This document shows positions 1-64,000 of a DNA stretch of 64,000 nt, piece after piece. The translations under genes and the position numbers were made by a program. Below the pieces are notes generated by a model, which was not told where the DNA came from, ran no database searches, and worked only from the letters and a program-made list of their open reading frames with translations. Each line of letters begins with the position of its first letter. The first letter of the stretch is position 1. The DNA comes from Oceaniferula marina. GTDB taxonomy: Bacteria > Verrucomicrobiota > Verrucomicrobiia > Verrucomicrobiales > Akkermansiaceae. The stretch is from contig NZ_JACBAZ010000007.1 in the NCBI RefSeq assembly GCF_013391475.1, forward strand, positions 62,001 through 126,000. Direction: 5' to 3'.

Positions 1-66
1 TTTAAACCTCATTTAATTATATTAGTTTTTCAAATGAATCGACAGACGATTTGTTAATTTGGAGCC

Positions 67-151
67 ATGATCCAAATATATGATCCAAATATCGACCCCG
101 CTATCTATACAACCCATACAACCTATTCAACCTATTCAACCTATTCAAACA
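67..151 (+). repeat. Short tandem duplications at the sulfatase 5' end
   Basis: A 13-bp unit, ATGATCCAAATAT, is directly duplicated at 67-79 and 80-92, so two ATGs stand 13 bp apart in different frames. From about 106 to 150 a 9-bp unit close to CCTATTCAA repeats about five times. In the frame that starts at 80 it encodes repeated Pro-Ile-Gln. Both repeats are prone to slippage and lie just upstream of the favoured start at 152. Confidence 0.7.
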
Positions 152-1843
152 ATGAAACAGAAACCAATAAAAACATGGAGTCAACTTGGCCTTATGGCCC
201 TGTTTGCTGGAACCTTACCTGCGACAGCAGCTGAATTAATTCACGATGCTGATCATTATATTCTCAAGGCTCAGCATGGTGAGCAGTGGGCGAAGGATGA
301 TGCCGCTGTGAATGCCAGGCTCGAGGAATTTAAAAAGAAAAACGGTGGGAAATCACCGAACATTCTTTATATTCTGATTGATGACATGGGCTATGGTGAC
401 ATGGGCATCCCGGAACTGAATGGTCTGCGGGGTTATGAGACGCCTAATGTGAACAAGTTTTCGGACGAGTCGATGCGTCTCAACCGGATGTATACCGAGC
501 CTTCCTGCACGCCTACTCGCTGTGCCTTTATGACCGGTCGTCAGCCTCATCGCTACAACATGGGGGATACGGCGGTCGATATTGCCGGCTTTGGACTTCC
601 CGCCAAGGAAAAAACCTTGCCCGAGGTACTCTCAGAAGCGGGTTACAATACCACACACATTGGTAAATGGCATATGGGCGATATCAAAGAGTCTTGGCCT
701 CACAACCAAGGCTTTGATTATGCTGCATTTCCGATTCACCAGCAAGGGCAGTTGACGGTTTTCAACGATGATGCCGCCAAGGAAGGTGTGGCTGTCTCAA
801 TTGGGCCAGGTCAGTATAATGATCGATTCACCAAGGACAAATGGTTCCGTCCTAATCCTGCTGCGATGGTGGTGGGCTGTGAAGCCACCAAAGGCGGTAC
901 CGTGCGCGAAGTGCACATGAAGCCGGGTGAACGCTGGACAGAAAAGAAATACGAGGAAATGAATCAACGCTATCAAGACCAGACGCTTGAACACCTGCGT
1001 AAGCTTGCCAAGCAGGATAAACCTTTCTTCTTGCAGTACTGGCCGCTGATTCCGCTCTCCAACCCTCGTGCCACCACGGATAACTACACCACTCCAAACG
1101 GCGGCACCTATGTTGAGAAAATGAAGAAGCTTGATGGTTGGATCGGTGATATCCTCGAGGAAGTCGATAAGCTTAAACTCGCTGAAAATACGATCGTTGT
1201 GATCATGGGTGACAATGGTCACTTTACTAAATACTCACCTGGGAGTGGCTACACGGCCATGATTTTCAAAGGTGGAAAAGCTGACACCACCGAAGGCGGT
1301 GTCCGTGTCGATGCCTTTGTCCGCTGGCCTGGCATGATTGAGAAAGATTCCATTGTGAATGACATTGTTCACGTGGCTGACCTTTACACCACACTTTCTG
1401 TGCTGGCAGGTGCCAAAGACAAGCTTCCTACCGATCGTTTGATCGATGGTGTTGACCAGTCTGCACTTCTGCTCGAAGGCGAAACCAAAGGGCGCCGTGA
1501 CACGGTCTTTATTTATTCGGGACCCAAAATGGAAGCTGTGGTGAAAGAGCATATCAAACTCAAGGTTCCCGGACCGGGAGAAAACCCGATTGGTGCCAAG
1601 TTCTATGACTTGCAGCGTGATACCCGTGAGGAATATCCAGTGTCCACGGAGATCGGTGCTTGGGGTGGAGCCGAAATGGTGCGTGTGATTCAGCGTCACA
1701 TGGTCATGAAGAAAAAGTATCCTGATACAGATGCTGACCGCGGTCTTCCTTATGATGGGATTGAAAACCTTCGCCCGGAAACCAAGGCTGCAGTGCAGGC
1801 CTTCCTGATTAAGAATAAGATACTGCTCGAGCAGAAGAAATAA
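152..1843 (+). CDS. Exported formylglycine-dependent sulfatase (arylsulfatase type)
   Basis: A sulfatase of the alkaline-phosphatase superfamily that would hydrolyse sulfate esters outside the cytoplasm. Visible motifs, numbered from the ATG at 152: the metal-binding DD pair at 77-78 (LIDDMGYGD), the sulfatase signature C-T-P-T-R with Cys119 as the residue converted to formylglycine, GKWH at 171-174 and DNG at 354-356. The length, 563 residues, is normal for the family. The frame is open from an ATG at 80, but that would add a (Pro-Ile-Gln)n stretch before a good signal peptide (MKQKPIKTWSQLGL to ATAA), so I favour 152. The lipoprotein gene follows directly, its frame overlapping this stop codon as TAATG. 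The substrate cannot be read from sequence alone. Confidence 0.88.
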   Translation: MKQKPIKTWSQLGLMALFAGTLPATAAELIHDADHYILKAQHGEQWAKDDAAVNARLEEFKKKNGGKSPNILYILIDDMGYGDMGIPELNGLRGYETPNVNKFSDESMRLNRMYTEPSCTPTRCAFMTGRQPHRYNMGDTAVDIAGFGLPAKEKTLPEVLSEAGYNTTHIGKWHMGDIKESWPHNQGFDYAAFPIHQQGQLTVFNDDAAKEGVAVSIGPGQYNDRFTKDKWFRPNPAAMVVGCEATKGGTVREVHMKPGERWTEKKYEEMNQRYQDQTLEHLRKLAKQDKPFFLQYWPLIPLSNPRATTDNYTTPNGGTYVEKMKKLDGWIGDILEEVDKLKLAENTIVVIMGDNGHFTKYSPGSGYTAMIFKGGKADTTEGGVRVDAFVRWPGMIEKDSIVNDIVHVADLYTTLSVLAGAKDKLPTDRLIDGVDQSALLLEGETKGRRDTVFIYSGPKMEAVVKEHIKLKVPGPGENPIGAKFYDLQRDTREEYPVSTEIGAWGGAEMVRVIQRHMVMKKKYPDTDADRGLPYDGIENLRPETKAAVQAFLIKNKILLEQKK

Positions 1844-1878
1844 TGGCGAGATCGGAACCCCTTAGTCAACCTTATCTA

Positions 1879-2538
1879 ATGAAATTGAAGAGCTTAACAA
1901 GTCTGGGGGCAGCAGCAATGGCCCTGCTCCTTTCGTCCTGTGGTAATCAGTCTCCATCCGGATTCTTGAGTAACTATAATCAACTGTCACCAGGAGGGAA
2001 TGCCTATGGCGCCAAGATGTCGTATACCAAACCCAATATGGATTTTGCAAAATACGACAGTGTCATCATTGATCCTGTGACCTTCATTTTACCTACGGAT
2101 AGTAAGTTGACCGAGGCTGATCGTCAGCGGTTGAGCTATGCCATGAGGCAGGCGATTACCCGTGAGCTATCGAAGGACTACAAGTTGGTCTCCACTCCCG
2201 GTCCTACCACCATGCGCTTTCGTGGTGCCGTCACGGAGTTGATTCCGGCCAACCGTCCGGCGAACGTGATTACGTCGGTCGTTCCCGTCTCCCGGGTTGT
2301 TGCAGAAGCCCAGCAAATGACGACGGGGATTTCGATGTTCTCGTCCCGTGGTTCAGGTGAAATGGAAATTCTGGACTCTGTGTCGGGAGAGCGATTGGTT
2401 GCTCTGGCTGATACGCGTTATGCTCGAAAAGCAGCAAGCTCCTCTGCCACCAGTTGGGGGCAGATCGAAGAGGCCATGGGAAATGCTGCCGCCGACGTGC
2501 GAAAGGGGTTGGCTAAGCTTCGTGCCCGAAAGCCATAG
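1879..2538 (+). CDS. Lipoprotein, DUF3313-like
   Basis: A 219-residue predicted lipoprotein. From the ATG at 1879 there is a basic N-terminus, a hydrophobic stretch and a lipobox L-S-S-C with Cys21 as the lipidated residue. The mature part carries features I associate with DUF3313 (a segment like FAKYDSVIIDPV, then a conserved helix with LSYAMRQAITREL and a long C-terminal helix). The frame also opens at an ATG at 1843 that overlaps the sulfatase stop as TAATG, which would allow translational coupling, but the signal peptide fits 1879 better. It probably shares a transcript with the sulfatase and a terminator follows at 2579. Its function is unknown. Confidence 0.7.
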   Translation: MKLKSLTSLGAAAMALLLSSCGNQSPSGFLSNYNQLSPGGNAYGAKMSYTKPNMDFAKYDSVIIDPVTFILPTDSKLTEADRQRLSYAMRQAITRELSKDYKLVSTPGPTTMRFRGAVTELIPANRPANVITSVVPVSRVVAEAQQMTTGISMFSSRGSGEMEILDSVSGERLVALADTRYARKAASSSATSWGQIEEAMGNAAADVRKGLAKLRARKP

Positions 2539-2578
2539 TCGATTACTATCTACGATCGGAATAGATATAATTGTACCA

Positions 2579-2610
2579 ACGCCCTTGGCTGATAAAGTCA
2601 GGGGCGTTTT
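2579..2610 (+). terminator. Rho-independent terminator after the lipoprotein gene
   Basis: A 12-bp imperfect stem (ACGCCCTTGGCT pairing with AGTCAGGGGCGT, including G-T wobbles) closes a short GATAA loop and is followed by TTTT. Confidence 0.75.
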
Positions 2611-2696
2611 GTTAGTGATGTGGTAGCTGCGGAGAGTAGGGTAGGTTTTTAAACTGCCGGTGACTTTGGAGGTAGGGCAGAGGGGGGTAGCTTGTC

Positions 2697-3094
2697 GATG
2701 GAGTGGTTGATAGAAAATTATCGGGCAAGGGGGGGGTGGGTTGTCGACAGGTTGAAAACCTGTCCTACTTTGAAGTGCTGACCGTAGGATTCTCGCTTTC
2801 CGATGGAGTGGTTGATAGAAGATTATCGGGCAAGGGGGGGTAGCTCGGGTTGTCGACAGGTTGAAAACCTGTCCTACTTTGAAGTGCTGACCGTAGGATT
2901 CTCGCTTTCGATGGAGTGGTTGATAGAAGATTATCGGGCAAGGGGGGGTAGCTCGGGTTGTCGACAGGTTGAAAACCTGTCCTACTTTGAAGTGCTGACC
3001 GTAGGATTCTCGCTTTCGATGGAGTGGTTGATAGAAAATTATCGAGCAAGGGGGGCGGGTTGTCGACAGGTTGAAAACCTGTCCTACTTTGAAG
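2697..3094. repeat. Tandem array of four about 105-bp palindrome-containing units
   Basis: Four copies of one unit begin at 2697, 2802, 2910 and 3018 (spacings 105, 108, 108); the last is truncated after about 77 bp. Each copy contains the perfect inverted repeat GACAGGTT-gaa-AACCTGTC, then CCTACTTTGAAGT; copies 1-3 continue with a conserved segment ending in TTCTCGCTTTC. The units are nearly identical and differ mainly in G-tract length and in a short TAGCTCG insertion. Open frames across the array (for example ones reading RQVENLSY or GQVFNLSTT) come from the repeat and are not genes. This is a REP-like intergenic element that has been tandemly amplified. Confidence 0.85.
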
Positions 3095-3332
3095 TTTCCC
3101 AATCCGGCTCTGGGACTCGTCCTTTCCCGTTGCTCACTCTACGCAGAAACCATCGGTCAATAGAGAAACGAACTGACCGTTAAGACAAGCAGCGTGATCG
3201 GTGCTAGATCGAACAGTTTCAGCCATTCGATTGCATCATTTTTCATCATCCTGACGACTCTTGTTGTAGGAAACTCAAGCGGTCGCGGAAGAGATTCTGT
3301 GGCGGCTTTTTCTTATGCCAATAGAGATGGGG
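3095..3332. other. Intergenic stretch with no feature seen
   Basis: Between the last repeat unit and the end of the XylR-like gene I see no open frame with coding character, no strong hairpin with a T-tract and no further repeat copy. Confidence 0.5.
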
Positions 3333-4508
3333 CTATTCGTTTCTGATTTGTCCTGGAGTTTTTCCTGTTTGCCTTTTGATATACCGACATATCTCGTCAG
3401 GTCCGGCAAAGGAGTGATCAATGGCGATGGTTTCCAGCGTATCCTCGCTTTCCCGTAGTTTTTTAATGACCGCTTGCGAGCGAAGGCGCTCGATTTCCTT
3501 TTTGGGGCTGTGTCCCAGTGTCTTGATGAAGCGGACCCTCAGACCTTCACGTGATATTCCCATCGTGGTGCACAGTTCTGAAACCGAGACGGGCCGCTTC
3601 GGCGTCTCTTGCCGCAGAAATTGAAGAGCGTTGGAAACCAGGGCGTCGTCGAGGTGCACATGGCGGGTTGATTCCCTGGCCACAACAGCTCCCGGAGCCA
3701 GGGTGATCCAATGGTCAGGCGGGACATTTTCACCACGCATTAATGCGTTTAACAGCTTGGCGGCTGCGAAGCCTATTTTGCGGCCGGGGTAGGGGATACT
3801 ACTCAGGGGAGGAGTTGTGGTGTGGCAAAAAATGATATCGTCGGAAATGCCTAACAATGCGATTTCCTCCGGGCATTTGATGTTTAGTTTTTGTAGTAGT
3901 CTGGATGTCCAGACTCCGGCAATGTCATCCTTGAGGAAGAGCCCGCATGGTCTGGGGAGATTGAGGAGTTGTTCACGGATGCATTGGTCGATTTGTGTAG
4001 GGCGCGTTTTAATGGGGTAGCGGCTAACCGGGACCTTAATCACGCTAAAGTTGCCACCGTTTGATACGACGCTTTCCCGGAAACTCTCAAGCCGCATCCT
4101 GGAGTATTCTCGAGAGGATTCATGCATGTAGGCAAAATTTTTCAGGCCTAGATTGGCCAGATGCTCATAGGCGAGCTGTCCGAGTGCTTGGTTGTCAACG
4201 GTCACCCGGGGGAAAACAATCGAGTTCCTGGGCGTTTCTACACTCAGATTGACAACGTTGATGCCAGCCTTTTGCCAGGCCCTTGCCTCAGCCGCAGTAT
4301 AGCGGTAGACAAGGAGACCGTCGCCCTTCCAGTTTTTTCCAATGGGATAGGGCGGGATGTCTCCACCCGTCGGTTGGTCAAAATGAAGCTTCATCGCTGA
4401 ACCTGTGCGCTGAAAATCCAGAAAACCTTCAAATAACCTTGAAGCGTAGCCTGAAATCCAGTCGGGCAGACGCACACCGACCCTGAACCTTGTTGAAGTG
4501 GCTTCCAT
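3333..4508 (-). CDS. XylR-like hybrid regulator: sugar-binding domain plus AraC-type HTH
   Basis: A 391-residue transcriptional regulator. Roughly residues 8-270 resemble a periplasmic-binding-protein-like ligand domain of LacI/GalR type (GDGLLVYRYT, FPRVTVDNQALGQLAYEHL, GLFLKDDIAG, LLGISDDIIFC, PPLSSIPYPGRKIG). The last 100 residues form an AraC-type double helix-turn-helix ending GPDEICRYIKRQTGKTPGQIR. This arrangement is that of E. coli XylR and of many Verrucomicrobial sugar regulators. I chose the ATG at 4508 because the ligand domain begins directly after it; an upstream ATG at 4565 would add 19 residues of unrelated character. It is transcribed away from the PEP-CTERM gene at 4629, with a short shared control region. 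No sugar-utilisation gene lies next to it, so the ligand is unknown. Confidence 0.85.
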   Translation of the reverse strand: MEATSTRFRVGVRLPDWISGYASRLFEGFLDFQRTGSAMKLHFDQPTGGDIPPYPIGKNWKGDGLLVYRYTAAEARAWQKAGINVVNLSVETPRNSIVFPRVTVDNQALGQLAYEHLANLGLKNFAYMHESSREYSRMRLESFRESVVSNGGNFSVIKVPVSRYPIKTRPTQIDQCIREQLLNLPRPCGLFLKDDIAGVWTSRLLQKLNIKCPEEIALLGISDDIIFCHTTTPPLSSIPYPGRKIGFAAAKLLNALMRGENVPPDHWITLAPGAVVARESTRHVHLDDALVSNALQFLRQETPKRPVSVSELCTTMGISREGLRVRFIKTLGHSPKKEIERLRSQAVIKKLRESEDTLETIAIDHSFAGPDEICRYIKRQTGKTPGQIRNE

Positions 4509-4564
4509 GGAGCCGTATTCTAAATGAATTTGTAAAAATGCCAATAAGTATTGTATTAATGCCA

Positions 4565-4594
4565 TTGAAGTTTGAAGTAAGGACTGTGTATTCT
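4565..4594 (+). promoter_or_regulatory. Possible sigma-70-type promoter for the PEP-CTERM gene
   Basis: TTGAAG at 4565-4570 and TATTCT at 4589-4594 are separated by 18 bp and lie 34 bp before the ATG at 4629, inside the region between two divergent genes. Confidence 0.35.
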
Positions 4595-4628
4595 TTGATC
4601 TCAGCAGTTCAAAAGTACAAACTAAAAT

Positions 4629-5291
4629 ATGAAAAATACAATTAATAGAGCTCTAATAGGGACGGCTACAGCCAGCATTTTTCTGTCAGCTTCAGCATCG
4701 GCAGCCTCATCGTTGATGTTCAACTACAGTCAGCAATCTGGTAATAACATCGGAGCGCCGGGTGACGTTGGCGTTGAAGCTCTCGTTAACGTTACAGGTA
4801 ATGCTGGCACGCAAACAGGAAGCCTAGATGGTGTAGGTTACTCCATGACCCATGGTGATTATTGGCAACAAGGCTTTGGTGGCCTTGGTGACCCTTACAT
4901 TGCTGTGCTAGAGAATAACGTTACTATTGCTTTCGATAGTCTAGATGGCTGGCTTCTTAGTAATAGTGCAACAGCTTATGAAGTTACCGTGTATTACTCA
5001 GGAAATCCAAATAATGGAGGGCAGGCTGCCTACATTGGAACACCTTCTTCTGTAAGTATTGGTGGAAATACTGAGACGATCACTGTAGTTACAGATGGTG
5101 GAGGCACTGAGCGTTGGAGTGGTCTTGGTGCGACCCATACGTTTTCATCAGACACATTGACGATTACAGATACGGCAACAGCCTATCAGGCAGGTATTTC
5201 TGCTATTCGCATTGTAGCCGTCCCCGAGCCTTCCAGTGCTGCGCTACTCGGATTGGGTGGGGTTTCATTGATGCTTCGCCGCCGTAAGTAA
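4629..5291 (+). CDS. PEP-CTERM anchored exported protein
   Basis: A 220-residue exported protein of unknown function. It begins with a signal peptide (to about residue 26, ending ASASAA) and ends with a PEP-CTERM sorting signal: VPEPSS at about 198-203, a hydrophobic segment and the terminal RRRK. In organisms with an exosortase such proteins are processed at the PEP motif and delivered to the envelope or matrix. The body is rich in Gly, Ser and Thr, predicted beta and acid-leaning. The neighbouring regulator may control it, but that is only inferred from divergent placement. A terminator follows at 5318. Confidence 0.85.
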   Translation: MKNTINRALIGTATASIFLSASASAASSLMFNYSQQSGNNIGAPGDVGVEALVNVTGNAGTQTGSLDGVGYSMTHGDYWQQGFGGLGDPYIAVLENNVTIAFDSLDGWLLSNSATAYEVTVYYSGNPNNGGQAAYIGTPSSVSIGGNTETITVVTDGGGTERWSGLGATHTFSSDTLTITDTATAYQAGISAIRIVAVPEPSSAALLGLGGVSLMLRRRK

Positions 5292-5317
5292 GGCTCTCTT
5301 CTCGCTTTTTATTTTCA

Positions 5318-5349
5318 CCCCCTTTCCTCAAAGGGAAGGGGTTTTTTTG
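5318..5349 (+). terminator. Rho-independent terminator after the PEP-CTERM gene
   Basis: The stem CCCCTTTCC pairs with GGGAAGGGG (one wobble) around a TCAAA loop and is followed by seven Ts. Confidence 0.85.
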
Positions 5350-5381
5350 TGTCTGTTGTTCAATTTATTACTCAAGTTATT

Positions 5382-8300
5382 ATGAAAAGATGTGCCCGAA
5401 TTCTCTCACTGACATGGTTGTTATTTTCTGTTCCGATTCAGGTCGCCTTAGCTGAAACGCCATTTAAGTTTGTGATTTTCGGTGATACCCAGAATTATAC
5501 AAGGGCGTCACAGGCGGGGGCACCTGATCTATTCACGATCCAAACAAAATGGGTGAAAAATAATGCCGTGAGTGAAAATATTGTATTTCTCACTCATGTG
5601 GGAGATGTCATTTTGAATAGCTCAAGTCTATGGCCACAAGCATCACAAGCGATGAATGAGATTGATGGTGTTGTCCCATATGGTGTGACTTTTGGGAACC
5701 ATGACGGAGGCTCTCCTGGGGCATTTGGATCTTCTCGATACCAAGGCAAGGCATGGTATCTCGGCGCGAGTTCGAATGATTTGGCGCATGCCCAGAAGTT
5801 CACAGCAGAGGGCACAACCTATATCCATATCAACCTGCCACATAGCCCAAAGGCGACAGAGCTCACGTGGGCGCAGGGGATCATCGATGCTCATCCAGAT
5901 AAACCAACGATCATCACCACACACGGGTACATGGCCGACAATGGGGTTGGTCGTGATGCAAACGGCAATACCATCTGGAATACCCTGATTGAGCCTAACG
6001 AAGAAGTGTTTATGGTCTTTTGTGGGCACGATTGGGTATCGCGGCATGAGATAGCCACCACGACTTCAGGGCGTAAAGTGCTGCAGGTGATGGTGAATTA
6101 CCAGGAGATCATCAACGGGGGGCAGGGCTGGTTTCAGTGGGCGGAATTCGACCCCGACCAGGGAGAAATCCGTTTTAAAACCTATTCGCCGTTTTTAGAT
6201 CTCTACCGCACGGATGTTTCGAGTCAATTTACGATCTCCGCAACGTTTGGGACTGGGACGATCGTGCTCAATGGCGAGACCGGCTACAGCAAAGCCTCTT
6301 GGAATGGAGGGGGGGGTGACGCCAACTGGCAAACCATCGCCAACTGGGAAGGACAAGCACCCGTCGCTGGTGAGGTGCTTGAATTTAAGGGCACCACCCA
6401 AAAAGTATCGGTCAACGATTTTCCGGCAGGGACGAGTTTTGGTGGTATTGTCTTCCCTCCTGGTAAATTTTCCGCCGGCTATCAGTTTAGTGGAAATGCC
6501 ATCACGCTCACTGGCGATATTGTCAACATGGGAGGCTATGGGCCAGATATCCCTCAAACCGGCCCCACGGTGAACCTGCCGATCACGTTGGTAGGTGAAC
6601 GGCAGGTGAATACCGGAGATTGGGATATGACCATCAATGGGGTTCTCAGTGGTTCAGGTTCACTCACCAAGACGCACGGGCGTGATTACATCCATGGAGC
6701 TTATGATGGAGGAGTCCACCTTGGTGATTTGTATTTAACGGCTCTGAACACCTACACGGGGGCGACCAGAGTAACTGGTGGTGCGCTGTTGCTTGTTGAT
6801 GCTTCAAAGTCGAACCTGATTCCTGATTCTTCGGGGATTCACATCTACCACAATGCGGTTTTGCATGTAAAAGGCTTGAAGGATGAAACTTTGAAACTTG
6901 CAGCCGGGCAGACCTTGAGAGGAAGCGGTAAGGTTATGGGAAATACCCACGTACCTTCCGGGGCAAGTATTGCTCCGGGGCATGCTGCGCCCGGCACCTT
7001 GTTCCAGTTAGGTGATGTTACGATGGAGTCAGGCTCGGCATTGAATATTCGCTTTGGGGGCTCGGAGGTCGGTGACTATGATCAACTGAATGTTGCCGGC
7101 GCGTTAACTCTTGGTGGTGCCACACTCAACCTGAGCTCGCACGCCGCTTATACGGTGAGTGTGGGGGATACCTATATGCTGATTGAGAATGATGAGGTGG
7201 ATGCTGTGACTCAACAAGTGGTGAGCGGGCTGGGGTCTCATTTGGCTGCTGGGACGACGCTGCCGGAAGGGGCCATTGTATCGAATGATTTTCTCGGAAG
7301 CGGGCTGTCGGCTCAGATTTCCTACGTGGGAGGATCTGGCAATGATCTTGTGCTGAAGATCTTACCGGCCCCTGGGCCTCCTGAGTTCACTGCGAACCCT
7401 CTTGTTCGGGCTGATGCCGTTGTCGAGGTTCCATATCATGGGACTTTGGCTGAGTCAGCCCTTGATGGTGACGGCGATCCCATCGTCTATAGCAAGGTGG
7501 CGGGACCGGAATGGCTAAATGTGAATCCAGGAGGCTCCATATCAGGGACTCCAACAGCTTCTGATATGGGAGTGAATGAATTTACGGTCAAGGCAAGGGA
7601 CAGCCATGGGAATTCGGGGACTGCAACATTGAAGGTTTCGGTCGTGCCTAGTAAGTTGGTCGGAGTCTGGGAGTTTGAAAACCGTGAAGCCTTGGGAACC
7701 GCAACGGTAGGCAGCGATCTGTTACTCACCGGATCGATCGCGGCGATTGGTGGCCCTGGCGGAGCGGATGGGGGAGCTGCTGCTGTGGGGGTAGGTGAGT
7801 TTCTAACCGTGTTGAACCCTATTGGAGGCAACGGCACCGGAAACCGGACAAATGAATACACCTTGTTGCTGGATATTAAAATTCCGAGCCTCAGCCCTTG
7901 GATTGCCTTGTTCGATACCAGTGGTGGAGGTGATGCGGATTACTTTTATAGTTCCAGCCGCGGGCTTGGAGTCTCTTCCGAGGGGTATGTGGATGATCAT
8001 GATCCTCCGAATTCGATTTTGGCGGATACATGGCACCGAATGGTGATCAGTGTGGATCAGGGAGGTAGGAGAAGCACTTACGTGGACGGTGTTCTAGTTG
8101 GCAATCACAATGTTGGCATTGTTGACGCTGATCGTTGGAGTTTGGCGTCTTCCTTTACCTTGTTTTCGGATAATGGAGGTGGTGAAGAGGCTGTGATCCA
8201 TGTTTCAGGTGTTCGCTTGTTTAACCAAGCTTTGAATGCTGATGAAGTGGCTGGGCTGGGCGACATCAATGCGGCCGATACCGACGGCGACTGCATGATC

Positions 8301-8690
8301 GATACGATAGACACCGATGACGACAACGACGGCATGGAGGATAGCTGGGAGAACGCGCATTCGTTGAACCGTCTGGCTGATGATCGAGAGCTGGATGCCG
8401 ATGGTGACGGTTTTTCCAACTGGCAGGAATACGTTGCCGCGACCGATCCTCAGAGCATCTCGTCCATCCCCTATGTGGAAGTCTTGCCCGGACTTGAGGT
8501 CAGCGAATTCAGGCTGCAGTTTCCGACGTCCTCCAGTCGTTATTACGCCATTGAGCACAGTGAAACCATGCTTGCTGATAGCTGGAATCTGGTGAGCCGC
8601 ATCTTTTTAGGTTCGGGAGCTAAGGAGCTCATTCCCTTTTCGGTCCCCAGTGCCCGCGGTTTTTACCGGGTGGTTATTTTTTTGCCGTAA
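5382..8690 (+). CDS. Large exported metallophosphoesterase with autotransporter-type repeats, Ig-like, LamG-like and calcium-repeat regions
   Basis: A 1102-residue multidomain exported protein. After a signal peptide (ending VALA near residue 24) a calcineurin-like phosphoesterase domain covers about 27-280, with FVIFGDTQN, HVGDV, GNHDG, TTHGY and GHDW supplying the metal ligands. Next comes a beta-helical stretch with an autotransporter-associated repeat (NTYTGATRVTGGALLL), an Ig/cadherin-like module (GDPIVYSKVAGPEWL to TLKVSV), a LamG/concanavalin-like module, and a thrombospondin-type-3-like Asp-rich calcium segment (DTDGDCMIDTIDTDDDND). The C-terminus has no PEP-CTERM signal and no barrel. 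I took the ATG at 5382; the longer frame from 5349 lies in the upstream terminator. The substrate is unknown. Confidence 0.8.
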   Translation: MKRCARILSLTWLLFSVPIQVALAETPFKFVIFGDTQNYTRASQAGAPDLFTIQTKWVKNNAVSENIVFLTHVGDVILNSSSLWPQASQAMNEIDGVVPYGVTFGNHDGGSPGAFGSSRYQGKAWYLGASSNDLAHAQKFTAEGTTYIHINLPHSPKATELTWAQGIIDAHPDKPTIITTHGYMADNGVGRDANGNTIWNTLIEPNEEVFMVFCGHDWVSRHEIATTTSGRKVLQVMVNYQEIINGGQGWFQWAEFDPDQGEIRFKTYSPFLDLYRTDVSSQFTISATFGTGTIVLNGETGYSKASWNGGGGDANWQTIANWEGQAPVAGEVLEFKGTTQKVSVNDFPAGTSFGGIVFPPGKFSAGYQFSGNAITLTGDIVNMGGYGPDIPQTGPTVNLPITLVGERQVNTGDWDMTINGVLSGSGSLTKTHGRDYIHGAYDGGVHLGDLYLTALNTYTGATRVTGGALLLVDASKSNLIPDSSGIHIYHNAVLHVKGLKDETLKLAAGQTLRGSGKVMGNTHVPSGASIAPGHAAPGTLFQLGDVTMESGSALNIRFGGSEVGDYDQLNVAGALTLGGATLNLSSHAAYTVSVGDTYMLIENDEVDAVTQQVVSGLGSHLAAGTTLPEGAIVSNDFLGSGLSAQISYVGGSGNDLVLKILPAPGPPEFTANPLVRADAVVEVPYHGTLAESALDGDGDPIVYSKVAGPEWLNVNPGGSISGTPTASDMGVNEFTVKARDSHGNSGTATLKVSVVPSKLVGVWEFENREALGTATVGSDLLLTGSIAAIGGPGGADGGAAAVGVGEFLTVLNPIGGNGTGNRTNEYTLLLDIKIPSLSPWIALFDTSGGGDADYFYSSSRGLGVSSEGYVDDHDPPNSILADTWHRMVISVDQGGRRSTYVDGVLVGNHNVGIVDADRWSLASSFTLFSDNGGGEEAVIHVSGVRLFNQALNADEVAGLGDINAADTDGDCMIDTIDTDDDNDGMEDSWENAHSLNRLADDRELDADGDGFSNWQEYVAATDPQSISSIPYVEVLPGLEVSEFRLQFPTSSSRYYAIEHSETMLADSWNLVSRIFLGSGAKELIPFSVPSARGFYRVVIFLP

Positions 8691-8704
8691 CCGGTGTTGG
8701 GATT

Positions 8705-8721
8705 ATGGCTCTTTGAGCCAT
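8705..8721. terminator. Perfect hairpin between convergent genes
   Basis: ATGGCTC-TTT-GAGCCAT forms a perfect 7-bp stem in the 44-bp gap between two converging genes. There is no clear T-tract on either side, so termination is an inference from position. Confidence 0.4.
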
Positions 8722-8734
8722 TGGCCAAATGGGA

Positions 8735-9457
8735 TCAGCGGCCGAAGGCAATGCGCTCGGCGAGGGACTCAGGTAGTCCGGCATCAAGAATTTTCTTCTG
8801 CGCAGTCTCGATATCGTATTCGAGTCTACGGAAGCTGACGAGGTTTTGATCCATGTCGTAGATGCAGTAGGATGCACGCCAGTCTCCGTCACGTGGTTGA
8901 CCGACCGATCCGGTATTGATGAAATACTGGGTGTTTTCCTCGATGGCGATGGTTTCGGCCGGCACTTCCTGAATTTTGGAGGTTCTGGTGAAAATTCGAG
9001 GGACGTGGGTGTGGCCATAAAAGCAGACCGGAGTGATCTGGTAAGAAAAATTGGCCATGGCGTCGAACTTGTTGGTGACGTAGTTCCAGGAAATAGGTTG
9101 GTCGAGGGTCGAGTGAACGATGGTGAAGTTCTGGACCTGGCGGACCATGCGCAGGCGGGCGAGCCATTGGCGCTGGTCGGGTGAGAGTTGTTCGCGCGTC
9201 CAGAGCAGGGCTTCGGCTGCTACTGGGTTCATCATCTCGAGTGAGGTATCGTGGCCGCAGTCCTGGTCGTGGTTACCTTTGACGACCGGGCATCCCATGG
9301 CTTTGACCCGTTCGAGGCAGGCAGCCGGGTCGGCGTTGTATCCGACCACATCACCGAGGCAAATGTAACTGTCGGCACCTTGGGCTTCGGCATCTGCGAG
9401 CACCGCCTCGAGCGCTTCGAGGTTGGCGTGAATATCACTGAAGATGGCAATTTTCAT
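8735..9457 (-). CDS. Cytoplasmic metallophosphoesterase, YfcE/ApaH-like
   Basis: A 240-residue calcineurin-like phosphodiesterase. The N-terminus holds the first metal motif (D8 and H10 in FSDIHAN), followed by CLGDVVGY, VKGNHDQD and a late GHTH (CFYGHTHVPR), all the expected ligands for two metals. No signal peptide is present, so it should act in the cytoplasm. The family includes small-molecule phosphodiesterases and protein phosphatases, and the substrate cannot be assigned. The start at 9457 places the first beta strand immediately after Met. It lies downstream of the ABC-exporter genes on the same strand but 158 bp from them, so it may be expressed separately. Confidence 0.85.
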   Translation of the reverse strand: MKIAIFSDIHANLEALEAVLADAEAQGADSYICLGDVVGYNADPAACLERVKAMGCPVVKGNHDQDCGHDTSLEMMNPVAAEALLWTREQLSPDQRQWLARLRMVRQVQNFTIVHSTLDQPISWNYVTNKFDAMANFSYQITPVCFYGHTHVPRIFTRTSKIQEVPAETIAIEENTQYFINTGSVGQPRDGDWRASYCIYDMDQNLVSFRRLEYDIETAQKKILDAGLPESLAERIAFGR

Positions 9458-9615
9458 GAAGAAGATCGAATGGAGAGATTGGGACCGATTGGTGTGCAGC
9501 ACTCATGCCTTGTTGAGAGGCAAAGGAAAAGAAAAAAGTGACTCGTTCTCAGTTATTCATGAGAGGATGCCGTGCTTGTCGAGCTGTATGAAAGGTTGGT
9601 TGGTGTTGAGATGAG

Positions 9616-10521
9616 TCAAGGCGTGTCAAGTTCACGTTGAAGTGCATCAATTTTTGCTGCGACTCCGTGCATGGGTAAGTCCTGACCGGTGCGCCTCCAG
9701 TGGATTTTCAACCAGTGGAGCTGGGTTGCGGGATTTGGGTAGAGTTCGGAGTCGGGGATGCGTTGTTCTTCGGGCGTATCCAGAGCATTTTGCAGAATGA
9801 AAATGCCGTTGACCAGGCTGATGGTTCGGCTTTGGGGATAGGTTTTGAACAGGCGGACTCCCTCTTTCAGGGCTTCTGGATAGAGGTCCGGGATGCGGGT
9901 CATGGTGTAGAACCCGAGGCGTTCGAACAGTGGCCGTTTATAGTCGGGCAGGCTTTCGCAGTTGAGGGCACCATGGTAATGTTTGAGGGCTCGTTCGTAG
10001 TCCGGCAGTTTGTATTCGGAGCTCCAGAGCCAGGCCAGTTCTTGTTGCAGTCTCCAGTTGTCAGGGTTCTGGCGGATCCCTTCTTCGAGCAGGGCTGCGC
10101 CCTTGTCGATGTATTGTTTGTGGAGTGCGCTGCGGCGGAAGGAGCTGAGTGATTCTTTTTCTTGGTAATCGATGGCGGCGTTGGTGTGGAGGTGCCAGGC
10201 TCCGGTTTTCCAGTAGGAGGTGGTTCCTGGTTGGAGGGTGGTGATGATTCCGTAACTTTGCTCCAGCTTGATCCAGTCCCGGTTCTCAAAATCGTTGTAA
10301 GCCCGGAGGTTCCAGACGGCTGCCACCAGTGAACGAAGCCCACCGAGGGCGACCGCCGCACTGGTTTGGCCGAGCTGCAGGCTGGTGTCGCCCTTGAGAG
10401 GCGGTTGCAGCAGGCGTTCCTCGACCATGTCGCTGTGAAGCTTGTCTTCGAAGCTGAGTTTAGCCGCTCCGAAGGCCAGCAAGACGGCCAGAATGACAAG
10501 AGATTGGAGGAATGGGCGCAT
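9616..10521 (-). CDS. Membrane-anchored TPR-like protein linked to an ABC exporter
   Basis: A 301-residue protein with an N-terminal hydrophobic segment (about 5-21) and a helical, TPR-like body, for example a stretch around 140-185 with KGAALLEEGIRQNPDNWRLQ, then further paired helices. It starts 15 bp after the permease gene stop and is the third gene of an apparent operon with the ATPase and permease. It probably sits on the outer face of the inner membrane and may serve as an accessory subunit of the exporter. That role is inferred only from gene order. I do not recognise a named family. Confidence 0.6.
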   Translation of the reverse strand: MRPFLQSLVILAVLLAFGAAKLSFEDKLHSDMVEERLLQPPLKGDTSLQLGQTSAAVALGGLRSLVAAVWNLRAYNDFENRDWIKLEQSYGIITTLQPGTTSYWKTGAWHLHTNAAIDYQEKESLSSFRRSALHKQYIDKGAALLEEGIRQNPDNWRLQQELAWLWSSEYKLPDYERALKHYHGALNCESLPDYKRPLFERLGFYTMTRIPDLYPEALKEGVRLFKTYPQSRTISLVNGIFILQNALDTPEEQRIPDSELYPNPATQLHWLKIHWRRTGQDLPMHGVAAKIDALQRELDTP

Positions 10522-10536
10522 AGCGGAATGGCTGGA

Positions 10537-11448
10537 TTAGAATTCCTTTTTGCGGAAGGTGAACCAGGAAAGCACGCTGTAGATGCCGGTGTAGAAGCAA
10601 GTCAGGACGAGCAGTCGAATGAAGATACTCGAGGTGACGGTTTTTCCTTCGATGGCGGCGTCGATGATGTTGTAGAGCTGGAAGTCCGGGAAGATCAGGG
10701 AAATGCCTTGGGACACCCATTTCATTTGGATGGAAACCGCCCCGTCTTGCTGGTGTAGCCAGTAATCCCGGGCGTCCGCAGTGAAGTGACCAATAAAGTA
10801 GATCACCACGGCGATGATGATGGTGAACAGCGTGGAGCTGGAGAAGGTGGATATCAACAGGGCGATGGCGGCCATGATCGCGGCTTTAAAAAAGACGGCC
10901 CCAATACCAGCCTGCAGACTCCAGGTCAGTCCTTGCTGGCTGATTTCCTGTTTCCTGAGATCCAGAGCTTCCTGCGGCCAGCCTTGGGTGGCACCCCGCG
11001 CCATTTCTTCCTCGATTAATCCGGAGGTTCGGAGGTGAAGGATGATGGAGAGTAAACCATCCATCAGCAGCAGGGTGACGGCGACCAACGCGAGCACTCC
11101 GGCCAGTTTTCCGAGCAGGTAGTCGAGCCGGGGGACCGGTTTGCAGAGGATGGTGTAGAGTGTGCGGTCTTCGAGGTCCTTGGGGATGAGCAGGGCGGTG
11201 GAGGCGATGGCAAAAATCATCGAGAACATGGCCATGGATCCCATGGCGGTGCTTTTAAGGATAATGAGTTCCTGCTCGGCGGTGTTTTCCGTGGTCCGGC
11301 TGTAGGGCATTTCGAACAGGCTGGCTGCGACCATCAGGACGGCAAAAACGGCGAGAAAATAGAAGACCTTCATCCTGACCAGATGAGTGAAGGTGTGGCT
11401 GGCGATGACCGCTATTCTGGCCGGGGAAAAAAACGGGTTTCTACGCAT
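10537..11448 (-). CDS. ABC-2 type transporter permease
   Basis: A 303-residue membrane protein with about six transmembrane segments, including VFYFLAVFAVLMVAA near the N-terminus, a run around MAMFSMIFAIASTALLIP, and LAGVLALVAVTLLLM. The motif DLEDRTLYTILCKPVPR between helices 2 and 3 is typical of ABC-2 permeases, often annotated GldF/NosY-like. Its start overlaps the end of the ATPase gene by 8 bp, which indicates translational coupling. With the ATPase it would form an exporter of unknown substrate. Confidence 0.85.
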   Translation of the reverse strand: MRRNPFFSPARIAVIASHTFTHLVRMKVFYFLAVFAVLMVAASLFEMPYSRTTENTAEQELIILKSTAMGSMAMFSMIFAIASTALLIPKDLEDRTLYTILCKPVPRLDYLLGKLAGVLALVAVTLLLMDGLLSIILHLRTSGLIEEEMARGATQGWPQEALDLRKQEISQQGLTWSLQAGIGAVFFKAAIMAAIALLISTFSSSTLFTIIIAVVIYFIGHFTADARDYWLHQQDGAVSIQMKWVSQGISLIFPDFQLYNIIDAAIEGKTVTSSIFIRLLVLTCFYTGIYSVLSWFTFRKKEF

Positions 11449-12349
11449 CGCTGGCTCCTTTCTCTGTTGGTTCCTTGGATGAGGTGTGGATGGATGATTG
11501 GGATTTTTCTGCTTCGTCGAGGAACAGCCGCTCCAGGGTGGTTCGGGGCTTGCCGATGTTCAGCAATTGCGCCGATCCTTGTTGTTCGATCATGCCGCGG
11601 ATACGTTCCAAGGTCTCGGCATCGGCATTTTGGATCAGGATCTCGGTTTGATTTTCGATGGCGATCAGGTCGTTGAGTTTGCCTTCCTTGACGAGTTTGC
11701 CGTGGAAGATGATGCCTACCTGGTCGCAGACCTCCTGGACTTGCTCGAGCAGGTGGGAGCAGAGAAAGATGGTGACCCCTTGTTGTTTGAGGTCGACGAT
11801 CAGGTCACGGATCATTCGGGAACCTATCGGATCGACTCCGGCGGTGGGTTCATCGAGAATGACGAGTCTGGGCTTGTGAATCAGCGCTTGGGCCAGACCG
11901 ATGCGTTGGAGCATCCCTTTTGAATAGCCCCCGATGCGGCGGTGCCGGGCATCCTCGAGGGACACCATTTCGAGCATTTCATCGACCCGCTGGTGGAGTT
12001 GTTTGCCCCTCAGCCCGCAGAGTTTGGCATAGAACCGGAGAGTTTCCTCACCATTGAGGTGTTTGTAAAAGTAGGGGTTTTCGGGGAGAAAGCCGATGTC
12101 CTGACGGGAGTCGGTCTTGAGCGAATTTTTTCCAAAGACGAAGCAGGATCCGGCTGTCGGGGTCAGCAGTCCCAGCAGGGCTTTCATGGTGGTGGATTTT
12201 CCCGAGCCGTTTGGGCCGATCAGCCCGTAGACTTCTCCAGGCATGATATTCAGGGAGACGTCATTGACCGCCCGTACCTTTGATTTCCGAAAAGGAGAGG
12301 GGAACTCCTTGACGAGGTGATTGATTTGAACCGCTGGTGTTTCTTCCAT
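11441..12349 (-). CDS. ABC transporter ATP-binding protein (ABC-2 exporter, CcmA/GldA-like)
   Basis: A 302-residue nucleotide-binding subunit. Walker A is GPNGSGKST at 45-53, the signature is YSKGMLQRIGLAQAL, and Walker B is RLVILDEPTAGVDP, followed by the switch histidine in FLCSHLL. The C-terminal 80 residues form an accessory domain common in exporters. The ATG at 12349 was chosen because the family fold begins immediately after it; a longer frame from 12370 lacks support. It is the first gene of a three-gene unit with the permease and TPR-like protein. Confidence 0.92.
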   Translation of the reverse strand: MEETPAVQINHLVKEFPSPFRKSKVRAVNDVSLNIMPGEVYGLIGPNGSGKSTTMKALLGLLTPTAGSCFVFGKNSLKTDSRQDIGFLPENPYFYKHLNGEETLRFYAKLCGLRGKQLHQRVDEMLEMVSLEDARHRRIGGYSKGMLQRIGLAQALIHKPRLVILDEPTAGVDPIGSRMIRDLIVDLKQQGVTIFLCSHLLEQVQEVCDQVGIIFHGKLVKEGKLNDLIAIENQTEILIQNADAETLERIRGMIEQQGSAQLLNIGKPRTTLERLFLDEAEKSQSSIHTSSKEPTEKGASDA

Positions 12350-12547
12350 GGTGAGACGTGTGGGCAGCATAACTGGCTGGCCTTCGGGTGCAATGGATTT
12401 TTCGTATCATGATTCAGCGGAGGGTGCCGTGATCGGCCCCTTGGCGTTCTTCTTTTCAGATTGGGGTTGCCTGCCGCCTGCTTGCTGTTTATTTCGGGGG
12501 CACTCCCGCTCATAGCATGGGCAGGAAATCACAACCATCACGATTCT

Positions 12548-13360
12548 ATGACCACTAGACATTCCTTCGCCCGAGCTCTTACCGCAGCCACTTTGATGGC
12601 TTCCCCACTTTGTTTCGCAGGTGATGCGGCACCGGAAATGAAAGCAGAAGCTTCGGCTGATAGCTCGCTGATCCAGTGGCAGGACTTCAGTTTGAGCTAC
12701 CTGTATGGTGATAACTTCAAGGTGGACCCGGAAGAGCAGCACACGCTGACCTTCGAGTATGTCGCCGGTCTGAGCTTCGGTGATGTGTTCACTTTTCTTG
12801 ATTTAACCTACTTCCCGGGTAGTGACGAGTCGGATGGCTTGTATGGTGAGGTCACTCCCCGTTTTAGTTACAACAAGATTTTTGGTGATGACCTGTCGGT
12901 CGGTCCTGTGAGTGACTTTCTGCTGGCGACTTCGCTGGAATACGGATCAGGCCCGGTGGAAACGTTCCTTGCTGGTCCGGCGATTGATCTGGACATCCCC
13001 GGTTTTGATTTCTTCCAGCTCAACTTGTTTTACCGCGCCGGATTGAATAGCGACAATATTTCCGACGGATGGCAACTCACTCCGACCTGGTCGGTGACGG
13101 TTCCGGTGGGAAGTTCCGAGATCGTGTTCGACGGCTTCATCGATTGGGTGTTTGCCACGGATGATTCCAACTATGAGCAAAACCTGCACTTCAACCCGCA
13201 GCTGAAGTATAATTTGGGTAAAGCCATCATGGGAGAAGATGCCAAGTTGTTTGTCGGGGTCGAGTACAGTTACTGGTCGAACAAATACGGCATCAAGGAC
13301 TCCAGTGATTTTCGCACAGATGACAGCGTGGTGAGTTTTCTGCTCAAATACCACTTCTAA
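12548..13360 (+). CDS. Outer-membrane channel, Tsx/OmpK-like
   Basis: A 270-residue predicted beta-barrel. A signal peptide (ending CFAG near residue 23) is followed by alternating hydrophobic strands and an aromatic C-terminus ending LLKYHF, as required for barrel insertion. Segments such as QWQDFSLSYLYGDNFK, FGDVFTFLDLTYF, YGEVTPRFSYNK and VGVEYSYWSNKYGI resemble the nucleoside-specific channel Tsx and OmpK family. The ATG at 12548 gives a clean signal peptide; the longer frame from 12461 does not add a conserved segment. It faces away from the ABC operon and is followed by a repeat element. Confidence 0.75.
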   Translation: MTTRHSFARALTAATLMASPLCFAGDAAPEMKAEASADSSLIQWQDFSLSYLYGDNFKVDPEEQHTLTFEYVAGLSFGDVFTFLDLTYFPGSDESDGLYGEVTPRFSYNKIFGDDLSVGPVSDFLLATSLEYGSGPVETFLAGPAIDLDIPGFDFFQLNLFYRAGLNSDNISDGWQLTPTWSVTVPVGSSEIVFDGFIDWVFATDDSNYEQNLHFNPQLKYNLGKAIMGEDAKLFVGVEYSYWSNKYGIKDSSDFRTDDSVVSFLLKYHF

Positions 13361-13373
13361 CCTCATTGGTATA

Positions 13374-13575
13374 ATACCACTCCGTAAAACAGACGAGACG
13401 ATTGATCATTGTTGAGGTATTTGGAAGAGCACTGCGTGATCCATGAGAGTTCCGGATGAATGACTCCTTTGGCTTTGTTTCTCCTTAGTCATGGTGCCCG
13501 CACCATTCCTTCGTCGCGCCTTACCAAAGAACTCATTCATCTCGGCTATCGTCCCGTCTGTTTACTACTTGGTAT
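13374..13575. mobile_element. Structured terminal-inverted-repeat element, copy A1
   Basis: A 202-bp noncoding element. Its ends form imperfect inverted repeats of about 28 bp (left beginning ATACCACTCCGTAAAACAGA, right ending TTTACTACTTGGTAT). Inside, GATGAATGACTCCTTTGG at 13455-13472 pairs with 13524-13541 at 16 of 18 positions. At the apex, ATGGTG-CCCG-CACCAT at 13491-13506 forms a tetraloop hairpin. A near-identical copy is at 37661 and two related copies are at 37967 and 39197. It has no coding capacity and resembles a MITE; no target-site duplication is obvious. Confidence 0.8.
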
Positions 13576-13591
13576 AAGCTGCGGTCCCGAC

Positions 13592-13611
13592 GGCGGATTG
13601 AGGCCTCCGCC
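13592..13611. other. Hairpin downstream of mfd
   Basis: GGCGGA at 13592-13597 pairs with TCCGCC at 13606-13611. It lies just past the mfd stop, on the side where mfd transcription would end, but no T-tract follows, so a terminator role is uncertain. Confidence 0.3.
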
Positions 13612-13645
13612 CTAACGGTGGCCATCTGATCCATGTGTGTTCTTG

Positions 13646-16600
13646 TTAAATCGACTCGATCATGGTGAGCGCCTCTTTGAGTTTGTCGGCAGGGCTGGCT
13701 GAACTGAGGCGCGGGTGTCGTTTGTGAGCAAGAAATATATATTCGCCGTTGCGGGTGAGCATCAGCCGTTGTTCTCGGATTTCGACCGTTGAGATGCTGG
13801 CTCGGTTGGCTGCCAGTTTGACTGCAGTGGCGGTGAGCAACTGTTGCACGGGGGCGGGCAGTGGTCCGAAGCGATCTCGCCAACGTGTGCGCAGTGCTTT
13901 GAGCTCTTTGTTGGAAACAAGTTCGGCCAACTCGCGGTAGGCGGATATTCTGAGTCGGGCTTCCGGCATGTAGTCGGCCGGGATGTAGGCTCCGAGGTTG
14001 GTGTCAGGGGCCAGTCCGGAGGCTTCGGATTCGTTAAAGACAAGGAAGTCGGCGCGCAGGGTGACGTCGACCCGTTGTTGGGTTTTGCCTCCTTTTAATC
14101 GGTCGATGGATTGCCTGAGTAGCTGGCAGTAAAGATCGAACCCGACGGCGGCGATGTGGCCGGATTGTTTGGTTCCGAGCAGGTTGCCTGCTCCCCGGAT
14201 TTCGAGGTCGCGCATGGCGATATTGAAGCCCGAGCCAAGAGCCGTGTATTGTTTGATCGCGTTGATTCGTTTGCGGGCATCGCCATGGATGAGGTCGCGG
14301 GGAAGCAGGAGGATCGCATAGGCTTGACCTCCGGCACGACCGACCCGGCCCCGGAGCTGATAGAGATCGGCCAGGCCAAAGCGGTCGGCCCGGTCGATGA
14401 TGATGGTGTTGGCATTCGGGATGTCGATGCCGCTTTCGATGATGGTGGTGGCGAGCAGGATGTCGGCCTTGCCTTCGACAAAGGTGCGCATAACGACTTC
14501 GAGTTCGTCTTTTTCCATTTGTCCGTGGCCGACAACGATGGAGGCTTCGGGGACGAGGTCGCGCAATTTTTTACGGACGAGATCGATGTCTTTCACCCGG
14601 TTATGGAGGAAGAAGATCTGGCCTCCGCGTTTGATTTCCCGTTGGATGGCATCGCGGATGATGCGTTCATCATAGCCGTGGATCGAGGTGTGGATGGGGA
14701 CCTTACCCGGGATCGGGGTGTCGATGGTGGACATGTCTCTGGCACCCATCAACGAGAGGTAGAGGGTGCGGGGGATGGGAGTAGCGGACAGGGTCAGCAC
14801 ATCAATGTTGCGGAACAGCTCCTTGAAGCGCTCCTTGTGTTTGACGCCGAAGCGTTGTTCTTCATCGACGATGGCGACGCCGAGGTCTTTGTAGATAACA
14901 TCTTGGGATATCAGACGGTGGGTGCCGATGACGATATCGACGGATCCGTCGGCCAGCCCCTTGAGGGTGGATTTTACTTCGCTGGCTTTACGAAAGCGGT
15001 TGAGGAGTTCGATACGCAGCGGGTAGTCGCTCATCCGTTCTCTGAAGGTGCGCCAGTGTTGTTCGGCGAGAACGGTGGTCGGACAGAGTAAGGCTGCCTG
15101 TTTTCCTCCGGTGACAGCCTTGAAGGCCGCCCTGATGGCTACCTCCGTTTTGCCGAATCCGACATCGCCACAGATCAACCGGTCCATGGGCTTGGAGGCT
15201 TCCATGTCAGCTTTCGTATCCTCGATCGCCTCACTTTGCCCGGAGGTGATGTTGTGGTGGAAGGAATTTTCAAACTCAAACATCCAGCGACTGTCGGCAG
15301 GGTGTTGGTAGCCAGGTGCGGTGTTTCTTTCGGCCTGCATCTGGAGCAGTTTGGCCGCGTAATCGAGGATTGATTTTTCGGCGGAGGTTCTGGCTTTGCT
15401 CCAGCTGCCGGTTCCCAGTCGGCTGAGGGATGGCTCCCGGCCACCGAGGCCAACGTATTTCGACAGCAGGTGGGAGTGGTCAAGTGGCACGCTGAGGGTG
15501 GCTCCATCCCGGTATTCGATATGGATTTCCTCGTGCCCTTCCTCATCGTGCTCGATGCCCTCGAATCTTCCGATACCATACTCGGCGTGGACCACGAGGT
15601 CGCCTTCCTGGATGTCTTCGAGTGCTGTTTGAGCCCGGGCTCGGGTCTGGTGGTCAATACGGGTGTTGCGGCGTCTGGTTTGTGGCGTTTGGTAGCGGCC
15701 AAAGAGTTCGGCGGACGAGAGGAAAGCCAGACGGGCGGCCGGAACCGTAAACCCTTGAACCAGCTCTCCGGATAAGGGGGTGACGACGCCTTGTTGAAAA
15801 AAATCGGAATCGACGAGTTCTTCGAAGCGCTCTCTTTCCCCACGGTTGGAGAAGGTCAAAAAGATCGAGTAGTTGTCTTGTTTCCATTCGGCAATTTGTT
15901 GGAAAAATCGGTGACGTCTGGCTTCGTTGAGGATGAAATCCCCGGCATCAAAAGAGCCTAGTGGACTGCCTAGGCAGGCAGTCGTCGCCCCCGCTGGGGC
16001 TTCGTCAGCTTCCTCTTCACGTAGCGAAGCGTGGGCCTTTTCAGTTGGGGTTCCTCCCGCTGCTAACAATCGGTCGTTAGCTTCGAGATAGTCCTGAAGG
16101 GGGATGGAAGGTTCGGTGTCGGCCAGGGAGATCTCACTTTGCTTGATTTTGCGCGTCGTGATTTGGGAGTCGATATCAAACTCACGCAGGGAATCGATTT
16201 CGGTATCAAAGAGTTCGATGCGAAGGGGGCAGGGGGCGTGCCAAGAGAAGAGGTCGATGATGCCACCACGTCTCGCCCATTGTCCGTGGGCATGTACCTG
16301 GGTGACCTCTTCGTAGCTGCCTTGGGCGGACAGGCGTTGTAGGAATGCTTCGAGGTCGATCTCGTCACCAATCCGGAGGTTGAAGGCTGAGGAGCGGAGG
16401 CTGTCAGCAGAAGGAACTTTATCGCTGAGTGAGTCCGGGCTGAGGATCAGGACCTGAGGTTTGTTCCCTTGCGGAGGGCTACTCAAGATATTGAGGATGG
16501 CCAGTCGATCTGCGAGGGTCTCGGGGGCTGCATGGATCTCTGAATCACTTGACTCTGGAAGGCTGGGGAGGAGCAGAGGGTGAATGTTCCAGAGGTCCAG

Positions 16601-16843
16601 CTCTGCCGCAATGCGGTCACGGGTGCGTGGGTTTGGATGGGTGATCCACAGCCTGGCATCGGGAGCGTGTTGTTTGAGTGCCTGAGCTGTTAGTGCCGTG
16701 ATGAATGAGATTGCTGCCGAGTGGACCTCGTCGAAGTGAGCGTGGCTCGTTCCATCCAGCAGTCTTTCCAGCTGCAGCCTGAAGGATTTGCTGCTGAGGG
16801 TGTTTTTTATCCCCGGGCCGGGTGATGGAGGTTCATGTGCCAC
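13646..16843 (-). CDS. mfd: Transcription-repair coupling factor
   Basis: A 1065-residue Mfd. It removes RNA polymerase stalled at DNA lesions and recruits UvrA. In order: an N-terminal UvrB-like region with [21 protein letters not shown] around 175-200, the RNA-polymerase-interacting domain near 410-470 ([17 protein letters not shown]), then the RecG-like helicase with Walker [10 protein letters not shown] near 560, [24 protein letters not shown], the second RecA domain ([26 protein letters not shown]) and the C-terminal UvrA-masking domain. It is slightly shorter than E. coli Mfd (1148). Residues about 263-296 are a poorly conserved Ala/Glu-rich insert encoded by palindromic DNA (see the separate entry). 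It is the last gene of a long minus-strand series. Confidence 0.96.
15965..16081. repeat. Palindrome-rich in-frame insertion inside mfd
   Basis: Within mfd codons about 255-293 the DNA holds a series of inverted repeats: the perfect palindrome CTGCCTAGGCAG (15966-15977), GCCCC-CGCT-GGGGC (15987-16000), CACG...CGTG (16018-16033) and GCTAAC...GTTAGC (16062-16081). The encoded segment ([20 protein letters not shown]) looks unlike the flanking Mfd domains. The reading frame is kept. Confidence 0.5.
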
Positions 16844-16886
16844 TGGGTGTTAGGGGGGCAAGTGGTGGGCGCTTGCCCGGGGAGGA

Positions 16887-18269
16887 TTAAAATTTCCCTG
16901 ACCACTGTAGGTAGAGTGTGTTGAAGTTACTTCCTCCGGAGACATTGCCAAAGGTGGGAGATGCTTCAAAAATGCCGGAGCGGTGATGAATACCGTAACC
17001 TAACCAGAGGTCCTCGATTTTATTTGCCCCAAAGACATCCCCTAGGTTGAGGTCGATGGTAAAGTCGAGGTAGTTGAGTAAGCGACTGGGGTCGTAACCT
17101 TTGTCGATCAGGCTGTTTTCTTCATAGTAGGTGTAGGAGTCGATATAGGAGACTCCCTCGGCAACGCCGAGGCGGACTCTCCATGGCGTCGGCACGGTGT
17201 AATACACTTTCAGCCCCATGACATACTCAGTGGCACTGCCTTGGACGTCGGACGACCAGTGGTGGATGAGTCCGGTCGTGAGATAGACCTCCAGGGGGAG
17301 GCCGAACAAGGTGTCTGAGAGTGGGTGGCCGTAGAAAATGGAAGTCATGTTGACGTCGGCTCCTTTGTCGGTGCGGATATCGCCTTCCAGGATTTGGGCT
17401 AGGGATGAATCGGTTCCCCATCCTTGGGCTACGCGGAAGTAAGGTTTGGCATTGAGGCTGCGTGCAGGTGATTTTGCGGAGTGGGGGTAGGGGGCTTCGT
17501 AAAACCCGAGACCGATCATGCCGGCGTATTCCATGGAATCTTCCACAAGGTCGCTGTCGGTTGTGTTTCCATCGAGCCAGCGGGCTTCGACGGATCCTTC
17601 AGCATAGAGGTTGCGCCAAATGTGATAGCGCGATTTTACACCGACTTTGACGTCGAACCCGGCATCGACATCATCCAGTCCGAGACCGTAGTAACGCGAG
17701 TTGAAGTTGGATGTTTTGAGTCGGGCCTCAACAAAGGGGTGGAACCACCAGCGGTCGTGGTAGTGGTCGGCTTCCCAGCGTGCCGCGCCATGGACCCGGC
17801 CATCGAAATCGGTGAGGATTTCGGCTGCAATGCGTGAGGACTCGTTGAGTCTCCAAGAGGCTCTCAATCCGGCATCGAAGGTGTCGTGGTCGAGGCTGTC
17901 TTCGTAGATTTCGGGGTAATCAAAAAAGCGGTATCTCAGAAAGGTGTCGATTTCAATCTGCTCGTTGTTCCAGAGGTGGGCACCACCTTCGACTCCGCGG
18001 AGGAAAAAGCGCTCGCCTTCGTAATAGAACAAGGGCACGACTCCGTCGACATTCTGGCTGCCAGCCTTGAAGGGGGTGTGGGCGTAGCGGTAGGACATTT
18101 GGACGCCCCATTTCGGAGGTTGAGGGACTTCCGGTGTTAGCTGAAGGGGGATGTCCGACGCGACGCTGGATTTCTCCGAAGCCTTGGCTGATGTTGCTTC
18201 CCCCGCAGTGCCGGGTAAGACGAGTAAGGTGCCGGCGAAGCACCCTAGGGCTGTTATTTTTGAAAGCAT
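16887..18269 (-). CDS. Outer-membrane protein, MipA/OmpV-like with a second PagL-like barrel region
   Basis: A 460-residue exported protein. A signal peptide runs from the ATG at 18269 (LSKITALGCFAGTLLVLPGTAG). The first half has MipA/OmpV-like features: a start such as KWGVQMSYRYAHTPFK, then VPLFYYEGERFFLRGVEGGAHLW and RYYGLGLDDVDAGFDVKVG. The second half (from about YFRVAQGWGTDS) is another barrel-like segment ending LWLGYGIHHRSGIF...GGSNFNTLYLQWSGKF. That end recalls lipid A deacylase PagL-type barrels, whose active site uses a His and a Ser in this region. The C-terminal Phe suits outer-membrane insertion. The MipA assignment is moderate and the PagL comparison tentative. An upstream ATG at 18374 would overlap the flavoprotein gene and is unlikely. 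Confidence 0.6.
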   Translation of the reverse strand: MLSKITALGCFAGTLLVLPGTAGEATSAKASEKSSVASDIPLQLTPEVPQPPKWGVQMSYRYAHTPFKAGSQNVDGVVPLFYYEGERFFLRGVEGGAHLWNNEQIEIDTFLRYRFFDYPEIYEDSLDHDTFDAGLRASWRLNESSRIAAEILTDFDGRVHGAARWEADHYHDRWWFHPFVEARLKTSNFNSRYYGLGLDDVDAGFDVKVGVKSRYHIWRNLYAEGSVEARWLDGNTTDSDLVEDSMEYAGMIGLGFYEAPYPHSAKSPARSLNAKPYFRVAQGWGTDSSLAQILEGDIRTDKGADVNMTSIFYGHPLSDTLFGLPLEVYLTTGLIHHWSSDVQGSATEYVMGLKVYYTVPTPWRVRLGVAEGVSYIDSYTYYEENSLIDKGYDPSRLLNYLDFTIDLNLGDVFGANKIEDLWLGYGIHHRSGIFEASPTFGNVSGGSNFNTLYLQWSGKF

Positions 18270-18318
18270 GGTGATGGTGGTAGGTGGTTGGGATAAGCTT
18301 GTCAAAGGACGATTTAAA

Positions 18319-19554
18319 TTAGCTTTGTGATAGATAGTGGTGCGCCGATTTTGCAGCGTAGCGGCCGGTGGCAAAACACGCCTGCAGGAGATAGCCTCCG
18401 GTGGGGGCTTCCCAGTCGATCATTTCACCGGCCACAAAGACTCCTGGTAGCTTGGTGAGCATCAGCTGCTGGTCGAGTGCCTGCCAGCTGATGCCTCCAG
18501 CTGAGGAGATGGCTTCCTCAATCGGGCGGGGCCGCAGGAGGGGGATATGGCAGTGTTTAACCTCTCTGGCGAGTTGTTCCACGGATTGCCACGGTCCGCG
18601 GTCCGGTAGATGTTTGAGTAATGCACAGCTCGCAGGGTCGAGTTTCCAGCGGCGTTTGGCTTCGCGAACGAAGTTGCGTTTCACCTTTCCCATGCGGGTG
18701 GTGAGTTGTTCGATACTGGAGTCCGGTTTGAAGTCGATGACGAGTGCTGGTCGGGGGTGTTGGCGTAGCGCCGGGCCCAATCGGTAGATCGGCCCGCCTT
18801 CGAGTCCGTAGTGAGTGAGGACGAGTTCGCCTCTGTATCCTTGCTGAGTTGGTGTTGTGTTTGGTGGTGATTCAGCAGCGACCATCAGGTTTTTTATCGG
18901 GAGTCCGGCGGCTTCATCGATGAGCTCATCAGGCCAGGCGGCTTCCCAGCCGCAGTTTGCCGCTTCGAGCGGGGTGATGGTAATGCCCGCTTTTTCAAGC
19001 ATGTGGGTCCACGCACCATCTGAGCCTGTGCGTGGCCAGGATGCCCCTCCCAGAGCGAGGATGATGGCGTCGTGGTTGCAGCTCACTTCACCCTTTGGGG
19101 TGCTGAAGCTGAGGGTGAGATCCGGTTGGACGCCGGTCCAGCGGTGGCGGGGGTGGATGCTGACTCCGAGGCTGCGCAGGCGTTGGATCCAGCGGCGCAA
19201 CAGCGGGGCGGCTTTCATACCGAGCCGGTCAGGGCCGGGGAAGACTTTACCGCTGCTGGCAGCAAAGGTGTCAAGCCCCAGTCCTTGAACCCAGGACCTG
19301 AGATCCGAGTTGTCGAACTGATTGAGGATCTGTGCCCATTGCTCTGACGGAAGATGGGTTCCGGAGTAGTGCTCGAGAAAGTCGGGGAAAGGCGTGTTAT
19401 TGGTGATGTTGAGTCCGCTTTTTCCGGCTACCAGAAATTTGCGTCCCAGTGAGGGCATGGCATCATAGAGTGCCACGCGAGCTCCCAGCATGGCTGCGGA
19501 TTCCGCGGCCATGAGACCCGCTGGTCCACCACCGACGATACCGATGGTTTTCAT
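18319..19554 (-). CDS. HI0933/BaiN-family flavoprotein (TIGR03862-like)
   Basis: A 411-residue FAD-dependent oxidoreductase. The dinucleotide-binding motif GIVGGGPAGLMAAESAAMLG starts at residue 5, followed by GRKFLVAGKSGLNITNN, the pattern of the HI0933-like flavoproteins. The C-terminus has the second FAD contact in FVAGEMIDWEAPTGGYLLQACFATGRYA. The reaction catalysed by this subgroup is not established. It begins 5 bp after the dxs stop, so it is very likely in the same transcript, although no pathway link to isoprenoid synthesis is known to me. Confidence 0.85.
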   Translation of the reverse strand: MKTIGIVGGGPAGLMAAESAAMLGARVALYDAMPSLGRKFLVAGKSGLNITNNTPFPDFLEHYSGTHLPSEQWAQILNQFDNSDLRSWVQGLGLDTFAASSGKVFPGPDRLGMKAAPLLRRWIQRLRSLGVSIHPRHRWTGVQPDLTLSFSTPKGEVSCNHDAIILALGGASWPRTGSDGAWTHMLEKAGITITPLEAANCGWEAAWPDELIDEAAGLPIKNLMVAAESPPNTTPTQQGYRGELVLTHYGLEGGPIYRLGPALRQHPRPALVIDFKPDSSIEQLTTRMGKVKRNFVREAKRRWKLDPASCALLKHLPDRGPWQSVEQLAREVKHCHIPLLRPRPIEEAISSAGGISWQALDQQLMLTKLPGVFVAGEMIDWEAPTGGYLLQACFATGRYAAKSAHHYLSQS

Positions 19555-19559
19555 GCTGG

Positions 19560-21458
19560 TTAGGACGATGCTTTGAGGTAAGGGGTGACCAGGCTGATTG
19601 CGTGGTCAGCGGTGAGTCCGTGTTGGATCCTCAGTTGTTCTTCTTTTCCGTGGTCGATGAATTCGTCGGGCCAGCCGATGCGTTTGACCGGGGTGGCGAC
19701 ATCGTGGTTGCTGAGGAGTTCGATCACGCTGGTTCCGAAACCGTTATTGAGCACGTGGTCTTCCATGGTGAGGACAACCTTGCATTTTCGGGCGTATTCG
19801 AGAATGAGTTCAGCATCCAAAGGCTTGATGAAGCGTGGATTGATGAGTGCGACCGAGTGGCCGAGCGCTTCAAGTTTTTCTACGGTTTCAAGAGCGGTTG
19901 CGTACATGTGGCCCAGGCTGATGATGGCAATGTCCTGACCGTCTTGCAGGACTTCACCTTTGCCGATTGCGAGTTGTTGAGGCTCGGCTTTGGGGGTGGT
20001 CCCTATACCGGCACCACGTGGGTAGCGGATGGCTGACGGGGAGTCATCGTGTAAGGCCATGGTCCAGAGCATGTCGATGAATTCGTCTTCATCTTTTGGT
20101 TGCATGTGGATCAGGTTCGGGACGCCGCGTAGATACGCGATATCAAAGATACCGTGGTGAGTCGGGCCGTCATCTCCGCTGAGTCCTCCACGGTCCATGC
20201 AGAGGCGGACCGGCAGGTTTTGCAGAGCCATGTCGTGCATGATCATGTCAATCGCCCGTTGCATGAAGGTGGAATAGATGGCGAGGAAGGGGCGGAGCCC
20301 GTGAGTGGCGTGACCGCAGGCAAAGAGGGCGGCGTGCTCCTCGGCGATGCCAACATCAAAGTAGCGATCCGGGATTTCCTCTTTGAAAATTTCGAGTTTG
20401 GTGCCGCCCGGCATGGCGGCGGTGATGGCGGTGATTTTCGGGTCTTTTTTAGCGAAGTCCGTGATGGCTCGGCCGAAGAGTTCTGAGTAGGTCGGAGTGG
20501 CTGCTGCTGCGGTGGAGCCGTCTTCGACTTTATAGGTGCCGAGGCCGTGAAATTTGCCGGGGTTGGAGGTGGCAGGTTTGTACCCTCGACCTTTTTCGGT
20601 GATGATGTGGAGGATGACGGGCTCGTCCTGCGTTTTGAGGTGTTCAAAGGTCCGGATCAGCAGTCCGAGGTCGTGGCCGTCGATCGGGCCGTAATAGCGG
20701 AGGCCGAACTTTTCGAACAGGACGTTGGGGAAGATCAGGTTCTTCGTATTGCGTTCCACCTTGTGGGCAAATTTGCGAACGCTTTCACCCCCGACTTTCC
20801 CCACAAACTCGGAGGCCTTGTGACGGATGGATGAAAAAGTCGGGTGGGTTTGCAGGGCGTTGAAATACTTAGCGAGGGCACCAACATTGCGATCAATCGA
20901 CCATTCGTTGTCGTTGAGGACCACAATCAGTTTGTCGGTGGCTTCGGAGACGTTGTTCATCGCCTCAAGAGTGGGACCACAGGTGAAGGCCGCATCGCCA
21001 GCAACCGCGACGACATGGTTGTCATCGCCCTTGAGGTCTCGGGCCGAGGCCATTCCCAAGGCCGCGGAGAGGGCGGTTCCTGCGTGGCCGGCTCCGTAAC
21101 AATCGTGTTCGGATTCGGTTCGGAGTAAAAAGCCGTTGAGTCCTCCCGGGGTCCGGATGGTGTGGATGGTGTCTGCCCGACCGGTGAGCATTTTATGCAC
21201 ATACCCTTGGTGAGAGACGTCGAAAAGGAACTTGTCTTCCGGAGTGTCGAACACCCGGTGCAGGGCCACGGTCAATTCGACGACTCCGAGGTTCGGCCCG
21301 AGGTGTCCTCCGGTTTGGGACAGGGCGTGGATCAAGGTGTGGCGGATTTCCTCGCAGAGGTCCGTGAGCTTCTCTTCTGGGAGTGCCTTGACATCTCCGG
21401 GTCCCTTGATTTGGGAGAGGAGTTCGGGGAGCTCAAAAGAGCCTGATTTCGTCGTCAT
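19560..21458 (-). CDS. dxs: 1-deoxy-D-xylulose-5-phosphate synthase, divergent form
   Basis: A 632-residue thiamine-diphosphate enzyme that would condense pyruvate and glyceraldehyde 3-phosphate at the head of the non-mevalonate isoprenoid route. The three DXS domains are present: the N-terminal TPP domain with GAGHAGT (122-128), GDAAFTCG (154-161) and NDN (182-184); the pyrimidine domain with catalytic Glu373 in IAEEHA and MDRGGLSGDDG (421-431); and a C-terminal domain. Against E. coli Dxs, GHSST is GHAGT, GDGA is GDAA and DRAG is DRGG, so this is a divergent member. The frame stays open upstream to 21764, but that part is the shadow of xseB; the ATG at 21458 matches the family start and overlaps xseB by 26 bp. 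Confidence 0.88.
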   Translation of the reverse strand: MTTKSGSFELPELLSQIKGPGDVKALPEEKLTDLCEEIRHTLIHALSQTGGHLGPNLGVVELTVALHRVFDTPEDKFLFDVSHQGYVHKMLTGRADTIHTIRTPGGLNGFLLRTESEHDCYGAGHAGTALSAALGMASARDLKGDDNHVVAVAGDAAFTCGPTLEAMNNVSEATDKLIVVLNDNEWSIDRNVGALAKYFNALQTHPTFSSIRHKASEFVGKVGGESVRKFAHKVERNTKNLIFPNVLFEKFGLRYYGPIDGHDLGLLIRTFEHLKTQDEPVILHIITEKGRGYKPATSNPGKFHGLGTYKVEDGSTAAAATPTYSELFGRAITDFAKKDPKITAITAAMPGGTKLEIFKEEIPDRYFDVGIAEEHAALFACGHATHGLRPFLAIYSTFMQRAIDMIMHDMALQNLPVRLCMDRGGLSGDDGPTHHGIFDIAYLRGVPNLIHMQPKDEDEFIDMLWTMALHDDSPSAIRYPRGAGIGTTPKAEPQQLAIGKGEVLQDGQDIAIISLGHMYATALETVEKLEALGHSVALINPRFIKPLDAELILEYARKCKVVLTMEDHVLNNGFGTSVIELLSNHDVATPVKRIGWPDEFIDHGKEEQLRIQHGLTADHAISLVTPYLKASS

Positions 21459-21726
21459 CGTTGAAAGATTCGGCTGGAGTGGCCTTCGGGTTGGTTTCTT
21501 CGGCTGGATCGTTGTCCGAGGATGGTTTGAGAGTGAGGAGTTCGAGCCGTTTCCGGGCATCGTCGAGCACTTTTTCGCAGTGGGTGATGAGGGTGGCTCC
21601 CCGTTCGTAGTGGCTGATGAGTTGTTCCAGTGGCAGTTGCCCGGATTCCATGGTTTCGACCATGGTTTCCAACTCGTCGAGCGCTTGCTCGAAGCTGGGG
21701 TCTTTCTTTTTTTTGCTCGGAGGCAT
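21433..21726 (-). CDS. xseB: Exodeoxyribonuclease VII small subunit
   Basis: A 97-residue protein. The three-helix core SFEQALDELETMVETMESGQLPLEQLISHYERG is the XseB signature, followed by the helix of LITHCEKVLDDARKRLELL and an acidic, disordered tail. XseB assembles with XseA to degrade single-stranded DNA; no xseA is in this window. Its 3' end overlaps the start of dxs by 26 bp. An xseB next to isoprenoid genes is common in bacteria (often xseB-ispA-dxs); here ispA is missing between them. Confidence 0.93.
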   Translation of the reverse strand: MPPSKKKKDPSFEQALDELETMVETMESGQLPLEQLISHYERGATLITHCEKVLDDARKRLELLTLKPSSDNDPAEETNPKATPAESFNDDDEIRLF

Positions 21727-21744
21727 GGTTGGTGTGAGTATTGG

Positions 21745-23559
21745 TTAGTCTTCCGCTGCGACAACCGGGCGGTTGGAGTAATACATGATATAGCCGTAGC
21801 TGAACAGCGGTTGCTTGTATTCGTAACGCTGGGCGAGGGGCTTAAACTTCGGATTGATATCGATGAAGTTCAGGTTCTGGTTAGATCCGATGCGGGCGAA
21901 GGCATTGTAGACCAAGGGGTAGAGGTCACCATAGGCCCGACCCGGGGCTCCGGAACTCAGGATTCTGTCGGCGTTAAAGGAGTAAGGTGAGATCACGATG
22001 CCCTGGACGGGGGTCTGTTGATCAGATGCCATTTCTTCGATGGCTTCGATTTGGTCCAAGTTTTTGGGCAGCCAGACCGACATCCGGTCGGCGTACCAGG
22101 CAACCGCCCACGGGGTGTCACTGATGATGATATCCTGGGTGGTGGTATTGTCTGCGAGTGTCCGGTTGAAGGCGCTGGGGAAATATGGCGGGTAGTGGGG
22201 GAATCCGCCAAAGCCTTCGGCTCGGAGACCATTTTTGAGGTCCTTGGGCAAGTTGAGCAGCATGGGGCCGGCGCTGATGGCGACGATGAGCACGAGGTGG
22301 GCGTAGCGCAGCATGTGCATCGACGGTGGGATGTTGAGACGGCCCCAGAGGATGGAGACCATGGCCAGTCCGTAGGCTGTCATCAGCGGAGCGAAGAGGA
22401 TATGGATCTGGTTGGGGTCCATGGACCCGCGGCGGATGCCATAAATGGACATGCCGATGCCGGCAAAGACCCACATCAGAAGAATCAACCAGCGGAAGGC
22501 TGCCAGGCTGTCCCGCTTGAACGGGTGCAGCAAAGCGAGGAAAAACAAGGGGGCTACCAGGATGGCTCCGAAGTTCTGATGGAGATCGGAGATCTGCAGC
22601 AGGGTGGAGCGCATGATGTTCATCAGGAGCCCTTGCAGGGCCAAATCCTCACCCGCGGGTGAGAGGTTGCGCATGATGGAGTCTTCTCCGCCACCGAGGC
22701 CGTTGTGGATGGCATAATAGGCGGTGCCGAACGGACTGCCGGTCGGGCCGACATAGAGGAAGTAAATCACAGGGATGACAAAAAGGGCGAGCAGGACGGA
22801 GAGTCCGGCGGCGATGATGCCCTTGGGTTTGAAATAGACGGCAGCAAAGATGACGAAGCCGATGTAGATCCAGACGGCAAGCCAGTGGGTGAGCACGAGC
22901 AGGCACATAAACACACCGGAAATCATTACAGGGGCGAGAGCTGATTTGTTTTCTTCCCGGTTTTCCACACCTCTCCAGAGGAAGAACATGGCGCAGGAAA
23001 AGAGCATGAGCATGAGCATTTGCGGGAGCCCGGACTGGGAGAGTTTCCACATTAACTCACAAAAGAGCATCAGGATCGCGGTGGTGGACGCAATGGTGGT
23101 GTCGAAAATCCGCGAAATGAGCAGGTAGTTCACCCCGATGGCGATGAGGAAGAAAATGGTGCAGGTGGCGGCAATTACGCGGTCGAGCTGGTAGATATTG
23201 GTGTCGCTGGGCATCCGCCAGCGTTGCTTGTCTCCGGCGTCGGTCATTTTAAGCACGGCGGCGTTCACGCAGGGGTTGAGTGGGGCGTGGTAGGTGTCCG
23301 GGAGGTTTTCGAGGTTGGGTTGCTCGCCATTGGCCTCTTTCATTTGTGAGATGGCAACCGGCCGGATGACCTTGGTTGAGTAGCCTTGTCCGCGTGCGAT
23401 TTCACGTCCGATCTGGGCTTGTTCCATCCCCCGGGGAGCGGAGAGTCCTTTGAAGGTGATGAAAATCGAGGAAATGGCGAGTCCGGCAAGAATGACGAAA
23501 AAGAGGGCTCGGCGAATGAGTTTTGCTGGGTCGTAGGCAGGAGTGTTGGGTGTAGCCAT
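21745..23559 (-). CDS. Polytopic membrane protein, GT-C glycosyltransferase-like
   Basis: A 604-residue membrane protein with about ten to twelve hydrophobic segments, including ALFFVILAGLAISSIFITF near residue 20, VIAATCTIFFLIAIG near 130 and several runs between 170 and 430, then a soluble C-terminal part of about 150 residues. The N-terminal periplasmic loop contains MEQAQIGREIARGQGYST, a pattern seen in ArnT/PMT-type GT-C enzymes that use lipid-linked sugars. A catalytic acidic motif is not clear, so this is only a resemblance. It is 18 bp upstream of xseB on the same strand. Confidence 0.5.
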   Translation of the reverse strand: MATPNTPAYDPAKLIRRALFFVILAGLAISSIFITFKGLSAPRGMEQAQIGREIARGQGYSTKVIRPVAISQMKEANGEQPNLENLPDTYHAPLNPCVNAAVLKMTDAGDKQRWRMPSDTNIYQLDRVIAATCTIFFLIAIGVNYLLISRIFDTTIASTTAILMLFCELMWKLSQSGLPQMLMLMLFSCAMFFLWRGVENREENKSALAPVMISGVFMCLLVLTHWLAVWIYIGFVIFAAVYFKPKGIIAAGLSVLLALFVIPVIYFLYVGPTGSPFGTAYYAIHNGLGGGEDSIMRNLSPAGEDLALQGLLMNIMRSTLLQISDLHQNFGAILVAPLFFLALLHPFKRDSLAAFRWLILLMWVFAGIGMSIYGIRRGSMDPNQIHILFAPLMTAYGLAMVSILWGRLNIPPSMHMLRYAHLVLIVAISAGPMLLNLPKDLKNGLRAEGFGGFPHYPPYFPSAFNRTLADNTTTQDIIISDTPWAVAWYADRMSVWLPKNLDQIEAIEEMASDQQTPVQGIVISPYSFNADRILSSGAPGRAYGDLYPLVYNAFARIGSNQNLNFIDINPKFKPLAQRYEYKQPLFSYGYIMYYSNRPVVAAED

Positions 23560-23652
23560 GGAGTGATGTTGGGTAAGGGAGAAAAGAGGAGAAAAGGTCA
23601 GGCGTAATTTGAGAAGATGAAAAAGGGGCGGGAAAGCTGGGATTCTGCGGGA

Positions 23653-25068
23653 TCAGGTAAGTTCTTTGAGTTTGCGTTGCAGGGTGCGGCGACTGATTCC
23701 CAGCAGGCGGGCGGCATCCGTCCGGTTGTCTCCGGTGTGTGCCAGTGCTCGGCGAATGGTGCGTATTTCGAGCGCATGCAAATTGAATTCTTCGTCGGAA
23801 TCAAGCTGCATTTCGTTCTTTTCAGATATTTGCGTGACCGTTGGGCTGGTTTCGCGGCTGTCAGCTTCCAGTTCGGAGCTCAGAAAATATGGCAGATGAC
23901 GGGGCTCGATCACAGGATCATTGCTCATGACGACGCCGTGTTCGATGGCTGTTCGTAGTTCGCGGACGTTCCCTGGCCAAGGGTAGGACCGCAGCATCCT
24001 CAGGGCATCGTCGGAGAGCGGCTTGAGCTCTTTGTTGTTTTCAAGAGAGAATTCGCGGAGAAATGCTTGGGCGAGCAGGATGATATCGTCTTGCCTTTCC
24101 CTCAGTGTTGGCATGAGCACCCGCACGACATTGAGTCGGAAAAAGAGGTCCTCGCGGAATTCTCCTTTGCTGGCGAGTTTGCGGAGGTCTTTGTTGGTAG
24201 CGGTGATGATCCGGACATCCACCGGGATGCTTTGGTTGGATCCGACCCGTTCAATGGTTCGTTCGCTCAAGGCTCGTAGGAGTTTGACCTGGGTCGAGGC
24301 GTCGATTTCTCCGATTTCATCCAGAAACAGGCTTCCGCCATTGGCTTGTTCGAAGCGACCGATGCGGCGTTGGCTTGCCCCGGTGAAGGCTCCTTTTTCG
24401 TGGCCGAAGAGCTCGCTTTCCAAGAGTTGGGGGGAGAGGGCTGCGCAGTTGACGACCAGCATTTTGTCCGCCGGGCGGCCACTGAGTTGGTGGATGGCGT
24501 GGGCGACGAGCTCCTTGCCGGTGCCACTTTCTCCTTCGATCAATACGGTCGCCCGGGTGGGCGCCACTTGTGTGACGAGGTCGCAGACCTGTTGCATGGC
24601 AGGTGACTGGCCAATCAGGTTTTCCAGCCCGCGTTTGCTGTCGCGGTTTTTTTTCCGGAGTTGTTGGTTTTCTTGCTCGAGCCGGGTGTTGCTTTTTTCC
24701 AGGCTGCGTGACCGGAGTGCTCTTTTGAGTAAGAGCTCCACTTCGTCGAGGTTGAGGGGTTTGGTGACGAAATTCCAAGCTCCGCGACGCATGGCTTCGA
24801 CCGCGGTGTCGACCGAGCCGTAGGCGGTCATCATGATCGCTACAGGAGGGCGGGGCAGGGTGAGTGCCTGGTCGAGTAGGTCCATGCCATTGTCACCTGC
24901 GAGGCGGAGGTCGGTAAGCAGTAGGTCAATGGGGTCGGATTTAAGCAGGGTCATCGCTTCCTGGATGTCAGCGGCGACATAGCAATCAAAGCTATCCTCC
25001 AAGGCCATGCGCAAGCCGTCGCGCGTGGATTTTTCATCGTCAACAATGAGTAAGGTGGCGTCGGTCAT
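23653..25068 (-). CDS. Sigma-54 dependent response regulator, NtrC family
   Basis: A 471-residue activator. The receiver domain (1-120) has acidic residues D10-D11, phosphoacceptor D53 in LLLTDLRL, and a Lys in FVTKPLN. The AAA+ domain begins near 150 with IGQSPAMQQV, Walker A GESGTGKE, the sigma-54 contact loop GAFTGA, Walker B GGSLFLDEIGE, and the late YPWPGNVREL. The C-terminal Fis-type HTH ends NRTDAARLLGISRRTLQRKLKEL. It is cotranscribed with the histidine kinase, overlapping by the 4-bp ATGA. The intact GAFTGA shows it can activate RpoN promoters; its targets are unknown. Confidence 0.94.
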   Translation of the reverse strand: MTDATLLIVDDEKSTRDGLRMALEDSFDCYVAADIQEAMTLLKSDPIDLLLTDLRLAGDNGMDLLDQALTLPRPPVAIMMTAYGSVDTAVEAMRRGAWNFVTKPLNLDEVELLLKRALRSRSLEKSNTRLEQENQQLRKKNRDSKRGLENLIGQSPAMQQVCDLVTQVAPTRATVLIEGESGTGKELVAHAIHQLSGRPADKMLVVNCAALSPQLLESELFGHEKGAFTGASQRRIGRFEQANGGSLFLDEIGEIDASTQVKLLRALSERTIERVGSNQSIPVDVRIITATNKDLRKLASKGEFREDLFFRLNVVRVLMPTLRERQDDIILLAQAFLREFSLENNKELKPLSDDALRMLRSYPWPGNVRELRTAIEHGVVMSNDPVIEPRHLPYFLSSELEADSRETSPTVTQISEKNEMQLDSDEEFNLHALEIRTIRRALAHTGDNRTDAARLLGISRRTLQRKLKELT

Positions 25069-26264
25069 GGTGTCGGGGTGATTTCGATGATCGAGGAATG
25101 GTGGTCTTCCAGAAGTCTGATGTTTTTGTTTTGGCGTGGGAAGAAGAGGGTTACCGTGGTTCCTTCCCCTTCCAGGCTTTCGATTTCAAATTCGCCGCCG
25201 TGTTCGCGAAGGATCCTCCGGACGATGAGCAGCCCGAGGCCACTGCCGGTTTTTTTTGTGCTGTGGAAGGGTTCGAAAAGGGAGCCCATCACTTCGGGAG
25301 GGATGCCTGATCCGTGGTCGCGGATGGTGAGTGTGACGTCGTAGTCACTGACTGCGGTGGTGATTTCGATTAGCCCTCCACTGGCTGGTAGCGCTTGGAA
25401 GGCATTTTTCAGAAGATTGTAGAGTGCTTGTTTGATTTGGTCTCCATCGAGGTTGAGACGTGGTGGGTTTTCGGCAAGATGGAGGGAGATTTGCACATTG
25501 CGCTCTTCCAATTCCGGTTCTAACACGCTGAGCGTGTCCCTGAGCAGATCGTGAAGTGGGAGAAGCTTGTAATCGTTTTTACCTGCTTGGCTTGGGCGGA
25601 TGGCCTGAAGGAATTGTTTGAGGATGGTGTCGAGTCTTCGGATCTCTCCTTGGGCTGTATGCAGGTGATCGGATAGAGATGCTTGTTGGTCGGCGGGCAG
25701 TTTTTTGATTTTGCGGTCGAGTAGCTGCAGATGGATGTCGAGAGAGTTCAGCGGGTTGCCGATTTCATGGGCGACGCCGGCTGCCAGCAGTGTCAGGGCG
25801 TTGAGTTTCTCGCTTTCGACGAGTTCTTCTTCCTGAGCCCGCGTCCGGGTGATGTCGCGGACGATCAAGGCGTATCCGAGCAGGTGGTCGTCATTTTCGA
25901 ATTCGCCGCGGATCGGGGAGAGGTAGAAGTTGAGTAGCCGTTTTTCGGGGTAGAAGATTTCCATGTCCCGGCTGACGATGCGGTCGGGGTCGGCGAGTTG
26001 TTTCCAGTCCAGTCCGCGGACGGTTTGGGAGAGTGGGTTGCCAATGCAGCGATTGGGGTCGATGCCGAAAATGCGCGAGGCCGCGAGGTTGACGAAGGTG
26101 ATCTGGCTGTCGGGGTCGAGGATGAGGACTCCCTCCTTGAGGGCTTCAAAGACGCTTTCGAGGAAGCCTTTTTCCCGGACGAGTCGCATGACCAGGTTTT
26201 GGACTTCGCCGGGTTCCACCTGGTCGATGCGGGCGATGAGTTTGTCGAGGAAGCCTGGTTTCAT
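25065..26264 (-). CDS. Soluble PAS-domain sensor histidine kinase
   Basis: A 399-residue NtrB-like kinase without a transmembrane segment. A PAS domain covers about 35-145, the dimerisation helix carries the phosphorylated His166 in [11 protein letters not shown], and the ATP-binding domain has the N-box [14 protein letters not shown]1 RDHGSGIP and G2 [12 protein letters not shown]. It would sense a cytoplasmic signal and phosphorylate the sigma-54 regulator encoded next to it; the two genes overlap by 4 bp. The signal is unknown. This pair is the first unit of the minus-strand block that runs down to mfd. Confidence 0.93.
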
Positions 26265-26317
26265 GGTTCAATGTTAGCTGCCGAGGGCGGTCGTGAAGCT
26301 TGGGTGGGAAAGATTGC

Positions 26318-26345
26318 TTGGGTTGACGGGGTTATTTGCTAAGTT
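26318..26345 (+). promoter_or_regulatory. Possible promoter of cutA, nearly leaderless
   Basis: TTGGGT (26318-26323) and TAAGTT (26340-26345) are 16 bp apart; the -10-like box ends 9 bp before the ATG, which leaves almost no untranslated leader. Confidence 0.35.
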
Positions 26346-26354
26346 AGGTGCCTT

Positions 26355-26675
26355 ATGACGGAAGCGATGATTGTACTGTGTGGGTTTCCTAACGAGGACG
26401 AGGCGCGACATATTGGCACACATCTGGTTGAAAGGCAATACGCGGCATGTGTTAATCTTTTACCTGGGGTTGAGTCGATTTACCGGTGGCAGGGCAAGTT
26501 GTGTCGGGAGCGCGAAATCATGGCGGTGATGAAGACCACGCGGGCCGGCTTTGCGGCATTGAGTCGTGAGTTGGTGGCGATGCATAGTTATGATGAACCG
26601 GAAGTGCTTGCTTTACCTGTCGCGGATGGTTCGCCGGGGTATCTGCAGTGGTTGATTGACGGGGTCCGAGGTTAG
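26355..26675 (+). CDS. cutA: CutA family protein
   Basis: A 106-residue CutA homologue of trimeric ferredoxin-like fold. Recognisable segments are the start MIVLCGFPNEDEARHIGTHLVERQYAACVN, the strand SIYRWQGKL and the end DEPEVLALPVADGSPGYLQWL, all at usual positions for the family. CutA has been linked to divalent-metal tolerance in E. coli, but its biochemical function is still debated. It reads away from the histidine kinase gene. The first ATG in frame is used; there is no strong ribosome-binding site. Confidence 0.9.
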   Translation: MTEAMIVLCGFPNEDEARHIGTHLVERQYAACVNLLPGVESIYRWQGKLCREREIMAVMKTTRAGFAALSRELVAMHSYDEPEVLALPVADGSPGYLQWLIDGVRG

Positions 26676-27024
26676 GCTCTTTGGGGACTCTGTTTGCCGA
26701 GTGCGTGTATTCCTTGCTTTTTTGTGGCTCTTTTACAGCTTTTTATTGCATGGAAAGCAAATTGGGGTAAAGAATACTCCCCCCAAGTTCCGGCTTGCCA
26801 GGCTCCGAAGAGATTCGGGGCCGTTGGTGTGTCCGGCTTTTTGCATGTAAGGGTTTCTGTCTTAGCTGTTGGCGAATGACGGGGCCGGCCATGTGAGTGG
26901 ATAAGGTGGCTGGCATAGTGATGCGGGTTGTGGCTTTTGATGAAAAAGCTATCAAGCGGCGATCCCGATGTTGGACTTCATTTTATCCTATCCTTCCCAT
27001 CCAACCATTAACCCATTCCAAGGA
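26676..27024. other. Gap between cutA and the SNF2 gene, with two adjacent hairpins
   Basis: No convincing gene is present. TTGGGG (26762-26767) can pair with CCCCAA (26781-26786), and GGCTCCGAA (26801-26809) with TTCGGGGCC (26814-26822) around a GAGA loop. The second hairpin is not directly followed by T residues; a TTTTT run occurs about 15 bp later. It may be a weak terminator for cutA or a structured leader for the helicase gene. Confidence 0.4.
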
Positions 27025-30000
27025 ATGAATCCAGATAGAGCAACATTGAATTTTCTTAACGGCTTCCCCGAGGAGGCTCGCAATAGAGGCGAGTCCCTTC
27101 AGGAGGAAGGCGCCGTGACCCAGATATTCGGAAACCACTTGTTTATCCAAGGTCGAGTCGAGGATGCCTCAGGAACGCATCGAACCAGCCTGCGCTTGCA
27201 GGGGAACCGATGGTTCGGTAGTTGTACCGCTGAGGATGAAATCGTCGCCGGGGCATGTATGTATGCCACGATGATGGAGCGGATGTACCGCGGAGAGGAT
27301 CTCCCGGAGAACCCGAACGAGTTTGACGACACCCCGATCATTGACGTGATCGAAGAAAAACTCGGGCGCGAGTTGGATGATAAAGAAGCGGATTTTGTCA
27401 ACAAGGTGGAAAAACGTTACCGGCGTTATGTGATCGAAGGAGAAATCCACGACCATGATTTGGTGCGATTGAACCCTCGTTGGGAGATTGTCAGCTATGA
27501 CCCGCTTGAGTTGTGGCCGATGCCTCCGGGGGATATTTTGGAATTTTGGAACTATATTGCGTATGCCTTCTATAAGAAGCGTTTGCCATATCCTGAGTTT
27601 TTGAATGCGGTGACCGATCTTGAGTCGGTTCAGAAGAAAATGCAGGAGTGGGAGCGGGAGCGCGAAGTTTCCGAGTGGTATGACCGGATTGAAAGTGTCA
27701 ACGAGCGCCCTCCGATTGATCAGCCGCAGCATGTCGAATTCCGTTTGCTGTCGACGATTAACGAGGCCCGGGTGGAATTCCGCGAGCCGAAAGGTGAGTG
27801 GCTGCCACTACGTGAAAAGGCCGACATCGACCGCTTCGTTGTGTTGTTTGACGACTCGGCATTGCGGATGAACTCGCAAAGCCAGTTGATCTGGGAACAG
27901 TTCCTGACCTATTACAGCAAGGAGGGCGATGCTCGCTTTGACTTGGATCAGGAAGAAGCATGCCAGTTCATGAACCGGATTTTCCGGCAACCTGCTCTCA
28001 AAGGGTACGTTGTGAACTTGGATGAGCGTGATTTCAAGGTGGTGGATGATGCCTTGTGCTGGATTTGTGAGGATGACGTCTATGCTCCTGATAGCTTCGC
28101 CTTGCAGTTGGTAACGGCGAAAGGTGAGTATGTTTCTCACTCTGTCCGCTTGCTGCCAGGGCGTGAAGTCCTTTATCAATCTGACGAGACGGTCTTCCCT
28201 GGTCCTCCTCGCTGGTTGAGCGAAACCGATATCCAACCGCGCTATCATATCCCCAAGGATGTGATCGACAGCTTGGAGGGGGTTGAGTTTTTACGTAAAA
28301 TCGGAGCCTCATTGCCAGAGTCCCTGCGTGCGAGGGTTACCGATTTGGACCTCTATCCACGCTTCAAGATGAAGATCGAACAAGGTCTGACGGCTGCCGA
28401 GACCGAGCACCTTGTGATCGATGTCCGCGCCCTGGAGAAAAAGGAGCGCCGGGAGGAAAAACGTATCAAGGATGAGTGGGAACTGGTATCCCAGCAGCCG
28501 GTCAAAGGCCGTCAGCTGCTTCGTTTTGCACGTGAAAAACTTTACCCCGTGCCGAATTTGCTCTCCCAAATGGGGCTGAGCTACGATGAGAAACTGGATG
28601 CGTTTAAGGCCCGGGTAACGAAGCTCTTCCCTGAGAAATTTGCCGAATGGGCCAAAGCATTGCCTGAGTCCGTCGTCGTCGAAATGGACGGCAAATTGCA
28701 GACCCTGATGGCTGACCCGGTAACGGCCGCGATCCGATTTGAGGTGGTGAACCAGGAAATTGACTGGTTTGACCTGCGGATCGTGATTGACGTTGAAGGG
28801 GTTACGTTGTCCAACGCCCAGATTCGTTCCCTGGTGGCTGCCCGTGGTGGCTACGTGCGGATGGATGACGGGGGCTGGATGCGACTTGAAATCAAGTTGG
28901 ATGCTGACCAGCGTGATGCCGTGACCCGATTGGGACTGGATCCGTTCGATCTGACCGGAGAAACCCACAGGATGCACGCACTGCAGCTATCGGATCCGAA
29001 AGCTGCCGAAGTCTTCGATCCGAAGGCTTGGAAGCGAATCAAGGACCGCTCCCGCGAAATTCAAATCGAAGTCGACGCCGAAGTTCCGAAGAACCTCAAC
29101 GCCACCCTGCGTCCATACCAGGTGGAAGGTTTCCGGTTCCTGGCTTATCTGGCAACCAACCGCTTTGGTGGATTGCTGGCTGATGACATGGGACTGGGTA
29201 AAACGATTCAGGCGATTACCTTCATGCTCTGGCTGCGTGAAAACTATGCTGCAGATAAAGGCAAGGGGGCAACGATCCCGCCATCTTTGGTGGTGTCTCC
29301 GAAGTCGGTGATCGATGTTTGGCAGTCGGAAGTTGAGAAATTTGCCCCGGGAACGAGAGTCAGGATCTTGCGGACACGTGACGATCTTGATTTGGATGCC
29401 TTGGGTAAGGACGTTGATTTGCTCGTTCTGAACTATGCCCAACTTCGTCTCTGCGGTGAGGAACTCAGCAAGGTGAAGTGGTTGGCGACGATTCTGGACG
29501 AAGGCCAGCAAATCAAGAACCCGGACTCCAAAGCTGCCAAGGCCGCCCGCGATCTCAACTCGATGAACCGTCTGGTTCTGACCGGTACTCCGATTGAGAA
29601 CCGTTTGATGGATATGTGGTCGCTGATGTCCTTTGCCATGCCGGGGGTTCTCGGTAGTCGGGCATACTTCAAAAAACGTTTTGATAAACGCAAGGACCCG
29701 AGTGCTCAAAGCCGATTGGCCTCTCGCTTGCGCCCATTCCTTTTGCGCCGGACCAAGCTCCAGGTGGCCAAGGATCTTCCGCCTCGGACCGAGGAAGAGG
29801 TGTTCTGCGAAATGGAAGGCGTGCAGTCCGAGCTTTACAAGGCAGAGCTCAAGCGGATTCAGAAAGCGTTGCTTGGATTCGAGTCCGACGAGGCGGTGAA
29901 GAAGAACTCCTTTGCCATTCTGCAAGGCTTGATGCGTTTGCGTCAGATTTGCTGTCACCCGGGATTGATTGATCCTAAGTTCCTCAAGGAGGAGAGTGCC

Positions 30001-30600
30001 AAGATGAATGCGCTGTTCTACTTGCTCGATCAGTTGCGCGAGGAGGGGCACAAGGTGCTGGTCTTCTCCCAGTTTGTGTCGATGCTCGATATCATCAAGG
30101 CCCGCCTTGAGGTGGAGAGTCGCCCCTTCCACTACCTGACGGGGCAAACCAAGGACCGGAAGGGTGAAATTGAGAGTTTCCAAACAACCAAGCAGCCCTC
30201 GGTGTTTATGCTTTCGCTGAAAGCTGGAGGCTCCGGTCTGAACCTGACTTCGGCATCTTACGTGATTTTGTATGATCCATGGTGGAACCCAGCTGTGGAA
30301 AATCAGGCAATTGACCGGACACACCGGATTGGTCAGAAAAACAAGGTGATTGCTTATCGTTTGCTGACCCGTGAAACGGTGGAAGAAAAAATCCGCGTGC
30401 TTCAGCATCAGAAAACCCAGCTGGTGACGAACGTTCTCGGTGATGAAGGTTTTGCCACAAGCCTGGAAATGGAGGATCTCGCCTTTATTCTTGGATCCGG
30501 AGGCAACTTCGAAGAAGAGGATGAAAACGCGGCATCAAGAAAAACCGCGAAAAAAGCAGCGAAAAAAGCGGCTAAAAAGGCAGCGAAAAAATCCGAGTAA
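27025..30600 (+). CDS. SNF2-family helicase with degenerate SWIM-like N-terminus and lysine-alanine tail
   Basis: A 1191-residue Swi2/Snf2 ATPase expected to translocate on double-stranded DNA and remodel protein-DNA complexes. The helicase core starts near residue 695: NATLRPYQVEGFRFL, motif I ADDMGLGKT, motif II DEGQ, motif III LTGTPIENR, then the C-lobe with VFSQFVSMLDII, SLKAGGSGLNLT and QAIDRTHRIGQ. The N-terminal region includes a segment around 25-80 resembling a SWIM domain, but the zinc-binding Cys/His are mostly missing (SCTAED...AGACMYA). The last about 22 residues are Lys/Ala-rich (TAKK AAKK repeats), resembling histone H1 tails. The frame is open from 26968, but those 19 extra residues look noncoding, so I prefer 27025. 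Confidence 0.9.
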   Translation: MNPDRATLNFLNGFPEEARNRGESLQEEGAVTQIFGNHLFIQGRVEDASGTHRTSLRLQGNRWFGSCTAEDEIVAGACMYATMMERMYRGEDLPENPNEFDDTPIIDVIEEKLGRELDDKEADFVNKVEKRYRRYVIEGEIHDHDLVRLNPRWEIVSYDPLELWPMPPGDILEFWNYIAYAFYKKRLPYPEFLNAVTDLESVQKKMQEWEREREVSEWYDRIESVNERPPIDQPQHVEFRLLSTINEARVEFREPKGEWLPLREKADIDRFVVLFDDSALRMNSQSQLIWEQFLTYYSKEGDARFDLDQEEACQFMNRIFRQPALKGYVVNLDERDFKVVDDALCWICEDDVYAPDSFALQLVTAKGEYVSHSVRLLPGREVLYQSDETVFPGPPRWLSETDIQPRYHIPKDVIDSLEGVEFLRKIGASLPESLRARVTDLDLYPRFKMKIEQGLTAAETEHLVIDVRALEKKERREEKRIKDEWELVSQQPVKGRQLLRFAREKLYPVPNLLSQMGLSYDEKLDAFKARVTKLFPEKFAEWAKALPESVVVEMDGKLQTLMADPVTAAIRFEVVNQEIDWFDLRIVIDVEGVTLSNAQIRSLVAARGGYVRMDDGGWMRLEIKLDADQRDAVTRLGLDPFDLTGETHRMHALQLSDPKAAEVFDPKAWKRIKDRSREIQIEVDAEVPKNLNATLRPYQVEGFRFLAYLATNRFGGLLADDMGLGKTIQAITFMLWLRENYAADKGKGATIPPSLVVSPKSVIDVWQSEVEKFAPGTRVRILRTRDDLDLDALGKDVDLLVLNYAQLRLCGEELSKVKWLATILDEGQQIKNPDSKAAKAARDLNSMNRLVLTGTPIENRLMDMWSLMSFAMPGVLGSRAYFKKRFDKRKDPSAQSRLASRLRPFLLRRTKLQVAKDLPPRTEEEVFCEMEGVQSELYKAELKRIQKALLGFESDEAVKKNSFAILQGLMRLRQICCHPGLIDPKFLKEESAKMNALFYLLDQLREEGHKVLVFSQFVSMLDIIKARLEVESRPFHYLTGQTKDRKGEIESFQTTKQPSVFMLSLKAGGSGLNLTSASYVILYDPWWNPAVENQAIDRTHRIGQKNKVIAYRLLTRETVEEKIRVLQHQKTQLVTNVLGDEGFATSLEMEDLAFILGSGGNFEEEDENAASRKTAKKAAKKAAKKAAKKSE

Positions 30601-30639
30601 ACCATTCAACAAAATGGCCAGCGCTGGCGAACCCGCTTC

Positions 30640-31038
30640 ATGAAGATGCAACCCGGTTCGTTCAGTCGCTGGCTCTTTTTTGTTTATGGCGTTGGGATGC
30701 TCGGACTGGTGGCCTTGGCCGATTTGGCGGGTGGTTTGATTCAGTGGCCACTGATCCAACGGATTCCATGGGGAGACAAGCTTGGCCATGTCCTTCTATT
30801 TGGCGGACTGGGCTTTTGTTTGAACTTATGGGTGGCAAGTGTCGAGTGTTTGCGCGGTAAGCATCTTTTGGTGACGGTGGGATTGCTGCTTGTCGTCACC
30901 CTTGAGGAGTTATCGCAGCGCTACTTGGTTCATCGGAATTTTGATTGGTATGATTTGCTTGCCAATCTACTGGGAATCCTGCTGTTTTCATGGCTCGCTT
31001 GCCGGGTGACTGCCTGGCGCCGGGAAAGCGGGGATTGA
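30640..31038 (+). CDS. VanZ-like integral membrane protein
   Basis: A 132-residue protein with about four transmembrane helices. DKLGHVLLFGGLGF after the first helix, TLEELSQRYL in the middle and FDWYDLLANLLGILL at the end match the VanZ pattern. VanZ confers low-level teicoplanin resistance in enterococci, but the many bacterial homologues are not tied to antibiotics. It starts 39 bp after the helicase gene and could be cotranscribed with it. Function here is unknown. Confidence 0.75.
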   Translation: MKMQPGSFSRWLFFVYGVGMLGLVALADLAGGLIQWPLIQRIPWGDKLGHVLLFGGLGFCLNLWVASVECLRGKHLLVTVGLLLVVTLEELSQRYLVHRNFDWYDLLANLLGILLFSWLACRVTAWRRESGD

Positions 31039-31069
31039 AACTTGGCCGATCGGGTGTATCACTCATGCT

Positions 31070-31312
31070 ATGAAGAGTTTTTTTGTGGCCTTGATGGCTC
31101 TGCTTTCAGCCTTGTACTTGCTGAATCCAACAGCAGGGGTGGATTTGATTCCTGATGTGCTTCCGATTATAGGAAATATTGATGAGGCGACGGCCATGGC
31201 GGTGTTTGTCGCTTGCTTGCGCTACTTCGGATATGATTTGTCCGGGTTCCTGGGCAAACGAAAGCAGTCCGGCGGGCAGAAGCATCGCGGGCAGACCGTT
31301 GATGTGGATTAA
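31070..31312 (+). CDS. DUF1232-like small membrane protein
   Basis: An 80-residue protein. The segment ALYLLNPTAGVDLIPDVLPIIGNIDEATAM resembles the DUF1232 consensus (hydrophobic helix, a P-DLIPD turn, then the second hydrophobic segment). The C-terminus is basic and hydrophilic, probably disordered. It follows the VanZ-like gene by 31 bp, on the same strand. Function unknown. Confidence 0.65.
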   Translation: MKSFFVALMALLSALYLLNPTAGVDLIPDVLPIIGNIDEATAMAVFVACLRYFGYDLSGFLGKRKQSGGQKHRGQTVDVD

Positions 31313-31344
31313 GGGTTCCTGCATTGGGGAGATGATCTCGGTGA

Positions 31345-31467
31345 TGCCTGCGGCGCTGACAGAACGGTCAGGATTTATCTTTTTCAAAGATCAAGGGGTG
31401 CCCAAAACCTATCGCTTCCTTCTTAAAAAATCCTGTAAATCCTCCTCAATCATGTGACCCCTGTCAG
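31345..31467. repeat. Dispersed GGATTTACAGG-type repeat, inverted arrangement
   Basis: GCCTGCGGCGCTGACAG at 31345-31361 recurs exactly at 37906-37922. The segment 31416-31467, read on the minus strand, matches 37916-37966 at about 45 of 51 positions, around the core GAGGATTTACAGGATT. Here the two parts face each other. Small hairpins lie within or next to it: ATCTTT-TTC-AAAGAT (31377-31391), TGTGAC...GTCACA (31453-31474) and AGGCT-GTT-AGCCT (31474-31486). Confidence 0.65.
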
Positions 31468-31572
31468 TGTCACAGGCTGTTAGCCTCTTGGGTATTCGTC
31501 CTGGGAGACGGTGGGCTCGGTTGATCTTGTCTCTAAGGGATTCGTGGTCTGATGCGTTACCAAGTTGGAACC

Positions 31573-32025
31573 ATGAAAAAGACATCCCTTAGCCAACTCG
31601 ACGAATCCTTGACCTCCGACGAACCTTGCTTGGATATTTCTTCGCTCATTGACGTCTGCTTTTTACTGCTCATCTACTTTTTAGTGACCACCACCATTCA
31701 GCCGCGGGAACAGGATCTGAAGATGGCTTTGCCACCAGTGATAGGTGATGCAAAATATCCTCAGACACCTATGATCATTGAGCTCCGGCAAGGGGGAGAG
31801 GTGGTCGTCAATCCCGGCGATGCTGCCGAGTTGTTTGATTCGGATGTCCATAACCGTAGCTTGCCCCAGTTGAAAAATCGATTGAGCCTCTTGTGTTCGC
31901 TGGGCGGCAATGATTTTCCAAGTGTGATGCTCCAGGTGCATGATGAAGTGCAGCAGCAGCGCTACATCGATGTGATCAATTGCCTTGCTGGTGCCGGAGT
32001 TCAGCACATTTCACTCCGTGATTGA
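31573..32025 (+). CDS. ExbD/TolR-like protein without a nearby ExbB partner
   Basis: A 150-residue protein with one N-terminal transmembrane helix preceded by the ExbD signature SSLIDVCFLLLIYFLV; D27 is the proton-relay aspartate expected in this family. The C-terminal periplasmic domain, about 95 residues, includes a late VMLQVHDEVQQQRYIDVINCLAGAG, matching the ExbD/TolR fold. ExbD-type proteins work with an ExbB/TolQ channel, and none is encoded in this window. The ATG at 31573 fits the family better than 31552. It precedes the prepilin genes by 135 bp. Confidence 0.8.
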   Translation: MKKTSLSQLDESLTSDEPCLDISSLIDVCFLLLIYFLVTTTIQPREQDLKMALPPVIGDAKYPQTPMIIELRQGGEVVVNPGDAAELFDSDVHNRSLPQLKNRLSLLCSLGGNDFPSVMLQVHDEVQQQRYIDVINCLAGAGVQHISLRD

Positions 32026-32160
32026 TTTACATTTAAAAATGAATCTCGGGTATGTCACTTCAATGTAATGACATTGAGACTTGCTTGGGGTAAAAAAAAG
32101 GTTAAGGTTGAGAAAAGGAGCTTCCATCGTGTGGAATTTTCCGTAACTTGCATTTCAACC

Positions 32161-32871
32161 ATGAATCGTAACCTGTCCCGATCTCCGTTTTCTCGTGTTC
32201 GTTCTTGTTTGCGGCCGTCAGGTGTGGTGCCGGCATTTACCTTGATTGAGATGCTGGTGGTGATTTCGATCATCGCAGTGCTCTTGACTGTCGGAGCCTT
32301 GGGCTTGAAGAACTTGTCGAGAGGTTCAGGCGTGAGCGCCGGACTTCCTGTCGCCGAAGCGGTTTTTGCCGAGGCCAGAGCCATCGCGATTGGTAAAGGG
32401 ACCAATTCCATGGTGCTGGTGCATGCCCAGAATGACAAGGATGATGAGCTGCATCGGGACCGCTATTTGCGTTATCTGGTGATTGCTTTTGAGCAGCTCG
32501 ATGATTCTGGAGAGCCAAATGGAACCTGGGAGATTGCATCCAGAGGGGTGAGCCTTCCCAAGGGAGTCTATTTCATGAAGGACTTGAGCGAACAAGGGGG
32601 GATGAACTTGAGTACCACAACGCTCCGCCTGCCCGGTAAGAGTGACTCCAAGTGCTATGTCTACCAGTTTAATGCCGAGGGCATGATGAGTGACCCCGAG
32701 CCTGATGAAAATGGAACCAACGTGCCTCGCTTTGTCATAGGTTCGGCTTCGTTACCACCTGGTGCTGAAGAACCCAGATTGGTGGGTAAAAACGTGGGTG
32801 GTTTTGTGGTTTGGCGCAGCGGGCGTACGTCCTTGTTTCGTCATCCCGAGCAAATCGATTCCAGCTTGTAA
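32161..32871 (+). CDS. Prepilin-like protein, GspH type
   Basis: A 236-residue type II secretion/type IV pilus-like pseudopilin. The processing motif is PA|FTLIEML, with Phe26 as first mature residue and Glu30 at position +5; the usual Gly before the cleavage site is Ala here. A hydrophobic helix (VVISIIAVLLTVGALGL) follows. The C-terminal part has KCYVYQFNAEGMM, as in GspH-type pseudopilins. It is the first of three consecutive prepilin genes, resembling the Verru_Chthon cassette type. The ATG at 32161 is chosen since the 31 residues upstream show no coding character. Confidence 0.8.
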   Translation: MNRNLSRSPFSRVRSCLRPSGVVPAFTLIEMLVVISIIAVLLTVGALGLKNLSRGSGVSAGLPVAEAVFAEARAIAIGKGTNSMVLVHAQNDKDDELHRDRYLRYLVIAFEQLDDSGEPNGTWEIASRGVSLPKGVYFMKDLSEQGGMNLSTTTLRLPGKSDSKCYVYQFNAEGMMSDPEPDENGTNVPRFVIGSASLPPGAEEPRLVGKNVGGFVVWRSGRTSLFRHPEQIDSSL

Positions 32872-32937
32872 TTTTATGCCCTATTCCGGCACTCTTCATT
32901 TTCCGATTTAGTCCAAACTACCACTGATTGACACACT

Positions 32938-33732
32938 ATGAATAAACCAGTTTTAACGATGTCCCGTCGCAGCAACCATCAAGGTTTCACCTTGGTTGAG
33001 ACGGTGATAGCCATGGGTATCATTACGATTATGATAACGGCGTTCATGGCGGCATTTGGCCCTGCTGTTAAAGGAATTCAGAAATCGATCTCTGCCAAAG
33101 AGGCAAATCGTTTGGCTACCACGCTGGAATATGAGCTTTCGATTCTACGTTTTGAGGAAGAAAATTCGGATGGCGCCGAGTATACCACAGCCTTTGAAAA
33201 GGCCTTTGAGTGGATCGAAGAGTCAGGAACCAATGACCGCGACAGCTATATTCTGCTTTACCAATATCGTGGTGACCCGGATAAGGTGCGCGATGATGGA
33301 TCGCTTGAACCACAGGCGGATAAGAGTAAACAACTTCCCGGTAGCGATTACGTTTTGCAGTCAGTCGTGCGCCGTCTGGGGGATGACAAGGTGAGTGAAG
33401 AATTGCAGCCCGGCATTGTGGAAGGTCGCGTATTTTTTGTTCGCATGACCCAGCTGGTTTTCGACAATGGAGAGCTTAAGCTGGCCGGACAGGACGGCGT
33501 TCCCGGAGGTCTTGGGCAGATTATTGATCCTACGGAACCTCGCGATACCGTCACGGATCACACCGATTACCCTGAGGCCACCATTGCGTTTCAGGCTCAG
33601 TTTTATGTCTTGAAAAGCAGCGTTTACAGCTACGTAAACGGCACCTTTGACTTGGACGATGATAATAATGATGGTCACCCCGATGCCACGGGAAAACCTG
33701 CATTTGTTCGCAATATGGCGGTCCGCCGATAA
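32938..33732 (+). CDS. Prepilin-like protein, second of the cassette
   Basis: A 264-residue protein with the prepilin signal QG|FTLVETVIAMGI: Gly16/Phe17 cleavage and Glu21 at +5, then a hydrophobic helix. The rest is rich in Asp and Glu and lacks recognisable domains; a late stretch FDLDDDNNDGHPDA looks like a calcium-binding loop. It lies 66 bp after the GspH-like gene and 39 bp before the next prepilin gene. It resembles the second member of the Verru_Chthon-type cassette, recalled from memory and not verified. Confidence 0.75.
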   Translation: MNKPVLTMSRRSNHQGFTLVETVIAMGIITIMITAFMAAFGPAVKGIQKSISAKEANRLATTLEYELSILRFEEENSDGAEYTTAFEKAFEWIEESGTNDRDSYILLYQYRGDPDKVRDDGSLEPQADKSKQLPGSDYVLQSVVRRLGDDKVSEELQPGIVEGRVFFVRMTQLVFDNGELKLAGQDGVPGGLGQIIDPTEPRDTVTDHTDYPEATIAFQAQFYVLKSSVYSYVNGTFDLDDDNNDGHPDATGKPAFVRNMAVRR

Positions 33733-33771
33733 GGCCACCCTTTTACCCGCATTAGTACCTAACAAACGATT

Positions 33772-34674
33772 ATGAGAACCAAACGACTTCAGCCTGGTTT
33801 CACCTTGATTGAGCTTCTTGTGGCGATGTCTATCACTGTGATATTGCTCGGTGTGCTTGTTTATATGACCGGCATTTCCATGGATACCTATAAGGATAAG
33901 CGAAACGAGGTACGTGCATCCCGTCAGGCCAAGGAGGCGATTGAGGCCGTGGCCAAGGATTTGGAAAGTATGGTTTCCCGGCGGGACGGCAATACTTACG
34001 AGTGGTTGTATGCTGGCAAGGAGACCAACGCTCAGATGGGGCCAGCCCAAAAAGAGATTACCAATACGAGTCATCTGATTTTCTTCACCGGGGCCACAGA
34101 CCGTTATAATGGAGAAATTGGGAAAGATGGCGTCGACAAAGGTGGGGATGTCTCTGCTGTGAGTTATCGTTTGGTCTATCGCGACCAGATAGGGGATACC
34201 GACGATGAGGAGTATGCTGTATTTTCCTTATACCGCAATCTGGTGGATCCAGATGAAGCTTTTGATATTCTGGCTGTCGATGACTTGCAGGCAGAGTACT
34301 CAACGCGCTTTAAAAGTTCGGATTTACAGGCATCCAATTTTTTGGTGGAGAACATCTATGAATTCACGGTTACTTTCCTTGTGGAATACACACCTGTGGG
34401 TGAAACCTCGACAAAGATCGAGCGGGTGACCATGCGGGAGAGTACGGGTGGCTACACTTCCGTTCGATTGAAGGGGAATGAGCTGGTCGCTACCAAAGGA
34501 GCAGGGCAGAACACGGATATTTTGAATGGTCAGATTGTGGGCGCTGAGGTCAGTATTACGGTGCTGACCGATCATGGCCTCACCTTGGCGAAACGTTCGG
34601 CCATGACTCGGGATGATTTGATTCGCAAGCACTCCTATCACTACACCAAGACCATCAACACTCCACGTCCGTAG
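33772..34674 (+). CDS. Prepilin-like protein, PilW/GspJ type
   Basis: A 300-residue protein starting MRTKRLQPG|FTLIELLVAMSI: Gly9/Phe10 cleavage and Glu14 at +5, then a hydrophobic helix. Its length and the order of predicted strands suit a GspJ/PilW minor pseudopilin. It is the last of three prepilin genes; the next gene is on the other strand. A fourth, large member (Verru_Chthon A type) that I would expect in a complete cassette is not present. No pilus ATPase, platform protein or prepilin peptidase is in the window. Confidence 0.75.
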   Translation: MRTKRLQPGFTLIELLVAMSITVILLGVLVYMTGISMDTYKDKRNEVRASRQAKEAIEAVAKDLESMVSRRDGNTYEWLYAGKETNAQMGPAQKEITNTSHLIFFTGATDRYNGEIGKDGVDKGGDVSAVSYRLVYRDQIGDTDDEEYAVFSLYRNLVDPDEAFDILAVDDLQAEYSTRFKSSDLQASNFLVENIYEFTVTFLVEYTPVGETSTKIERVTMRESTGGYTSVRLKGNELVATKGAGQNTDILNGQIVGAEVSITVLTDHGLTLAKRSAMTRDDLIRKHSYHYTKTINTPRP

Positions 34675-34729
34675 AGCGGGGTATGATTTTTCCGGTCGTT
34701 TGACCAAAGTGGTCCTACCGGTTCAGTGC

Positions 34730-34752
34730 CGGGAGAAGTCCCGTGTTTTTTT
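34730..34752 (+). terminator. Terminator after the prepilin genes
   Basis: CGGGA-GAAG-TCCCG forms a 5-bp stem with a four-base loop, followed by TG and a run of eight Ts. Just before it, at 34692-34721, CCGGT/ACCGG can form another stem. Confidence 0.65.
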
Positions 34753-34862
34753 ACGGTGGAGGGCATTCGATGAATCGACTGGCCCCGTGGTTTCAGTGTG
34801 TTGTCTGCATAGGTCTGGAACTGAAAACTTCAAGCTCCTGAATGCGCTTCCGCGGATTCAGC

Positions 34863-36467
34863 TTATTCCAAACTGAAGCTTGCTGACTGGCTGTTGTTGG
34901 CAGGGTTGGAATCTGCTTCCTGGGTTCCTACACTGGAACTGACGGATGTTGACGCGCCATCGTAGGGGATGAGGACTGGGATTTTGAAGGTTTGGATGTC
35001 ACCGGGTGGCAGGCTGCTGATGTTGAGGTTTTTGGTTCCTGATGAGGTGGTGATGCTTACCGGGCTGTTGATGAGGGTTTCGGTTCCACGGTTTTGAATG
35101 GTGACCCAAATTTCAGGAAGATTGGCAGGGCTGTTGGCTGGGATCAGTAGCTGGCTGCTGATTGCGGCATCATAGATTCCCGGGGTGTCGTGGTTCATGA
35201 CCCGGCCAAGGTCGAGTGTTCCCTCTCCGTATTGAGCGTCAGGGCCGGGGTATCCGGCATCGTTGCTGAGCTGCGTAACCAAGTTTGCCGCATCCTGGGC
35301 GCTCATTTCCGGGTTTTCTGACAGGGTGGCCGCAATGGCTCCACTGATGAAGGGCGCACTGGCAGAGGTTCCCGAAAAGCGGGTTAATTGTTCGGTTCCC
35401 CAGGCGGCGTTCACTTCGTAACCCGGAGCCGTGATGTTCAGCTGATCATGGCTATTGGAAAAATCGAGATGGGCTCCTCCTTGTTCTACCGCCCCTACGG
35501 CGATGACTCCGGGATAGGCTGCTGGAAAGGCCAGGGTGTCGAGTCCTTCATTGCCTGCTGATGCCACAATCACAGCACCATGGTCCTGCGCATACTGCAC
35601 CGCATCCGCCACCATGGAGCTGTCGCCATAGGATCCCATGGAAATGTTGATCACGCTCGCCCCGCCGTCGACGGCTTGAATGATTCCTTCTGCCAGGGTG
35701 AACGAATTGGAGGTCCCGGATTCGTCGGAAATACGAATGGAAAGGATATCTGATGCTGGCGCAACACCCGGGGTGAGAGGGTGGTCACCTGAAATGATCG
35801 AAGCCACTGCTGTTCCGTGGCCAAGCTGGCTGCTGCCTTCTGCCAAGGCAGAGAGTTCGATGTGAGTGACATTGCCCTGAAGGGCGATGTGTTGGTTTAC
35901 TCCCGAGTCGAGGACGGCGACGGTCACCCCTTGGCCCCAGCTGCTGTTGTCAGCGGAAACGCCGAGCCAAGCCAGAGCATTGGCGCCAAAACCGGAAGCT
36001 CCTGGTTGAGCACTTGCCGATGGTGGCGGGGGGATGTTGACGACGTAGTTGTAGCCGCTTTCCGCTCCTTCGATGTCCCCTAAATGATCAAGATCACTGG
36101 TCCGAATGCGTATGGCTTTCAGGATGTCGGAGTGCCCAAGAATGGTCAGACCTTGTTGCTTCGCCTTGTTAAGGAATGCCTGGTAGGAGGCATCGTCTTT
36201 GAAGCGGAGGATTCGCTCGTTCCCAATGGCTCCAGGCGGAATGTCTTGCGTTGCACTCGCTTCGTGGCTGCGGGGATAGCCCCGACTCAAGGGTTTGGAG
36301 GCTGCCAGCGGGGATGCTTGGGGTTTGAGTGGTGGTTTTGTCTGGTCGCTCTTGATCTTGGCCTGGTTTTCATCGTTTCGGAGTTGCTGGTAAGCGACAC
36401 CCGCCCCCAGCAGGGCAACAAGGCTCATGGCGAGGAATAGCGGGCGTTGACTCTTGGTTTTGGACAT
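34863..36467 (-). CDS. Exported subtilisin-like (S8) serine protease
   Basis: A 534-residue protease. After an N-terminal signal or anchor helix (LFLAMSLVALLGAGVAY, about 10-26) and a proline-rich linker, a propeptide-like region spans roughly 80-145. The catalytic domain holds Asp187 (VAVLDSGV), His217 (GHGTAVAS), oxyanion Asn306 (SAGNEG) and Ser368 (GTSASAPF): a complete triad. The last about 100 residues resemble a CARDB-like beta domain (IWVTIQNRGTETL). It acts outside the cytoplasm on unknown proteins. Its tail faces the prepilin cassette. Confidence 0.9.
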   Translation of the reverse strand: MSKTKSQRPLFLAMSLVALLGAGVAYQQLRNDENQAKIKSDQTKPPLKPQASPLAASKPLSRGYPRSHEASATQDIPPGAIGNERILRFKDDASYQAFLNKAKQQGLTILGHSDILKAIRIRTSDLDHLGDIEGAESGYNYVVNIPPPPSASAQPGASGFGANALAWLGVSADNSSWGQGVTVAVLDSGVNQHIALQGNVTHIELSALAEGSSQLGHGTAVASIISGDHPLTPGVAPASDILSIRISDESGTSNSFTLAEGIIQAVDGGASVINISMGSYGDSSMVADAVQYAQDHGAVIVASAGNEGLDTLAFPAAYPGVIAVGAVEQGGAHLDFSNSHDQLNITAPGYEVNAAWGTEQLTRFSGTSASAPFISGAIAATLSENPEMSAQDAANLVTQLSNDAGYPGPDAQYGEGTLDLGRVMNHDTPGIYDAAISSQLLIPANSPANLPEIWVTIQNRGTETLINSPVSITTSSGTKNLNISSLPPGDIQTFKIPVLIPYDGASTSVSSSVGTQEADSNPANNSQSASFSLE

Positions 36468-36605
36468 GCAGGCGGTGTGTTTGTTTCGTTGTATAGTCTA
36501 TGAACGTTGGAAAATTGCAAATGATGCGAATTTTTTTTTGAAGAATCCTCTCCATGGGAGCGGCGGCGGGATGCTTCTTTTTTTACTTTGGTGTGTAGCC
36601 CGGGC

Positions 36606-36633
36606 TTGCATGCTTCGTCTTGCCTTTTAGAAT
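36606..36633 (+). promoter_or_regulatory. Possible promoter of fmt, nearly leaderless
   Basis: TTGCAT (36606-36611) and TAGAAT (36628-36633) are 16 bp apart and the -10-like box ends 8 bp before the favoured ATG of fmt. Confidence 0.35.
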
Positions 36634-36641
36634 GCCGCTTC

Positions 36642-37613
36642 ATGTCCGATTTGCGTATTGTTTTTATGGGGACCGGGGATATTGCCATCCCCTCGTTTTT
36701 ATCCTTGCTGCCAAGGCCACCACTAGCGCTGGTGACTCAGCCGGATAAACCTGTAGGTCGAAAGCAGGTGATGACTGCGCCTCGGATTAAAACCGTGGCG
36801 CTTGAACATGGGATTTGCGTTTTGCAGCCAGAGAAAGCCGGGGATCAAGCGTTTTTGGATGAACTTAAGGCTTTGAAACCTGATGTGATCGTCGTGATGG
36901 CCTATGGGCAGATTCTCAAACAAGCACTGCTGGATCTTCCACGGGTGGCGATTATCAATGTGCACGCTTCTCTTTTACCCAAGTACCGCGGAGCCGCTTG
37001 TATCCAGGCTGCCATCGATGCCGGGGATGCCACAACCGGCGTAACCGTTATGCATGTGGTTAAAGCTCTGGATGCCGGGGATGTGATCCTGCGTCGGGAA
37101 ATTGAGATTGGAGCTGACGAAACCGGAGGAGTGCTTCATGACCGACTTGCTGACTTGTCGCCTATGGCGCTCGCAGAAGCACTTAAGCAAATCGCCGATG
37201 CTTCGGCGGGGAGGGAACCCCAGGATGAGAGTCAGGTTTCATATATCCCCAAGCTCATGCGGCAGGATGGCGAAATCGATTGGAACCAATCCGCTGCGAA
37301 GATTGAACGGCGGGTTCGCGCGTATGACCCTTGGCCGGGAACTTCGACCGCTTACATCGAAACCAAAGGTCGTCACCGAGGCCGGCTTCGTCGCTTGAAA
37401 GTGTACCCTCAGGTCAGGCTGGTCGAGGGGGCGGGAGCTCCGGGAGAGGTGTTGGAGTGTGAGGGTCGCTTGGTGGTTGCTTGTGGAGAGGGTGCCTTGG
37501 AAATTCAGGAGCTACAAGCCGATGGTTCGCGGCGAATGTCTGCAGCTGAATTTTTATTGGGAGGCGCATTGCAAGCCGGAGATGTTTTGCAATCAGGAGG
37601 GAGCCCAAAGTAG
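36642..37613 (+). CDS. fmt: Methionyl-tRNA formyltransferase
   Basis: A 323-residue Fmt. It transfers a formyl group from 10-formyltetrahydrofolate to initiator Met-tRNA. The N-terminal domain has IVFMGTGDIAIPSFL at 6-20, VTQPDKPVGR, and the active-site segment NVHASLLPKYRGAACIQ (107-122) with Asn107 and His109; the catalytic Asp is in ALDAGDVI. The C-terminal OB-like domain starts with RVRAYDPWPGTSTAY. The ATG at 36642 agrees with the family start; the frame is open to 36588 but adds nothing conserved. Confidence 0.95.
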   Translation: MSDLRIVFMGTGDIAIPSFLSLLPRPPLALVTQPDKPVGRKQVMTAPRIKTVALEHGICVLQPEKAGDQAFLDELKALKPDVIVVMAYGQILKQALLDLPRVAIINVHASLLPKYRGAACIQAAIDAGDATTGVTVMHVVKALDAGDVILRREIEIGADETGGVLHDRLADLSPMALAEALKQIADASAGREPQDESQVSYIPKLMRQDGEIDWNQSAAKIERRVRAYDPWPGTSTAYIETKGRHRGRLRRLKVYPQVRLVEGAGAPGEVLECEGRLVVACGEGALEIQELQADGSRRMSAAEFLLGGALQAGDVLQSGGSPK

Positions 37614-37623
37614 GGAAAAGGAG

Positions 37624-37642
37624 GGCAGCTTTTCAAGCTGCC
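37624..37642 (+). terminator. Hairpin after fmt
   Basis: GGCAGCTT-TTC-AAGCTGCC is a perfect 8-bp stem 10 bp after the fmt stop. No T-tract follows, so it may be a weak terminator. Confidence 0.45.
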
Positions 37643-37660
37643 GACAAGCTTGGAGACCTC

Positions 37661-37869
37661 ATACCACTCCGCAAAACAGACGAGACGATTGATCGTTGTT
37701 GAGGTATTTGGAGCACTGTGGAATAGCACTGCGTGATCCATGAGAGTTCCGGATGAATGACTCCTTTGGCTTTGTTTCTCCTTAGTCATGGTGCCCGCAC
37801 CATTCCTTCGTCGCGCCTTACCAAAGAACTCATTCCGGCTATCGTCCCGTCTGTTTTACTACTTGGTAT
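37661..37869. mobile_element. Structured terminal-inverted-repeat element, copy A2
   Basis: Nearly identical to copy A1 at 13374: same ends (ATACCACTCCGCAAAACAGA on the left, CTTGGTAT on the right) and the same apical hairpin ATGGTG-CCCG-CACCAT at 37788-37803. It differs by a 13-nt insertion in the left half and a 4-nt deletion in the middle stem. Confidence 0.8.
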
Positions 37870-37905
37870 CAGATACCGGCAGGGCGAATACGTTAGGGAT
37901 TGACA

Positions 37906-37966
37906 GCCTGCGGCGCTGACAGGATTCACTTGATTGAAGAGGATTTACAGGATTCTTTTAGAAGGA
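37906..37966. repeat. Dispersed GGATTTACAGG-type repeat, direct copy
   Basis: Holds GCCTGCGGCGCTGACAG followed by TCACTTGATTGAAGAGG and ATTTACAGGATTCTTTTAG; partner of the repeat at 31345-31467. It abuts element B1. Confidence 0.65.
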
Positions 37967-38200
37967 ATACCATTCTCCCGGTGATTTTATCGGAATGGAC
38001 AAATAGTGAAGAGCTTGAGATGGAAGCTAGTCAGCGTAGCTGATGGGAATGGTAAGCGGTATTTCTTTGGCTTGATTTCGGCGTTTTTCCTCAGTCATGG
38101 AGCACGCACCATTCCTTCAACGTTCTTTGATAAAGAACAAAATCTACTCGAAAAATCTACCAATTACTCATTGCCTCATTGGTACAACCACTCAAATGGT
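37967..38200. mobile_element. Structured terminal-inverted-repeat element, copy B1
   Basis: Starts ATACCATTCTCCCGGT and ends ACCACTCAAATGGT. The left 140 bp are about 90 percent identical to copy B2 (39197); the right half has diverged. The apical hairpin ATGGAG-CACG-CACCAT at 38097-38112 has one mismatch, and the CCAAAG arm of the middle stem is lost, so this may be a decayed copy. A frame open from 38006 across it is not a gene. Confidence 0.7.
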
Positions 38201-38316
38201 CTCAGAGAGAAGCTTGCCCGTGGACGGCAGCTCATAGACGGCCTGATTCAGGCCAATCAGTGCTGCCGGCGATGATGTTGTAGTCGGCCAATGGCTGCAA
38301 CGGCCAATATTTATCA
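38201..38316. other. Intergenic, nothing recognised
   Basis: Sequence between element B1 and the stop of the SHD1-like gene; no gene, repeat copy or terminator-like hairpin with a T-tract is seen. Confidence 0.4.
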
Positions 38317-39054
38317 TCAGAGGCCCTCCGAGATTTTTTCCATTTGGATGGTTCCCTCGGTTTCAGTTTTGACCACTTCTCCGTCGATGATGAGCTCGAT
38401 TTTGCAACCGACCATTTGATCTTTGCGTCGCCCTCCGGGTTTGTCGACATAGGGTTCGGTATAACTTTGCCCGTCGCGATTTTTTTTGGTTTTATATTTG
38501 ATCACGGGTTCCAGTTTGCCGGAGACGATACCGATGGTTTCGGTTTTCAGGGTGACGGTTTCCCGTGAGGTGATTTCTTCGCAGGTGAGGGTGCCGCTCA
38601 CTTGCTTCGGGGTGCGTTCGGGGCTGAGGTAGTCTTGGACCGTATAGTAGAGTGTGTAGTTCAGCGTGAGATTGGTAAAACTGGATTTGGATCGATTGTT
38701 CAGGCTGATGGTGTAGCCGCTTGGAGCGACTCTGTTTTCGATCCTGGGTTCGAGTTGTTTTTCCGACTTGTCTTGGAATTTCCGCAACGAGATGCTGATG
38801 CTTTCTCCGACTGCGAGGCGTTTGGCGTTTTCTTTGACGTAGGTTCTGTCGTCTTCGCTGAGGATCTCGATGGAGAACGACTGCTTGCGTCCGGCTTTGT
38901 TCCGCACCGTGACGCGTTTGGTTTTTTCATCGTAGCCGGTAAGCTCGGCATAAAAACTTTTGGTTTCATCCGCGTTTTGGAAGCGGCGCATTTCTGCCTG
39001 GCTTGGCAGGATGGCGAGAATGGTGCAGGCAAGGATTAATCGTTTGCTGAACAT
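38317..39054 (-). CDS. Exported protein with an SHD1-like N-terminal domain
   Basis: A 245-residue protein with a signal peptide (LILACTILAILPSQA, about 6-20). Residues 22-77 (RRFQNADETKSFYAELTGYD to ILSEDDRTYV) match the SHD1-like motif frequent in planctomycete and verrucomicrobial exported proteins: an aromatic segment, V-T-V-R-N-K-A-G-R, then LSEDDR. The remainder is beta-rich with an N-L-T-L-N-Y-T-L-Y-Y stretch and no family I recognise. It lies between two structured repeat elements and may be cotranscribed with nothing else. Function unknown. Confidence 0.65.
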   Translation of the reverse strand: MFSKRLILACTILAILPSQAEMRRFQNADETKSFYAELTGYDEKTKRVTVRNKAGRKQSFSIEILSEDDRTYVKENAKRLAVGESISISLRKFQDKSEKQLEPRIENRVAPSGYTISLNNRSKSSFTNLTLNYTLYYTVQDYLSPERTPKQVSGTLTCEEITSRETVTLKTETIGIVSGKLEPVIKYKTKKNRDGQSYTEPYVDKPGGRRKDQMVGCKIELIIDGEVVKTETEGTIQMEKISEGL

Positions 39055-39135
39055 GACAAAGTCATTTAGAGCCGACAGCTCTTGCTTGTCAAAGCTGAAT
39101 GGCCGTGGTGGAGCATGGAAGTTTTCCTAGGTATG

Positions 39136-39168
39136 ACAAAAACGCCCTACGGGTTACCGCAGGGCGTT
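39136..39168 (-). terminator. Terminator of the coiled-coil gene, on the far side of element B2
   Basis: On the minus strand AACGCCCT-GCGG...CCGT-AGGGCGTT forms a long stem (one mismatch) followed by TTTTT. It stands about 245 bp beyond the stop of the gene at 39414, and element B2 fills the space between. Confidence 0.75.
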
Positions 39169-39196
39169 GGATGTGAGAATGAAGACTTGGGGAGTT

Positions 39197-39414
39197 ATAC
39201 CATTCTCCTGGTTATTTTATCGGAATGGACAAATAGTGAAGAGCTAGATCTGGAAGCGAGTCAGCGTAGCTGATGGGAATGAAAAGCGGTATTTCTTTGG
39301 CTTGATTTCGGCGTTTTTCCTCAGTCATGTAGCTCGCTACATTCCTTTGTCACGCCTTGAACTCCAGGCCAAAGGAACACCGCCATTCCGACAAACGAAC
39401 CACTCAAATGGTAT
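39197..39414. mobile_element. Structured terminal-inverted-repeat element, copy B2
   Basis: A 218-bp element with ends ATACCATT and AATGGTAT. Nested pairings: CGGAATGG (39221-39228) with CCATTCCG (39383-39390), GCGGTATTTCTTTGGC (39286-39301) with GCCAAAGGAACACCGC (39368-39383), and the apical ATGTAG-CTCG-CTACAT (39327-39342). The whole element can fold as one rod. Its right end touches the stop codon of the gene at 39414. Confidence 0.8.
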
Positions 39415-40505
39415 TACTTGGTTTTGTCCCCGTGTTGGCTTGCGTATTCAGCCAGCCATTTTTTGCGCGCTTCTAGATTGAGTTTGGTTTGGTTCAGAGA
39501 TGCGGCCCGTTTTTTGAGTTCGTTGTAACTGCTGGTCATCGAGTTGTTGTCGCGACGGATGTCGTTGGCAATTTCACGGATCATCAATTCGGTGTCATGG
39601 GCCTGGTTTCGATTGACTGAATGAGTGGCGGTGGAGCCGCTACCAGGCTGCATCAGGCCGGCGAGTTGTTTGCTGCGGGCTTCGATGGTTTTGTCGTTAC
39701 GGGCGATGTCTTCAGTGTAGAACTTACGGGTTTCTTCAGAAATACCCTTTTCCTTGGATTTGTTGCGCAGTGTGTTGTTGCGGCGTTCCAAGTCTTCGAT
39801 GCTGTTTTTCAGAGCCTCGACCATTTTCTTTCGTTGTTTATCGGTGAATGTGGTTTCACGTCGGTTCTGTTTCCATTCTTCACTGACCCGTGAAGAGTCC
39901 CAACCCCAACCACCGCCATAGCCGTATCGGTCGGAGCTATCGTTTTCGTATTTTTTGTAGTCGACGTGTTCGGTGAATGATTTTGAAAGTTCGACCATTT
40001 GATCGACTCGAGTCTCGATTTTTTTATCGAATTTCTGGATTCCTTTGTTGGCTGCTGTATCGCCGACAGAGTTTTTCCCCGAACGGAGTTGTTCTTTGAG
40101 TTCGGCCCGGCGTCGGTTGTAATCCTCGATGGTCCGGTACAGGCCTTTCATGACATCTTGTTTCATTTGGGCGACTCTGGTTTTTGAATTTTGGGAGTCT
40201 TTCATTTTAGCCAGAGTGGAGACGATTTTACCGATACGTTTTTCAATACGTTCGTTGAGTCGTTCGATGTCGGCTACGATTACGTGGATCTGTTCCTCGC
40301 GATCTTTGATGCGCTCTTCGATCAGGGGGATGGAAGCTTTCCGGCTGGCCAACTCTTCCGCACTGAGGAGTTCGAGTTTTTTGTCCGGCGTTTTTTCACC
40401 GGTTTCAGCTGCGTTTTGCGCTGCGTTTTGCGCTTGGCTTAGCGTAAGGCTTGAGAGCAGTAGGGATCCGGATAGGATGGTTGTGGCGTAGGTGGAATGT
40501 TTCAT
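39414..40505 (-). CDS. Exported coiled-coil protein
   Basis: A 363-residue protein of unknown function. A signal peptide (ending SQAQ near residue 26) is followed by long charged helices with heptad character: about 50-135 (EELASRKASIPLIEERIKDR and on) and 230-360. A Gly/Trp/Tyr-rich break at about 198-210 (YGYGGGWGW) interrupts the coils. Composition is very rich in Lys, Arg, Glu and Asn. Such proteins often sit in the periplasm as structural parts. Its stop codon lies at the very edge of repeat element B2. No close family is recognised. Confidence 0.65.
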   Translation of the reverse strand: MKHSTYATTILSGSLLLSSLTLSQAQNAAQNAAETGEKTPDKKLELLSAEELASRKASIPLIEERIKDREEQIHVIVADIERLNERIEKRIGKIVSTLAKMKDSQNSKTRVAQMKQDVMKGLYRTIEDYNRRRAELKEQLRSGKNSVGDTAANKGIQKFDKKIETRVDQMVELSKSFTEHVDYKKYENDSSDRYGYGGGWGWDSSRVSEEWKQNRRETTFTDKQRKKMVEALKNSIEDLERRNNTLRNKSKEKGISEETRKFYTEDIARNDKTIEARSKQLAGLMQPGSGSTATHSVNRNQAHDTELMIREIANDIRRDNNSMTSSYNELKKRAASLNQTKLNLEARKKWLAEYASQHGDKTK

Positions 40506-40655
40506 GGTTATCGTATCGGTTGTTAATCGAGGAACTTAAACTAGCAAGGATTCAGAGTCCTGGTCAAGCGGACAATCGTCTTGATTTGCTAGATAAGATG
40601 TTTTTAAGCTTGCTCAGTGGTGGTGAGATTCGCTTATGATGACCCATTGATTACA

Positions 40656-43019
40656 ATGACGTACGAGATTGCATATGTCTTGGTTCTGTTGGCGGTGGCT
40701 TTGGTGCTTTTTGTCACTGAAGTGGTGCGGATGGATTTGGTTGCCTTCCTTGTGTTGGTGGTTCTGGCTGTTGGTGGAATGGTTTCGCCCCAACAGGCTT
40801 TGGCGGGGTTCAGTAATCCTGCTGTGGTTACGGTGTGGGCGATGTTTATTCTGAGTGCCGGATTAAGCTCTACCGGGGTGGCTGATGTGATAGGAAAGCA
40901 GGTGCTACGGGTCGCGGGGAAGGGGGAGGTCAGGATCATCTTTACAGTGATGATGGCTGCAGGGGTGATGTCCGCATTCATGAATAACGTCGGAGTCGCA
41001 GCTTTGATGTTGCCGGTGGTGATGGATATTGCGCGCCGAACCGGGGTCTCACCTTCCAGGTTGCTGATGCCGATGGCTTATGCCTCGCTGCTTGGAGGAT
41101 TGACAACCTTGGTAGGAACGCCCCCGAACCTGGTGGCTTCGGGAGCTCTTGAGCAGGCAGGATACGAACCGTTTCAGCTATTTGAGTTTGCTCCGATAGG
41201 TGTGCCCGCTTTGTTGATAGGTTCTCTGTTTGTTGCCTTGGTGGGAAGGCACTTGTTGCCGAAGGAGGTGCCTGAGCACTTTCAGGAAAGCATGCAGACA
41301 GCGGGGGCGATGTTGAAATTTGACTATGAAATCGATAAGCATCGCTTCCAGTTGAAGGTTGGTGAGGGTACCTCGGTGCCTGGGCAAACGCTTGAGTCTT
41401 TGGGTCTTGGCTCGGTGCTTGGGTTGAACGTCTATGCTGTCAGGCGAGGGGATGAAACCTTGACTGATATCGACGGAGGTTTTGTGCTGCGTGCTGGGGA
41501 TTTATTGTTTCTTCAAGGGAGCGTTGAGCAGTTTCAGTATTTTCTTGGTTGGCGGGCTTTTGAAATGGCACGGGGGGCTGAGATATCGGAGCTGTTAGCA
41601 TTACAGCATATTGCTTTTTTAGAGTTGAGCTTGGCGGACGGGTCTGAACTGCTCGGCCATTCGGTGGAGGAACTTGGTTTTTCTTCGCGGTTTCCAGGTT
41701 TTATCGTTTCGGTTTTAAGAGGGGGGCGTGAAATCCGTTCGGGTATTCCATTGCTGGTGTTGCAGTCTGGCGACTGCCTTCGTGTGGAGACGCGGGAAGA
41801 GAATGTTTCCGAGTATGTAAAATCTGGATGTTTTTCTCAGGTCACACGGATTGAAGGGGATGCGATGGATGTTTTTTATGAGGAGTCCCAGTCTCTGTTT
41901 CAGCTAGAGATTTCAGAGTGGTCACAATTTGCCGGTCGACGGATATCGGAAACCAGGGTGGGTGAGGTGTTGCATCTGAGGATCGTTGGGATCGCGCGAA
42001 AGAGCGGAGAAAACTATTTCCCGGTCGGGGATGATGTGTTTCAACCTGGAGATAAGTTATTGGTGCAGGGGAGTCGGCAGACGGAGGATATCTTACATGG
42101 CTTGCAGAGCTTGGAATTGAGTCAGGGGAATGAGCTTGGCGATTTGCACGACCTGGACGTTGGTTTGGCAGAGGTCACCTTGTCTCCGCAGAGTAGTCTG
42201 GCAGGAAAGAAGATTGCGGAGATGAATTTCCGGCGGCGTTATGGATTGCAGATTCAGGCAATTTGGCGTCGAGGGCAGGTGCTTGGTTATGGATTGTCCA
42301 ATGAGTCGCTTGAGTTGGGAGATGCCATTCTATTGACTGGCCCCGGGCGGAGGATTGAGGACCTGGCAACGGATGCTGATTTTTTGGTGTTGTCGCGTCA
42401 GGATGTGGGGCAGCCTCAGAGCAAAGGTGGAGGGAAAGCATGGCTAGCAACGCTTGTTATGCTTGGCGTGATTGTGATGGTGTTGTTCGGGGTGTTGCCG
42501 ATTGCGGTGGCTGCGATTGCCGGTGTGGTGGTGATGGTGATTGGACGATGTTTATCGATGGATGATGGATACCGGGCGATCGAATGGCAGTCGGTGTTTT
42601 TGATTGCCTGTATGATTCCGATGGGGACGGCGATGCAGGAGTCAGGTGCGGCCCAGTGGATTGCCGGAGGGGTGGCTTCGGTGGCAGAACCTTTTGGTGC
42701 GTGGGGGATGGTGATTGGGTTGTATGTTTTGACGTCCTTGGCGACGACCATTGTTCCGACCACGGCCTTGGTGTTGATTATGGCTCCGATTGCGATTGGT
42801 GCCGCGGTGCGTTTGGGGATATCACCTCATCTGATTATGATGGCTGTGGCGATGGCGGCTTCTGCCAGTTTTACCAGTCCGATTTCCCACCCGGCTAACG
42901 TTATGGTGATGGGACCCGGGGGGTATCGGTTTATTGATTATGTGAAGATGGGGGTGCTGCTTGCGGTTGTGGTGATGCTTACGGTGGTTCCGATTATTGC
43001 GATGATGGACTGGAGCTAG
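40656..43019 (+). CDS. SLC13/DASS-type transporter with four RCK_C-like domains
   Basis: A 787-residue polytopic membrane protein of the divalent anion:sodium symporter superfamily. The first half has about five transmembrane segments with the re-entrant motif MNNVGVAALMLP and GTPPNLVASG. A cytoplasmic insert of about 400 residues contains four successive TrkA-C/RCK_C-like units, marked by LRAGDLLFLQG, LQSGDCLRVE, FQPGDKLLVQG and LELGDAILLTG. Then the second half of the transporter follows, with TIVPTTALVLIMAPIA and SASFTSPISHPANVMVMGPGGY. Homologues are often annotated as sulfate or other anion permeases. The ATG at 40656 starts just before helix 1. The substrate is uncertain. Confidence 0.85.
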   Translation: MTYEIAYVLVLLAVALVLFVTEVVRMDLVAFLVLVVLAVGGMVSPQQALAGFSNPAVVTVWAMFILSAGLSSTGVADVIGKQVLRVAGKGEVRIIFTVMMAAGVMSAFMNNVGVAALMLPVVMDIARRTGVSPSRLLMPMAYASLLGGLTTLVGTPPNLVASGALEQAGYEPFQLFEFAPIGVPALLIGSLFVALVGRHLLPKEVPEHFQESMQTAGAMLKFDYEIDKHRFQLKVGEGTSVPGQTLESLGLGSVLGLNVYAVRRGDETLTDIDGGFVLRAGDLLFLQGSVEQFQYFLGWRAFEMARGAEISELLALQHIAFLELSLADGSELLGHSVEELGFSSRFPGFIVSVLRGGREIRSGIPLLVLQSGDCLRVETREENVSEYVKSGCFSQVTRIEGDAMDVFYEESQSLFQLEISEWSQFAGRRISETRVGEVLHLRIVGIARKSGENYFPVGDDVFQPGDKLLVQGSRQTEDILHGLQSLELSQGNELGDLHDLDVGLAEVTLSPQSSLAGKKIAEMNFRRRYGLQIQAIWRRGQVLGYGLSNESLELGDAILLTGPGRRIEDLATDADFLVLSRQDVGQPQSKGGGKAWLATLVMLGVIVMVLFGVLPIAVAAIAGVVVMVIGRCLSMDDGYRAIEWQSVFLIACMIPMGTAMQESGAAQWIAGGVASVAEPFGAWGMVIGLYVLTSLATTIVPTTALVLIMAPIAIGAAVRLGISPHLIMMAVAMAASASFTSPISHPANVMVMGPGGYRFIDYVKMGVLLAVVVMLTVVPIIAMMDWS

Positions 43020-43127
43020 GGAGCGGGGGGATTTGCAAAAAAATCCGAGAGGGAATTGTTGGGAGGAAATGACTGTGGGGATAGGCGTGGGTGCTTGACG
43101 CTGAGTAAAAAAGAACACAACGGCGGC

Positions 43128-43155
43128 TTGACCTCTCGGCTTTGCCTGCTACGTT
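43128..43155 (+). promoter_or_regulatory. Possible promoter of the pyruvate, phosphate dikinase gene
   Basis: TTGACC (43128-43133) and TACGTT (43150-43155) with 16 bp between, about 90 bp before the ATG at 43245. Confidence 0.4.
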
Positions 43156-43244
43156 GCGCCTCCTCATTTATGAAAAGTAGCGGTCGTTGCATCGTTTTCT
43201 TTTTCTAACGAGGAAAAACCCCCAACCACTTAACCAATAGTAAT

Positions 43245-46200
43245 ATGCCTAAAGCACCACGCAAGAACGCTAAGAAGGCGGCTAAAAAGACAGCTAAGAA
43301 AGCTGTCAGCAAGACCGCTAAGAATGCCAAACGTAAACCAGCCGCCAAGAAGGCTGCTCGTAAGCCCGCAGCTAAAAAAGTAGCCAAGAAGGCTGCCAAG
43401 AAGGTTACAAAGAAAGTAGCTAAAAAAGCTACGAAGAAAGCTACTAAGAAAGTCGCCAAAAAGAAAGCCGCTCCTAAAGCAGCCAAGAAGGCCACGAAAA
43501 AGAAAGCCGCTCCTAAAGCTGCTAAGAAAGCAACTCGCAAGCCAGCCAAGAAAGCGACACGTAAGACCGCCGCTCGCCGGACCAAAAAAGTGAAAAATGT
43601 TTACTTCTTCGGTGGCGGAAAAGCTGACGGGGATGGATCCCAGAAAAACCTTCTCGGAGGTAAGGGCGCCAACCTGGCCGAGATGAACCGCATCGGACTT
43701 CCTGTTCCTGCCGGTTTGACTATCACCACAGAGGTTTGCACGTATTACTACGATAACGCGAAGAAATACCCTGCGACTCTTGATGCCGAGATCGATGCCA
43801 ACATTGCCAAGATTGAAAAAGTCATGGGCAAGAAGTTTGGTGATCTTGAAAACCCACTTCTCCTTTCTGTTCGTTCCGGTGCTCGTGAGTCGATGCCCGG
43901 CATGATGGACACCATTCTTAACCTTGGTATCAACGACCAGGTTGTGGAAGCCCTCTCTGAGAAAACCGGCAACCCTAAATTTGCATGGGACAGCTACCGC
44001 CGTTTCCTCCAGATGTATGGTTCTGTTGTGATGGGTGTGGAAGCCGAAGAAGGTGAGCACCACGACCCATACGAAGTGATCCTGGACAAAGCCAAGTCCA
44101 ACGCACAGGTCGAAATCGATTCCGAACTGAGCGAAGCCGACCTCCGTTGGGTGGTTGCCGAGTTCAAGCAGTTGATCAAGGACCGTAGTGGCAAGGACTT
44201 CCCTGAAGATCCTCGCGAGCAGCTCATGGGATCCGTGAATGCTGTGTTCAACTCATGGAACAACGACCGCGCCAAGGTTTACCGTCAGAAGTATGGTATC
44301 CCGGCTGAGTGGGGCACCGCTGTGAACGTTCAGGCCATGGTCTTTGGTAACACAGGTCCTGAGTCTGGAACTGGTGTTGCCTTTACCCGTGACCCTGCCA
44401 CAGGTGAAAACGTCTTCTACGGTGAGTATCTCATCGACGCCCAGGGCGAGGACGTGGTTGCTGGAGTTCGTACTCCCAAGCCTATTGCCAATATGTCCAA
44501 AGATCTTCCTGAGTCCCACAAGGAGCTTCTCGAAATCCGCAAGGTGCTTGAGGCTCACTTCAAGGACGTTCAGGACATCGAGTTCACCATCGAAGAAGGA
44601 AAACTCTGGATGCTGCAAACCCGTAATGGTAAGCGCACCGGATTTGCCGCGGTTAACATCGCCCTCGACATGGTGAAGGAAAAACTCATCACCCAGGAAA
44701 CTGCGATTCTGCGCATTCCTGCAGAAGACTTGAGCCACTTGCTTGCTCCTATCTTTGACGCTGCTGCTGAGAAGAAGGCCACCAACGTGGGCGCCGGTCT
44801 TCCTGCTGGCCCTGGTGCTGCATCCGGACAAATCTACTTCACTGCTGAAGCTGCTGTTGAAGCTGCTGAAAAAGGTCAGAAGGTGATCCTTACCCGTCAG
44901 GAGACCTCTCCTGAGGACTTGCGTGGAATGATTGCTGCGGAAGGTATCCTCACCACACGTGGTGGAGCTTCCTCACACGCTGCTCTTGTTGCCCGCCAGA
45001 TGGGTAAAGTTTGTGTTTGCGGTGCTCACACCATGGACATCGACTACGATGCCAAGACGCTGACCGGAAACGGTGTTGTTCTCAAGGAGGGTGATTTCCT
45101 TTCCCTGAACGGCTTTGTCGGTAACGTCTACGCCGGTGAAATCGAATCTTCACCATCCCAGGTGATTCAAGGTTTGATCGAGAACAAGGCAGCTGCTAAG
45201 AAGAGCGCGACTTACACCAAGTTTGTGCAGCTCATGAAGTGGGCTGACCGCCTTCGTAAGCTCGATATCCGCACCAACTCCGACACTCCGGATCAGGTGA
45301 AGACCGCCGTTAAGTTCGGCGCACAGGGAATCGGACTTACCCGCACAGAGCACATGTTCTTCGAAGGTGACCGTATCGATGCCGTTCGTGAGATGATCCT
45401 TGCGGACTCTGACGAAGGTAAGGCAAAGGCGCTGAAGAAACTTCTTCCATACCAGAAGAAAGACTTCACCGGTATCTTCAAAGCTCTTGAAGGCCGCCCT
45501 GCTACGATCCGTCTTCTGGACCCACCATTGCACGAGTTCATCGGCACCATGACTCATCAGCAGATTGATGAGCTGGCCGGTAAGCTTGGCGTTGAGTCAT
45601 CCTTCATCCACAGCCGTATCAACGCACTCCACGAAGAGAACCCAATGCTGGGTCACCGTGGTTGCCGTCTTGGAATCGTTTATCCTGAAATCACCAAGAT
45701 GCAGGCTACCGCGATCCTTGAAGCTGCTGTTGAAGTGAAGAAGAAGGGCACCAAGGTGGCTCCTGAAATCATGGTTCCTCTCGTCAGTTACGCGAAGGAG
45801 TTCGAACTTCAGAAAGAAGTCATCGACGCCGCCGCAGCTGAGGTGCGTGAGAAGCACGGTCTCAAGAAGAACCAGCTTCGTTACACCGTTGGCACCATGA
45901 TGGAGATTCCTCGCGCATGTTTGACCGCTGATGCAGTGGCCGAAACCGCTGAGTTCTTCAGCTTCGGAACCAACGACCTCACCCAGACCTGCCTTGGTCT
46001 GAGCCGTGACGACTCCAGCTCATTCCTTCCTGCCTACCAGGAAGCTGAGGTGGTTGACACCAACCCGTTCGCAAGCCTCGACCAGACAGGTGTTGGTCAG
46101 CTCGTTGAGACCGGTGTTGCCAAAGGTCGTAGCACCAACGAAAAGCTTAAGATCGGTATCTGTGGTGAACACGGTGGTGATCCTGAGTCTGTGAAGTTCT

Positions 46201-46319
46201 TCCACCGCACTGGTTTGAACTACGTTTCCTGCTCACCGTTCCGTATCCCGGTCGCTAAGCTTGCAGCTGCTCAGGCAGTGCTTGAAGAGCGCGGTATGGC
46301 CCGTGGTGAAGTCAGCTAA
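43245..46319 (+). CDS. ppdK: Pyruvate, phosphate dikinase with a histone H1/Hc2-like N-terminal extension
   Basis: A 1024-residue protein. Residues 116-1024 are a normal-length dikinase, which interconverts pyruvate, ATP and phosphate with phosphoenolpyruvate, AMP and pyrophosphate: the ATP-grasp start [11 protein letters not shown] with [27 protein letters not shown], the phosphohistidine loop [17 protein letters not shown], and the PEP domain with catalytic Cys in [10 protein letters not shown]. Residues 1-115 contain 47 Lys and 7 Arg, no acidic and no aromatic residues, in a four-residue XXKK rhythm; this is typical of chlamydial Hc2 and eukaryotic H1 tails and not of dikinases. The frame is continuous through the junction. 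A GTG at 43590 (codon 116) could start a tail-less form. A strong terminator follows. Confidence 0.93.
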
Positions 46320-46347
46320 CACACACTAAGCTAGGTATTTACAACAC

Positions 46348-46382
46348 AAGCCCCCGGTGGATGTTCCACCGGGGGCTTTTTT
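46348..46382 (+). terminator. Strong terminator after ppdK
   Basis: AAGCCCCCGGTGGA pairs with TTCCACCGGGGGCTT over about 14 bp with a two-base loop, then TTTTTT. Confidence 0.95.
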
Positions 46383-46457
46383 CTGGGGAGGGGATGTCAA
46401 TGCGCGTCGGCGGCATGCTATCCCATGTGGGCGGGGGAAATGAGAATGAGGGGGAGT

Positions 46458-47786
46458 CTAGAGTTGAAGCGTTACCTGAGCGGGAAAAACTTGTTTGGGG
46501 TCGCCCCGTTCAGCGGTACTTCGAATGATGGCTTCCATGCTGGGGCGGACCATCCCTTTGAAGGTTTGTTTGCCGTTGATGGCGATGGTGACTTCTTTAT
46601 CGAGCTGGATGAGAGACGGTGGTAAATACACTCTGAGCTTAAGGTTTTTTGCTGCAACCAACTCTCCGTCACGTTTGGTGTGAGCGGTGATTTCGATCCG
46701 GTTATTATCTTTGGCCGAGGCGCTCAGGACGAGGGGAAGGTTTGTTTGATCATCATCCAAGGCAAGCCAATACATGCGATTGCGGTGGCGGTCGTGTTGT
46801 TTGATGACGGTCCAGTTGAATGCCTTGGGAACGGCATTGCGAGAATATTGAGCGATCCATTTGGGGCCGGGCTGGTAATTGATGCCGTGGCCTCTGCCTT
46901 TTTGTTCATCGAAAAAGAATTGGAAATCTTCCGGGGCGGTTTGTTTGAGTGCCTCCAATTGTTTGAAATAGGTGCGGGCCAGTCCGATGCGGTCGAACAT
47001 GCTATCCTTTTCGCCGATGCCACAGCGGAAGGCAACATGCCTCATGTTTTCAGGTGGTGCGTTGTTCAAGGGTTCGGCAGCGGCCATAGCGCAGGACCCG
47101 GCCCAGCGGTCGGCCATCATGGAGCCCAGCCGGAAGGCGGTGTAGCCACCCTCGGAGATGCCCATAAGGTAGACCCGGTCCGGATTGACCTGGTTGAATA
47201 AGACCCCTTGTTGGATGGTTTGATCGAGGAACTGCTGGACGTAGCCGTAATACCAGCGGCCTTCGCGGTCGTCAGCCATGCGGGGGATGATGTAGAGGCC
47301 GGGAGCGTCCCACACCTTGGTGGTGAGTTTCATTTGGGCGAGCCATTCGCGGGTGTTGACGTTCCACGTATGAGGTCCCTGGGCTCTGGGGTTGGCACCT
47401 CCTCCGTGAAGACAGAAGAACATCGGCCAGCCTTCTTTTGGTTTTTGGCCACGGGTGAGGACAACATAAGGAAAGGTCTTGTCTCCGATTTTTGTAGTCA
47501 GGGGTGAGATCTTTCCGTCCTCCATCCACTCCTCCATGCTCTTGGATTTTGTGGGGATGGCCTGGTCCCAGTGCTTGCTTTTTGCGGCGGATTGATAATC
47601 GCTCCACACCTGTTTTTTTGCAGCGAGGATATCCGGTGGTGATTGAGGGGTGTTGGTGAGTGCGGCTTTGGGGATGGGGCCGCGATCGGAGGCGGGTTTT
47701 GCAAACCAGTCGGCCAGTGGGCTTGCTTGCAGTGTGGCAGACAGGGCGGTGAATAGGACTGGGATGGTGTAAAGTGGTGCTTTCAT
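46458..47786 (-). CDS. Secreted alpha/beta hydrolase (esterase/depolymerase-like)
   Basis: A 442-residue exported hydrolase. A signal peptide (to about residue 21, LQA) precedes the mature enzyme. Active-site elements are the oxyanion HGGG (127-130), the nucleophile elbow G-I-S211-E-G-G, an acid probably D261 (GEKDSMF), and His300 in GRGHGINY. This pattern is like that of PHB-depolymerase and feruloyl-esterase relatives. The C-terminal 100 residues are a beta-rich accessory domain. The natural ester is unknown, but its secretion and the nearby sulfatases suggest a role in polymer breakdown. Confidence 0.8.
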   Translation of the reverse strand: MKAPLYTIPVLFTALSATLQASPLADWFAKPASDRGPIPKAALTNTPQSPPDILAAKKQVWSDYQSAAKSKHWDQAIPTKSKSMEEWMEDGKISPLTTKIGDKTFPYVVLTRGQKPKEGWPMFFCLHGGGANPRAQGPHTWNVNTREWLAQMKLTTKVWDAPGLYIIPRMADDREGRWYYGYVQQFLDQTIQQGVLFNQVNPDRVYLMGISEGGYTAFRLGSMMADRWAGSCAMAAAEPLNNAPPENMRHVAFRCGIGEKDSMFDRIGLARTYFKQLEALKQTAPEDFQFFFDEQKGRGHGINYQPGPKWIAQYSRNAVPKAFNWTVIKQHDRHRNRMYWLALDDDQTNLPLVLSASAKDNNRIEITAHTKRDGELVAAKNLKLRVYLPPSLIQLDKEVTIAINGKQTFKGMVRPSMEAIIRSTAERGDPKQVFPAQVTLQL

Positions 47787-47998
47787 GGTGTTGACAAGGA
47801 AGCGAACATGCTGGGCCGATTTGTTTGTGCGCGATGATCAAAATCGGTCAAAGTGGCCTGCGAAAAAGACCATGATATAGTGCTCCCACAAATGTTGGAT
47901 TGCCTCTAGGTTATGCATTATAGCTTGGCTGGAGCGATTGCCGTATCCTCGGTCGTTCCCTGAGCTTCAATGTGGATTAGGACACAGAAAACGAAGCG

Positions 47999-48982
47999 AT
48001 GACTGTGAATGAGTGGATGAATATGTTTGTTTGGTCGGGCATGCAGGAGAGCCTATTGGTATTTGGCGCCGCTTTACCGGTGTATTTGATCGTTGCTGTG
48101 GGGCCGGTTTTGCGGCGGACTGGCGCCTTAACCCCCGATATGGATCGGGGGGTGATGAATATGGCGGTGCATCTGTTTTTCCCCTGTTTGATTCTTGATA
48201 AGCTCCTTGGCGCTGAAGTGTTGCGCAATGTCGGAGTGGTTGCCGAATCGATGGCGGTCGGCTTTTTTCTGATTCTAGCGGCCACCTTGCTCTGTTGGTT
48301 TTTCGGGCCGCTTTTGGGTCTGAAAAAGGGAAGCGGGAGACGCACCTTCGCTGTTGCAGGTGGATTGCAAAATTACGGTTACATTGCCATTCCTTTGGTT
48401 GCGTACCTTTTCCCGGGTAACAACTCCATGGCGGTGCTGTTTGTTCACAACCTGGGAGTGGAGTTTGCGATGTGGACGATCGGCCTGATGCTGCTATCCG
48501 GTAGTCCGAAGCCATCGCCGAAGGTTTTTCTCAAAGGCCCGATCATTGCCGTGGTCGTTGGCTTGTGCTTGGTTTTGAGCGGGGGAGATCGATATGTTCC
48601 CGATGTGATAAGTCGGGCGATGTCGATGCTCGGAGCTTGCGCCGTTCCTATTTCTCTCTTGCTTGTCGGAACGGTGATGTATGACCTGTTTGGTAAGCTG
48701 GAGTTCGATTGGAAGGTGGGCTTGGGCGGAGTCGTGGTTCGGCTCGGATTATTGACCGCCATGTTTTTGTGTGTTGCCAAGTACTTACCGATGTCGCTGG
48801 AGCTGCAGCAGGTGCTGGTCGTGCAGGCCGCGCTACCCTCGGCAATGTTCCCCATCGTGTTGTCACGACATTACGGGGGGAGGACAGACGTTGCGATTAC
48901 GGTGGTGATCTCCACAACCTTGGTCAGTCTGGTGACCATGCCGATTGCGATCAGTCTTGGGAAAGCCTGGCTGGGGATTTAA
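47999..48982 (+). CDS. AEC (auxin efflux carrier) family transporter
   Basis: A 327-residue integral membrane protein with about ten transmembrane segments. Segments such as MNMAVHLFFPCLILDKLL, FAVAGGLQNYGYIAIPLVAYLF, MLGACAVPISLLLVGT and VVQAALPSAMFPIVLSRHYG correspond to the conserved half-repeats of the AEC/Mem_trans family. Bacterial members transport carboxylates such as malate, though assignments are few. It is monocistronic, with no linked metabolic gene. The ATG at 47999 is followed by a short hydrophilic N-terminus. Confidence 0.88.
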   Translation: MTVNEWMNMFVWSGMQESLLVFGAALPVYLIVAVGPVLRRTGALTPDMDRGVMNMAVHLFFPCLILDKLLGAEVLRNVGVVAESMAVGFFLILAATLLCWFFGPLLGLKKGSGRRTFAVAGGLQNYGYIAIPLVAYLFPGNNSMAVLFVHNLGVEFAMWTIGLMLLSGSPKPSPKVFLKGPIIAVVVGLCLVLSGGDRYVPDVISRAMSMLGACAVPISLLLVGTVMYDLFGKLEFDWKVGLGGVVVRLGLLTAMFLCVAKYLPMSLELQQVLVVQAALPSAMFPIVLSRHYGGRTDVAITVVISTTLVSLVTMPIAISLGKAWLGI

Positions 48983-49034
48983 GGATGACACCGTGCCTGA
49001 TCGGTATCGATCCTGCCTGTTACCGCGGCTTTTT

Positions 49035-49244
49035 CTATTTGCGGGGTGAAGCGCGGAAGAGTTTGAACAGCCAGCCAAGGGTCAGGCCGATCGCGAAGGT
49101 GAGCAAGAGAAGGATCGCCAGGGGCATGGTGATGCTAGCCATGAGCACCTGGACGGTCACTTCCTGATAGTTTTGGAAAACGATCACTCCGAGCAGAAGA
49201 ACGACGACCGCTGAAACGATGAGTTTGATCTTTTTGGCGTCCAT
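49035..49244 (-). CDS. LapA-like (DUF1049) small membrane protein
   Basis: A 69-residue protein with two transmembrane segments: IKLIVSAVVVLLLGVIVFQN and MPLAILLLLTFAIGLTLGWLF, linked by a short loop QEVTVQVLMASIT. That layout, with the FQN-x-V-x-V pattern, is that of the LapA domain (DUF1049), of which E. coli LapA takes part in lipopolysaccharide assembly control. The partner LapB is not nearby. The gene is 70 bp upstream of the first minus-strand sulfatase in transcription order and may or may not share its transcript. Confidence 0.8.
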   Translation of the reverse strand: MDAKKIKLIVSAVVVLLLGVIVFQNYQEVTVQVLMASITMPLAILLLLTFAIGLTLGWLFKLFRASPRK

Positions 49245-49314
49245 ATTCTGTAGCTTCGTGAATCAGTGAGCTAGAGTCAAGGATGAAGCTCTGAGCCGCT
49301 CCTGTTTCGGATCG

Positions 49315-50874
49315 TTAGTTTTTCAGCGCGGGGAGTTGTTGGATGACCTTTGTGGGGAATGCCGGGACCGGGGTGTCGTTGTTTTGGGGTTCTCCGGGAG
49401 TTGTTCTCCCTTGGTCGATGGCCTGGCGCAGAGACTTGGCAAGGGACTGAACCACTTCCGGGTGTTTGTCTTGCACATTGGTGGTTTCCGCAGGGTCGGC
49501 ATCAAGATCGAAGAGTTGCACGGCCGGAGCGTTTGGATCTTTGCGGGCCTTGCCGGGGCGTGGCGCCGACCACCCTCCTGATCCCGGGCAGAGGCAGAGT
49601 TTCCATTTTCCTTGGCGGATGGCAAAGGACCCATTGATTGAGTGGTGAATGGTGAAGGGTCTCGACGTTTGTTGCTGGCCGGTGAGTGTAGGAAGGAAAG
49701 AAAAGGAATCTTCCGCTGCGGTGGCTGGGATGCTCTTTGTTTGTTTGATGGCGTCGGCAGCGGTAGCGAAGAAATCCGTGGTGCAGATCGTGCGTTGGCT
49801 GGTGCTGCCGGCTTTGGCTTTTCCTGGCCAGCGGACGATAAAGGGAACATTGTGTCCGCCTTCGTAGATGTCGGCTTTATGGCCACGTAGTTTTCCGTTC
49901 GGGTAGTGCCCCTGTTTGATTAAATTGCCGATGTTCGCGGCTGGGGAACAACCGTTGTCGGTGGTGAACACAATCAGGGTGTTATCAGCGGTTTTTGTTT
50001 CATCCAGAGCTTTGAGGACTTCGCCGACTACCCAGTCGGTTTCCATGACAAAATCACCGTACTTGCCAATGGGTGATTTACCTTTCCAGTCGGCGGAGGG
50101 CACGATGGGGGTGTGGGGGCTGGTCAGTGGCAGGTAGAGGAAGAACGGTTTGTCGGCATCCTTGGCTCGCTCTTGAATGTAGTTGACGGACTCCCGTGCG
50201 AAGTCTTTGAGGCATTGGTTGGCTTCAAAATCGGCAGCTCCAGCACCGGGGCGGTTGAAGGCTTTGACGTGGGTTGGAATGGAAAGCGCTTTATCGTCTT
50301 TGAGATAGACATAAGGTGCCATGTCCAGTGAGCCGGCGATGAAAAAAGACTGATCAAAACCGAGGGCGGTCGGGCCTCCCTCAACTTTTTTGCTGTAGTC
50401 GATGTCCCAGCCTTGGCCTGCCTTTTTATGTTTGCCCGAATGTTCAGGTTTGCGTGCTTTCTCGAGGTAATGCCATTGAAGTCCGAGGTGCCATTTGCCA
50501 ACCAAAGCGGTGTGGTACCCGTGCTGTTTGAGAAACGATGCGACCGTTGGGCGGTCTTGTTGGATCATCGGTCCTCGCTTGTCTGGTGACCAGATGACGG
50601 CTGACTTCAACCAGGAACGCCAGTTGTAGCGCCCGGTGAGAATGCCGTAACGCGTGGGGGAGCAAACCGAGGACGAGGTGTGGGCATCGGTGAAGCGCAT
50701 GCCTTCGGTTGCGAGGCGATCGAGGTGGGGGGTGGCCGCTTTGCCTGTGGTGTGGGAGACATCGCCGACCCCCATATCATCAGCGAGAATGAAAATGATG
50801 TTGGGTTTGCTTGCCGCGTTTGCTGTTAGTGCGCAGAGGCTGGCCGCAGCGAGTGTGAGAAGTGTTCGTTTCAT
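49315..50874 (-). CDS. Exported sulfatase (arylsulfatase type)
   Basis: A 519-residue sulfatase with a signal peptide ending TANA near residue 20. It has PNIIFILADDMGVGD (metal DD), the formylglycine signature C71-S-P-T-R followed by YGILTGRYNWRS, VGKWHLG, and DNG in FTTDNGCSP. All expected catalytic positions are present. It lies 24 bp after the next sulfatase gene upstream (50899-52314), so the two probably form an operon. The substrate is not known; the pair points to breakdown of sulfated polysaccharides. A formylglycine-generating enzyme is needed for activity and is not encoded here. Confidence 0.93.
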   Translation of the reverse strand: MKRTLLTLAAASLCALTANAASKPNIIFILADDMGVGDVSHTTGKAATPHLDRLATEGMRFTDAHTSSSVCSPTRYGILTGRYNWRSWLKSAVIWSPDKRGPMIQQDRPTVASFLKQHGYHTALVGKWHLGLQWHYLEKARKPEHSGKHKKAGQGWDIDYSKKVEGGPTALGFDQSFFIAGSLDMAPYVYLKDDKALSIPTHVKAFNRPGAGAADFEANQCLKDFARESVNYIQERAKDADKPFFLYLPLTSPHTPIVPSADWKGKSPIGKYGDFVMETDWVVGEVLKALDETKTADNTLIVFTTDNGCSPAANIGNLIKQGHYPNGKLRGHKADIYEGGHNVPFIVRWPGKAKAGSTSQRTICTTDFFATAADAIKQTKSIPATAAEDSFSFLPTLTGQQQTSRPFTIHHSINGSFAIRQGKWKLCLCPGSGGWSAPRPGKARKDPNAPAVQLFDLDADPAETTNVQDKHPEVVQSLAKSLRQAIDQGRTTPGEPQNNDTPVPAFPTKVIQQLPALKN

Positions 50875-50898
50875 GATGGAGTGACAGGTGGTGATTGC

Positions 50899-52314
50899 TT
50901 ACGGGGTGGTGGATTTGATCCAGGTATTGAGCTCCTTGAGCAGGGCCTTCACTTTTTCCGGGTTTTTGCCGGAGACGTCGTTTTTCTCACCGAGATCCTG
51001 GTCGATCTTATAGAGCTCGTTGGTGTTGTCTGCGTCGAAGTGGATCAACTTCCAGTTGTTTTTCTGGATGGCGTGGGATGGTTTATGGCCTGACCCGTGC
51101 TTGTGTGGGTAGGTCCAGTAGAGTGCTCGCTTGCTGAGTGAGGGGGCGGTTTTCCCGAGCAGGTCGGACTTCATCGACTGTCCGTCGAGGTGCTGTTTGG
51201 GTTTGAGTGGGAGGCCGGCGAGGTCCAGTAGGGTGGGGTAGAGGTCCATGGAAATCGTCGGGGTGTCGGAGCTTGCGGCTTGGATGTTCCCTGGCCAGGA
51301 AATGATGGTGGGGATGCGTGTTCCGCCTTCGTAGGTCCAGCCTTTGCCGGATCGAAGTGGCAGGTTGCTGGTTGCTCCTGGTGATCCTTTGAGGTGGCAG
51401 TGACCTCCGTTGTCAGAAGTGAAAACGATGATCGTGTTATCCGTCAGCTTGAGGGATTCGAGGGTGTCGATGACGCGGCCCACGTTGGTGTCGAGGCTTT
51501 CGACCATGGCAGCGTAGGCCGGGTTGTCTTGTCGTCCCCGCGATACTGTGTTGTAGCGGTCTTTGAGGCGTTCGGTTTTGCTTTCGCCGTAGAGTTTTTC
51601 TCGTTTGTTTTTATATTTTTCGACGAGTTTGGCCGGTGCTTGGATCGGGGTGTGCACTGTGTAGTGGGCAAAATAGAGGAGGAATGGTTTGTCTTTGTTG
51701 GCTTCGATGAATTCCAAGGCTTTGTCGGTGGTGGCGTCGGTCAGGTAGTCACCCTCCTTGCCCTTTTCCAAATCCGGAACATCCCAGTAGTTGCCACGTT
51801 TGTTTTTACGTTTATAGGGGAAGAAGTAGCTGGCGGGTTGGCCGGCGCGGTTGACACACTGCATGTAGTTGAATCCGTTTGAGCTCGGTAGTTGGTCGTC
51901 TTTTTCACCGAGGTGCCATTTGCCGATGTAGCCGGTGGCGTATCCGGCGGTCTGGAAGGCTTCTCCCAGGGTGGTTTCTTCCGCAGGTAAGTGGAGGTCC
52001 GATGGTTGGTGGATCCACTGGGTGATCCCAAGCCGCTGTGGGGCTTTGCCGGTCATTAAGGCCGCTCGGGTGGGGGAACAAACGGGGTTGGCTGAGTAGG
52101 AGCGGGTATAGCGCACACCGGACTGGGCAAGTTTGTCGAGTCGTGGGGTTTCGTGGAAGGTGGAGCCGTAGCAGCCGAGATCCGCCCAGCCAAGGTCGTC
52201 GATAAGGAAGACCACGATGTTGGGTTTTTCCTGTTTGGCTGCCATGACACTGAATGGAATGATGCAGACAAGGGCGCTGATGAGCTTGATGCTGGAGCGT
52301 TTTGATTTTTTCAT
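50899..52314 (-). CDS. Exported sulfatase, second of the pair
   Basis: A 471-residue sulfatase. A signal peptide (ISALVCIIPFSVMA) is followed by PNIVVFLIDDLGWADLGCYG, the signature C79-S-P-T-R-AALMTGKAPQR, IGKWHLG, YFAHYTVHTPIQAP, and SDNGG. It is only distantly similar to its downstream neighbour, so the two likely act on different sulfate positions or sugars. It probably is the first gene of a two-sulfatase operon. Confidence 0.93.
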   Translation of the reverse strand: MKKSKRSSIKLISALVCIIPFSVMAAKQEKPNIVVFLIDDLGWADLGCYGSTFHETPRLDKLAQSGVRYTRSYSANPVCSPTRAALMTGKAPQRLGITQWIHQPSDLHLPAEETTLGEAFQTAGYATGYIGKWHLGEKDDQLPSSNGFNYMQCVNRAGQPASYFFPYKRKNKRGNYWDVPDLEKGKEGDYLTDATTDKALEFIEANKDKPFLLYFAHYTVHTPIQAPAKLVEKYKNKREKLYGESKTERLKDRYNTVSRGRQDNPAYAAMVESLDTNVGRVIDTLESLKLTDNTIIVFTSDNGGHCHLKGSPGATSNLPLRSGKGWTYEGGTRIPTIISWPGNIQAASSDTPTISMDLYPTLLDLAGLPLKPKQHLDGQSMKSDLLGKTAPSLSKRALYWTYPHKHGSGHKPSHAIQKNNWKLIHFDADNTNELYKIDQDLGEKNDVSGKNPEKVKALLKELNTWIKSTTP

Positions 52315-52418
52315 AAGTGGGATAAGTGTGTTTGCTGGCTCGGAATACGTTGGGAGAGTGACGATTTTTCCATAGAAATGTTCTTGGCAAGCCGGTGGGG
52401 ATTCATGATCTTGCAGGC

Positions 52419-52718
52419 ATGGAGCATCATGTATACTTTTGGTTGAAAGAAGAGCGTAAGAACGAAGCGGACCGGGTTGTGTTTGAAAAAGGCCTGGCTG
52501 ATTTGTTTGGCATCGATGAGGTGGCTGGTGGAATGTGGGGAAGCCCTGCGGAAACCCCCGAGCGCCCGGTTACGGATAAGAGCTTTGATTATGCCTTATC
52601 GATGGAGTTCGATTCGATCGCAAATCACGATACCTATCAAGAGCATCCAGATCACGATGTGTTTGTCGATGCCTTCAAAGACTGGTGGGAAAAGGTGCTG
52701 GTCATGGATGTCGGTTAG
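52419..52718 (+). CDS. Stress-responsive Dabb-family protein
   Basis: A 99-residue protein with a dimeric alpha/beta-barrel (Dabb) pattern: MEHHVYFWLKEERKNEADRVV at the start, the mid-section GSPAETPERP, and SMEFDSIANHDTYQEHPDHDVFVDAF near the end. Dabb proteins include stress-induced proteins and small enzymes; no activity can be assigned. The ATG at 52419 is preceded by AGGC and matches the family start; the longer frame from 52395 is not supported. It reads away from the sulfatase pair. Confidence 0.8.
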   Translation: MEHHVYFWLKEERKNEADRVVFEKGLADLFGIDEVAGGMWGSPAETPERPVTDKSFDYALSMEFDSIANHDTYQEHPDHDVFVDAFKDWWEKVLVMDVG

Positions 52719-52736
52719 TTCGCGGGGGACCGCTCA

Positions 52737-53543
52737 TCACTCAGAGGCAGCTGAGAATTGGTAGACGTTGTTTCGAACCTGGACGTCCGGAGGCGTGCCG
52801 TGGGTTTCGAACCAGTCGTACCCTTGTTTGAGGTTTTCCCAAAATGCGAAGTGGGGGGATGCCTTTGCTTGTTCCATGCGTTCCGGAGTCATCCGGAAGG
52901 GAAAGCTATGCACTCGGAAAAAGGGCTGCCCGTTTCGTAGGGCGCTGGCGCAGAGCGTGTAGATTTCTTCGATCCCCGGGTCGGTCATGGCAAAACAGCC
53001 GAGGGATACCCGGTTACCGTGGACCATGAGAAAGTTGCCGGTCCGGCGGTGGACGCGGTCGTATGGGTTCGGGTAGCCCAGATTGAATGCCAGATGAAAT
53101 CGGCTGTCCGGTTTCATCCGGGAGCGGGGGACAAAATAAAATCCCTCGGGTGCCTGGCGGTCACCTTCTTTGGTTTTGGGGCCAAGTTGGCCGGACATGG
53201 CAGCGATCTTCCAAGTTTTGAAGTGTTTGAATTTCTTCTCAGTGGGATCCTGTAGCCAGACTTCAAGTTTCCGGCTTTCCTTGAAGATCCGGATGAATAC
53301 CGGGGCCCCTAATGCCAGCTTTTTCGATGCTAGCCTTTGCTTGAGGATGGGGGTGGCCCGACGAATGGCATCTTGCTCCCTCAGCCGGCCATTGGCGTAT
53401 TCACCACGGGTGAGGGTGCTTGGCGGAATCTTCCGTGCCGCTGCGGTCTGGGCGTGGCTGGTCAGGGTGGTGGACATCATGATGATCGACAGGATGAGTC
53501 GGAGGCTGCAGACCCGGCTGTGATGGAAGCGTGTTGGTTTCAC
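52737..53543 (-). CDS. L,D-transpeptidase (YkuD/YafK-like)
   Basis: A 268-residue exported enzyme. A signal peptide ends near SHA (residue 30). The YkuD catalytic motif is H175-G-x-x-x-S180-x-G-C183 (MVHGNRVSLGCFAMTD), with the upstream EGFYFVPRSRM and FHLAFNLGYPN segments typical of the YafK-like branch. Such enzymes form or break cross-links between peptidoglycan and itself or attached proteins. Its gene is 13 bp past the ABC fusion gene stop, so the two may be cotranscribed. Confidence 0.9.
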   Translation of the reverse strand: MKPTRFHHSRVCSLRLILSIIMMSTTLTSHAQTAAARKIPPSTLTRGEYANGRLREQDAIRRATPILKQRLASKKLALGAPVFIRIFKESRKLEVWLQDPTEKKFKHFKTWKIAAMSGQLGPKTKEGDRQAPEGFYFVPRSRMKPDSRFHLAFNLGYPNPYDRVHRRTGNFLMVHGNRVSLGCFAMTDPGIEEIYTLCASALRNGQPFFRVHSFPFRMTPERMEQAKASPHFAFWENLKQGYDWFETHGTPPDVQVRNNVYQFSAASE

Positions 53544-53556
53544 CTGCTTGGCTCGG

Positions 53557-56500
53557 TTAATTGTTTTTCCGATTTCTTCGTTGTAGGATGAGGATGGTGG
53601 TCATCAGGCAGATGGCGATGCTGGCACCGAGCACCCATTGGCAGGCGTGGGTGGTTTTGGTGGTCATCCCCAGCCAGTATTTCCACTCGGCCAGGAAGAG
53701 GCTACGCTTCGTTTTCTGGTGGATATCCACTCGTTCGAGCTCGGCTTTACCTACCAGAAGGTCGGTTCGTGAGTTCACAAAATAGTGGCTGCTCGGTTTG
53801 ACCGGGATGCTTTCATCTGACGGGTAGGGAGGGATGGCTTCAACCGCTTTCAGGTCTTTTTTTCTTCCTGCATGGGTGATTTGCCAGCAGAGATCTTCGG
53901 CAACGTCTGCATCGATGGCGGCAGATGCCATGAGGCGGGTGAGGGCGGATTTCAAGGTTTCGAGTCGGGCGCTTTCCTTGGCGCTGAGCCCTTGTTCCAT
54001 GTCGCCTGCCAGTCTGAGGTCATTTCTTTCCTTTAGGGGGTCGATGTCAGCCTGAATTTTACGTCTGTATTCTTCGAAGGTGTTTTCTGTGGCTTGGCTA
54101 ACCATGATCCCCTCGTAGGCGTAGCGTAGTGGCATAAAGCGTGCCGGGAAGGGCTCCACTCCGGCGCTGCGGCCTTTGTCTCCCCCTTGAAACAACCCGC
54201 GGTTCATTTCTTCGAAAGAGACGAGCGCACCGGCTAACAAAAGTTGAGGGACCAGGAGCAGAGGGACCGCGCTGAGTGCGGCTCGTTCCGAGGTGACCAG
54301 GGATGAAACCACCAGCGCCATGGCCGTTCCGCAGATGGCGGTCAGTGTCATCCACCCCCAGTGGATAAAAAACATATTGTGAATTTCGAGCATGCGATCA
54401 CCGATCCAGATGTAGATGCCACATTGGATGGCTGCCAGAATCGAGAGCGCTAGGAATTTTGCCCCGACGTAAAGGGCTACACCGGACCGACAGTTGCGCT
54501 CCCGGCGCATGACGGGGGAGTCCCTGAGGATTTCCGTGGCGCTATTCGTGAGGCCAAGAAACATCGCAATGGTTGCTGATAGGAAGAGATAAACCGGGAG
54601 GTGTAGACTGGTATGGAAATCGTATTGGCCTTCGGGCGAGGAACGCAGAGTGATACCGATGAGGAGTGCGAGCAGCGGGGCTTCGAGAAGGATACTGTAG
54701 ATGGTGCCCCGGTTGCGGAATTTGGAGAGCAGGGAGCGGAGAAGGTGGGTCCGGAACAGACGAAACCATTCGATCCAGCGTTGTTTGCTGGACCGTGACG
54801 GCACGGCCATTTGGTCATCGCTGACCGGTAGTTCTCCGAGATGGCTCTGGCTGGGGATTTCCCCTCGGGCGACATCCTCCACCAGTTGGCTCCCTTCGAA
54901 TCGGTCTTGCCAAAAAGAGGACGGGAACCTTCTGGCTCCACCACCTTCACGGCCGGTGAGTCCGTGAAGTGGAGTTTCGAGCACATCAAAGACAAAGTCG
55001 GCCCCTTCCTGTTGGGTGTCGATTTGTTTGGGAAGGTGAATTTGAAATTCTTCGCAGGCGTCCTGGAAGTAGGAAATCATGGTCTTCGGCGGGCCGAAAA
55101 ACGCAACTTTGCCTCCTTGGTCGAGCATCAGCACCTTGTCAAAGAGTCTGAGCACTCTGGCTCCGGGTCGGTGCAGCGAGGCAATAACAATTTTATCCCG
55201 GGAGAGAGCATGCAAGGTCTCGGCAACGTGTTCGGAGTCCTTGGAGGAGAGTCCCGAGATCGGTTCATCAAAAAGGAAGATTTCCGCAGCACTGCTGAGG
55301 TCGAGCCCGAGGTTCAGTCGGCCGCGTTCGCCGCCACTGATGGTTTTTTCTCCGGGGGCCCCAACTTTCCGCTGTGCCAGTTGTTGCAGGTCAAGCTCTG
55401 CCAGAATGGCATCCACGCGTTTTGTGTGTTCGCTGTGGCCGAGGTGGGGGCGGCGAATCGTTGCGGCGTGGGCGAGGTGTTCTCTGACGGTTAGTTGGGG
55501 GTTGAGTGCCTCTTCCTGGGGCATGCTTGCGATGAATGGAGCCAGGCGTGCGCGATGTTTGTAAAGCGAAACGCCATTGAGCCGGACGTGCCCACGGGTC
55601 GGGTGCAGATGGCCGGCCAAGGCGGAGAGTAGGGTGCTTTTACCGCTGCCGCTGGGGCCCATGATGCAGAGCATTTCTCCGCGTTTGACTGAGAATTCGA
55701 CGTTGTCGAGCACCGTTTTATCCAGGCCAAAGCGGTGGTTTAGCCCTTCGACATTAAGCTCCCGGATCACGGTGCGTTCCTCATCGAGTAAGCCTTCACT
55801 GAAACGGCAGCGGACGGCCTGGTTAGCGCTGAGGCGGATCAGCGAGCCATCGACGAGTTTATCTCCGCTGCGTACGGGGCGGCCATTGATGGTGATGGCG
55901 TGATCGGCTTCGATGACTTCCACGTGGCCTTCCGCGCTCTGAGGGTTGAACTTGATTTTCAGAACCGTTCGTTGGGCCAGTCCGGCGGAGAGCAAGATGT
56001 CGCCTTCTTTTTTGAGCATCGACGGGTCGTTTGAGACAAGGCACTCTCTGCGGCCGGCAACCATTTGAAAGCGACCTCCGGTTTCCAGCGATTGTTTTCG
56101 CAGGGAGTCGAGGTTGATTTCCGTGCCATCCTCGAGCAGGAGGTGGTCCTGAATGGAGAGGATGTGGGTGATCCCGGGTTTCAGTGGGGATTGGTCCGGG
56201 AGCCGCATCGAGGTTTCGCGCAGTGCCTCGACGTGGACATTGAGGCCGAAATCCAGTCGGACCGAGCTGCTGCGTGAGCGTGATTGGTTGGCGCTGAGTT
56301 GGCCATTTTGCTCGTTGAGAAAGATCGTTTGGCGGTGTCCCGTTCGGGCTGCGTTGAGGAACTGGCCGATATCCTCGGTGGTCAGGGTCCATTCGGGTAG
56401 GCGAATGTTTTGGTGTTGGCGCAAGCGCAGGCACTGACCGGTGGCCAGCGAACTGCCACTGACCCATATGGGCTCCTTACCGGTGTTGCGGATGATGATG

Positions 56501-57120
56501 ATATCGTTTGATTGATAGGCGCGGAAGGCGGAGCGGTCCCCGGTGGCCGGAAGCAGAACGTCGGCGTAGTCGAGGCAGGAAAAGATCACCTTGTCGAACG
56601 GAAGCGGGCCGTCGTAGTAGAGGCCTTTCATTTCCTCGAGAATGATCTGGCCAGTTTCCTCGGCCCCCAGGCTGTTCATCACTTTGGTGAATGCTTCCTG
56701 ACCGAGGTAAGACGAGCCTGATGCCGTGACCAGAAGGTAGAGCTGGAGCCCGAGCGCTACATGATCGTCCGGGCTGAGTTCATTTTTCAGCTTGGAGGCA
56801 ATCCGTTCCGGGCGTTTTGGATTGGTGAGTGCCCGGTGCAGGCGGCGGGATAGCCAGGCGTGGTTGGCTTCCGGGAAGGCATGGCGCAGCAGGTCCAGAG
56901 CGACCTCGGCCTCGGCCCGGTCCACCCGGTTATCGATGGAAACAAAGGCGGCAAAGATATCAACGAGCCCGGCGGCGTGTTTGATTCCCTCAGGGGCACT
57001 TCTACGCCAGAACATGAGGTTGTCCGACCAACGGTTGAGGGTGGGGGAGGGTTGGGATGTAAGGTCGTCGGTAGCTGCCACGCACCTATCTTGATCAAAA
57101 ACCCGCCATAGGGCAAGCAT
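53557..57120 (-). CDS. TerB-like/FHA-like/ABCG-type transporter fusion
   Basis: A single chain of about 1187 residues. The first 190 residues hold a TerB-like helical domain (KHAAGLVDIFAAFVSIDNRV onwards). A beta-rich regulatory region (about 200-450) ends in an FHA-like segment with ITINGRPVRSGDKLVDGSLIRL. The ABC domain has Walker A GPSGSGKST near residue 485, signature ISGGERGRLNLGLDL and Walker B IFLFDEPISGLSS. About six transmembrane helices and a C-terminal hydrophilic domain plus last helix follow, as in ABCG half-transporters. The start is uncertain: 57120 or 57015 (MFWRRSAPEG); the frame opens at 57234. Divergent from uppP. The transported substrate is unknown. Confidence 0.8.
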   Translation of the reverse strand: MLALWRVFDQDRCVAATDDLTSQPSPTLNRWSDNLMFWRRSAPEGIKHAAGLVDIFAAFVSIDNRVDRAEAEVALDLLRHAFPEANHAWLSRRLHRALTNPKRPERIASKLKNELSPDDHVALGLQLYLLVTASGSSYLGQEAFTKVMNSLGAEETGQIILEEMKGLYYDGPLPFDKVIFSCLDYADVLLPATGDRSAFRAYQSNDIIIIRNTGKEPIWVSGSSLATGQCLRLRQHQNIRLPEWTLTTEDIGQFLNAARTGHRQTIFLNEQNGQLSANQSRSRSSSVRLDFGLNVHVEALRETSMRLPDQSPLKPGITHILSIQDHLLLEDGTEINLDSLRKQSLETGGRFQMVAGRRECLVSNDPSMLKKEGDILLSAGLAQRTVLKIKFNPQSAEGHVEVIEADHAITINGRPVRSGDKLVDGSLIRLSANQAVRCRFSEGLLDEERTVIRELNVEGLNHRFGLDKTVLDNVEFSVKRGEMLCIMGPSGSGKSTLLSALAGHLHPTRGHVRLNGVSLYKHRARLAPFIASMPQEEALNPQLTVREHLAHAATIRRPHLGHSEHTKRVDAILAELDLQQLAQRKVGAPGEKTISGGERGRLNLGLDLSSAAEIFLFDEPISGLSSKDSEHVAETLHALSRDKIVIASLHRPGARVLRLFDKVLMLDQGGKVAFFGPPKTMISYFQDACEEFQIHLPKQIDTQQEGADFVFDVLETPLHGLTGREGGGARRFPSSFWQDRFEGSQLVEDVARGEIPSQSHLGELPVSDDQMAVPSRSSKQRWIEWFRLFRTHLLRSLLSKFRNRGTIYSILLEAPLLALLIGITLRSSPEGQYDFHTSLHLPVYLFLSATIAMFLGLTNSATEILRDSPVMRRERNCRSGVALYVGAKFLALSILAAIQCGIYIWIGDRMLEIHNMFFIHWGWMTLTAICGTAMALVVSSLVTSERAALSAVPLLLVPQLLLAGALVSFEEMNRGLFQGGDKGRSAGVEPFPARFMPLRYAYEGIMVSQATENTFEEYRRKIQADIDPLKERNDLRLAGDMEQGLSAKESARLETLKSALTRLMASAAIDADVAEDLCWQITHAGRKKDLKAVEAIPPYPSDESIPVKPSSHYFVNSRTDLLVGKAELERVDIHQKTKRSLFLAEWKYWLGMTTKTTHACQWVLGASIAICLMTTILILQRRNRKNN

Positions 57121-57189
57121 CCTGCTGGAGAGTTGAGTGGTCGATTGTGGGCATTGGTTTTCGACCTTCTGCCTTCTGGCTGAATCCGC

Positions 57190-57218
57190 TTGCCGTGAGC
57201 TGACGCTTCCCCTAGTTT
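57190..57218 (+). promoter_or_regulatory. Likely promoter of uppP
   Basis: TTGCCG (57190-57195), a 17-bp spacer, then TAGTTT (57213-57218); this -10 box is the same as in the tRNA-Val promoter. It precedes the ATG by 33 bp. Confidence 0.45.
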
Positions 57219-57251
57219 CCGGGCGAGCCCGCAAGCTGGGTATTGTTTATT

Positions 57252-58112
57252 ATGGAAATTTGGAAAGCAATCGTTGTTGGGATCGTGCAGGGCTTGGCTG
57301 AGTTTTTACCGATTTCTTCTTCGGGGCATATCGTGTTGACCCAGTTTATCCTGGGGATTCGCGAGGTGGGGGCGGCTCCACAGGAGGATATTGCGTTTGA
57401 GGTGGTGTTGCATTTGGGAACGCTGGTTTCGGTGCTGATTTATTTTCGCAAACGGCTTTGGGATCTGACGTGTTCATTGTTCGTCAAGGAGATGCGGGAA
57501 GAGCGGATGATGATCCTTTGGTTGGGGGTGGCGACGCTTCCTGCGGTGATTGCCTACAAGGGTGCCGGTGACTGGTTCAAGGCGGCATACAATTATCCGG
57601 TGCTGGTTTCCGGGCTCCTGATTGTGACCGGTCTGGTTTTGTATATCCCTCGCTTACTCAAGAATAAACACACGGTGGAAACCGTGGGCTGTCGCTCCGC
57701 TCTGGTGATGGGCGTGGGACAGGCGCTTGCTATTTTACCAGGTATTTCCCGTTCGGGTTCAACCATTGCTTCAGGTATGGTTGCTGGTGTGAATCCGGCA
57801 AAGGCTGCGGAGTTTTCCTTTTTGATGTCGATTCCCGCCATTGCAGGCGGCATGGTCGTGGCGGTCAAAGAGCGGGCGGAAGAGTATCAAGATCAGGGGG
57901 TTGAAGGCGTCAATGCGGTCGTGCAGGCATTCCTTTCGTGTTTTAGTCCTGCTTACCTATCTGGAGCCATCGCTGCGGCGGTGGTCGGTTTGCTCGCTAT
58001 CTACTTGGTTCTGGCGGCCGTTCGACGTGGTCGATTGGAATTGTTTTCCTGGTATTGTTTTGCCGCCGGTATCGCTGGGGTTGTGTATTTCTCTGCCATC
58101 AGTGCAGTTTGA
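57252..58112 (+). CDS. uppP: Undecaprenyl-diphosphatase, UppP/BacA
   Basis: A 286-residue polytopic membrane enzyme that dephosphorylates undecaprenyl diphosphate to recycle the lipid carrier of cell-wall synthesis. Signatures: GIVQGLAEFLPISSSGHIVL at 13-32 (catalytic Glu and Ser/His loop), and GISRSGSTIASGMVAGVNP in the second half. About eight hydrophobic segments. The ATG at 57252 starts three residues after a TTG in the open frame. It is followed after 14 bp by the M23 peptidase gene, a functionally related envelope gene. Confidence 0.95.
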   Translation: MEIWKAIVVGIVQGLAEFLPISSSGHIVLTQFILGIREVGAAPQEDIAFEVVLHLGTLVSVLIYFRKRLWDLTCSLFVKEMREERMMILWLGVATLPAVIAYKGAGDWFKAAYNYPVLVSGLLIVTGLVLYIPRLLKNKHTVETVGCRSALVMGVGQALAILPGISRSGSTIASGMVAGVNPAKAAEFSFLMSIPAIAGGMVVAVKERAEEYQDQGVEGVNAVVQAFLSCFSPAYLSGAIAAAVVGLLAIYLVLAAVRRGRLELFSWYCFAAGIAGVVYFSAISAV

Positions 58113-58126
58113 TTTTTACCTTTCGG

Positions 58127-58762
58127 ATGCCTCGAATCCTCCAACTGTTCAGTTGCCTGCTGTTTCTCCTTTCCGGAGCAAGGGGGGAGGTGAGGATCAA
58201 GCTGGCGGATGGTTTTGATTATCCTGTCGGTAAACCGGATGCCGCAGGGTATTACAAAGCCCGGGGGCTGCGCTTGAGGCCACCTGTGCATTACGGAGAA
58301 GACTGGAATGGCCGGGGTGGTGGGGATACGGATCTTGGCGATCCGATTTATTCAATTGCCGACGGCGTGGTGATGTTTGCCTATCAGCTCAAAGGCGGCT
58401 GGGGGCGCGTTGTTTTGCTGCGTCATGCGTATCGTGACACCCAATCCGGGAAGGTGAAATTTATCGATTCCCAGTATGCGCATCTCCGTTCGATGTCGGT
58501 CAAGACGGGTGAGTTGGTTAAACGTGGGCAGAAAATTGGGACCCTCGGTGGAAATGCGGGTATGTATCCTGCCCACTTGCATTTTGAGATGCGGCATAAT
58601 CTGCACATTGGCATGCAACGTGACAGCGTGCCCCGAACCTTGACTCATTGGGCCGACCCCACGGCTTTTATCAAAGCCCACCGACGTTTGAAGCGTGATT
58701 GGCGTAAACACAAGGTTCCCATCGGCACCTACAAGCCGTATAAAGGATTTCGCGGACTTTAA
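58127..58762 (+). CDS. Exported M23 (LytM-like) metallopeptidase
   Basis: A 211-residue protein with a signal peptide (LFSCLLFLLSGARG). The zinc ligands are visible: H-Y-G-E-D in the first motif (an HxxxD variant) and PAHLHFEMR in the second (HxH). Between them are GDPIYSIADGVVMFAYQ and the GQKIGTLGGNAG segment of LytM domains. It most likely cleaves peptidoglycan peptides or is an inactive regulator of amidases; both ligand motifs being intact favours activity. It begins 14 bp after uppP and probably is cotranscribed. Confidence 0.9.
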   Translation: MPRILQLFSCLLFLLSGARGEVRIKLADGFDYPVGKPDAAGYYKARGLRLRPPVHYGEDWNGRGGGDTDLGDPIYSIADGVVMFAYQLKGGWGRVVLLRHAYRDTQSGKVKFIDSQYAHLRSMSVKTGELVKRGQKIGTLGGNAGMYPAHLHFEMRHNLHIGMQRDSVPRTLTHWADPTAFIKAHRRLKRDWRKHKVPIGTYKPYKGFRGL

Positions 58763-58769
58763 TGATACC

Positions 58770-59438
58770 ATGGCTTCGGAACGTAAACCGGGAAGGATGA
58801 AGGGGCTGGCCATTTGTGCCTTGGTCGCCATTGCTTGTTATATTTATTTGGAGCGAGTTCCTCCAAGTAGCGGGGAAGGAAGCTCGGAGCTTTCACCTGT
58901 TGTCATTGATGCCGGTTCGCCATACGACCTTTTATCTGCCGCCACGCTGGTGGATCATCGGCATAACGACGGCGACAGCTTTTGGGTGAAACATGAGACC
59001 GGGGAGACTGAGTTTCGCTTGTATTACGTGGACACCCCGGAAAGTCGGGCGAAAACCTACCGGAATGGAGAAAATAACCACCGGAGGATTGCCCAGCAGG
59101 GTGATTATTTTGGTGGGCTCGACCAAAAGCAATGCACCCGGATCGGGGCTGAGGCCAAGGAGTTTGTATTGAATCTTTTGCGTGCAGGGAAATTCCGCGT
59201 TGCCACACGTTGGGAGAGCGTCTATGGCTCGCCCCGCAAGTATGCCTTTGTGCTGGTCACCATCGACGGGCGTGAATGCTATTTGCACGAGGTTCTGGTG
59301 GCCCGCGGGTTCGCTCGGATTCATACCAAGCCGGCTGTGATGCCTGACGGGACCTCGACCCAACAACAGAAAAAGCGACTCGCAACCATCGAAGCGGATG
59401 CGCGTAGCCGGCGTCTTGGAGCCTGGGGGATCAAGTGA
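58770..59438 (+). CDS. Membrane-anchored thermonuclease-like (SNase) protein
   Basis: A 222-residue protein with an N-terminal hydrophobic anchor or signal (GLAICALVAIACYIYL, after about 11 residues). The SNase fold is shown by HNDGDSFWVKHE, EFRLYYVDTPES (catalytic Arg and calcium site), SVYGSPRKYAFVLV, LHEVLVARGFARIH and EADARSRRLGAWG at the end. It would cut DNA or RNA outside the cytoplasm. The gene is 7 bp past the M23 gene, so three envelope genes may share a transcript. The ATG at 58770 is the first after the M23 stop. Confidence 0.85.
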   Translation: MASERKPGRMKGLAICALVAIACYIYLERVPPSSGEGSSELSPVVIDAGSPYDLLSAATLVDHRHNDGDSFWVKHETGETEFRLYYVDTPESRAKTYRNGENNHRRIAQQGDYFGGLDQKQCTRIGAEAKEFVLNLLRAGKFRVATRWESVYGSPRKYAFVLVTIDGRECYLHEVLVARGFARIHTKPAVMPDGTSTQQQKKRLATIEADARSRRLGAWGIK

Positions 59439-59501
59439 TCACCGGGAAAACGTCCACATGCCATGCCCTGCAACAAACACCTGAAATAGAACATCTTCAC
59501 C

Positions 59502-60260
59502 ATGCTCGCCAAACGTATTATCCCATGCCTGGACGTGACCGACGGTCGCGTTGTCAAAGGAACCAATTTTGTGGACCTTCGCGATGCCGGCGACCCGGTT
59601 GAATGTGCCGTGGCCTATAATGAGCAAGAGGCTGACGAGCTCGTGTTTCTCGATATCACAGCTTCGTCAGATGAGCGGAAGACCATGGTGGACGTGGTTC
59701 GCAGAACGGCCGAAAAATGCTTTATCCCACTGACCGTTGGCGGTGGTATCCGTAGCGTCGAGGACATGCGTGAAATGTTGCTGGCCGGTGCTGACAAGGT
59801 CGGGATTAACACCGCTGCGGTAACCCGCCCGGAGTTGATCAATGAAGGCTCCACGGCCTTTGGTAGCCAGTGCATCGTGGTGGCGATCGACGCCAAACGG
59901 GAAGGTCCAGGGAAGTGGGGCGTTTACACTCATGGCGGTAGAAAGCCGGTTGGCTTGGATGCGATCGAGTGGGCCAAGGAGGTTTACGAACGCGGCGCCG
60001 GTGAAATCCTGCTGACCAGTATGGATGCCGATGGCACCAAAGCCGGATACGATATCGAACTGACCCGTGCGGTGAGTGAAGCGGTTGGCATCCCGGTGAT
60101 TGCTTCCGGTGGAGCCGGCAACCTTCAGCACATGGTCGACGTGCTCAAGGATGGCAAAGCTGATGCCGTGCTGGCCGCCAGTATTTTCCACTTTGGTGAG
60201 CACACCGTGGGGGAAGCCAAGGAACTCTTTTCTGAACAAGACGTTCCCGTCCGCCATTAG
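59502..60260 (+). CDS. hisF: Imidazole glycerol phosphate synthase, cyclase subunit
   Basis: A 252-residue (beta/alpha)8-barrel that makes imidazole glycerol phosphate and AICAR from PRFAR and ammonia in histidine synthesis. Catalytic Asp11 (IIPCLDV) and Asp130 (VVAIDAK) are present, along with [11 protein letters not shown], the loop [27 protein letters not shown] and the phosphate-binding end [14 protein letters not shown]. It partners with HisH, which is not in this window, so the his genes are dispersed. Confidence 0.97.
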
Positions 60261-60272
60261 AGGTGCCCATTC

Positions 60273-60292
60273 GCCAAAGACTTGGCTCTTTT
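60273..60292 (+). terminator. Possible terminator after hisF
   Basis: GCCAA-AGAC-TTGGC, a 5-bp stem with four-base loop, followed by TCTTTT, 12 bp after the hisF stop. Confidence 0.5.
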
Positions 60293-60401
60293 GGTGGGGA
60301 GGGCTGCCATACCTGCGCTTCCTGTCCGTAATTGGACAAAGCATGTGATCCGTCTAGGGAATCGGTTGAACGACCCGCGGGCTTGTGGTGGGATATCGCG
60401 C

Positions 60402-61973
60402 ATGACCATGCGATTGCTAGTTTGTGCTTCCTTGTTATCGGTCGGCGTGCTTTCCGCCGCTAATCCGATTATTCCCCAACCTGTCAGCTACCAGGAAAAG
60501 CCGGGGGCTTGTTCGATTCAGGCTGGAGCTTTTGTCTACGCCCCACAGGCCGAGCTACCCAGCTACTTAAAGTCACTCAACGAGGCGACGGGTTTGAAAC
60601 TGCGGATGGCGCCTGCTGATGCGGCCTGTGCGATTCAGTTCTTGAGCGGTGAAATGCGCGGAAGTCAGGCGAAAGGGCAGACCATGCCTGATGGAGCCTA
60701 TCACATGCGCGTGTTACCCAAGGTGGTCAATATTTACGCGGATTCTCGAAGTGGGCATTTTTACGGGCTGCAATCCTTGCTGCAGATCTTGCGCGCCGGG
60801 GAGAAAAACAAAGGGCAAATCAGTGTGCCCTGCGCCGAAATCGATGACGCCCCTCGCTTTGCTTGGCGCGGGTTCATGCTCGACGAATCACGGCATTTTT
60901 CCGGCGAAGATGCGGTGAAGTGCCTGCTTGATACGATGGCATATTACAAAATGAATCGTTTTCATTGGCATCTGACCGATTCCCCTGGCTGGCGGATCGA
61001 GATTAAGAAATACCCAAAACTGACCAGCGTGGGCGGGATTGGAAACCAAACGGACCCGAAGGCTCCGGCGGCTTATTACACCCAGGATCAGATCCGGGAC
61101 ATCGTTGCCTATGCCAAGGCACGCCATATCAACGTGATCCCGGAAATCGATATGCCGGGCCATGCTTCGGCCGCATGCCGCGCATACCCTGAGTTTAGCG
61201 GTGGGGGATCGAAAAAACATCCGGATTTTACCTTCAACCCCGTGGATCCGGCGACCGATGCCTTTTTAAACGACATTCTCAAGGAAGTGGCCGGGCTCTT
61301 TCCCGACGCCGGGGTGATTCACTTCGGTGGTGATGAGGTGCATTTCGGTTGGGACCAATGGCCGGAACTCGCAGGAGTCAAGAAGCTGATGAAAGAGGAG
61401 GGGCTTAAACTGAAGGATATCGAGACCCGCTTCAACCTGCGTTTTGCCAAGGTGATCAACGGGCTGGGATTCAAAACCGGAGGCTGGGATGAAATCGCCC
61501 GGACCGGGATGGACCCGAAACAATCGGTCGTCTTCTGGTGGCGGCACAACAAACCCAAGGAGCTGAGCCACGCCCTGAATACGGGTTACGACGTCGTGCT
61601 CTGCCCGCGTCGGCCATGTTACTTCGACTTCGTTCAGCACGCCTCCCATAAGTCGGGCCGCCGCTGGGGGGGCTTTAATCCTCTGTCCGATACCTATGGT
61701 TTTCCTGATGCCCTGAAACTACCGGTGGAGCCAAAGGGAACGATCCTGGGGATCCAGGCTTGTTTGTGGACGGAAACGACGATCACCCAGGAAAGGCGCG
61801 ATTTTATGACCTTCCCCCGATTGCTGGCACTGGCCGAGGCTGCTTGGACACCGAAAGAAAGCAAAGACTTCGCTGGGTTTGAAAAGCGTTTGCAACCTCA
61901 GCTTCCTGAGCTGAAAGCCCGTGGAATCGGCTATTACGATCCATTTGGTAACAGCCCGGAGGTAAAAAAATGA
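60402..61973 (+). CDS. Exported GH20 beta-N-acetylhexosaminidase
   Basis: A 523-residue glycoside hydrolase. A signal peptide (LLVCASLLSVGVLSA) is followed by the N-terminal GH20b-like domain (about 25-145) and the barrel with FAWRGFMLDESRHF, FHWHLTDSPGWRIEI, VIPEIDMPGHASAA and the catalytic pair D311-E312 in HFGGDEVHFGW; a late GIQACLWTETTIT holds a substrate-stacking Trp. It removes terminal GlcNAc or GalNAc from glycans, and with the sulfatases it fits degradation of aminosugar polymers. The ATG at 60402 opens directly into the signal peptide; 60408 is an alternative. The longer frame from 60282 overlaps the hisF terminator. Confidence 0.92.
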   Translation: MTMRLLVCASLLSVGVLSAANPIIPQPVSYQEKPGACSIQAGAFVYAPQAELPSYLKSLNEATGLKLRMAPADAACAIQFLSGEMRGSQAKGQTMPDGAYHMRVLPKVVNIYADSRSGHFYGLQSLLQILRAGEKNKGQISVPCAEIDDAPRFAWRGFMLDESRHFSGEDAVKCLLDTMAYYKMNRFHWHLTDSPGWRIEIKKYPKLTSVGGIGNQTDPKAPAAYYTQDQIRDIVAYAKARHINVIPEIDMPGHASAACRAYPEFSGGGSKKHPDFTFNPVDPATDAFLNDILKEVAGLFPDAGVIHFGGDEVHFGWDQWPELAGVKKLMKEEGLKLKDIETRFNLRFAKVINGLGFKTGGWDEIARTGMDPKQSVVFWWRHNKPKELSHALNTGYDVVLCPRRPCYFDFVQHASHKSGRRWGGFNPLSDTYGFPDALKLPVEPKGTILGIQACLWTETTITQERRDFMTFPRLLALAEAAWTPKESKDFAGFEKRLQPQLPELKARGIGYYDPFGNSPEVKK

Positions 61974-62011
61974 TTTTTGTCCGAGATCGGAAAAATCAAT
62001 GAAAAAAATGC

Positions 62012-62040
62012 TTGCGCAGAAGCAGGGCTCTGCCTAGTTT
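62012..62040 (+). promoter_or_regulatory. Promoter of the tRNA-Val gene
   Basis: TTGCGC (62012-62017), 17-bp spacer, TAGTTT (62035-62040), 58 bp before the tRNA; same -10 box as the one before uppP. Confidence 0.5.
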
Positions 62041-62098
62041 CCGCCCGTCCAAGCAAGCCTCAGGCCGCAAGGACACTTGAAATCCCCCAATATAAAGT

Positions 62099-62173
62099 GC
62101 GCGATTAGCTCAGTGGTAGAGCAATGCCTTGACATGGCAGAGGTCACTGGTTCAAATCCAGTATTGCGCACCA
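62099..62173 (+). tRNA. tRNA-Val (anticodon GAC)
   Basis: A 75-nt cloverleaf with encoded CCA. Acceptor arms GCGCGAT and ATTGCGC, discriminator A, D arm GCTC-AGTGGTA-GAGC, anticodon loop TTGACAT between ATGCC and GGCAG, and T arm ACTGG-TTCAAAT-CCAGT. The anticodon GAC reads Val codons GUC and GUU. The outermost pair of the anticodon stem (A-G) is mismatched. A strong terminator follows at 62200, so the tRNA is a single-gene unit. Confidence 0.95.
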
Positions 62174-62199
62174 TCTCTTTCCCGCTAGAAATAGCTACC

Positions 62200-62233
62200 A
62201 AACGCTGCAACTACAACGGTTGCAGCGTTTTTG
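62200..62233 (+). terminator. Terminator of the tRNA-Val gene
   Basis: AAACGCTGCAAC pairs perfectly with GTTGCAGCGTTT around a 7-base loop, followed by a T-run. Confidence 0.92.
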
Positions 62234-62442
62234 TTTGCTCAGGCCCCGCAGAGCGGGACGAATGCCCGGGTTTGAAGATCATTAAGAGCGATTTTTAAGA
62301 TTTTTTCACAGTTTTGTATATATACCGTAAAATTATCTTGAGCTTTGTGTTTGTTTGCTCATAGTAGAGACTACTCTGAAATCAGGTATTCAGCTGCACC
62401 TGCAATATTTGACGAAGCGCAAACTAACAAAAATTAACGAAA
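62234..62442. other. Region upstream of the second PEP-CTERM gene
   Basis: AT-rich stretch with no gene. I see no further tRNA, and no confident promoter. Confidence 0.4.
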
Positions 62443-63195
62443 ATGAAAAAAACGATATTACTCCCCTTAATGAGTTTGTATGCGGGCTCTTTGAGCGCGG
62501 CAACCGTCAATGTCTCCCAAGACGGTGCCATTAACGGCCAAAATGATGGAGGTGGATACGGCAACAATAACCAGGTGCTGAACGGCGGCACGGCAACACA
62601 TATTGCGACTTGGATGCCCGGCCCCCCAGGAGCTTGGCAATATACCCGCAAGCTGTTTCTTGGCTTTGATACTAGTGGTATTGATCTGAGTGCGGTATCT
62701 GCAGCTTCCATCACCGTTAATACTGGGGCAGGCTCGGCGAGTCAGAATGAAGCCCTGGGGTTTAATGCATACCTTGTCGACGACTTGGCTGGGGGGGATC
62801 AATTTAGTGAGACCACCCTTACCTGGGACTTGGCAACAACAAACGGCTGGAACCAAGACGGAAATGCTGTTGATTCGCAGCGTACGCCAGGTCAGTTCAT
62901 TGGTAATGTTGCCTGGGCTGGAAATGATTCGTTAATGACGTTCAATTTTAGCGCAGCGGCATTAACTGGGCTTCAAGGTGATACCAACTCTTTTGCTACC
63001 ATCGTTCTTGTTCCTGATGCTCCTACTGGTGGCTCCTATCTCGGAAACGATGCCTTTGCCTCGACAGGTCCTAGGTTTCTATCCAAGGAGAGCGGAAATG
63101 GGGCTGTGCTTGATCTAACCGTGGTTCCTGAGCCTAGTTCTACGGCACTGGTTTCTATCGGATTGATCGGTGGACTTTTGCTTCGCCGCCGCTAA
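62443..63195 (+). CDS. PEP-CTERM anchored exported protein, DNRLRE-like
   Basis: A 250-residue exported protein. A signal peptide (ILLPLMSLYAGSLSA) leads into a beta-rich body whose pattern (TVNVSQDGAINGQND at the start, RKLFLGFDTSGIDLSAVSAA, TTLTWDLATTNGWN) recalls the DNRLRE domain of extracellular matrix-type proteins. The C-terminus is a PEP-CTERM signal: VPEPSS, a hydrophobic helix and RRR at the end. It is the second PEP-CTERM protein in the window; no exosortase is encoded here, so the processing enzyme must be elsewhere. A terminator follows at 63219. Confidence 0.85.
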   Translation: MKKTILLPLMSLYAGSLSAATVNVSQDGAINGQNDGGGYGNNNQVLNGGTATHIATWMPGPPGAWQYTRKLFLGFDTSGIDLSAVSAASITVNTGAGSASQNEALGFNAYLVDDLAGGDQFSETTLTWDLATTNGWNQDGNAVDSQRTPGQFIGNVAWAGNDSLMTFNFSAAALTGLQGDTNSFATIVLVPDAPTGGSYLGNDAFASTGPRFLSKESGNGAVLDLTVVPEPSSTALVSIGLIGGLLLRRR

Positions 63196-63218
63196 GTCGG
63201 TTCATTTTTTAATCCATA

Positions 63219-63255
63219 GACCTCGCTGCAGGCTGAGCTTGCTGCGAGGTCTTTT
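63219..63255 (+). terminator. Terminator after the second PEP-CTERM gene
   Basis: GACCTCGC (63219-63226) pairs with GCGAGGTC (63244-63251), a large loop holds a second short pairing, then TTTT. Confidence 0.8.
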
Positions 63256-63292
63256 GGGTTTTCATCTTTGGTTTATAGGCATAAGGTGACGC

Positions 63293-64000
63293 ATGGTCAA
63301 ACCATCCCAAGTACTACAGCGACAAATCGAGAAGGCTGTGTTGCTCGCGCAGCAGGGGCGTTTTGATATTGCTATACCTCGTTATGTGAAGCTCATCAAG
63401 CGCTTGCCTGATGATCCAGAGTTGCGTCTTCAATTGGCCAATGCGCTTGGTTTGTCTGGTCGACGGGCCGAGGCTCATCATCAACACGAGGTCCTTCGTG
63501 CGGCACTTGGGGCCAAACCTGAGCTGGAGGTGCGAATTGGTCGCGATTTGTTCCAGTGGCAAGATTATGAAGGGGCTCTGAATGTGTGGGATAGGCTATA
63601 TTCAGTTGAGTCAAATTGGATGAGTGAGGCTTTTTATCACCGGATCCGCACGTCTGAAAGGCTGGGTCGGATTTCCGAAGCTCGCATGGCACTTGAAGAA
63701 GCTCAAATGGCGAAGGTTGTTGGCTCCGGATGGGGGTGGGATTGGCTCGCAGGTCGACTCGCTGAGCGTGAAGGGAAGCTGGATGAAGCCGAAAGCTATT
63801 ATCGTTCTGGTCTTGATAAAGCTGGTGAAAATGAGAAGGCTGGTTGCCGATGTTCATTAGCCCGTTTGGCTTTGCGAAAATGTGACGGAGCATCGCTGAG
63901 CGCTGAAATTAAGAGCCTTCAGACTTTGAGAGGAGCTGAGGCTGCAGAAATTCGTAAACTTTTCCCGTTGTCTAACGATCCTGCAGTGATGCCGCAAGCT
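63293..64000 (+). CDS. TPR-repeat protein, 5' part (open at the right edge)
   Basis: An open frame from the ATG at 63293 to the end of the window with no stop, at least 236 codons. Its start MVKPSQVLQRQIEKAVLLAQ is helical and followed by TPR-type helix pairs (QGRFDIAIPRYVKLIKRLPD, KLDEAESYYRSGLDKAGE). There is no signal peptide. Verrucomicrobial proteins with TPRs at the N-terminus often carry a sulfotransferase or glycosyltransferase domain after them, but this part is not in the window. Only the TPR character is supported here. Confidence 0.75.
   Translation, partial: MVKPSQVLQRQIEKAVLLAQQGRFDIAIPRYVKLIKRLPDDPELRLQLANALGLSGRRAEAHHQHEVLRAALGAKPELEVRIGRDLFQWQDYEGALNVWDRLYSVESNWMSEAFYHRIRTSERLGRISEARMALEEAQMAKVVGSGWGWDWLAGRLAEREGKLDEAESYYRSGLDKAGENEKAGCRCSLARLALRKCDGASLSAEIKSLQTLRGAEAAEIRKLFPLSNDPAVMPQA

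Follow-up and report, generated by a model that had tools for sequence, protein, structure and literature searches.

The pyruvate, phosphate dikinase (PPDK) encoded in the window, the 64,000-nucleotide stretch of Oceaniferula marina DNA analysed here, carries a Lys/Ala-rich polycationic N-terminal tail (residues 1-117; 43245-43595, + strand). Such tails turn out to be common to most of the Verrucomicrobiota relatives examined and to some Planctomycetota. The account that we favour, giving it nearly even chances, is that of an old, disordered polycation that acts as a sequence-independent electrostatic tether on nucleic acid and has been lengthened in this organism. The extension appears genuine and is probably translated, having been inherited from an early member of its PPDK branch. 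In O. marina it may have grown from about 30 residues, the size in sister sequences, to 117 through duplications of 12-nt units encoding XXKK. Like the lysine-repeat tails of DNA-associated proteins, it would keep a fraction of PPDK on nucleic acid, either the nucleoid or RNA. An earlier sequence-only reading of this DNA had proposed a polycationic, tethering extension and was probably right in kind.

The open reading frame (43245-46319, + strand) has 1024 codons from ATG 43245 and remains open throughout, with the catalytic core and stop codon at 43596-46319. In the NCBIfam search, the PPDK equivalog TIGR01828 gave a full-length match at residues 117-1012, with 1277.9 bits against a cut-off of 843.45. 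All three expected Pfam domains (PPDK_N, PEP-utilizers and PEP-utilizers_C) were found, and phmmer aligns query residues 128-1014 to 1kbl. The AlphaFold2 model, made from a 38-sequence alignment, has a pLDDT of at least 70 for 872 of the 1024 residues, whole protein counted. Since H578 and C973 are invariant across the 38 aligned sequences, with both motifs intact, the enzyme looks intact; the unbroken frame and intact-looking core of the earlier reading are both upheld. We take H578 to be the phosphohistidine of PPDK. A terminator-like hairpin of 14 pairs (10 G-C) lies 3' of the gene at 46348-46378 (+); the consensus scan that located it found 7 sites compared to 4.1 expected, and the hairpin alone is not evidence of function.

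The tail itself has a very biased composition. Codons 1-115 encode 47 Lys, 7 Arg and 35 Ala with no Asp or Glu, which agrees with the count given earlier for basic and acidic residues, and there is one Ser in the entire tail. Residues 1-113 have a pLDDT below 50 in the same model, and residues 1-115 are predicted to be disordered. Among 338 ORFs in 464 kb of the own genome, window included, the most basic 30-residue stretch is found in this tail (net +16), followed by one of +13. The XXKK rhythm described earlier is borne out by 41 K/R pairs at distance 4; when the residues were shuffled 10,000 times, this number was never reached. The tail contains one PAKK and four KAAK motifs. It has the features used to describe H1-like lysine repeats, being Lys/Ala-rich, acid-free, predicted disordered and furnished with PAKK/KAAK. 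The likeness to histone H1 and chlamydial Hc2 that had been suggested stands for composition and fails for homology, as searching Pfam and NCBIfam with the tail alone gave no family match (E up to 0.1). The whole protein has a TolA match in NCBIfam (residues 7-197, 21.8 bits, below the cut-off of 59.45), which we take as a composition effect.

Tandem structure is present in the DNA of the tail. TRF reports periodicities of 12, 24 and 36 nt, all multiples of the reading frame, at 43370-43462 (+), and a 39-nt unit at 43437-43531 (+) with 2.4 copies, 82% matches and a consensus encoding 13 residues. The repeat family D1 has a spacing of 12 nt in 8 of 13 cases. In the longer TRF rows the repeat units differ, with 69-82% matches. 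These periodicities make duplication of XXKK units a simple account of tail growth, and the tail was apparently lengthened in this way. AAA and AAG, as well as all four Ala codons, are intermixed along it, which speaks for an array of some age. At 117 residues (repeat number as in the draft assembly) this is the longest tail of the set; the next longest has 71, and in its sister sequences the tail is 31 (L006) and 32 (L007) residues long. A frameshift or assembly artefact is ruled out by the open frame, by the differing repeat units and by the tails of many independent genomes.

For the comparison across the family, a tail was defined by a net charge of at least +6, and a short form by a net charge of at least +3 over at least 8 residues. 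Start codons were set at the nearest ATG, with eight re-chosen by eye; a longer frame is possible in rows scored as having none. PPDK was found in 45 of the 58 genomes searched (the own genome and relatives). The N-terminus was readable in 44 of them, own included, with 32 tails, 8 short forms and 4 without either, and the same extension is accordingly found by the homologue search in Verrucomicrobiota that had been proposed. Treating the tail as a one-off is therefore wrong: 31 of the 43 other relatives of the same genus, family or order are also tailed (18-45 residues). A scan of named genomes, restricted to the best 80 of 587 loci, contributed 77 rows to the count: 50 with a tail, 9 short and 18 with none. 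Together these give 121 distinct N-termini, of which 82 are tailed and 17 short. Tail length varies between 16 and 117 residues (median 26), and short forms start at 8.

In a FastTree phylogeny of the 121 tail-free cores, all 99 tailed or short rows fall in a single 111-row branch of Verrucomicrobiota/Planctomycetota type with local support of 100 (82 tail, 17 short, 12 none). None of the 10 rows outside it is tailed or short. These are labelled as Planctomycetota (two) and, with one each, Latescibacterota, Bacillota, Chlorobiaceae, Thermoanaerobaculum, "Proteobacteria", Deltaproteobacteria, Desulforhabdus and an unnamed bacterium. Taxon labels on metagenome-assembled genomes can mislead: L073 and L111 fall within the branch although they are named as other phyla. 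In all 10 PPDKs examined from Bacteroidota, Bacillota, Alphaproteobacteria and Spirochaetota, the core is preceded by 0-8 residues (10 of 93 matching plasmid records, with starts by annotation or nearest ATG). The best explanation of this distribution is that the tail is old and was inherited from an early member of the branch. At least 18 changes of tail state occur on starred branches of the core tree, therefore gains, losses or both must have been frequent inside the 111-row branch. A recent fusion with a neighbouring histone-like gene, suggested earlier, does not hold: the tail is old, and the window showed no such ORF of at least 80 residues.

Translation could instead begin at the GTG of codon 116 (43590-43592, +), leaving the upstream frame outside the protein. 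This codon had been pointed out as a source of a tail-less form; it does exist, two codons before the conserved core and with a GGA upstream, but conservation does not support the form itself, and we regard such a start as highly improbable. A start codon at this place is found in only 4 of the 121 rows, the window's own included, while an ATG directly opening an in-frame basic stretch recurs over the 111-row branch. Because of this recurrence, the long form from ATG 43245 is by far the likelier product. No clear Shine-Dalgarno sequence was seen before the tail ATG in 16 upstream regions read by eye; the weak GGA at the GTG therefore carries no weight, and the strength of the ribosome site cannot decide.

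Over the 82 tails, composition is kept much better than sequence. Acidic residues are absent from 75 tails, and the other 7 have one each. Pooled, the tails contain 34% Lys, 26% Ala and 6% Arg, with a mean K+R of 38%, and only 167 of 71,105 core windows are as basic and acid-free as the matching tail. The relatives, too, space their K/R residues non-randomly, at 0.42 of expectation for distance 2 and 1.39 for distance 4. PAKK or KAAK is present in 38 of the 82. The fraction R/(K+R) correlates with GC at rho -0.29 in tails and +0.53 in cores. Replacement of Lys by Arg as GC rises, expected from the Arg-rich tails of L066 and L069-L071, is contradicted by the full set of 82. Those four (L066, L069, L070 and L071) form a branch of Verrucomicrobia sequences, one being labelled Chthoniobacterales, and run against the general preference for Lys. 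Selection specific for Lys is one reading of this composition, and it would fit nucleic acid, polyphosphate or Lys modification alike. In equal-length tail pairs compared without gaps, amino acid changes exceed silent codon changes in 12 of 14, with 2 ties, unlike in the cores; missing gaps may inflate the amino acid changes. This pattern is as expected under relaxed as well as under composition-only constraint. Length and sequence of the tail turn over fast, and the Lys content and lack of acidic residues persist.

Besides this codon pattern, the spread of tail lengths from 16 to 117 residues and the 12 of 111 branch rows that have no tail stand against a tether. With these rows and the variable lengths, the tail must be dispensable somewhere. 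The same observations, together with the tandem structure in 12-nt multiples, the fast amino acid turnover and the 18 or more state changes, agree with tolerated low-complexity drift, where slippage in 12-nt steps resizes a harmless disordered leader with no selected function. We consider drift possible but unlikely, given that a basic leader is kept in 99 of 111 diverged rows, that 75 of 82 tails are acid-free, and that Lys is retained against GC pressure. It also leaves the choice of PPDK unexplained, although the 2.01 Mb that were scanned held no other enzyme with such a tail at its N-terminus.

The preferred tether on nucleic acid draws mainly on the other proteins that carry K/A tails. 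A search of 17 genomes with the own tail as query (E up to 0.01) gave 18 places in addition to that of the window. All are in 8 genomes of one genus, and none in the 6 genomes of other genera; such a search can miss short tails, and it did not pick up the PPDK tails of the relatives themselves. By Pfam, the places include RpoD (L154 and L163), five rows of DksA/TraR-type zinc proteins with two from one gene (named by Pfam at four loci, L157, L159, L164 and L167), and two SNF2 helicases with C-terminal tails (L168 and L169). In both RpoD and in the zinc-finger proteins L159, L164 and L167 the K/A tail is N-terminal, with roughly 100 residues or more. Five small K/A proteins share an end like EISHAAYLNY..GDWLAAE, as read by eye; one has DUF2934 below cut-off and four have nothing. 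Three further small proteins begin with MGKQH and match no family over the cut-off, and the remaining place is a fragment at a contig end.

Small proteins with a K/A tail and this short shared end are recurrent in the genus (L050, L155, L156, L158, L160 and L162), with DUF2934 below cut-off in L050 and L160 and no Pfam match in the other four. Another group of small proteins (L051, L166 and L170) has an MGKQH.. start, followed by basic residues resembling KRRKQYLKRKK and, at the C-terminus, by a K/A tail, with no Pfam family over the cut-off.

Run against the own genome with E up to 10, the tail query yielded PPDK, Rho, one K/A protein of 181 residues and a pair of small basic proteins; a tailed RpoD or DksA was not among them. 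The K/A protein (L053, G000:C1:86273-86539), about 181 residues long, consists almost wholly of K/A repeats, is Hc2-like and has no Pfam match. K/A-tailed Rho is represented by L052 and L210. Sampling of further genomes added a tailed Ku (L183) in G031 and Rho in G009, and a DUF1801 protein also carries such a tail. Within the window, a SNF2-family helicase ORF (26968-30597, +) ends in AASRKTAKKAAKKAAKKAAKKSE, a C-terminal K/A tail. This C-terminus, 13 kb from PPDK, is the only other such K/A stretch found in the window.

A strict scan for ATG-initiated K/A tails in 2.01 Mb of three genomes detected both control PPDKs and gave 3 matches. One is the PPDK of the window; the other two start at ATGs that lie 46 and 281 codons within longer frames. 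Looser scans, which used a longest-ORF filter and in one case missed the control PPDK of G031, picked up basic stretches at the C-terminus or in the interior of an RNA pseudouridine synthase, UvrB, ribosomal L3, a sulfatase and some ORFs without identification (L197, L218 and others). The sulfatase, from the own genome (L150:10231-11820), has a short basic C-terminal end, APGNKAAPQRKKKSRVKK, and runs against the pattern. Within the samples covered by these searches and scans, PPDK alone among metabolic enzymes proved to bear a K/A tail at its N-terminus.

In actinobacteria, TopA, HrdB, Ku and HupS are reported to have H1-like lysine repeats in common, and in TopA these stabilise the DNA complex (PMC7398561). 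DNA binding by HupB requires its tail domain, according to PMC5676037. The carriers found here (RpoD, Ku, Rho, DksA-type proteins and SNF2) appear strikingly parallel to the actinobacterial set. Nucleic acid is favoured as the partner of the PPDK tail mainly because of this parallel, which is guilt by association and comes mostly from one genus. The support from fellow carriers is narrow in that respect, and the list also includes the unnamed small basic proteins and the DUF1801 protein.

By a tail of the kind also carried by RpoD, DksA-type proteins, Rho and Ku, PPDK may be placed where polymerases release pyrophosphate. It would then be nucleoid- or transcription-associated across Verrucomicrobiota and some Planctomycetota, turning the released pyrophosphate and AMP into ATP, with tail length tuning its residence. 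We see this as a long shot. A DHHA2 domain occurs in 52 of 58 genomes and a membrane pyrophosphatase in 44, which argues against PPDK as the only pyrophosphate sink and leaves a pyrophosphate-sink motive for a nucleoid location unsupported. The own genome has two copies of the membrane enzyme and a DHHA2 domain on a 565-residue protein, presumably a family II pyrophosphatase. Pyrophosphate as the partner of the tail, proposed in the sequence-only reading, finds no specific support in a genome with these three proteins. A search for family I pyrophosphatase was negative in 56 of the 58 genomes. The two that have it are G015, with a tail-less PPDK, and G048, with a tailed one, both without a DHHA2 match.

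Pyruvate kinase is present in 48 of 58 genomes, therefore PPDK is no plain replacement for it. PF03618, which we take to be PDRP, the known PPDK regulator, was found in none of the 58 genomes, 45 of them having PPDK, while the control search detected it in E. coli, B. subtilis and Caulobacter. With PDRP not detected in this set, the tail is a candidate control point for PPDK and may influence its activity.

Docking on an anionic membrane, near a membrane pyrophosphatase with which PPDK would exchange pyrophosphate for ion pumping, was also considered. The membrane enzyme is present in 40 of 45 genomes with PPDK and in 4 of 13 without (Fisher p 9e-5), but these genomes are related and some incomplete, so the counts are not independent evidence, and the association concerns PPDK and not its tail. 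Membrane-binding basic segments typically contain hydrophobic or aromatic residues, and the tails are almost without them. We find such docking very unlikely. In the own genome, a membrane pyrophosphatase gene and PPK1 are about 5 kb apart (G000:C1 1092137-1099849).

Polyphosphate is the chief rival to nucleic acid as the partner. The tail could bind it non-covalently through its lysines, so as to store, localise or inhibit PPDK according to the phosphate and energy state, which we judge unlikely. One PPK1 and two PPK2 matches occur in the own genome, and the own tail peaks at 11 Lys in 20 residues. According to PMC12077175, polyphosphate caused a shift of two proteins that have 9 Lys in 20 but not of two others, which have 5 and 7. 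For E. coli YihI, PMC12345225 reports a severe loss of the shift once seven Lys near the N-terminus were replaced by Arg. The preference of the tails for Lys over Arg regardless of GC would be in line with this effect, but it fits H1-like tails equally well. Moreover, only 19 of the 82 tails reach 9 Lys in 20, and the own tail has at most 12 of 20 residues (60%) of the D/E/S/K type, below the 75% in 20 that defines a PASK motif.

Returning to the tether on nucleic acid, lysine-repeat tails are otherwise known on bacterial proteins acting on DNA. If true, a tail kept over a whole PPDK branch would tie a central carbon step spatially to a polyanion. The question of a tether is open to direct test through the tail lengths found in nature, which run from none to 117 residues. 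Lysine-repeat tails as such are already known; among open-licence PMC papers, we found no title or abstract opening on a lysine-rich tail of PPDK, and their presence over the whole branch was not found in print there.

When compared with solved PPDKs (1KBL, 1DIK and others), the whole catalytic core and its motifs, including H578 and C973, are alike. Alignments to the solved full-length enzymes begin no earlier than query residue 117 or 128, and the tail has no counterpart in them. Chlamydial Hc1 and Hc2 are similar in composition and rhythm; Hc2 is a stand-alone chromatin protein, whereas the PPDK tail is fused to an enzyme. The Hc2-like K/A protein of the own genome is encoded elsewhere and not beside PPDK. 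Known targets of lysine polyphosphate modification, such as EngA and SrmB, share the high Lys count per 20-residue window, although 63 of the 82 PPDK tails stay below the count of such positives. The closest likeness in kind is to the repeats of actinobacterial TopA, HrdB, Ku, HupS and HupB and of eukaryotic H1/H5, which, like the PPDK tail, are K/A-rich, contain PAKK/KAAK, are disordered and are appended to another domain. Unlike these, the PPDK tail is N-terminal and sits on a metabolic enzyme, one that to our knowledge has no business with DNA.
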